From positions 1 through 25,989 of the IMG/VR virus record IMGVR_UViG_3300009508_000051: a stretch of DNA of 25,989 nt, one strand, 5' to 3'. Each line of letters opens with the position of its first letter. Positions within the stretch are counted from its first letter, which is position 1. The notes beneath the pieces were generated by a model that did not search any database, was not told the origin of the DNA, and worked only from the letters and a program-made list of their open reading frames with translations. This document shows positions 1 through 25,989 of the stretch, one piece after another. This stretch comes from a virus. A program made the position numbers and the translations under genes.

Positions 1-24
1 GACCCGATCCCCTAATGTTGCCAT
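1..24 (-). CDS. Start of a further tail-region gene, cut by the window edge
   Basis: Only eight codons are visible, reading MATLGDRV. The start is supported by a very good ribosome-binding site: the minus strand reads AGGAGGCCATC directly before the ATG, the strongest Shine-Dalgarno match in this part of the window. It lies 134 bases after the tail-fibre-like gene on the same strand. Proteins starting this way are frequent among small tail-fibre or tail-needle components of alphaproteobacterial phages, where a segment like GDRVTALA begins a coiled coil, but eight residues cannot prove that. Function unknown. Confidence 0.45.
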
Positions 25-107
25 GATGGCCTCCTGTTAGATGTTGCATATGCGCTTTTACATTACACGATATTTGCCTATTGTGCCAGTCATATACTTA
101 CCGGGCA

Positions 108-136
108 AATAACTGGTTTAATATGGCTGGTGTCAA
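108..136 (-). promoter_or_regulatory. Candidate promoter for the leftmost gene
   Basis: The 134-base gap before the leftmost gene holds a perfect minus-strand -35 hexamer, TTGACA (131-136). The -10 at a 17-base spacing is poor (GTTATT, 108-113). A 7-base inverted repeat, ATTTGCC (72-78) and GGCAAAT (104-110), lies just downstream. The unusually long gap for this compact genome and the strong -35 suggest separate control of the last gene; the weak -10 keeps confidence low. Confidence 0.25.
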
Positions 137-158
137 GGATATAGATATCATATTAGTA

Positions 159-821
159 TTATCTTAACTCACGCCAATATGCTATATTACCACCATTTAA
201 GTTGTAAACTCCATAATACCATTGATCTGGGATTATACACTGCATACCGCTATAATAGGAGGCAGTAGCAATTCCTGAAATTGACCCAGAAGTTGTTCCT
301 GCTCTTAGCTCAATAGTATTTTGCGCACCAGTTCCTATAGATACTTGAATGGGCCTTCCAGTTGTGTTCTGGTAAACAGTACCTATTGATCTTGAAGGGC
401 TTTGCCAAGTCTGACCCACACCAATAGGCTCAGGACTGTTAGCAACTACAGCAGCCAATACTTTAGCTGGCGAGACAAGACTTTCAGTAGTTCCAGTACC
501 AGCTTCCCAAGTAGCTGTTGTTTGATCTCCCAGAAGGCCAGTTTGAGAACCAGAGGTTGTGACCACCTTAGTGTCGTCAAGTATCTCAAACTTGTAAGTA
601 GACTGGTTGATATAAGCTACGTTGATCCAAGCAAGGTTATCCTCATCTCTGATCTTTAGAAGCTGTGTGTCAATCTCATACCACCACATATTAGCATATG
701 GCGTTGAAGGCGCATTATTTGCGCTGTTGTTTGATGCCAAAGCCTGAAGGGCATCTTCAATATCTTCTCTGGCACTAACTGCATTTTGAGCCCCACTAAT
801 AGTAAAGGGATGAGTTGTCAT
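159..821 (-). CDS. Tail-fibre-like / distal tail protein
   Basis: A 220-residue protein following the J-like tail tip gene by two bases, the usual place for a tail fibre or receptor-binding accessory protein. The N-terminal part (about 1-75) contains ANMWWYEIDTQLLKIRDEDN, resembling the short beta-rich repeats of phage tail-fibre proteins that describe a WYxT/DxxxxLxxRxxxNxxW motif. The middle is Thr/Gly/Ser rich, and the C-terminal region (about 130-220) is beta-rich with Tyr and Trp, as in receptor-binding tips. The start has GGAG about nine bases upstream. Role at the adsorption end of the tail is inferred from position and composition; no enzymatic motif is seen. Confidence 0.6.
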   Translation of the reverse strand: MTTHPFTISGAQNAVSAREDIEDALQALASNNSANNAPSTPYANMWWYEIDTQLLKIRDEDNLAWINVAYINQSTYKFEILDDTKVVTTSGSQTGLLGDQTTATWEAGTGTTESLVSPAKVLAAVVANSPEPIGVGQTWQSPSRSIGTVYQNTTGRPIQVSIGTGAQNTIELRAGTTSGSISGIATASYYSGMQCIIPDQWYYGVYNLNGGNIAYWRELR

Positions 822-823
822 TT

Positions 824-3571
824 TTAATACTCCACTATTGCACTAAGTGCAGTTACATCTGGCGTTACTTTTGCATTTGTGTTTGAAAGTATAGCCCTAA
901 ATTGAACATATCGTCCAACAACTTCACCAGCAGCCACAACATAATTTTCACTAGAAAGACCACCTACAGTATCAGATGCTCTAGCCTGCACAACCACTGC
1001 AAAATCACCAAAGTCTGTTTCTTGATCTGTCCAGTCATCCATGTTCCCCGGCCATGTATCCCAATTGCCGGGTATATCATCCCAAGTAACTTCACCATTT
1101 ACAGCATCTAAATGTTTTCTTGTTGCTGTAAAAGAGGATGAAAGCCTCACTGTTCTTGGTGTTAAGCCAATATCAATATAATGATTAGAACTATCCTCAT
1201 GCCAGAATTGATAAATACCCTGCGCATTAGCGGAGGAATAAGAATTTATTTCCAATGAGTTACCAGAAACAGTTACATTAGAACTTCCTGATAGCCCCTG
1301 ACCGCTAAATAAAGTGTGCTCATTGGTGGTATCTGTTTGATTAAGTGGAGGAAGCTCGGACGCTAAAACAGTTGTATCAGGGGCGGTAGTGCTTTCATTT
1401 CCTGATTTATCTACCGCAGAAATAAACCACTTCCCAGCCAGTGAGGGATAAGTAATTGACGTGGCTGGACGTGCGATTTTCTTAACTTTCAGATTACTTA
1501 AAGACTTTGAGTTGCCAAAGGTCTCAGAAGTATTTGAATTATAATACAGTTTATAATGAGACAGGTCTATATCAGTTACAGCATCCCACTCAAAAAATAG
1601 TGTGCCGCCCGATAATATGTGGCTTAATGTTGTTGGGGGACTGGGCGGTGTTGTGTCTGGATTGACGGTATGAACTACAGAAGTTTCTGCGCCTTTGAAA
1701 CCTAGAGCATTAACTGGGGTTACTGAAATGTCGTAATTTATACCAGAACCACCCGATACAGGAGCGTCTATTCCAACAATTTCAAACCTGCCAGCAGTTG
1801 TTCCCTCATTAATCAAAATTGTCTGCGCCACTGATTTGTAAATATTATCATCAGATTTTTTATATTTGAGAATAACTGAGCTTATTCTTTCAATATCTGC
1901 TGAATTAACCCGCACAATCAGAACATTCACAACGCTTTCATTTACCTCACGATATTCCTTAGTCACGCTGAGGGAGATATTAGGAACATCATAATATCTT
2001 GGAAGGGTTGTGTTGTTTGTAATGATTGTCTGTTCATCAGAATTGGTAAAGCCGAAAGCGGCTTGACTGCTTTCTCTCAGCGTCAAATTTACACGAAGAT
2101 CACCGCCCTCAACGTCAGGCTGCAACCTCCAACCAATAACCTCAAAGGTTTTTTCATTTCCAACTCCCCATCCATATCTCTTGTTTTGGATGTAAATAAA
2201 ATCTCCTACCTGAACATCAAAAGCATTCATGCCAAAATCAGCACTAAGCGTTAGTTGCTCACGATTTCTCATTAGCATTTGCTTGGCAATTCTTTGAGCC
2301 GCCAACGGATTAGTTGTAAAAGGTAGGTTGAGATCAAGAACAGTCTCAATATTATTATCATCCGCAAGAAAATTATCAGAGCTAACTTGAGGGTAATCTG
2401 CGCTTATGAAATCGTTGGCAGCATCAATAAATGTTCCACGAACAGCGTTGAAATTATCTCGCATGGAAATTTTAGTGTCCATCTGGATGCCGCTTCTAAA
2501 ATCGTCCATAGTCAATGTTTTCGTTGGCGCTATCCAATCCCCTGCATATAGCCTCCAATACCCCGCACCCCAAAACAAAGTACCTCCGCAGGTTGTCATC
2601 ATCCTCTGTAAAATATTCCCCCGGCTTTCAGCGCCACCAATAACTCCATTCATTGTGAATTGAGGTGTACCATCAGAAAGAATTGTTGTGTCATCACATA
2701 TCTGCGCCGCAGCTTCAAATGTGGAATAGTCTATTGAATTATCACCAAGGCCATAATTTGACTGCAAATAATCCTTTATGCACCAAGCTGCATTGTTAGT
2801 GTAAGCTGCGGTTTGATTGACCCCATTAACAGTCTTAACTATCTTTTTGCCTTTGATTTTTGCCGTAACAGTCGGCAGTCCACCGGAAAATACATCTTGG
2901 TTGTAGGTAAATTGACAATATATATAAGCTAGTCCCTTGCCAATGAAATCACTGTCTACGCTTATGCCATCCGCAGAATGCAACGTATTAGCCAAAGAAT
3001 TAGTGGAATTTGCGAATGGGCTATTAGCGGCTGTTTGATTTCCAGTGTGCTTATATACTCTGGCATAATACTCAGTTACTTGGCCTTCGCCATATTTAGA
3101 GTACGATTTTGAATAGGGGGAAGATGTAACAAGCTCATTGCTCATCGTGACTACTTCATCATTGAAATATATTTCCTCAATTGCCTCAACCTCATGGGCG
3201 GCGAGCACAATGATTTGATGGAGTGTTTTATTGTTGGTGCCAGTGCTCTCCAGAAAAGTAACAGTGCCACCCTTCCTGACCTCACCATAAACAAATTCAG
3301 CAGGAGGCAAAGGCTCCTTCCTGTTTTGGAGAAGGGTTCCTGAGTTGTTTAATCCACCAAAATCGGGAATTTTTGGCATAACAGCGCCAACGACAGCGGA
3401 AGCCACCACAGCAATAGTTACAACACCAACGGCGTATAGGACCGCCAAAGAGCTTGTAGACGCTCCGATAAACGCCAAAACTGCATTCCCGATTGTTATC
3501 GGCTCTCTCGGCGCAATCTCAAATTGCTTGCGATGGCGCATCACATTGAAGGGGAAATTAGTATTATTCAT
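824..3571 (-). CDS. J-like central tail tip / host-specificity protein
   Basis: At 915 residues this is the largest protein of the window and occupies the classic lambda J position after the NlpC-like gene. Family knowledge: such proteins form the tail hub and tip and determine host contact. Residues 80-110 (KEPLPPAEFVYGEVRKGG) match the N-terminal pattern of phage tail proteins of this class, and the middle (about 260-560) has the hub-like segments with RGNILQRMM and DFRSGI. A fibronectin-III-like domain is visible around 635-745, beginning DTTPPSPPT. Residues 28-66 are strikingly hydrophobic and could insert in a membrane. The start overlaps the stop of the previous gene as ATGA. Confident about class, not about receptor. 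Confidence 0.85.
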   Translation of the reverse strand: MNNTNFPFNVMRHRKQFEIAPREPITIGNAVLAFIGASTSSLAVLYAVGVVTIAVVASAVVGAVMPKIPDFGGLNNSGTLLQNRKEPLPPAEFVYGEVRKGGTVTFLESTGTNNKTLHQIIVLAAHEVEAIEEIYFNDEVVTMSNELVTSSPYSKSYSKYGEGQVTEYYARVYKHTGNQTAANSPFANSTNSLANTLHSADGISVDSDFIGKGLAYIYCQFTYNQDVFSGGLPTVTAKIKGKKIVKTVNGVNQTAAYTNNAAWCIKDYLQSNYGLGDNSIDYSTFEAAAQICDDTTILSDGTPQFTMNGVIGGAESRGNILQRMMTTCGGTLFWGAGYWRLYAGDWIAPTKTLTMDDFRSGIQMDTKISMRDNFNAVRGTFIDAANDFISADYPQVSSDNFLADDNNIETVLDLNLPFTTNPLAAQRIAKQMLMRNREQLTLSADFGMNAFDVQVGDFIYIQNKRYGWGVGNEKTFEVIGWRLQPDVEGGDLRVNLTLRESSQAAFGFTNSDEQTIITNNTTLPRYYDVPNISLSVTKEYREVNESVVNVLIVRVNSADIERISSVILKYKKSDDNIYKSVAQTILINEGTTAGRFEIVGIDAPVSGGSGINYDISVTPVNALGFKGAETSVVHTVNPDTTPPSPPTTLSHILSGGTLFFEWDAVTDIDLSHYKLYYNSNTSETFGNSKSLSNLKVKKIARPATSITYPSLAGKWFISAVDKSGNESTTAPDTTVLASELPPLNQTDTTNEHTLFSGQGLSGSSNVTVSGNSLEINSYSSANAQGIYQFWHEDSSNHYIDIGLTPRTVRLSSSFTATRKHLDAVNGEVTWDDIPGNWDTWPGNMDDWTDQETDFGDFAVVVQARASDTVGGLSSENYVVAAGEVVGRYVQFRAILSNTNAKVTPDVTALSAIVEY

Positions 3572-3978
3572 TTAAGAACCCATGCGCTTTCTACATATTC
3601 ATTGTTTAATTTTATAAGGCCGTCTTTAGCCAAGAATACAGATCGTGAACCAAGTGAAATTCCAAAAGCTGACCCAGTAACCCAGCGTTGATTTACGCTT
3701 GTTGTCACAAGGCTTCCAAAAATTGGACTATCTATTCTTTTCATTTTGCTAGTCAAGCCATTGAAAAGTGTTGAATGTTTGAATTCCCTGCGCAAACTTG
3801 AAGCGTGTTTAGGCATTGAACCGTTCATATAACGTCCCATCCAATCATCAGCATATCCAACCCCATACATAGCACGAAAAGCATTATTCGTGAAGGTAAA
3901 GCAATCATTAACCCCCCACATGAACGGCTCATCCTTAATGTTGGATATGTATATATTTAATCGGTGCTTCGGCCCCAT
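3568..3978 (-). CDS. NlpC/P60-like (DUF6950-type) tail protein
   Basis: A 136-residue protein between the hub gene and J, where lambda K and the GTA cell-wall hydrolase lie. Residues 19-30 contain WGVNDCFTF, matching the W-G-x-x-D-C motif in which the cysteine is the nucleophile of NlpC/P60-like folds. The usual following histidine is hard to place: no clear GH motif is visible in the second half, where GSLVTTS and SAFGISLG occur, so it may be a structural, catalytically weakened relative. It overlaps the preceding gene by 22 bases and J by four. Expected role: local peptidoglycan cleavage or tail tip assembly during infection. Confidence 0.6.
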   Translation of the reverse strand: MGPKHRLNIYISNIKDEPFMWGVNDCFTFTNNAFRAMYGVGYADDWMGRYMNGSMPKHASSLRREFKHSTLFNGLTSKMKRIDSPIFGSLVTTSVNQRWVTGSAFGISLGSRSVFLAKDGLIKLNNEYVESAWVLK

Positions 3979-4559
3979 GCTACCTGTTGATCCTGTATTG
4001 TTTGAACGAATGAAAAGAAACTATCGTCTGAATATCTCGATTTATGATTTTCTTGGGTGTAACGCCAGCCGCTAGACCTCTCAAGCTCTACTAAATTACT
4101 TTCAACTTGCATTTGAATGGTGCTGGCATTTTCATCATCTGAAATTGTCATTTTATCCATTTTGCCACTGAATATTTGAATGACATCGCTGGAGTTTTTT
4201 TCCCCAAAATATAAACGGAATTCCCGCCTTTGGTATGGCTCCTGAAGCGCAATTGACAATATGTCTGAGTTTAGACCTGTGAGTGTTACAGATAATGACT
4301 TGGCAGATAGGTCATTTACTTCACTCAATCCTCCAATAGAAAGAAGAGCCCCTGTGCCTACGAAAACTTGATTTGATCCTTGAACCTCAATCGTTCTATT
4401 TTCAATGCCAGTCCAAAGACGTAATGGCGCTACATCAAAATCATTTCCGTCAATATCGGTCACTGTCCTAGTATCGAACATAAACTCAACGGCATAGAAA
4501 GGCTCTATGGTTGCACCTGTCAGGGCCGATAGTAATGAAGCTGAAATATTACGGCTCAT
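3957..4559 (-). CDS. Tail hub / baseplate protein (GTA DUF2163 position)
   Basis: A 200-residue protein starting MSRNISASLLSAL. I chose this ATG because it forms an ATGA overlap with the stop of the previous gene; an upstream in-frame ATG would overlap 60 bases more. The order tape measure, two about 200-residue proteins, NlpC-like, J-like is that of lambda M-L-K-I-J and of the Rhodobacter GTA (DUF2460, DUF2163, NlpC). Residues 25-60 (EFMFDTRTV..DGNDF..APLRLWTG) read like the beta-rich first domain of DUF2163-type proteins, but I do not see a decisive motif. Likely part of the distal tail complex. Confidence 0.6.
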   Translation of the reverse strand: MSRNISASLLSALTGATIEPFYAVEFMFDTRTVTDIDGNDFDVAPLRLWTGIENRTIEVQGSNQVFVGTGALLSIGGLSEVNDLSAKSLSVTLTGLNSDILSIALQEPYQRREFRLYFGEKNSSDVIQIFSGKMDKMTISDDENASTIQMQVESNLVELERSSGWRYTQENHKSRYSDDSFFSFVQTIQDQQVAWGRSTD

Positions 4560-5152
4560 AATGCCTCGCTGCATGAAAAACTTATACCATATCGGCTGAC
4601 ATGATCTGCGCTCCAAACTAATGAATTTGCATCCATTCGAAAGACCCCTTTTGCTGAAGAGAAAATTACGTTGTCGTTTGTGCTGATAGCAGACTTCAAT
4701 GGCGGCTGAATAGTTACAACCCCATCCCCTGTGTTATTATCCACAACCATATGAAGCCGCGCGTTAGCTCCAGTTCCAAATTGCAAATAGCTCCCACTAT
4801 TAATTTTTTTTCCAGAACCAATTGTCAGGTTCACAGATGTATCTCCAATGGCCGCATCCGCCGCCACAGTTACGGCAGAGGGAATAGCGTCACCAGTAAC
4901 CTCATTTGCATCAGGATCGCCCAAAAGAAAGGTGTTAGCTCTCCCCTCACAGAGCATAAAGAAAGACTGCCACTCTCTCGCTAAATCACGCCTCATAGGG
5001 GGTAAAGTGAGCGTTGCTGTCCATTGGTCCTTGGAATACTTATGCACCTGTGTAGCGCCCGTAAATGGGCTCTGAGACACCGCTACGGCGCGGCTAATGC
5101 CCCATTCTGAACTGGTAAAGGCTGGACTTGTTGGCATAGTTATAAGTGTCAT
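4556..5152 (-). CDS. Distal tail protein, minor tail component
   Basis: A 198-residue protein directly after the tape measure gene, the place of lambda M / GTA DUF2460-like distal tail proteins. It is beta-rich, with a conserved-looking N-terminal segment containing FTSSEWG and, at about 45-75, a WTATLTLPPMRRDLAREW stretch, then FLLGDPDA. This pattern is seen in minor tail proteins of environmental siphophages. Membrane segments are absent. Role: connecting the tail tube end to the hub, inferred from order. Confidence 0.6.
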   Translation of the reverse strand: MTLITMPTSPAFTSSEWGISRAVAVSQSPFTGATQVHKYSKDQWTATLTLPPMRRDLAREWQSFFMLCEGRANTFLLGDPDANEVTGDAIPSAVTVAADAAIGDTSVNLTIGSGKKINSGSYLQFGTGANARLHMVVDNNTGDGVVTIQPPLKSAISTNDNVIFSSAKGVFRMDANSLVWSADHVSRYGISFSCSEAL

Positions 5153-5155
5153 ATA

Positions 5156-7345
5156 TCACCCGAATGCTTGACCATAAGAGCCGCCGCGCCGTTTAGCATC
5201 GACAACACCTCTCATGGCTTCCTGTTTGAACCTTGGCATAAGTGAGATCATTTCAGCTTTTACTGTCTGAGATACCCCGGCGCTCACGTTAATGGTTTGC
5301 TGGATTATTGTACCACCGCCGCTACCAAGAGCGTTCTTCGTGTTGTGGTTGTTCATAATATTTGAGGCTGATTTTGGAACGATAAGCTCCGGCCCTCTTT
5401 CCCCAACAATTTGAGGCATATTTGCATTTAGGTTCCCACCATCGGCAGAACCACCAATGGCATCCCCCGCAATTTTCCCGATGAAACCTCCAACCGGGCC
5501 GCCTATAGCACTTCCAATTGCCCCAAATATACCGCCCAACACTGGCTTTATGATTTGAGCTTTAAGAGCATCAGCGATCATTTCATTGACAGTTTGTTTG
5601 AACATACTTCCAAGTGATTGCAGGTCAATTTTGCCCCTCATAACCATGTCAGTAAGGCTGTCAGCCATTGTATCAAAGGCTTGGTTGGCACGGTCTGTAA
5701 GCTGTTTATAAAGCGGGTCTAGTTCCAAAAGCTCTTGCTTCAATATGGCAATCGCATCAAGAGCCTGAGCCTTCAGTGCCTCATCCATTCTTGGCAGTGC
5801 TTTTTCTATTGCTTCGATGGTTTGTAAGAGCTTGATCTCTTCGGGCAAAAGTCCCTCGATAGTAGTTTTGAGCTTTTTGAATTCTCCATCCGTTACAGTA
5901 GCCGCAACACCCGCTCCCATAAGAGCATTTTGTATTCCCTCAATTGTGGCATCAACATCAAGAGCGACACTTTCACCGGGATTTAGCATTACAAATCCAC
6001 TCCCGGTTTGAAAAAGTTTTTGTCTAGCCTCGTCTATAGCTTCTGCGCTTTTACCAAAATATTCTGATACGTCCCCAATACTACCCTTTAAATCTTCCGG
6101 CAGTCTTTCGTAAACATCTGAGGCAAAAGATGCAAGTCTGTCTTTGAGGCCGTCCGTAGCGCCAGTGATCTCTCCAAAAATTGCCGCTATTACCAACCAA
6201 GTTCCTATACCTTTTTTGGTAACACTATTAAGAATGGCCTGAGTAATTCCAATTGCTCTTAGTCCTCTGGCAAGTTTGATCGCGCCTTCTGCGGCAGTGA
6301 ACAGTTTAGCCGCAAATTTATAAGCTACAAAAACGCCAACAACGACAATCACTTTGTCCATATTTTCTTTAATGAGCAATATTGCCCCAGCAACAGCGTC
6401 CATAAGATCAGCAAGCTCAAACCCAAACATTTGCATCAAAATAGAACCCGCAGTTGCGGCCACTTGATAAATTGACCTGAACAACATTGCCACTTCACCG
6501 CTTATGTCGGCAATAAAGGTCAGAACCCTACCCAGAGCAGAAAATGCTTTTCCTACTTTGTCGCCAATTAAAGTTGCAAGATCACCGCTACTGTTAATCA
6601 TACCAGTGATGACGTTTATTAAGTCCGTGAACCCCTGATTAAGACCGCTTTGCGCAACTTTTTTTCTAAAATTAAACATAGCATCGCCAAACATAGACAA
6701 TGCACCATTTGTTGTCTTGGCAAATTCAGCCATAGCTCCATCGGACGTGCCGCCAGTTCCAAAATGCTCAATCAGAACCTTAGCGGTATCCTGAGCATTA
6801 ACTGAAACTCCAGCTTTCAAACCCATAAAGGCATTAACGCCCTTTTGCTGGAAAAGATCAGCAGATGCCGCGCCAGCAGAGAGAGCCCTTTGTACGTTCT
6901 CAGCGGCCATTTCAAAAGGAATATTAAACTGCGCAGCAATGTTGCCTGTGATCTGCATAAGCTCACCAAGCTCATCAGCATTATCAGCAGCCGCCGCAAG
7001 AGAACCGGAGCCAGATTGAATTTGATCTAATGAGAATGGAACCTTGGAAGCAAAGGCAGTCATCATCTCAAATGCTTTTCCGCCCTCATCAACACTTCCT
7101 AAAAGGCCATTAAGTTGAACCCTCAACCCCTCGATAGCCGCGCCAGTTTGTATTGATGACTTTATAAATCCAGAAAAAAGCGCGACACCGCCCAAAGCGG
7201 CAGCGGCCTTTGCCACACCCGCAAAGGCGGATTTCATTTTGCTGCCAGCTTCATCAGTATGCTTTGCAACTTTGGAAAGATCGCGCCTTAAATCAGACAT
7301 ATCCGCTTCAATACGGACTAAGAGGGTGTCAATTGTTGTCGCCAT
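5156..7345 (-). CDS. Tail tape measure protein
   Basis: A 729-residue protein that sets tail length and occupies the tube lumen. The N-terminus (1-45) is a charged helical segment, residues 45-65 and 300-400 hold alternating hydrophobic helices including VIVVVGVFVAYKF, and a glycine-rich hydrophobic stretch follows at about 625-660. The C-terminus carries the typical lambda-H-like signature PQIVGERGPELIVPKSAS near 670-690. With roughly 1.5 angstrom per residue the tail would be about 110 nm. Its ATG overlaps the stop of the chaperone frame as TAATG, which fits the rule that chaperones precede the tape measure. Confidence 0.93.
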   Translation of the reverse strand: MATTIDTLLVRIEADMSDLRRDLSKVAKHTDEAGSKMKSAFAGVAKAAAALGGVALFSGFIKSSIQTGAAIEGLRVQLNGLLGSVDEGGKAFEMMTAFASKVPFSLDQIQSGSGSLAAAADNADELGELMQITGNIAAQFNIPFEMAAENVQRALSAGAASADLFQQKGVNAFMGLKAGVSVNAQDTAKVLIEHFGTGGTSDGAMAEFAKTTNGALSMFGDAMFNFRKKVAQSGLNQGFTDLINVITGMINSSGDLATLIGDKVGKAFSALGRVLTFIADISGEVAMLFRSIYQVAATAGSILMQMFGFELADLMDAVAGAILLIKENMDKVIVVVGVFVAYKFAAKLFTAAEGAIKLARGLRAIGITQAILNSVTKKGIGTWLVIAAIFGEITGATDGLKDRLASFASDVYERLPEDLKGSIGDVSEYFGKSAEAIDEARQKLFQTGSGFVMLNPGESVALDVDATIEGIQNALMGAGVAATVTDGEFKKLKTTIEGLLPEEIKLLQTIEAIEKALPRMDEALKAQALDAIAILKQELLELDPLYKQLTDRANQAFDTMADSLTDMVMRGKIDLQSLGSMFKQTVNEMIADALKAQIIKPVLGGIFGAIGSAIGGPVGGFIGKIAGDAIGGSADGGNLNANMPQIVGERGPELIVPKSASNIMNNHNTKNALGSGGGTIIQQTINVSAGVSQTVKAEMISLMPRFKQEAMRGVVDAKRRGGSYGQAFG

Positions 7346-7533
7346 TAGTCTGGGAACCTTTCCATTAGGTCTTCAAGCTCTTCTTTATCTAATGGCGGCG
7401 GAGAGCCACCCGAATTGAATTCAGAAAAACCTTCAAGAGCGAATTTAAATTCCTCAAAAGACATCTCCCAAAAATCAGACGATGACATTCGCATCTTTCC
7501 AAGAGCCGCCTTTAGCCATTCATCCCAAGGCAA
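7345..7533 (-). CDS. Tail assembly chaperone, downstream (T-like) frame
   Basis: These 62 codons resemble the short GTA chaperone family (rcc01693-like, Phage_TAC_2): WDEWLKAALGKMRMSSSDFWEMSFEEF at the N-terminal end, with the conserved W-x-A-x-G-x-x-x-x-S-x-x-F-W-x-M-x-x-x-E pattern. There is no ATG; the only nearby start is TTG at 7533, and its SD-like GAGGA touches it, too close for good initiation. The frame is open upstream to the GGGAAAG heptamer of the preceding gene, so the natural product is probably a -1 frameshift fusion of 178 residues (106 from the upstream gene, a 10-residue GSGGGVSIEE linker, then this part). Independent translation from TTG cannot be excluded. Confidence 0.75.
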   Translation of the reverse strand: MPWDEWLKAALGKMRMSSSDFWEMSFEEFKFALEGFSEFNSGGSPPPLDKEELEDLMERFPD

Positions 7534-7544
7534 TTCCTCAATAC

Positions 7545-7880
7545 TTACTCCGCCGCCACTTCCTTTCCCTCTTCATCATTCCCAATAATAAAGACGATAA
7601 CCTCAGCAACACATTTTACACCCTCAGAAAATCCGGCTTCCCAAATTAGCTTTGAAACATCTTTGTCTTTTAAATCAGCCCCACTGGTTCTCAAAACTGG
7701 GGTTAAGATAGAAACCATATCTGAAGCAGACAAATCAGCATCTTGCAATCCAGTTGCAATCTTTAAAATCCCGCGACCAGTATTGCTCTCAATCCTCATT
7801 ATGGTGTCCATCGACACCTTGCAAAGAAACTCCTGATCCGCCAGATTTATTTTTAGTTCGCCGCGCTTTGGGTTTGTCAT
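7545..7880 (-). CDS. Tail assembly chaperone, upstream (G-like) protein
   Basis: A 111-residue protein of the GTA-type tail chaperone family (Phage_TAC_11-like): it starts MTNPKRGELKINLADQEFLC, continues with a short conserved segment around MDTIMRIESNTGRGI, and is helical after residue 50, as in the family. Such proteins coat the tape measure during tail assembly. AAGGA lies upstream of the ATG. The last six codons contain the slippery heptamer, and the zero-frame protein ends just after it with EVAAE. It overlaps the previous gene by 92 bases in another frame. Confidence 0.82.
   Translation of the reverse strand: MTNPKRGELKINLADQEFLCKVSMDTIMRIESNTGRGILKIATGLQDADLSASDMVSILTPVLRTSGADLKDKDVSKLIWEAGFSEGVKCVAEVIVFIIGNDEEGKEVAAE
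7563..7569 (-). promoter_or_regulatory. Programmed -1 frameshift site (GGGAAAG)
   Basis: On the minus strand the zero-frame codons read GAG GGA AAG GAA, so the heptamer is phased as G GGA AAG, the X-XXY-YYZ arrangement needed for tandem -1 slippage. After slippage the ribosome reads GGG AAA GGA AGT and enters exactly the frame of the downstream chaperone segment, which stays open to the TAA at 7345-7347. GGGAAAG is the known slippery sequence of lambda G-GT. I did not identify a clear downstream stimulatory hairpin. Confidence 0.8.
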
Positions 7881-8085
7881 CCTTGACTTCCTTTACATCC
7901 ATTACAAAAACTTCGCCGCGACCATGTAAATCAACAGCTTTAAGCACCTCAAATTGAGAGCCATCGGCCTTGAAGCTGTCACCAACCTCAAGGCCAGAGG
8001 AACAAGGCACCACAAAAATGACGCCCCTACGATGGCTTAAATACGAAACACCACCAAATTCGACAGTCGCATTAATCCAAGCCAT
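7789..8085 (-). CDS. Small tail-region protein of unknown function
   Basis: A 98-residue protein between the major tail protein and the chaperones. Residues 1-65 look like a small beta domain (INATVEFGGVSYLSHRRGVIFVVP..GLEVGDSF), followed by a lysine-rich, low-complexity tail that is encoded inside the first 92 bases of the chaperone gene. The first two thirds are not overlapped and look well-formed. Small proteins at this position occur in many siphophages; no function is known to me. Confidence 0.6.
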   Translation of the reverse strand: MAWINATVEFGGVSYLSHRRGVIFVVPCSSGLEVGDSFKADGSQFEVLKAVDLHGRGEVFVMDVKEVKDDKPKARRTKNKSGGSGVSLQGVDGHHNED

Positions 8086-8096
8086 TCATAAATTCC

Positions 8097-8522
8097 TTAT
8101 GCAGAGGTAAATGCAACCGATCCAGAACTCTCAAGAGTTACAGAGTAGGTTACTTCACCATTATATTCGCCGCCATATTCCAAAGAGGCGATGTGGAACT
8201 TGCCCTGATATGTACCGAAATCAGGAATAATTACCTCAAAGTTTGGAATATCAGCGCCACCAAATGCCGTGCGCAGTGTTGCTTCAGAAGCCGCATCAGT
8301 AAATACGCCAGAACCAGAAACGGAAACGCTTTCAACGCCTCCATCAGCTAACAGCTCACGCGTATTTGCGCTGTCCTTGTTGGTAATATCTACAGTCTCT
8401 TGGTTCATCGTGATTGATGTTGAACGCAAGCCACCGACTGTTGTGTAAGTATCCGCAGATGCAGCGCCATCCGCAGCCGCACCAATTTTTAAAAGCAGGG
8501 CAGAGCCTTTTTGAGCCGCCAT
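8097..8522 (-). CDS. Major tail tube protein (TP901-1 family)
   Basis: A 141-residue protein with the TP901-1-type tail tube pattern: start MAAQKGSALLLKIG, then TYTTVGGLRSTSITMNQETVDITNKDS (about 25-52), a segment of the form VSVSGSGVFTDAASE, and a C-terminal YSVTLESSGSVAFTSA. These proteins polymerise as stacked hexamers to form the tail tube. A good SD (AGGAGTG) lies upstream, as expected for an abundant virion protein. Neighbours (DUF3168 upstream, chaperones downstream) agree. Confidence 0.9.
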   Translation of the reverse strand: MAAQKGSALLLKIGAAADGAASADTYTTVGGLRSTSITMNQETVDITNKDSANTRELLADGGVESVSVSGSGVFTDAASEATLRTAFGGADIPNFEVIIPDFGTYQGKFHIASLEYGGEYNGEVTYSVTLESSGSVAFTSA

Positions 8523-8533
8523 GTTATCACTCC

Positions 8534-8938
8534 TTAGTTATCAAACACAACGGCGCGGAACCTCATTACCCCGTGCCGTGTTATGCCATCATTTTCTGCT
8601 AGTGTTGTGCTGAACTCTTGTCGGCAGTTCACTAGCGATGCACCTGATACAGTTATATCAGTATTGTGGAGGTTTTCATATACACTCTCCATAATTTCTT
8701 TGATCTCACGTTTCCCGCGATATTGCGACCACACATGGATTGTTATTGTGTGCTCAACAGCATCCTTTGTTTTAGTGCCGCTGTTGGCTGTAGTTTCCTC
8801 TCCAATCAGCACATATGGATATGTTGAATTCTGTGGAGGGTCATCAAAAATACTCACTGCGGCAGCGCTTACCCCAGTAACATTGCCATCGAGTGTGGAA
8901 AATATAGCCTTTTGAAGTTCCCATGAGTGCAATGACAT
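8534..8938 (-). CDS. Tail completion / terminator protein (DUF3168)
   Basis: A 134-residue protein with the DUF3168 pattern: ELQKAIFSTLDG at the N-terminus, then VSIFDDPPQNSTYPYVLIGEE (about 27-48), HTITIHVWSQYRGKREIKEIMESVYENLH, and RFRAVVFDN at the C-terminus. Family knowledge places it as the tail terminator that caps the tail tube and joins it to the head closure proteins. It lies between the HK97 gp10-like gene and the tail tube gene, the standard order. Confidence 0.88.
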   Translation of the reverse strand: MSLHSWELQKAIFSTLDGNVTGVSAAAVSIFDDPPQNSTYPYVLIGEETTANSGTKTKDAVEHTITIHVWSQYRGKREIKEIMESVYENLHNTDITVSGASLVNCRQEFSTTLAENDGITRHGVMRFRAVVFDN

Positions 8939-8947
8939 CAGACACCT

Positions 8948-9346
8948 CTAGCTTTTAATTTTGCATACATCGCAATTATTTTTTTTTCTGTTTTCCTCAA
9001 GGGCTGGCTGAAGGAAAGGACGCGCCCTCATATTACGAGTGCCAAACTCCACTGACGCTGAATATTCAGCGCGGCTTTTTACACTTGGACCCTTATCATC
9101 AGCATCTTTTTGAATAAAAATATTGCTGGCCAAATACCCAGTGTCACTATTTGGAGGCTTGCCGGGGGCTGACGCAGTGTGCTTCCCATATGTCTTTCCA
9201 GATGATCCGTGCTGTTGGATAGATTTGACCGCTGTATTCCTAACCATATTGGCACCACGTTCTATGATGCTTTCAACTTGCTTCTCATATTTGGACATCA
9301 CAATTCGTGATTTATTTATTCTTTTGGTTGTGGCTCTAATGGTCAT
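8948..9346 (-). CDS. HK97 gp10-like head-tail joining protein
   Basis: A 132-residue protein from the ATG at 9346, chosen because it makes an ATGA overlap with the previous stop; the longer reading adds seven residues inside the neighbour. It shows the HK97 gp10 pattern: a helical N-terminus with EKQVESIIERGANMVRNTAVKSI, the SAPGKPPNSDTGYLASNI motif in the middle, and VEFGTRNMRARPFLQPALEE near the end. Role: neck or tail-joining component. The C-terminal tail with two cysteines (NNCDVCKIKS) is unusual for the family. Confidence 0.88.
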   Translation of the reverse strand: MTIRATTKRINKSRIVMSKYEKQVESIIERGANMVRNTAVKSIQQHGSSGKTYGKHTASAPGKPPNSDTGYLASNIFIQKDADDKGPSVKSRAEYSASVEFGTRNMRARPFLQPALEENRKKNNCDVCKIKS

Positions 9347-9696
9347 GTCGGAACGCCCTCCTCGCAATCAAATTCAATATACTTTGAGCGATTGTCTATG
9401 TTCAAAACGCCCCGAATATTGAATGTGCGAGTGCCAGACACCCCGTCCTCAATGTAATTATAAATTATCCGGTCAGCCGCTATAACACCCCTGCGATAGC
9501 GTGTTGTTATTTTGTGCCGTATAACTTGTCTGAGTTGATTGTCCTGCCCAAAGGCGCTCTCCTTGGCGCTTACAGGCTTTATATCAGCATACATATCTGC
9601 AATCTTAGTCCATGCGATAGTTGCGCCTCCGCCACCATCACTTGTTTCAGCCTTGGATTGAAGCTGAATTCTAAACCTCATTGCCCCGATACCCAT
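9343..9696 (-). CDS. Head closure / head-tail adaptor (SPP1 gp16-like)
   Basis: A 117-residue beta-barrel-type head closure protein. MRFRIQLQSKAETSDGGGGATIAWTKIADMYADIKPVSAKE is the standard N-terminal pattern of the phage head-tail joining family (M-x-R-x-x-I-x-x-Q, then W, then A-x-I-x-P), followed by RHKITTRYRRGVIAADRII and a terminal strand. ATG overlaps the preceding stop as TAATG. Translation may start at the second methionine (MRFRIQ) five residues later; both are close to the overlap. Confidence 0.9.
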   Translation of the reverse strand: MGIGAMRFRIQLQSKAETSDGGGGATIAWTKIADMYADIKPVSAKESAFGQDNQLRQVIRHKITTRYRRGVIAADRIIYNYIEDGVSGTRTFNIRGVLNIDNRSKYIEFDCEEGVPT

Positions 9697-10364
9697 TAAA
9701 TTGACCCTGTTTTAAGCATCTTGTTATAGGCTGAAGTATTGAAGCGCAAAACTCTGTATGGGTCTAATAAAGCCCTCAATACAGGCGGAGATTGCATCCC
9801 AGCTTCATTGTCTCCCCGGTGTTCGTAAAGAAAAGCAATATATTGCAGGATGGCAACTTTAATAGCCTCTGGGGTTGCGCTTGGATTGCTTCCGTATCCG
9901 GCTGTGAAATTAATCTCTAAACCGTTTGCGGCCCTGAGATCGGTTGGATAAGTCCCACCATCCCGAAGAACAACTTTCGCTGGCTCTGAAAATGTATCTA
10001 CAAAGTAATTTGATGCGGCCCAAGTGTATTGGGTATCATCGTCAGAATAATACTTAATGCTTTCGACAGAAATTACCGGGGCCGCTGCAAGCTCAATGTG
10101 ATCCAAATAGGCTACGTTGGACGGGCCTGTTCTCATACCCTCCCATAAGGGGCTTTCAAGCTCACGCGCACCATCCAACATCATCTGGCAAGTGCGGCTA
10201 ACAAGGAAGCGTCCTGTGTAGTTTTCGGCCCAATCAGTTGCGGCTTGGATATAGGCGCGAACCAAGCTGTCATCTACATCATCATCGAGGCGCAAGTGAT
10301 TACGCGCCTCTGTCCGGCTGACAGGCGTTGCGGCTGGCCCGGTAACAATCTTCAAACCACTCAT
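9696..10364 (-). CDS. Head-tail connector (HK97 gp6-like)
   Basis: A 222-residue protein of the gp6 connector class: VTGPAATPVSRTEARNHLRLD at the N-terminus, a helix with DDSLVRAYIQAATDWAENYTGR (about 30-55), SIKYYSDDD, LEINFTAGYG and a C-terminal helix LQYIAFLYEHRGDN. These proteins form a ring under the portal. Its position after the capsid and before the head closure gene is canonical. Confidence 0.92.
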   Translation of the reverse strand: MSGLKIVTGPAATPVSRTEARNHLRLDDDVDDSLVRAYIQAATDWAENYTGRFLVSRTCQMMLDGARELESPLWEGMRTGPSNVAYLDHIELAAAPVISVESIKYYSDDDTQYTWAASNYFVDTFSEPAKVVLRDGGTYPTDLRAANGLEINFTAGYGSNPSATPEAIKVAILQYIAFLYEHRGDNEAGMQSPPVLRALLDPYRVLRFNTSAYNKMLKTGSI

Positions 10365-10387
10365 TAGCCTATCTCCGTTTTAATTTA

Positions 10388-10615
10388 TTAGGACTTTTTG
10401 GCGCTCTTTTTGGGAGCAGCTTTCTTTGCCTTGGTCTCAGGAACGGCAGCATTTCCACCAATTTCGTTCGCAAGTCCCGATTTAACAAAACCCTGAAGGA
10501 CTTTCTTCTCCCAAGCCTCTGTTGCTGTATATTCTTCACCAGCCATAAAGCGTTTGGTGGATGCACCATCCTCCCGGTTGATCCCAGCGGCGCTTTTAAC
10601 CATCATAATCTTCAT
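10388..10615 (-). CDS. Small lysine-rich head-region protein
   Basis: A 75-residue protein between the major capsid and connector genes. Residues 1-55 (VKSAAGINREDGAST...FMAGEEYTATEAWEKKVLQGFVKSGLANEIGG) resemble small proteins found in the same place in many alphaproteobacterial prophages. The C-terminal 20 residues are lysine/alanine/proline repeats. Function unknown; a head decoration or DNA-contact role could be proposed from position and charge, but nothing in the sequence proves it. Confidence 0.65.
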   Translation of the reverse strand: MKIMMVKSAAGINREDGASTKRFMAGEEYTATEAWEKKVLQGFVKSGLANEIGGNAAVPETKAKKAAPKKSAKKS

Positions 10616-10637
10616 ATCAAATCTCCAAGAAAGGAAT

Positions 10638-10661
10638 GGGGAAGGCCGTTAAGCCCTCCCC
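10638..10661 (-). terminator. Stem-loop after the major capsid gene
   Basis: Nine bases downstream of the capsid stop, the minus strand can form a stem of GGGGAGGGC with GCCTTCCCC (one mismatch) around a 6-base loop, followed by ATTCCTTTCTT. It may be a partial terminator or an mRNA-stabilising hairpin that raises capsid yield relative to downstream genes. The T tract is interrupted, so read-through is expected. Confidence 0.5.
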
Positions 10662-10669
10662 TTGGTTGC

Positions 10670-11890
10670 TTAGGATGCAGCCATTGTCAGTGCGCGCATG
10701 GCTTCAGCCAATACCACTTCACCACCTACGCGGCGGCGAGCGATGTAACGCACGTTGCCTGTGGATGCTTGTGAATAGGGGTCACGCAGAACTGAGAGTG
10801 CCACACGATCAACGATCATGTAGCCACGGCGATAGTCACCGAATACCACTGGTTTAGCAGAGGCAGCGATGTCAGCCATGTCTACAGCTTCAACATAGGC
10901 GTGGCCCAAAATGGTATTTGGGAGGCCAGATTGACCGGAGAAACCAGTCTGGAAGATGTACTGACCAGCAGTATCTTTCAGCTTGCGAATTTCACCGAGA
11001 GTTGTCCGGTTCAGCATAAATGCTGCGTTACGGGCATACTCAGACTGAAGGCCATGCACCAAGTCCATCAGGTCATCTGTTGCGATTGCAGCAGCAGCAG
11101 CAGCAGTTGTTGAAGCGACTGTGGAGCCGTCCAAGATACCTGTTGGTTTGTTTGTGCCGTTACCTGTCAAGAACGCTGCGCCTTCGGCTTTTGCAAATTG
11201 CTCTGCAAATTCAGTGTTCATTTCAGCTTCCAGATCAAACACGCTGTCTTCAAGCAATGCACCAGAAATATCAACCAAAGCATAAAGCTCATGGGTTGGG
11301 ATGGTGTTCAAAGAAGTTGTGTAGCCAGTGGTCTCTGTGCGAGAACCGGCTTCAGCAGTCCATGCGGCAGCGAATGTCGCTGTTTTGCTTGGAACTTCAA
11401 TTTCTTTGTTGGATGTCTGACGAACACGGGCAACAGAGCGAACTGGGGAGATTTCAGAAATCACCTTGATAAGCTCATTGACGTACTCAGCAGGGGCCAA
11501 GTTACCAGCAGTGGCAGCAGTGCCAACAGTCAAGGCTTTCACCTCTTCTGGAGCCATGTTTTCCTGACCTTTGCGCATGAAGCTGTCCCATGCCTTCAAA
11601 GACAAATCGACTTCTTTAGCTTCCATTGCATTGGCTGGACGCTTGAGCATTGTTTCGATGTCATTCAACTTTGCTTCAAAACCCTCAGCGTGTTTTTGCT
11701 GTTGGGTGATGGCTTGGTTGATGTTCTCGAACTTGTCCAGATCAGCTTCGATCTTTGCAAGTTTTTGCTCAGTCATTGGATCGGCTGTGCCTTTGGCTTC
11801 GATTTCAGCCAAGCGAGTGTCATTTACCTTTTTGAATTCTTCAAAGGCACCTGCCATCGCTTCAACGGCTGTTTTTACTTCGTTTTCCAT
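10670..11890 (-). CDS. Major capsid protein (HK97 gp5 family)
   Basis: A 406-residue HK97-fold capsid protein. Residues 1-110 form a charged, coiled-coil delta/scaffold domain (with KKVNDTRLAEIEAKG). The mature part starts around 115-125 and contains EYVNELIKVISEISPVRSVARV, TAAWTAEAGSRTET, LTGNGTNKPTGIL (about 245) and the C-terminal FGDYRRGYMIVDR and RDPYS segments, all typical. The adjacent prohead protease probably removes the delta domain. Alanine codons at 11,085-11,106 form a short GCT/GCA run that may be length-variable. No turret or fused Ig domain is visible. Confidence 0.95.
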   Translation of the reverse strand: MENEVKTAVEAMAGAFEEFKKVNDTRLAEIEAKGTADPMTEQKLAKIEADLDKFENINQAITQQQKHAEGFEAKLNDIETMLKRPANAMEAKEVDLSLKAWDSFMRKGQENMAPEEVKALTVGTAATAGNLAPAEYVNELIKVISEISPVRSVARVRQTSNKEIEVPSKTATFAAAWTAEAGSRTETTGYTTSLNTIPTHELYALVDISGALLEDSVFDLEAEMNTEFAEQFAKAEGAAFLTGNGTNKPTGILDGSTVASTTAAAAAAIATDDLMDLVHGLQSEYARNAAFMLNRTTLGEIRKLKDTAGQYIFQTGFSGQSGLPNTILGHAYVEAVDMADIAASAKPVVFGDYRRGYMIVDRVALSVLRDPYSQASTGNVRYIARRRVGGEVVLAEAMRALTMAAS

Positions 11891-11906
11891 TTGGAAAATC
11901 CTTCCG

Positions 11907-12614
11907 TTAAGATTTTAGGATGTTGGTAAGGCTTGTGAGAGCCTCAAGGACTTTAGGCGTTTCCTCTTTCACAGCATCCCGCTGTTCCAGTGCCTTGGTA
12001 ACGGCAGATGCCGCTGCCTTTGCTTCAGTGCGAGACAGGTTCCCTTCATCCCGAAGGAATTGCTCCCATTCCCGAACCGAGCGTTCTGTGCCTTTGACCG
12101 CTTGAACCCGTGCGCGTGGGTTCATTGGGAATGTGACAGCAGAAATCTCCATAAGATCAACTGATTTCAAACGGCGAGTTTTGCCCTTTTCATCATAATC
12201 AACTTGCTTTGGGTCAACACGATAGCCGATTGATAAGCCATCTAATGCGCCCATTTTCATCAATTCATAAACTTCACGGCCTCGCTGCGTCCCCATTGCA
12301 AGGCGACCTTTAACTTTTAAACCGCGATCATCCTCAATGATTTCATCGAATACGCCGATTGGCTCGTCTGATTTGTGTTGATACAGTAGCTTTACAGCCT
12401 TTGCGCCCTTGCGCCCAATTGACTTGGCAAAAGCTCCAGCCTCAATTACATCGCCGCCAAGGTCTTTATTCCCAAAAATAGAGCCGTAGCCAGAGAATGT
12501 ACCATCGTCATCTTCAGACGTTTCAGCCTTATATTCAAAAGCAATGTCAATTTTTTCTGACTTAGCTTCTTGATTGGCAATGTACTCTTCTACATCAATT
12601 TGTTCATTACTCAT
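11907..12614 (-). CDS. Prohead maturation protease (HK97 gp4-like, U35/S78)
   Basis: A 235-residue serine protease that cleaves the capsid delta domain. The expected triad is visible: His80 in LLYQHKSDEPIG, Ser128 in GLSIGYR and Glu156 in LMEISAVTFPMNP. The N-terminal domain has the usual FSGYGSIFGNKDLGGDVIEAGAF pattern. The C-terminal region (REWEQFLRDEG..SRTEAKAAAS) is the motif often kept in this family as a self-cleaved or capsid-contact tail. A GAGGGCGG SD precedes the ATG. Its position before the capsid gene is canonical. Confidence 0.95.
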   Translation of the reverse strand: MSNEQIDVEEYIANQEAKSEKIDIAFEYKAETSEDDDGTFSGYGSIFGNKDLGGDVIEAGAFAKSIGRKGAKAVKLLYQHKSDEPIGVFDEIIEDDRGLKVKGRLAMGTQRGREVYELMKMGALDGLSIGYRVDPKQVDYDEKGKTRRLKSVDLMEISAVTFPMNPRARVQAVKGTERSVREWEQFLRDEGNLSRTEAKAAASAVTKALEQRDAVKEETPKVLEALTSLTNILKS

Positions 12615-12664
12615 TTTACCGCCCTCAAATTGGGTAAGACCTCAAGATCAGTTACATTGACCCA

Positions 12665-12693
12665 AAGATAACTCATTTCTGTTTTTTGAGCAA
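12665..12693 (-). promoter_or_regulatory. Candidate promoter before the prohead protease
   Basis: In the 80-base gap between the MuF and protease genes the minus strand has TTGCTC (12,688-12,693), 17 bases, then TATCTT (12,665-12,670). This is a plausible sigma70-like promoter that could add transcription for head genes downstream of the cassette. Match quality is moderate. Confidence 0.3.
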
Positions 12694-12694
12694 G

Positions 12695-13480
12695 TTACTC
12701 GTCGATTATGTCGTCTTCTGGCGACACATACAGCAAAACACAGCGGCAATTGATGGTGTTTGCAGCCCCACCCCTACTGTCGCCCGGTCTGGCCATTGAA
12801 ACAGGCCCAAAATCGCTTGGAACCTGAAAATCCTCATTCATGGGTATTATTGTACCATTCATTGCAGAATGTCCACCGCGAGTTCGATCATCAGAAACCG
12901 AAACCCATTGCTTTTGAAGCTCAGGGATACCCATGGTCTTTGCTACTTCATGGTTGGCGTAACTAGCAGCATTATGCGTCTCAGTTCTCGCAATCGTTGC
13001 TGACCGATTTTTTGAATATTGCCCTCGAGTAGATTGATAAATTGCATCAGCTACGGCGCGAACCCCAAGACCTTCCGCCTCATTCTCTAAAAGGACTGAG
13101 ATCAAACGCGCCCTTGTTGTTCTTGAAATCCTACTGACAGCCTCAAGACCAAATATCTTTATGTAATCACGAATGAGAGTTTCAAATTGGCTTTCCTGTT
13201 TCAAATTGCGCAGAAGCCTTAGACCGAATTCATCAATTACCGCACGATAGTGGGGCTCAAGAACTGAAAGGATTTTACCTTGGATCAAAGTCCCTGTGAG
13301 ATCGACAGAGCCTCTTTCCAAATATTCACGCCTTGCAATGTCGCCTATCTGTGAAAATTGCGTGATTAGATTGAGGGTCAGCTTGCGCTCAAACGCTTGC
13401 CTAACTCGCATCTGTTCGATGACTTCTTTTCTGGCGCTGTATTTTGAACCGCCAGCCTGTTTGAAATTATGCACTGCCAT
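12695..13480 (-). CDS. Minor head protein, MuF-type
   Basis: A 261-residue phage minor head protein. The C-terminal MuF domain is clear: RSATIARTETHNAASYAN (about 159-176), DDRTRGGHSAMNG (197-209), NEDF, and NTINCRC (241-247). The N-terminal 150 residues are helical. Family role: a few copies sit near the portal and may be injected with the DNA. It would normally follow the portal gene directly, but here the portal lies 2.2 kb away behind a cassette of small genes. The SD before the ATG is weak. Confidence 0.92.
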   Translation of the reverse strand: MAVHNFKQAGGSKYSARKEVIEQMRVRQAFERKLTLNLITQFSQIGDIARREYLERGSVDLTGTLIQGKILSVLEPHYRAVIDEFGLRLLRNLKQESQFETLIRDYIKIFGLEAVSRISRTTRARLISVLLENEAEGLGVRAVADAIYQSTRGQYSKNRSATIARTETHNAASYANHEVAKTMGIPELQKQWVSVSDDRTRGGHSAMNGTIIPMNEDFQVPSDFGPVSMARPGDSRGGAANTINCRCVLLYVSPEDDIIDE

Positions 13481-13498
13481 AGGCAGACTATATCATGT

Positions 13499-13705
13499 TT
13501 AATCGTCAATTGAAGCAATAAACGCCTTGCCCTCTTCAACCCATTGTTCGAGGCTCAAATGGTTCAAGCGAGAAACATATACGCAGCGATCCATGTAATA
13601 ACCATAGCCGCCCTCTGAGAACAGGAAGTAAAAATAATCCTCTCCTACCTCCAAGGATATACGATCATCATTGAGTGCCTTTAATATCGCCGCTCTGGTG
13701 GTCAT
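13499..13705 (-). CDS. Small hypothetical protein, cassette gene
   Basis: A 68-residue acidic protein with an aromatic-rich centre (DYFYFLFSEGGYGYYMDR). Its ATG overlaps the stop of the membrane-peptide gene as ATGA, so the two are translationally coupled. No known motif. It is the last gene before MuF and ends 19 bases upstream of it. Confidence 0.6.
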   Translation of the reverse strand: MTTRAAILKALNDDRISLEVGEDYFYFLFSEGGYGYYMDRCVYVSRLNHLSLEQWVEEGKAFIASIDD

Positions 13706-13794
13706 AGCATCACCATAAGGCGGTCAATATTAATCGCTCCAATTACCAATATAATTGTAAATATTACTGCGATCATTGTGTCTTGCTTGTCCAT
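13702..13794 (-). CDS. 30-residue single-span membrane peptide
   Basis: A short reading frame not normally called: MDKQDTMIAV then IFTIILVIGAINIDRLMVML. Residues 7-22 form one hydrophobic helix, with a charged N-terminus. The start follows the stop of the preceding gene by four bases, with AAGGGG and AGGG upstream, and the stop overlaps the next ATG as ATGA, so it fits exactly into the chain of coupled genes. Function unknown; small spans of this kind can be holin or antiholin-like, superinfection-exclusion or envelope-modulating peptides. Confidence 0.55.
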   Translation of the reverse strand: MDKQDTMIAVIFTIILVIGAINIDRLMVML

Positions 13795-13798
13795 ATCC

Positions 13799-13993
13799 CT
13801 AACCCCTTTTCCTAAGTTCATCTGAGAAAGTCATGCCTTGGTCAGCATAATAGTTTTCTTTCTCTGGGTTCCAGCCCTTCATGGCTTCCCGTGCGCTGCG
13901 ACAATCAGCAATGATATATTCCAATTCAGAAACGGTCGCCTTCTTCGCCTTGGCAGTCCAGTTCTTAAAGTCTTGTGCAGTTGCGCCGCTCAT
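13799..13993 (-). CDS. Small hypothetical protein, cassette gene
   Basis: A 64-residue protein ending YYADQGMTFSDELRKRG. The pattern of a helical SELEYIIADCRSAREAM segment followed by a YADQxxTxxDELRxR end occurs in small proteins of several marine phages, as far as I can recall, without known function. It has a strong SD (AAGGAG, seven bases before ATG) and is the first gene after the promoter at 14,025-14,053. Confidence 0.65.
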   Translation of the reverse strand: MSGATAQDFKNWTAKAKKATVSELEYIIADCRSAREAMKGWNPEKENYYADQGMTFSDELRKRG

Positions 13994-14021
13994 TGGGTGT
14001 CTCCTTATTGCTGCCCATAAA

Positions 14022-14036
14022 GTTAATATAATTAAC
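14022..14036. promoter_or_regulatory. Palindromic operator-like site A
   Basis: GTTAATATAATTAAC, a perfect inverted repeat with six-base arms, lies directly over the -10 box of the minus-strand promoter. Its minus-strand reading differs at one of 15 bases from the site at 14,883-14,897. A protein bound here should block the promoter. Confidence 0.5.
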
Positions 14037-14053
14037 AGTCGCTATAAGTTCAA
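14025..14053 (-). promoter_or_regulatory. Promoter of the leftward cassette genes
   Basis: Minus strand: TTGAAC (14,048-14,053), a 17-base spacer, then TATATT (14,025-14,030). This is one of the best sigma70-like promoters in the window. It would drive the 64-residue, membrane-peptide and 68-residue genes and probably MuF and the downstream head and tail genes. Confidence 0.6.
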
Positions 14054-14061
14054 CCCCAAAA

Positions 14062-14076
14062 GTGAATTATTTTAAC
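14062..14076. promoter_or_regulatory. Operator-like site E
   Basis: GTGAATTATTTTAAC differs at one of 15 bases from the site at 14,883-14,897. It is just upstream of the -35 box of the leftward promoter and its centre is 40 bases from that of site A, about four helical turns, so the two could be bound cooperatively. Confidence 0.45.
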
Positions 14077-14091
14077 TTTTTTTTGAGGGTC

Positions 14092-14107
14092 GGGAAGGGG
14101 GCTTCCC
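14092..14107. terminator. GC-rich hairpin downstream of the papain-like gene
   Basis: GGGAAG and CTTCCC around a GGGG loop follow the stop of the 135-residue gene by ten bases on the minus strand. The base run after it on that strand is A-rich, not T-rich, so it is not a canonical intrinsic terminator; it may weaken read-through or protect the 3' end of the mRNA. Confidence 0.35.
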
Positions 14108-14116
14108 CCACTCCCT

Positions 14117-14524
14117 TTAGTGGTTAATTTCATTTACCCAGATGCCATAGACCATCTTATTCGAGCTATCGAAGGTATCTTGAGGAACCCCCTCTATTAC
14201 TGCGCAGTAATGCTTTGACATTCTAGCAATGCAAACACCCTCAGTATCAGACGCTTTGCACTTGCGTCCTTCAAACTTAGGTGCAGTCATCCAAAACCAG
14301 CCGTGCTTGTTAAGGACTTTCTCATAAACAGATTTTGCCAATCCGTTCCTAGCCGACTTCTTGTTGCCAGCGTCTTGATTGGCTTGGGCCAACTCTTTGT
14401 AGCAAGTTTCATAGTCAAGGCCCAGCGCAATAGCCATCGCCCTAACTCCGCAATCACCCGCGCTGCCCTTGCGTCCAGAGGCGGCGCGGCCCCCGTCATT
14501 ATATGTAAAATTTGAATTGGTCAT
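14117..14524 (-). CDS. Papain-like-fold hydrolase candidate
   Basis: A 135-residue protein. The segment SAGDCGVRAMAIALGLDYETCY (about 21-42) fits the nucleophile helix of papain-like folds, with Cys25 after GD. Later MSKHYCAVIEGVPQDTFDSS gives a histidine (105) and an aspartate (116 or 119) in the right order and spacing for a Cys-His-Asp triad, and the C-terminal VYGIWV strand is typical. Phages carry many such proteins, with substrate unknown; peptidase, deamidase or transglutaminase activity are all possible. A strong SD (GGGAGG) lies seven bases upstream of the start. Confidence 0.6.
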   Translation of the reverse strand: MTNSNFTYNDGGRAASGRKGSAGDCGVRAMAIALGLDYETCYKELAQANQDAGNKKSARNGLAKSVYEKVLNKHGWFWMTAPKFEGRKCKASDTEGVCIARMSKHYCAVIEGVPQDTFDSSNKMVYGIWVNEINH

Positions 14525-14565
14525 GTCATGCCCTCCCAGAGCATTGGGGCCGTAACCCCGTTAAG

Positions 14566-14811
14566 TTATCCAGCGAAGTGCTCTTTTACTCCCTCAAAGG
14601 AAGTTCCCATCCATTCGTTCATTGCCTCATTGAATTCTGTATCCATTACCTCTTGGATTGAGGGTCTGCCATGCTCTCCCGCAAGGTCCATCCAAATATC
14701 AGCTTCAATGAAATTGGCGTTCATTTCTTCATTTGATACCCAGTTTTCTGATTTTTGGATCGCCTTGTTAAAAGCTGTATCAAAAAGCTCGATTATATTA
14801 GGGCGTGTCAT
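14566..14811 (-). CDS. Small acidic hypothetical protein, cassette gene
   Basis: An 81-residue acidic helical protein. Two similar segments, around FDTAFNKAIQKSENWV and MDTEFNEAMNEWMG, suggest an internal duplication of a D-T-x-F-N-x-A-x-x-x-W motif. AAGGA lies eight bases before the ATG. It is the first leftward gene from the divergent promoter region and is followed by the papain-like gene after 41 bases. Confidence 0.6.
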   Translation of the reverse strand: MTRPNIIELFDTAFNKAIQKSENWVSNEEMNANFIEADIWMDLAGEHGRPSIQEVMDTEFNEAMNEWMGTSFEGVKEHFAG

Positions 14812-14856
14812 TTCTTTAGTCCTTTCGTTTCTCTCTATATAATATAGGTAGCATTT

Positions 14857-14877
14857 GGTGTTACATATGTCAACACC
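14857..14877 (-). promoter_or_regulatory. Near-palindrome containing a perfect -35 (TTGACA)
   Basis: GGTGTT (14,857-14,862) and AACACC (14,872-14,877) flank the palindromic core ACATATGT, with one base missing from perfect symmetry. On the minus strand the same bases hold TTGACA, 21 bases from TATATT, a spacing too long for an ordinary promoter, with no better -10 at 17. It lies 46 bases before the leftward 81-residue gene and looks like an operator overlapping a -35, possibly for an activator-dependent promoter. Confidence 0.4.
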
Positions 14878-14880
14878 TAT

Positions 14881-14897
14881 TGTTAATTATTTTAACA
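14881..14897. promoter_or_regulatory. Operator-like site B
   Basis: A 17-base inverted repeat with TGTTAA and TTAACA arms around TTATT; its core GTTAATTATTTTAAC is nearly identical to sites A and E. It sits in the middle of the divergent promoter region and upstream of the rightward -35. Confidence 0.5.
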
Positions 14898-14901
14898 AAA
14901 A

Positions 14902-14930
14902 TTGTGCTTGCATTAACTTTTGAGTTAATA
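14902..14930 (+). promoter_or_regulatory. Rightward promoter of the cassette, with overlapping dyad
   Basis: TTGTGC (14,902-14,907), a 17-base spacer and TTAATA (14,925-14,930) precede the first rightward gene by 36 bases. A perfect dyad ATTAACT-TTTG-AGTTAAT (14,912-14,929) covers spacer and -10 and could be another operator. An alternative reading with TTGCAT and TATATC has a 15-base spacer. Confidence 0.5.
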
Positions 14931-14965
14931 TATCAAACTAACAAGGAAGCCAGAAAGGACAAGAA

Positions 14966-15214
14966 ATGATTACTGAGACCATTTACCGATTTAGAGTTGA
15001 ATACCATGATGACCTGCCTCAAGGCCATAAGGACGCTTATATTGCACGGGGAATTGACCCAGATAATATCTGGAACCTATCCGCGTCTTTTGACAACCTG
15101 CAAGATGCTTGCGATTACATGGCCGAAGAGTTTGACCAGATTGATTGGAGAACATGGCGCATAGTTGACCAGAAGCGCAGAACTTGGACCCAACGTAAAG
15201 GAGAAATGCTATGA
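14966..15214 (+). CDS. Hypothetical protein, first gene of the rightward cassette operon
   Basis: An 82-residue protein, aromatic and acidic (IYRFRVEYHDDLPQGHKDAY, later DNLQDACDYMAEEFDQIDWRTWRIVDQ). It looks like a small alpha/beta domain. The SD AAAGGACAAG lies just upstream, the same leader as used in the early region at 25,155-25,165. Its stop overlaps the next ATG. Not recognised; transcribed against the late genes, so a lysogenic or early moron-type function is plausible. Confidence 0.65.
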   Translation: MITETIYRFRVEYHDDLPQGHKDAYIARGIDPDNIWNLSASFDNLQDACDYMAEEFDQIDWRTWRIVDQKRRTWTQRKGEML

Positions 15215-15393
15215 GCACCCCCGCAAGAAAAGTAACCAATGAATTCCTTGAAGCTGTAGAATACGGATGCTTTGACAATTACAATTTGATCTTAGCTTTC
15301 TGCAAATACCTCAGTGAAGATGAAGTAATTGATTTCCTTAAAACCAACGAGCTTATGAATGTAGTAAGCCCACAATGCGCAGTATGGGAGTAA
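15211..15393 (+). CDS. Hypothetical protein, second gene of the rightward operon
   Basis: A 60-residue helical protein (TNEFLEAVEYGCFDNYNLILAF..YLSEDEVIDFLKTNEL). ATGA overlap with the gene before it shows translational coupling. The pattern FLEAVxxGxFD.YNLI..FC.YLSEDEV.DFL resembles short helical adaptor or regulator proteins; no specific family is recognised. Confidence 0.6.
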   Translation: MSTPARKVTNEFLEAVEYGCFDNYNLILAFCKYLSEDEVIDFLKTNELMNVVSPQCAVWE

Positions 15394-15397
15394 AAAA

Positions 15398-15682
15398 ATG
15401 AAACTGAATGAAGCCGCAAAAATCATAAGACGCTTTGGGAAAGCAACCGCAACATCATACGAAAGAGTTTCAGGAAAGAAGTTCAAATTAGAAGGCGAAC
15501 CCAAACATAGCGATCTCTTAGCTGGTCTTGCATCTTATGTCGCTTTAGATTGGAGGAACACTGTTGAACCATCCAATATAGATGAAGCGTATGATGTGAT
15601 TATGAACAGCTTGCGTAACATTGTACTGGACATGATTGAAGCTGACGATGGCTTTAAGTTTAAGGAAGAAGCGGGGGAATAA
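15398..15682 (+). CDS. Hypothetical protein, third gene of the rightward operon
   Basis: A 94-residue, helical protein with basic N-terminus (MKLNEAAKIIRRFGKATATSYERVSGKKFK) and acidic C-terminus. It follows the previous stop by four bases. Its stop codon lies in the loop of the terminator hairpin. No known motif, no membrane segment. Confidence 0.6.
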   Translation: MKLNEAAKIIRRFGKATATSYERVSGKKFKLEGEPKHSDLLAGLASYVALDWRNTVEPSNIDEAYDVIMNSLRNIVLDMIEADDGFKFKEEAGE

Positions 15683-15696
15683 CCCCCGCCTTGTTT
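15671..15696. terminator. Bidirectional intrinsic terminator
   Basis: GCGGGGG (15,671-15,677) and CCCCCGC (15,683-15,689) form a perfect 7-base GC stem around AATAA. On the plus strand CTTGTTT follows, ending the rightward operon; on the minus strand TTCTTCC follows, just 18 bases after the portal stop. It separates two converging transcription units, so late transcription coming from the portal side must read through it or restart at the cassette promoters. Confidence 0.75.
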
Positions 15697-15706
15697 CGAG
15701 CCCTTA

Positions 15707-17533
15707 TTATTTATCACGCTCTTTGTCTAACTGATCTACTTTTCGATTGGCCCATGATTGGCCTTCGTCACCGCCCCAGCCAAGCCATGCGATCTTTCCG
15801 GCGCTTGGGTATCCAGCCTCACCGCGATTGAAGCCTTGACCCTGTTTGTCTACTTCGTGACGGGCAAAAAAGCTCTTCATCCGGCGAACTGTATCAGGGG
15901 AAAGGCGTTCACGATTGATAAGCTGGTTGGCACGGGCGACACCTACTCGCGTCATCCCACGGCCAAACTCTTTGCGCATATCAAGTGCGCGTTGACCGTT
16001 AATCGCCATAGCCTCAGTAGGAACTGTATCTACATCGCTTTCGGCTTTTTCAATTTTTTTTTGAGCCTCTTTCCATCTACCGCAAACATATTGCGCCCGG
16101 ACATCGGCATCGAACAAAATGCAAGAACCCTGATCGTAGTAATCGCAGTTGCCGCATCTGTTTTCGCCTGTACCCATTCGATAGGCGTCAGGAAGCTCGT
16201 CTGGAACATCCTCTCCGTCAGGATACTGATCCAATTTAAATTCGCCATAGGCATCCGCACCATCACTGACGGCCTTATCACCCTCTGAGGGGGCTACTTC
16301 TGGGCCACCCAGCGGGAAAAGGTTTGCTGCGATAAATACTTCATCACCGCCTTGGATCGGCCCTAGACCCAACCGATCACGGGCTTCATTGCGACTAATA
16401 ATGCCCTCACGAACAGCAGAAGTGACATTCTCATAGACCCGGCGGCGGCGCTCAGTCATGGCTGGGATGCTTTCAACATCATACTCGATACGAATATCCT
16501 CACCGAACGATGGTGCAAGCCACTCATTCAAATCACTACAGACCCGCATTGCCAGCGGAATAATAGTCTCTTCATATAACGCCAAACGAGCCTCTTGGAC
16601 GTTTGCATAAGTTTGGCTGTCTGGAATACCAATAAGTTGCGAAGGAATACCGAAGCAAAGCGCAATGTCCTTTGCTGCCATGTGCTTTTGCTGCAAGAAA
16701 TCCATGTCACGCGGAGACATTCCCATTTCTTTCCAATCGAAATCGCCTTCCAATAACATTGGTTTCCCACTGTTGGCAGTGCCACTCATGCGACGATTGA
16801 GATCATCTTGGACTTGCTTTCTTTGCATTTCAGAAAGCGTCATTGCATTGCCAGACGTGTCTTTTGGTTTGAAAATAACCGCGCCTGTGGGACGCGCCCC
16901 ATTAACCAATAGAGCTATGTTATGCTTTGCTATGAGATTGTGCTGGTCTACATCAATAGACGCAGCCATGAGCGGAGAAAGCCCAAGGTAATCGTCCATT
17001 GGGTTCCATAGCTTGAAGTGTTTAACTTCAGATTGGCCTGTAAATGGGTCAGCATCGTATGTTTTTACGACCTTTCCATTTAACTTGTAGCTATAACCCT
17101 TTGGAATAGCTGTATTGCTTGGGATGATTTCAACCCGATCAGGTCTCAGAAGATGCAACTCTGACGGGACGCCTCCTGCCGTGCTGTTGATCGCATAGCT
17201 ATTCCCTGACAATAACAGGAAAGCATAGAGAGACTGGAAGTATTCATTGCCAGCTTGAAGTGGGTTAGGGCGTTTCAACAAAGAAATCAACGGATGCTGT
17301 TCTAGCTCAATATCGCCTTGAAACACTTTAAAGGGAATAGAAGCCGCGCCTTGAGCAATTTCATTAACACAGCGATAAACAATGGCGTTCTGTTGGTATC
17401 CCTCAACCGCATAAGACCTAAAATTATCAGATCGGTTGTGAAATGGTGATGTCTGTTGGACATGAACAGTTGGAGCTTCTTTGAACTCAATTGGCATTGC
17501 TACTGTTTTACGAAAAAAATCCAAAAGGGCCAT
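15707..17533 (-). CDS. Portal protein (HK97 family) with extra C-terminal domains
   Basis: A 608-residue protein. Residues 1-420 are an HK97-type portal: NAIVYRCVNEIAQGAASIPF (49-68), LLLSGNSYAI, LHLLRPDRVEI, GLSPLMAA and KDIALCFGIPSQLIGIPDSQTYANVQEA (289-315). After an acidic linker comes a four-cysteine segment (Cys460, 463, 471, 484; CGNCDYYDQGSCILF) and then at 510-604 a conserved domain with RGMTRVGVARANQLINRERLSP, FARHEVDKQGQGF and GYPSAGKIAWLGWGGD, known from other phage head or head-protease proteins. So it is about 190 residues longer than ordinary portals. TAATG overlap with the large terminase gene. The function of the extra part is unknown; DNA or MuF contact is possible. Confidence 0.9.
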   Translation of the reverse strand: MALLDFFRKTVAMPIEFKEAPTVHVQQTSPFHNRSDNFRSYAVEGYQQNAIVYRCVNEIAQGAASIPFKVFQGDIELEQHPLISLLKRPNPLQAGNEYFQSLYAFLLLSGNSYAINSTAGGVPSELHLLRPDRVEIIPSNTAIPKGYSYKLNGKVVKTYDADPFTGQSEVKHFKLWNPMDDYLGLSPLMAASIDVDQHNLIAKHNIALLVNGARPTGAVIFKPKDTSGNAMTLSEMQRKQVQDDLNRRMSGTANSGKPMLLEGDFDWKEMGMSPRDMDFLQQKHMAAKDIALCFGIPSQLIGIPDSQTYANVQEARLALYEETIIPLAMRVCSDLNEWLAPSFGEDIRIEYDVESIPAMTERRRRVYENVTSAVREGIISRNEARDRLGLGPIQGGDEVFIAANLFPLGGPEVAPSEGDKAVSDGADAYGEFKLDQYPDGEDVPDELPDAYRMGTGENRCGNCDYYDQGSCILFDADVRAQYVCGRWKEAQKKIEKAESDVDTVPTEAMAINGQRALDMRKEFGRGMTRVGVARANQLINRERLSPDTVRRMKSFFARHEVDKQGQGFNRGEAGYPSAGKIAWLGWGGDEGQSWANRKVDQLDKERDK

Positions 17534-18831
17534 TAGCTAATTCTCCAAGCTGGCTGTCCGGTGGACGCGCTCAATTCTGTTAAGGCCCACACTAGGGCGT
17601 CCATCCTGTCCGGAGATTTCCGGCTGTTTGGTGTGTAAGAAACCATCTGGTCTTCCAACTCCTTAAATGTCCCGACATGATGCACACGGCCTTGCTCATA
17701 GAGCGCAGCAATGGGTTCGGCTCTTATTAGCTTACCACGACTTGCGTGAACTTTCGAGTAGGGTACATTCATGTCTATAGTTCTTATCACTCTTTCGACC
17801 AAATCTCCACCGTTATTGACCTCTGCAATCAATCTGTCGGCCTCATGTGCATAAAAACATTGAATTGCCTTTCTAGCCCATCCATCCGGTGTATTTTTAT
17901 GTGAAGCATCTTCTAATACATAATATTGGTCATTATTGCATCTAGCTGCGACAACAATCCCTGTTTCATCGCTATCTTCATTGTTGGTTACGCTTGGATC
18001 AATTGCTACTACAACCCTGTTAAATTCAGGCAAATTCATTTTATCAATTCTAGTTCTATCAATAGCGCTGTAACTCCATAGCGCACCCTCAAGATCATCC
18101 AAAACTTCCCCATAAAGCTCCTGACGCCCCAATCGGGTTCCTTCATATTTTTCTTTAAGCTGCGCAACAGCAATTTCAGAAAGGTTTGCGGCATTATCAA
18201 ATGTGCTTCCTCTGGTAATTATTGTATTAGTTCTTTTTACCAGAGATCGCGTTAAATCATTTGGCGCGGGAGTTGTTGTAATAATACATTGAGGGTTGTC
18301 TCCAAGGCGAAGGCCAAACATCAATTGGTCAAATGCGTCTGGGTATTGCCACGCAGCGATTTCGTCACACCAAGCCCTATGAAACTGAGGGCCGCGAAGG
18401 CGTTTAGGCTCAATAGCGGCAAAACCCTGAATAATTGATCCATTGTAAAGCCTAATTTCAGCGGCAGAGCTTGAGTATCCTTGCCCACGCCCCTTCAGAA
18501 GACAATCATCGGGCATCCAGTTCATAATTCCCGATACTCCGCCAAAAGCAACTCTTCTCAAATCACCGAATGTTGGGGTTACAACAGCACAACGGCTATC
18601 TGGGTTGTTCAAAGCATAGATCATTGTATCAAATGCCCCAACCATAGTCTTGCCCCATCCACGACCAGCCAGAATAAGCCACACGCCCCAATCACCCTTT
18701 GGGGTTAATTGCTGGGGACGGGCCATTTTGAGCCAATTACTGTAAAGTGTGCTGTGCGCCTGATGACTTGGCTGTGGCAAGCTTGTCCAGCTCTTCGATA
18801 ACTTCTCGTAAGCTGTCTGGTGCTGTAACAT
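17533..18831 (-). CDS. Large terminase subunit (ATPase-nuclease)
   Basis: The DNA packaging motor. Numbered from the longest reading (start 18,894): Walker A GRGWGKT at 77-83, Walker B WCDE at 175-178, nuclease domain from about 290 with VVVAIDPS (Asp299) and the last catalytic Asp432 in DRMDALVWAL. The N-terminal NWLKMARPQQLTPKGDW agrees with the W-x-x-x-ARPxQLxP pattern of GTA-like terminases, which argues that translation begins upstream of the ATG at 18,726. I give the ATG at 18,831; TTG at 18,780 and GTG/ATG choices up to 18,894 are possible, and none has a strong SD. It overlaps the small terminase gene by up to about 95 bases. Confidence 0.93.
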   Translation of the reverse strand: MLQHQTAYEKLSKSWTSLPQPSHQAHSTLYSNWLKMARPQQLTPKGDWGVWLILAGRGWGKTMVGAFDTMIYALNNPDSRCAVVTPTFGDLRRVAFGGVSGIMNWMPDDCLLKGRGQGYSSSAAEIRLYNGSIIQGFAAIEPKRLRGPQFHRAWCDEIAAWQYPDAFDQLMFGLRLGDNPQCIITTTPAPNDLTRSLVKRTNTIITRGSTFDNAANLSEIAVAQLKEKYEGTRLGRQELYGEVLDDLEGALWSYSAIDRTRIDKMNLPEFNRVVVAIDPSVTNNEDSDETGIVVAARCNNDQYYVLEDASHKNTPDGWARKAIQCFYAHEADRLIAEVNNGGDLVERVIRTIDMNVPYSKVHASRGKLIRAEPIAALYEQGRVHHVGTFKELEDQMVSYTPNSRKSPDRMDALVWALTELSASTGQPAWRIS

Positions 18832-19357
18832 TTGCTGATACCTTGCTAATTTCTTGAGCTTGCCCCAGAGCCAATTTCCCAATTCTCTGTGCATTGCTTA
18901 CTGTATTTGAAATCCCACTCATATCGTGAGGGGTCAATATCTTTGATGTGAGCCTGAATTTTTCAAGTGCCGCATCCCTGTCAGGCCCATTGTCCATTTG
19001 AGCAATTGCTTCAAGCTGCGATCTGTCTTGAATGTCTTTATTCATGCGACGACCAGCATCACCCAGCATGGCGAGTGCAATCTTTATTGCATCATCATCA
19101 AGCCTTGCCCCATAATCTACCATTTTTTGCAACCGCTCTCTAGTTACAGCATTCTCATATTCGGTTTGGATTTTGTTTTTTTGGCTTTGCCAGTCTTCCG
19201 ATTGAGACCTTCTGTGCAGAGACGCATAAGCAACATCATGGCGCTTAGAAAGGGCTTGAACAGTAGGGTATTGACGGACGCCATTTTCATCAACGAACCC
19301 ATGCACGAATTCATCTTTTATCTTCAGTTTAAGAGCTTCATCAATTTTGTTAGTCAT
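18737..19357 (-). CDS. Small terminase subunit
   Basis: A 206-residue protein from ATG 19,357, preceded by GGTGAGGG; a GTG nine codons upstream overlaps the previous gene. The N-terminal domain (1-70) has a helix-turn-helix with YPTVQALSKRHDVAYASLHRRSQSEDWQSQK, the pattern of phage small terminases that recognise the packaging start. The middle and C-terminus are helical, fitting oligomerisation. Its place directly upstream of the large subunit supports the call. Confidence 0.85.
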   Translation of the reverse strand: MTNKIDEALKLKIKDEFVHGFVDENGVRQYPTVQALSKRHDVAYASLHRRSQSEDWQSQKNKIQTEYENAVTRERLQKMVDYGARLDDDAIKIALAMLGDAGRRMNKDIQDRSQLEAIAQMDNGPDRDAALEKFRLTSKILTPHDMSGISNTVSNAQRIGKLALGQAQEISKVSANVTAPDSLREVIEELDKLATAKSSGAQHTLQ

Positions 19358-19370
19358 GCCCTCACCATTA

Positions 19371-19790
19371 TCAGATATTTTCACTACTATCCAGTATTAA
19401 CTGTCGCAATCTTGTTGTTGACCAATTATGATACCTTTTATTGAAGTAAACATTTATTGGATAATCAAAGCCAGTAAATTTTTTCCCCTTATACTCTTCC
19501 CCAATAATTCTGACATCAATTGGGAGCGCTGCCATAAGGTGCAAAAGCTCATCTTCAGTTGAATAGCAAATGACCTCATCGACATATTTGACAGCATTTA
19601 ATTGTATCTGCCTTTCCATCAATGTCTGTATAGGCTTATTTTTTTCGGGTCTATCTACTGAGGGGTCAACCTGCAATCCAACAATCAAATGATCGCATAT
19701 AGATTTTGCCTCTTGCAGCATGGTTATATGCCCAGAGTGCAAAAGATCAAAACATGATGCCGTAAAGCCTATTTTATATTTCTTGTTCAT
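19371..19790 (-). CDS. Cytidylyltransferase-like nucleotidyltransferase (TagD/RfaE-like)
   Basis: A 139-residue enzyme of the HxGH nucleotidyltransferase superfamily: GFTASCFDLLHSGHITML (8-25), RPEKNKP (47-53) and the C-terminal NWSTTRLR (122-129), which matches the ISTTxxR motif. Length and motifs fit glycerol-3-phosphate cytidylyltransferase or ADP-heptose/FAD-synthase-like domains, which activate a phosphorylated small molecule with CTP or ATP. The substrate cannot be told from sequence. It overlaps the ParB-like gene before it by 17 bases and is the last gene before the terminase, so it belongs to the same operon as the glycosyltransferase and could supply its donor. Confidence 0.82.
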   Translation of the reverse strand: MNKKYKIGFTASCFDLLHSGHITMLQEAKSICDHLIVGLQVDPSVDRPEKNKPIQTLMERQIQLNAVKYVDEVICYSTEDELLHLMAALPIDVRIIGEEYKGKKFTGFDYPINVYFNKRYHNWSTTRLRQLILDSSENI

Positions 19791-20445
19791 CCTGATATTT
19801 TTTCTTTATGAGGATTTGTTGCTTAGTAACCCAAGCCTTTTTGTACTCGGTATTTTCAAACAACTTTGAGAAGCCAGTTATGTGCTTGAGGCGCAATAGC
19901 TCTTCCGGCTCCATACCAAGGTGATTGCAGATGTCTGCATCCTTCCAGCCCTGTTCCAACATTGAGAACACCATATTAGCCATACCATCAACGCTGTGCG
20001 AGCCTCTGGCCCTGTTATGGCGCACTGTAGCTGCCATACGCTCGTTTATGTCTTTCTCTATTACAACGATAGGTAAGCGGCCGTGGTTGCGATCCCTGAT
20101 GTCCTGATTGCTTTTGCAAGTGAAATATCTGTGGAAGCCATCAACTATTACGAATTTATCAAGCTCTTCATCATAGATAGTTACTATAGGCTGAGTATAA
20201 CCATCGTGCTTGATTGAGGTATATAGGAGCTTCATTTCTGCACCAGCTACACTATTGGGATTATAGTCATTTGCTTGTACGCGATCAATATTAACCCACA
20301 TCACCTGACCTACTGGTTGCTGGATTGGGTGCATTTCTTGAAGCTCAATCTTTAAGTCTTCTAAATAGTCAATTTTTTCTTGGTCCGAAAAATCTTCTAT
20401 TTCCTTGCGAATATGATCCGCGTTCGTTCCCCATGCCTCAGACAT
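19774..20445 (-). CDS. ParB/Srx-fold protein, IbrB-like
   Basis: A 223-residue protein. The ParB N-terminal core has NIDRVQANDYNPNSV, TQPIVTIYDEE and VDGFHRY (101-107), the G-x-H-R nucleotide-binding signature, then ATVRHNRARGSHSVDGM (140-155), the segment characteristic of IbrB-type proteins, followed by LGMEPEELLRLKHITG. The partner gene upstream is an IbrA-like PAPS-reductase-fold protein, overlapping by eight bases; IbrA and IbrB are a known pair from an E. coli prophage region where they act on expression of immunoglobulin-binding eib genes. The biochemical role is unsettled. ParB-fold proteins can bind or hydrolyse CTP or cut DNA. Confidence 0.85.
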   Translation of the reverse strand: MSEAWGTNADHIRKEIEDFSDQEKIDYLEDLKIELQEMHPIQQPVGQVMWVNIDRVQANDYNPNSVAGAEMKLLYTSIKHDGYTQPIVTIYDEELDKFVIVDGFHRYFTCKSNQDIRDRNHGRLPIVVIEKDINERMAATVRHNRARGSHSVDGMANMVFSMLEQGWKDADICNHLGMEPEELLRLKHITGFSKLFENTEYKKAWVTKQQILIKKKYQDEQEI

Positions 20446-21601
20446 TTACTGGTATCCAATCTTTGTGTTCTGATTTGCTTACAAACTTCATATCGCCACG
20501 CTTCCATCTCCTGAAAGTAATTGCATATGGGCTTTGTTCAAAATTACTGACTTTTGTAAAATCAATATCTTGAGCCAATATTGTTGTGACGTGAACTTTA
20601 TGCAACTTTGAAGGGTCTTTGATTAGCGCATAATCCTTGTCCATTTTTGCGAACTTCTTGCGCATGGCCTCCTGGTACTCAGGATCGGTAACAAGATTTA
20701 CCAATAGATGATCTCTGTATTCTTTCCAATCCTTGAACATATATGGTAATTTTTTGGCTTGGAACATATCCTCTTTGCTCATGTGACGAGCCTGATTTAC
20801 CCCATCCAAACGCTTAACCAGCTTGTTCCATGTATCCCGCTCAATCTCCTGTAAATAGAACAATTGATGCACAGCTGTTTCATGGTGAAGATTTGAAACC
20901 CGCATTTTTGTAGGGCTTACACCATATTGATAAAAATAATCGTACGCTTTTGCGTACTGCCAGTTATGGTCAAAGATGCTCTTCCAAATATCTGTATATG
21001 ACCAATCATAGAGGGGGTAAAAATTGTAATGATCTCTTTTCTTATCTACAGCCTTTCCCCAAGTAACCCATTTGTACGTTGCTGCGGTAGTTAATCCAGC
21101 AAGACGCGCTGGGCTTTCCTCAGCCCTAACACCCGCCAGAACAGCAAGCCTTTGGTCAGGCCAATGGTGCTTCATAATAGCTGGGAACATTTCATAGAAG
21201 CGATCTTTGCCATATACATTTTCTGTAATTGCAAAATCTTCTTTTGGACGCATCCAGTTTTCATCATCACCCTCAGTCCAGCAATGAAGATAGTGCTGTT
21301 CGTTAGATGTTGAGTTTGTCATTTTTATTGGAACCTGAAACCACATTGGATCAATGCGCGGGTCAGTCATTACGTCTCGGACATAATCAATGACATTCTG
21401 CCACTCAGCTTCTTGGTCAAGAAACATAACCTTCAATGGAAGGCGTCCCATTTCTTCCGCTACTATAAGGGCCATATTAAGGGTTACTGTGCTGTCTTTA
21501 CCACCTGAGAAAGACACAACAACCTCTTCAAATTCATTGAAAATATATCTGACACGCTCCAATGCAGCGTCCCAAACATTATCCTTGAGTTGTATTTTCA
21601 T
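20438..21601 (-). CDS. PAPS-reductase-fold protein, IbrA-like
   Basis: A 387-residue adenine-nucleotide alpha-hydrolase-like protein. SGGKDST (32-38) is the PP-loop that binds ATP; MFLDQEAEW (58-66) fits the following strand, GVRAEES (156-162) the next conserved element, and YPLYDWSYTDIW (194-205) is the sulfate-assimilation/DndC-like W-x-x-x-D-I-W motif. The 180-residue C-terminal extension is lysine-rich and matches the IbrA/DUF3440 class better than CysH, which is shorter and normally not paired with ParB. The gene lies between a methyltransferase-like gene and the IbrB-like gene, both overlapping. Likely role: adenylation or sulfur-type chemistry on nucleic acid or a protein; not proven. 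Confidence 0.85.
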   Translation of the reverse strand: MKIQLKDNVWDAALERVRYIFNEFEEVVVSFSGGKDSTVTLNMALIVAEEMGRLPLKVMFLDQEAEWQNVIDYVRDVMTDPRIDPMWFQVPIKMTNSTSNEQHYLHCWTEGDDENWMRPKEDFAITENVYGKDRFYEMFPAIMKHHWPDQRLAVLAGVRAEESPARLAGLTTAATYKWVTWGKAVDKKRDHYNFYPLYDWSYTDIWKSIFDHNWQYAKAYDYFYQYGVSPTKMRVSNLHHETAVHQLFYLQEIERDTWNKLVKRLDGVNQARHMSKEDMFQAKKLPYMFKDWKEYRDHLLVNLVTDPEYQEAMRKKFAKMDKDYALIKDPSKLHKVHVTTILAQDIDFTKVSNFEQSPYAITFRRWKRGDMKFVSKSEHKDWIPVNV

Positions 21602-22172
21602 CCATTAACATCCTTAAAACTGAAATGCAGTGAGCGTCATAGTCCGAAGCAACAAAGGTATTCCCCTTTTTTGCTTTTCTAAAATGCAAGACTGGCAATC
21701 CATAACCGCAAGTAATATCACCCATTCGCTTGTAGGTTTGACCAAGATACTCACACAGCTCTAAGCTCGTCAGACCCTCTGGAACTTCTATTCCCCAACA
21801 GCTCAAAGGTGTCCAGTGACCATTGAGCTTTACAGTTATATGCTGATCTGGCTCTGGTAAATATTTCTCTAATTTCTTGTTAGTAACTGCCAACTTTGGC
21901 TTATCTACTATCTTGCCCCAAAGGCGACTAAACCCTTGGGCAAAGTCATTATAAGATGATGTTTTTTCTTTCGCGCGTTCATCAAATACTTTGATCCCTG
22001 CGGGAAATGGTGGTTCACAATAAATAACGTCACACGTATCTAATTCGTCAAAATATCCCTCACTTATAATATTGCGCTTACGCCCTATGCAGCCCTGATA
22101 TTCAAACCTTTGCGTTGGTGGCATACCCTGAAATTGCTTAGTTCCATTTTTCAAAGCTGAGTTATAAATCAT
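21579..22172 (-). CDS. Small methyltransferase-like protein (permuted motifs)
   Basis: A 197-residue protein. TCDVIYCEPPFPAG (about 47-60) looks like motif IV of amino-methyltransferases (D-x-x-Y-x-D-P-P-Y) with EPPF in place of DPPY. Further on, GDITCGYGLPVLHF (about 152-165) followed by VASDYDAHCISVLRM resembles motif I and the acidic motif II of SAM-binding folds. Motif IV before motif I is the beta-class order. The changed catalytic tetrad and the small size make methyl transfer uncertain; a related base-modifying enzyme is possible. ATGA overlap with the glycosyltransferase gene, 23-base overlap with the IbrA-like gene. Confidence 0.55.
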   Translation of the reverse strand: MIYNSALKNGTKQFQGMPPTQRFEYQGCIGRKRNIISEGYFDELDTCDVIYCEPPFPAGIKVFDERAKEKTSSYNDFAQGFSRLWGKIVDKPKLAVTNKKLEKYLPEPDQHITVKLNGHWTPLSCWGIEVPEGLTSLELCEYLGQTYKRMGDITCGYGLPVLHFRKAKKGNTFVASDYDAHCISVLRMLMDENTTQG

Positions 22173-22930
22173 GTCATTAACGTCTTTCTCTTATCAAGGT
22201 GAACGCTCTTTGCGTATGAAGTAAGTTCTGAACCAGATGGAATATGATAACCGCCCTTTGCGTCTCTTTTTAGGGATATGTGTTCTGGGTCTGGCAGCTT
22301 TATATTACTACTACTTACCCAAGATTTTCGCCCCCCCGATGAAAGTATCCTATGTATTGCCAAACTTCCCAAATATCTTATGTTTTGATAACCATTGAGA
22401 TAGGAAGCCAGTGACCATTCTGTATTGTCACACCAATAATCTTTCTTTCCTAACTCAATAATCTTTCTTGCGATAACACTATCAAAAATCATACCGCCTG
22501 CCGTATATACTATGTGCTGCTTTACTATCTCGGGCTTTATCTTTTTAGACATAAGCATTTTCTCTGATCTGACCCAGTTTCCAGATACTATCCCAACACC
22601 TTTTCGCTGCGCTAACTCTGCCATTGCATCGAAATTTGTAATTGGCAAAAACTTCATATCGTCATCTATTGACGCGACAACATAGTCTGATGCAATGCTA
22701 TCTATCTCTTGCAATGCAATACGCTTTGCGTTGTGCATACCAATTTTTTCATCACACCAAATCAGTCTAGTCCCGCTTGGGACGAGATTTGCAATTTTTA
22801 CTTTTCTTTCATCTGAAAATTCTTGGCCGACAAGCACAAGTCGCCAACCATCCAAATGCGACAGAGAGCAAAGACAGTCGTGCAAAAGTTCTTTTCGATT
22901 GTCTACGCAAGCCAAAACCAGAAACTTCAT
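22169..22930 (-). CDS. GT-A-fold glycosyltransferase (GT2-like)
   Basis: A 253-residue protein from ATG 22,930, chosen because it overlaps the preceding stop as TAATG. MKFLVLACVDNRKELLHDCL is the first Rossmann-like strand; SDYVVASIDDDMKFL (81-95) carries the DDD metal- and sugar-nucleotide-binding motif (89-91); CDNTEWSLASYLNGY (167-181) takes the place of the ED-type acceptor motif, and LAIHRI (190-195) supplies the usual late histidine. No membrane segment, so it is cytoplasmic and could act on DNA, protein or a lipid-linked sugar. The neighbourhood favours a nucleic-acid or nucleotide target. Confidence 0.82.
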   Translation of the reverse strand: MKFLVLACVDNRKELLHDCLCSLSHLDGWRLVLVGQEFSDERKVKIANLVPSGTRLIWCDEKIGMHNAKRIALQEIDSIASDYVVASIDDDMKFLPITNFDAMAELAQRKGVGIVSGNWVRSEKMLMSKKIKPEIVKQHIVYTAGGMIFDSVIARKIIELGKKDYWCDNTEWSLASYLNGYQNIRYLGSLAIHRILSSGGRKSWVSSSNIKLPDPEHISLKRDAKGGYHIPSGSELTSYAKSVHLDKRKTLMT

Positions 22931-23205
22931 TAGTCTCTTGCTCTGTTTATAAGGTTTTCTCTTTCTGGCGACCACATGAGCCAATAAATCCAACCATCTA
23001 ACTTATAATATTTTCTTGGCGTTCCTACCATATTTCTAAGTTCACCGTATTTATTGACAGCTCTGCCCGTCCATACAAATTCATCGGGATCGTCCCATGT
23101 TTTTTTTAATGTATAGAAATGGGGTAAAGTTTTAGCATAGGTCTTTGCGAACTTATACTCTGCATTTCTGAGGTTGTGCGCTAATCTGACTAAATCCTCG
23201 TTCAT
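22930..23205 (-). CDS. Hypothetical protein of the modification operon
   Basis: A 91-residue protein starting MNEDLVRLAHNLRNAEYKFAKTYAKTLPHFYTL, one base after the ParB-like stop. It has aromatic-rich segments (DDPDEFVWTGRAVNKYGE, RKYYKLDGWIYWLMW), indicating a compact alpha/beta fold. The pattern FxWTxRAVxKYG..R..G.PRKYYKLDGWxYWxMG is one I have seen only in phage hypothetical proteins. Between ParB-like and glycosyltransferase genes and coupled to both; function unknown. Confidence 0.65.
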   Translation of the reverse strand: MNEDLVRLAHNLRNAEYKFAKTYAKTLPHFYTLKKTWDDPDEFVWTGRAVNKYGELRNMVGTPRKYYKLDGWIYWLMWSPERENLINRARD

Positions 23206-23206
23206 A

Positions 23207-23782
23207 TTATTTACCCGTAAAAACAAATATTTCAGCGCAATGTGGGCATATTACCTCAGTGCCCTCTTGACCCTTGATCCTATCACTCATGTCTTGATCC
23301 ATCCGGTCACTTGCCTTTTCCATCTTGCTGTCATCAATTTCTGAAGCGTCAAATTTAGGATCAAGAACTGGATTATAATTAAAGGCAGATAGGTCAATAT
23401 CTACTCCCATAAGTCCAAGATCATAACCATCGTTGGCCATCTCTTTCAATTGAACGAAATATTCATTTGTATCCCACTGACCATTTTCAGCCAGTTTATT
23501 GTCAGCTATTACATAAGCCTTTTTTTGTTGATCGGTCCAATCCCTTGCGGTCATGCAAGGAACCTCAGACAAATCAAGCTCTTTTGCTGCGAACAATCGC
23601 CCATGACCTGCAAGAACTTGGTCATTTTCATCAATCAAAATTGGAATAGTCCAACCCCACTCACGAATACTGTTCGCAAGTTGTTTTATTTGAGTATCCG
23701 GGTGAATTTTGGGGTTCCGATCGTAAGGGATAAGATCGTTAACCTTTCTCATTTCTACACTATTTGCAGCCCAATTTTCCAT
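23207..23782 (-). CDS. ParB/Srx-fold protein with zinc-ribbon-like end
   Basis: A 191-residue protein, first gene of the modification operon. RKVNDLIPYDRNPKIHPDTQIKQLANSIREWGWTIPILID (12-51) and VLAGHGRLFAAKELDLSEVPCM (56-77) match the ParB N-terminal domain seen in phage ParB-methyltransferase proteins, with G-H-G-R as the core motif. The following DWTDQQKKAYVIADNKLAENGQWD segment is the usual partner. Instead of a fused methyltransferase it ends in an acidic helix and CPHC (179-182) near the C-terminus, a half zinc-knuckle. Promoter, SD (GGGAG) and start are well-defined. Confidence 0.85.
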   Translation of the reverse strand: MENWAANSVEMRKVNDLIPYDRNPKIHPDTQIKQLANSIREWGWTIPILIDENDQVLAGHGRLFAAKELDLSEVPCMTARDWTDQQKKAYVIADNKLAENGQWDTNEYFVQLKEMANDGYDLGLMGVDIDLSAFNYNPVLDPKFDASEIDDSKMEKASDRMDQDMSDRIKGQEGTEVICPHCAEIFVFTGK

Positions 23783-23816
23783 TTAATAACTCCCAATTGT
23801 TATTTAATTCATAAAT

Positions 23817-23845
23817 TACATAGGTAAGATTAGCAAGATTGTTAA
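23817..23845 (-). promoter_or_regulatory. Promoter of the modification operon
   Basis: Minus strand: TTAACA (23,840-23,845), a 17-base spacer, TATGTA (23,817-23,822), about 35 bases upstream of the ParB-like ATG. It starts right after the terminator of the replication genes, so the modification block is a separate transcription unit that may continue into the late genes. Its -35 is part of an operator-like palindrome. Confidence 0.6.
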
Positions 23846-23855
23846 TTATAATTAA
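23841..23855. promoter_or_regulatory. Operator-like site D
   Basis: GTTAATTATAATTAA; the inner 14 bases TTAATTATAATTAA are a perfect palindrome. It overlaps the -35 box of the modification operon promoter and shares its first ten bases with the minus-strand form of site A. Confidence 0.45.
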
Positions 23856-23887
23856 TAAACCCCTCTCCGATTGGGGACGGAGAGGGG
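23850..23887 (-). terminator. Strong intrinsic terminator of the replication genes
   Basis: CCCCTCTCCG (23,860-23,869) and CGGAGAGGGG (23,878-23,887) form a perfect 10-base stem around an 8-base loop. On the minus strand TTTATTAATT follows the stem, giving a U-rich tail. It ends transcription from the replication genes, whose last stop is at 23,951, and isolates the next promoter. Confidence 0.85.
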
Positions 23888-23950
23888 GAGCTTATGTCTG
23901 GGAGGAAAGCTCTAAGGGCAGAAAGGAAAAAACTACCCCCTGTTTTTCCA

Positions 23951-24352
23951 TTACCATTTTTTAGCTAAGTTAGCCATCATTTCGTGTGATATACGTTTTC
24001 GCTCTTCTGCGTCTTGGCTCTTGCGCGAAGGCGCTTCAAGCTGAACCCTTGGGTGTGCTGCAACGTATCGTTTGCGATTGTTCATAAGTATCTGGCGAAC
24101 AAGCCCCTCATGTGGACGCTTGGAAGGATACTCAATAAGATAATCTGCACAAGCCTTGGTAATTTCATCCGCTGTGAAGTCTTGCAGCATATCCATCCAC
24201 CCCAGAAGGATATCACGCTTCACAAGCTCGTCTTGTGGCATCTGGAAAAACCTGCCCATAAGAGCCTGTGCTTTTATTGCAATGAAGGCGCGATGCTTAG
24301 TTAGTGTATCATCATCCATAACTGTGGATTGCAGTGCTGGCAGATTGCTCAT
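23951..24352 (-). CDS. Replication-partner protein, helicase-loader position
   Basis: A 133-residue helical protein directly coupled (ATGA) to the O-like initiator, the position of lambda P or DnaT/DnaC-like helicase loaders. GWMDMLQDFTADEITKACADYLIEYPSKRPHEGLVRQIL (about 51-89) is a pattern common in phage replication accessory proteins: a short helix, D-E-x-x-x-A, then P-x-x-R-P-x-x-G. It is much shorter than lambda P and no P-loop is present, so loader activity is an inference from order. Confidence 0.6.
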   Translation of the reverse strand: MSNLPALQSTVMDDDTLTKHRAFIAIKAQALMGRFFQMPQDELVKRDILLGWMDMLQDFTADEITKACADYLIEYPSKRPHEGLVRQILMNNRKRYVAAHPRVQLEAPSRKSQDAEERKRISHEMMANLAKKW

Positions 24353-24999
24353 CGGCTCACCCTCGCAAGATCATTTACCATATCGCGGAACATATGATCT
24401 ATACCATTTTGCTGTGGAGCCTCAATGTCATCATGCCACCGCTCCCCATTAAGCCAAGTGCTAAGATGTGGGATGAATTTGCTATCCTTGCCAACCAAGC
24501 TGTCAATGTATTGAGAAAGCAATTTGCAAAGCTCTCTTTCATCAATCTTTTTGATTGCCTTGGCCCACGCTTTTTCTGCATGGCCCTTTCCAACCTTCCT
24601 TGGATAAGCCAACCAAGCGTCATTGAACATATTAGGTTCAATTACATGGTTAGTACTTACATGGTTATTGGTGTCCAGATTTTGGATAGGGGGGGCTCCA
24701 GATTTTGGATAGCCCCCATCCAGATTTTGGATACCCATGTTAAGATCATATTCGTTTGAGGTTTGCTGCCCGTTTTCTCTGGCTCTACCTTTGCGCTTGA
24801 TAAGCCCTCTAAGCTCAAGTGCAGACAGATGTGTAAATACAGAGCTTGTGGACATATTGCAGTCCGCAGCTAATTTCTTTGTGCTAGGGAAACATCCCAT
24901 GTCTGGATTGTGTCTATCTGATAACATCAGCAAAACTATTTTTTGTGATGGTGTTAGGTCTGGCTGGTGCAATGCCCAAACTACAGCCTTCATGCTCAT
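24349..24999 (-). CDS. Replication initiator, lambda O-like, winged helix
   Basis: A 216-residue protein. Residues 15-85 form a winged helix-turn-helix (LTPSQKIVLLMLSDRHN..CFPSTKKLAADCNMSTSSVFTHLSALELRGLIKRKG), as in phage replisome organisers. Residues 88-122 are a linker encoded by iterons. The C-terminal domain has NMFNDAWLAYPRKVGKGHAEKAWAKAI (123-149) and SKFIPHLSTWLNGERW (173-188), the typical O-like end. AAGGA lies seven bases before ATG; the promoter candidate is at 25,029-25,056. It should bind the iterons through its N-terminal domain and recruit the helicase. Confidence 0.82.
   Translation of the reverse strand: MSMKAVVWALHQPDLTPSQKIVLLMLSDRHNPDMGCFPSTKKLAADCNMSTSSVFTHLSALELRGLIKRKGRARENGQQTSNEYDLNMGIQNLDGGYPKSGAPPIQNLDTNNHVSTNHVIEPNMFNDAWLAYPRKVGKGHAEKAWAKAIKKIDERELCKLLSQYIDSLVGKDSKFIPHLSTWLNGERWHDDIEAPQQNGIDHMFRDMVNDLARVSR
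24642..24667. repeat. AT-rich stretch with two 11-bp direct repeats
   Basis: TTACATGGTTA occurs at 24,642-24,652 and 24,657-24,667, 15 bases apart, in an AT-rich stretch that begins directly beside the iterons on the C-terminal side of the gene. In lambda the DNA-unwinding region has the same place relative to the O iterons. Confidence 0.5.
24674..24733. repeat. Three 15-bp iterons, probable replication origin
   Basis: TCCAGATTTTGGATA is present exactly at 24,674-24,688, 24,697-24,711 and 24,719-24,733 (steps of 23 and 22 bases). Each copy has a TCCA-N5-TGGA dyad. The copies fall inside the linker of the O-like gene; the first and third are read as IQNLD but the middle as YPKSG, so the DNA sequence, not the protein, is conserved. 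The middle copy is inside an inverted repeat of GGGGGCT and AGCCCCC. The whole matches the lambda ori layout of iterons inside gene O. Confidence 0.75.
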
Positions 25000-25020
25000 T
25001 TTGATGTCCTTTCTCTTGTC

Positions 25021-25056
25021 CTATAACCTATTTATAGAAAGCGATACAAAAATCAA
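25021..25056 (-). promoter_or_regulatory. Candidate promoter and dyad before the replication genes
   Basis: Minus strand: TTGATT (25,051-25,056), 16 bases, TAAATA (25,029-25,034). An inverted repeat CTATAA-CCTAT-TTATAG (25,021-25,037) covers the -10, which could be an operator. It lies 30 bases before the O-like start. Confidence 0.4.
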
Positions 25057-25151
25057 CTTTTATATTGTACTTGAGAAGCCATGAGTGTATATGAGCAGTC
25101 ATAGGTAGACTGCTGCTCGCTTTCGCCCTTTACTAGAAGCCCTGCGCCCAT
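25053..25151 (-). CDS. Possible 32-residue peptide
   Basis: An ATG at 25,151 is preceded by GAAAGGACAAGAGAC, the same leader as used by neighbouring genes, and reads MGAGLLVKGESEQQSTYDCS.. to a TGA at 25,053. Its start is at the edge of a hairpin loop. Composition is not clearly protein-like, and a short hairpin (AGCAGTC/GACTGCT, around 25,094-25,114) lies inside. It could equally be an untranslated leader between the Cro-like and O-like genes. Confidence 0.25.
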   Translation of the reverse strand: MGAGLLVKGESEQQSTYDCSYTLMASQVQYKS

Positions 25152-25181
25152 GTCTCTTGTCCTTTCATCGCGCGGGGCTTC
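25136..25181. promoter_or_regulatory. Long hairpin with a ribosome-binding site in its loop
   Basis: GAAGCCCTGCGC (25,136-25,147) pairs with GCGCGGGGCTTC (25,170-25,181), 12 pairs with one G-T. In minus-strand RNA the 22-base loop displays AAGGACA and the adjacent ATG; the stem begins inside the Cro-like stop codon. In plus-strand RNA the stem is followed by ATTTATTTTTAT and looks like a terminator. Which strand is meaningful cannot be decided here. Confidence 0.45.
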
Positions 25182-25362
25182 ATTTATTTTTATAAAAATA
25201 CTCAGACAGCTTTTCCAAAGTAAGCAATGATGGGTTTCCCTCATTCTTACGGATGCGAGAAAGAGACATATAAGTAAGACCGCACTTTTCAGCTACATAT
25301 GATAATCGGCGGTCAACCAGCTTGTTGCGAACCTGCTGTGCCGTTAGTAATTTTATGTTCAT
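25180..25362 (-). CDS. Cro/XRE-like HTH regulator
   Basis: A 60-residue protein from ATG 25,362 with GGAGAA just upstream; a much longer upstream-open frame exists but lacks support. QVRNKLVDRRLSYVAEKCGLTYMSLSRIRKNEGNPSLLTLEKLSEYF is a complete XRE helix-turn-helix (recognition helix about 31-40), the size of lambda Cro or P22-like repressors. It diverges from the rightward early operon, so it most likely controls the switch between them and may bind the AT-rich palindromes in the window. Confidence 0.8.
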   Translation of the reverse strand: MNIKLLTAQQVRNKLVDRRLSYVAEKCGLTYMSLSRIRKNEGNPSLLTLEKLSEYFYKNK

Positions 25363-25375
25363 TTTCTTCTCCAAA

Positions 25376-25389
25376 GTTAAATTATTCAC
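25376..25389. promoter_or_regulatory. Operator-like site F
   Basis: GTTAAATTATTCAC; on the minus strand, with flanks, it matches the stretch around site E at 14,058-14,079 almost base for base (one insertion and one substitution). It lies 14 bases upstream of the Cro-like ATG. Confidence 0.4.
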
Positions 25390-25393
25390 TTTT

Positions 25394-25435
25394 CTCTTTA
25401 CAATGCTTAAAGCTATCATTAAAAATTGTAAAGAG
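25394..25435. promoter_or_regulatory. 11-bp inverted repeat with face-to-face promoter candidates
   Basis: CTCTTTACAAT (25,394-25,404) and ATTGTAAAGAG (25,425-25,435) are perfect complements separated by 20 bases, between the Cro-like gene and the rightward operon. Each arm carries a TTTACA -35: rightward TTTACA-17-TAAAAA, leftward TTTACA-17-TAAGCA. A regulator bound to both arms could control both directions. Two operators 31 bases centre to centre equal three helical turns. Confidence 0.55.
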
Positions 25436-25459
25436 CGAATAAGGACAGGAGCGCTTAAT

Positions 25460-25669
25460 ATGACAAACACACCAATACACTTTATTAGGGCCACCATAGC
25501 CAATAAAATTGCCAACAGAGGCACCAAGCTGGTTGAGCAAGCCATCTCTGGGGCCATTACGAACCAACAATACCTTGCGGATCAATTCCCGGCGGATGCG
25601 ATCTCTTTTATTGATAAAGCCATTGCGCAAGCGATTGATGACTTCGAGGGCAAATCAAAATGCGATTAA
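25460..25669 (+). CDS. Hypothetical early protein
   Basis: A 69-residue protein starting MTNTPIHFIRATIANKIANR, with AGGA and GGAG upstream. Predicted helical; C-terminus FIDKAIAQAIDDFEGKSKCD is a repeated-hydrophobic helix. First gene of the rightward operon. It overlaps the Gp157-like gene by ten bases. Not recognised. Confidence 0.65.
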   Translation: MTNTPIHFIRATIANKIANRGTKLVEQAISGAITNQQYLADQFPADAISFIDKAIAQAIDDFEGKSKCD

Positions 25670-25989
25670 ATTCCTCAATGCTTACATATATGGCTGAAGA
25701 ACTTGCGCCGTACTCAGAGGAACTTGAATTGTTCTGGGACACGCTGGATGGCGAAACGGACGTAATGGATCTAGTGTCCAGCGTTCTTACAGAGATCAGT
25801 GAAGCCGAAGCTGGAATGATTGCCTGTAATGAAATGGCAAAGCGATATTCAGAGCGCAGGTCATTACTTGATGGTCGCAAAATGCGACTGAATAAAATGC
25901 TTAAAACTATTTTGCTTTGCGCCAATCAGTCTAAAATTCCACACCCGTTGGCGACAGTATCGCTTCGCAAGGGAACGGAAAGCGTAGCA
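25660..25989 (+). CDS. Gp157-family early protein, truncated by window end
   Basis: 110 codons are visible and the frame is open at the edge. The sequence follows the siphovirus Gp157 family: an N-terminal helix (MLTYMAEELAPYSEELELFW), a central coiled coil with EISEAEAGMIACNEMAKRYSERRSLLDGRKMRLNKML, and a C-terminal part IPHPLATVSLRKGTES equal to the conserved TPLGTFSLRK strand. GAGGG lies nine bases upstream of ATG. In many phages Gp157 is next to single-strand annealing or recombination genes; the family was first described in Streptococcus thermophilus phages. Biochemical role unknown. Confidence 0.8.
   Translation, partial: MRLNSSMLTYMAEELAPYSEELELFWDTLDGETDVMDLVSSVLTEISEAEAGMIACNEMAKRYSERRSLLDGRKMRLNKMLKTILLCANQSKIPHPLATVSLRKGTESVA

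Follow-up and report, generated by a model that had tools for sequence, protein, structure and literature searches.

A lambda-plan replication origin probably lies within an initiator gene of a different family

The window analysed here, a linear virus record from IMG/VR that is 25989 bases long, very probably carries a replication origin inside its own initiator gene, in which the N-terminal domain (N-domain) of the product would bind iterons, an AT-rich stretch would open, and the C-terminal domain (C-domain) would recruit the helicase. The origin is lambda-like, and the initiator comes from a different family. As judged from comparisons of related sequences, the geometry of the iteron array is kept, the N-domain and the iterons change together, and a second repeat is held at the nucleotide level. 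The parts played by the two domains and by the second repeat are proposed by analogy with lambda O. Lambda O binds its inverted-repeat iterons as dimers, the AT-rich region is opened, and the single strands of that region are bound by O as well; two iterons and the AT-rich region are enough for unwinding (PMC5043065, PMC7466680). In the window, the winged-helix N-domain would bind three spaced iterons, probably with two subunits per dyad. Strain from this complex would open the AACC-GTAA repeats in the AT-rich DNA next to it, after which the replicative helicase would be brought in by the C-domain, perhaps via a small downstream gene.

The initiator (Table 1) matches phrog_270, "replication initiation protein", in a PHROG profile search, and Pfam HTH_36 at residues 15–67. 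AlphaFold2 predicts a winged helix (aa 1–88; pLDDT mostly 73–90, wHTH topology), a disordered linker (aa 91–121; pLDDT about 34) and then a helical C-domain. The best structural matches to the N-domain model were wHTH proteins, including RepA (4pql/4pt7; Z 8.7/8.5, rmsd 2.5 over 78–79 residues), whose score was tied with those of unrelated wHTH proteins. A search of solved structures by sequence gave no significant match, and DnaD_N reached 18.3 bits, under the Pfam cut-off of 27. The first-pass annotation had called the product an O-like initiator. As a phrog_270 initiator with a wHTH N-domain it earns that name, but it lies outside the Pfam family of lambda O, PF04492 (Phage_rep_O), which matches lambda O (5.7e-36) and P22 gp18 (6.9e-38) and does not match the window initiator, where HTH_36 is found instead. 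With hhalign, the window initiator gave E-values of 0.44 against lambda O and 0.11 against P22 gp18, which are not significant and come from single-sequence targets; some PHROG O-like profiles match both the window initiator and lambda O.

Table 1. Features of the putative origin and its surroundings (positions in the window)
Feature	Position	Strand	Basis or remark
O-like replication initiator gene, 216 aa	24349..24999	-	phrog_270 3.1e-39; HTH_36 4.1e-11; AlphaFold2 model
Winged-helix N-domain coding DNA (aa 1–88), putative iteron reader	24736..24999	-	AlphaFold2, structure matches
Iteron 1, first on coding strand	24719..24733	.	exact 15-mer, TCCA-N5-TGGA
Arm AGCCCCC of inverted repeat around iteron 2	24711..24717	.	
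Iteron 2, other reading frame, within G/C inverted repeat	24697..24711	.	exact 15-mer
Arm GGGGGCT of inverted repeat around iteron 2	24691..24697	.	lineage-specific, probably accessory
Iteron 3, adjoining AT-rich side	24674..24688	.	exact 15-mer
AT-rich second repeat, three AACC units: two AACCATGTAA, then GAACCTAATA on coding strand	24634..24668	.	
Helical C-domain coding DNA (about aa 122–216), exchangeable module	24349..24636	-	AlphaFold2; identities independent of N-domain
133-aa gene overlapping initiator stop, in lambda P position	23951..24352	-	
Small Cro/CI-type HTH gene upstream	25180..25362	-	HTH_3 5.1e-06 on longer ORF; start picked by inspection

With a Cro/CI-type HTH gene upstream of the initiator, the gene order is lambdoid-like. 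The C-domain would serve to recruit the helicase or its loader, and the initiator genes of relatives adjoin DnaB-type helicase genes, or a lambda P gene in the case of Pasteurella. The 133-aa product that follows the window initiator has no Pfam (including PF06992) or PHROG assignment and no significant hhalign match to lambda P, and its model (single-sequence fold, pLDDT 56) was too poor for use. The contig is a fragment, and its GC skew, of nearly one sign along the whole length, is uninformative.

The 15-mer TCCAGATTTTGGATA occurs in three exact copies, all of them TCCA-N5-TGGA dyads as first described, and nowhere else in the window, over the whole of which 1.4 chance matches with up to three mismatches are expected. 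A lone dyad of this type, TCCAAAAATTGGA, lies at 3715–3727, far from the initiator gene, and is probably due to chance. The three copies are spaced 23 and 22 bp apart and occupy codons about 89–109 of the initiator gene, so that, together with the AT-rich repeats, they fall inside the predicted disordered linker or at its edge. The span first proposed for the element, 24642–24733, fits, and a third AACC unit extends it to about 24634. On the coding strand the iterons start in frames 1, 2 and 1, which bears out the remark that the middle copy is read in another frame, from which the first-pass annotation reasoned that selection acts on the DNA, and none of 300 synonymous-codon resamplings reached the dyad array of the window. 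The same two results count against the idea that the repeats serve the protein, as partner-binding copies of a linker peptide (IQNLD / PKSG). IQNLD is encoded twice and Gly/Pro-rich linkers are kept in relatives, but a peptide would not explain the same DNA being read in two frames, or an array destroyed by synonymous resampling, in a linker that is predicted to be disordered; we find this explanation barely credible.

Relatives were drawn from IMG/VR and GTDB contigs, a choice that biases all counts toward close sequences, and the array was fitted in 18 window-type genes as three sites at 21–24 bp spacing only. Thirteen of the 18 have the exact 22/23 spacing in frames 1, 2, 1; the spacing is 23/23 in L160–L162, and L139 has four iteron copies. 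A scan without fixed spacing recovered the same site positions in most of these genes. The window, L168 and L139 have the half-site TCCA, L140–L142 have TGYA/TACA, L152 has TGWA/TACA, L154–L158 have TGCA and L160–L163 have TGTC/GACA. Thus the spaced array is kept among relatives, but the 15-mer itself is not conserved (half-sites TCCA, TGTA, TGCA or TGTC). Synonymous resampling gave P values no higher than 0.003 for the window, L139, L157, L158, L161 and L163, and of 0.013–0.047 for L140–L142, L152 and L154–L156. The dyads of L143–L150, L153 and L162 are degenerate and not significant by this test, which is weak for degenerate arrays, and the dyad score alone was often not significant in distant GC-rich Rhodobacterales genes. 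We also looked for the same initiator with no repeats: window-type linkers keep three spaced sites, with one exception in the set, L165 (19–20% C-domain identity), whose GTGACA-type repeats were left unfitted by the dyad scan. A loose IMG/VR scan for paired TCCA-N5-TGGA dyads was too permissive and was set aside. In L191, the last iteron, from gene position about 350, is lengthened to a palindrome of 19 bp, GTGTCCAGAATCTGGACAC, with TAACC immediately after it.

Swaps between relatives point to the N-domain and the iterons as a recognition pair. The window and L140–L142 share 92–97% identity in the C-domain and 58% in the N-domain, and have different iterons. At the DNA level, identity is 47–70% as far as the end of the iterons and 85–97% in the first blocks past them, so that the joint falls within the AT-rich repeats, immediately after iteron 3. 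By these sequence patterns, L140–L142 are natural recombinants. L143 shows the opposite pattern (N-domain 80%, C-domain 49% identity to the window), and among relatives the level of C-domain identity is not tied to that of the N-domain. Because the patterns of L140–L142 and L143 are opposed, we take the N-domain with its iterons to be one module and the C-domain to be another; a swap of N-domain and iterons as a unit is what an origin-recognition pair predicts. By inspection, in a small sample clustered by kinship, the half-site goes with the recognition-helix residue that precedes a conserved serine: S for TCCA, K for TGTA and R for TGCA. The natural swaps offer ready-made pairs from which a recognition code relating recognition-helix residues to half-sites could be worked out.

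The AT-rich stretch on the C-terminal side of the iterons contains, as first reported, two copies of an 11-mer, TTACATGGTTA, at 24642 and 24657. By comparison with the relatives, these 11-mers belong to a class of second repeats, AACC-N1-2-GT(A/C)A, that is newly recognised here. AACC-N1-2-GTAA units lie directly 3' of the last iteron in window-type relatives and in most Rhodobacterales relatives; L160–L163 have a weaker form, AAACAGGTAA. In enterobacterial, Vibrio, Pasteurella and Microbulbifer members the units are of the GAACCAGTCA type, and a member from an Arthrobacter phage has GAACCGTCC. In relatives from both alpha- and gammaproteobacteria, AACC-N1-2-GT(A/C)A is conserved as a nucleotide motif. 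Since it was located by its protein pattern, the choice of Val codon was not preselected, yet Val is encoded by GTA at 88 of 88 positions inside the motif vs. 93 of 529 elsewhere, relatedness inflating the larger count, and at 15 of 15 vs. 25 of 125 in ten representatives (P 7e-10). Among genes of high GC content, with GC3 as high as 0.80, the motif itself falls to a GC3 of 0.38–0.44 in most, and stays at 0.62–0.69 in L182, L209 and L211. A scan for the gamma form, GAACCAGTCANNGAACCAGTCA, found at least 120 loci. Among the matches listed, 117 of 120 lie in initiators of this kind: 112 match an N-domain profile, contig ends truncate three further initiators, and another two look like initiators in a misassigned frame (by eye, from the printed DNA); three are unrelated. 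All 112 profile-matching loci among those listed have some repeated 8-mer upstream, which is a loose criterion. Firmicute relatives (Brevibacillus, pPR9) have internal repeats and no clear AACC-GT repeats, and AACC-GT repeats were looked for and not found in the lambda and P22 origins. No paper on the gamma motif or its peptide turned up in a full-text search of the open-access literature, which is weak evidence of novelty.

Rhodobacterales prophages (L169–L211) have the N-domain, iterons and AACC-GTAA repeats in common with the window, and a C-terminal half that is longer and, by eye, unrelated. Because these share the repeat despite the unrelated C-terminal half, the second repeat does not follow the C-domain. 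Its position and composition suggest that AACC-N1-2-GT(A/C)A is the unwinding element. A more tentative idea, less likely than not, is that this element is sequence-specific and read as single strands by the initiator family, and is conserved across proteobacterial phages while the double-stranded iterons diversify freely. DnaA-trios, which are recognised as single strands by DnaA, offer a parallel for such reading. How initiators choose the site of strand opening is an open question for iteron origins, and for initiators of this kind the conserved second repeat offers a defined candidate answer.

The middle iteron is enclosed, as the first-pass annotation noted, by a GGGGGCT/AGCCCCC inverted repeat. 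The repeat is real, but it is specific to a clade, and its synonymous choice is not significant in the window (P 0.117); the value is low (0.008) only for L150. The arms are present in the window, L168 and L139–L150, and by inspection in L165, and they persist through the N-domain swap. They are absent in L153–L157 and L160–L163, and we rejected them as a conserved signal of the family. We read them as a lineage habit of GC-rich Gly/Pro spacers that is at most accessory to the origin. Their absence from these relatives, with the synonymous test in the window, also makes it highly improbable that the working element is a G/C-armed hairpin in single-stranded DNA or RNA, of which the iterons would just form the stem. 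The 86-nt element does fold far better than shuffled sequences on either strand (z about −4), and hairpins have been noted for lambda iterons (PMC7466680), but palindromic repeats fold well by construction.

The closest parallels in plan are lambda O/ori-lambda and the Stx phages P27 and 933W, in which, as in the window, the origin lies in the middle of the initiator gene (PMC7466680). The order of N-domain, iterons, AT-rich region and C-domain is that of lambda O/ori, and the iteron sequence differs, both as first described. Like those of the window, the iterons of lambda, P27 and 933W are near-palindromic with a 5-bp centre and starts 20–24 bp apart, and those of lambda, by their annotated positions, also fall in several frames. 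These phages have four or six iterons of other sequence vs. three in the window, their AT-rich region is likewise on the C-terminal side but lacks AACC-GT repeats, and lambda O belongs to PF04492 rather than HTH_36. P22 gene 18 has an annotated origin inside the gene, with TTTACC-N5-GGTAAA dyads that are N5-centred like those of the window; their centres, AGATC and AAATC, resemble the AAATC of the window. Its initiator, in contrast, is of PF04492 and is followed by its own DnaB-type helicase, and its second repeat, by eye ACAAAAGACAATA-like, differs from that of the window. By eye, the lambda (L213) and P22 (L352) origins seem to share an AT-rich repeat of their own, ACAAAAGACANTA, immediately beyond the iterons. 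It may be that every initiator family has a conserved second repeat peculiar to it.

The annotated P22 origin also bears on whether the repeats are instead operators at which the winged-helix protein would repress the operon that encodes it. The N-domain resembles repressors of the MarR, LexA and Fur types, and dyads are typical operators. However, the sites lie about 270–325 nt inside the coding sequence, with no further copy upstream of the gene, and the conserved AT-rich repeats and helicase-linked relatives, like the P22 origin, fit an origin. We consider autorepression very unlikely.

The nearest experimentally supported precedent for the window system is pPR9, a staphylococcal plasmid which, like pSK41, has its origin inside rep, as in the window (PMC5703833). 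In both rep proteins the N-domain reads the boxes and the linker is dispensable, and pPR9 is a natural swap, in which a pfam13730 N-domain and its origin replace those of pSK41 rep; the pPR9 rep region supports autonomous replication (PMC5703833). The pPR9 N-domain was assigned to pfam13730, the Pfam family of the window initiator (PMC5703833), although its HTH_36 match was below the cut-off in our Pfam scan. The C-domain (Bac_RepA_C) and repeats of pSK41 and pPR9 rep differ from those of the window. Initiators of PHROG 270, 391 and 1032, from prophages and phage-plasmids, have N-domains homologous to that of the window, and their E. coli, Klebsiella, Vibrio and Pasteurella members have internal repeats and AACC-GT repeats, with half-sites and C-domains that differ from the window and GTCA instead of GTAA. 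The lambda plan, with the origin in the initiator gene and the DNA-reading domain and iterons swapped jointly, appears to be used by a separate family, widespread in phages and phage-plasmids. Rac ydaU (annotated DUF1376) and e14 ymfN of E. coli K-12 were considered as origins of the same kind and rejected, as neither has AACC-GT repeats in its linker.

Elsewhere in the window, a phosphoadenosine phosphosulfate reductase-like gene (20438–21601, minus strand; phrog_2302 at 6.5e-85) has two ParB-like genes nearby, at 19774–20445 and 23207–23782.
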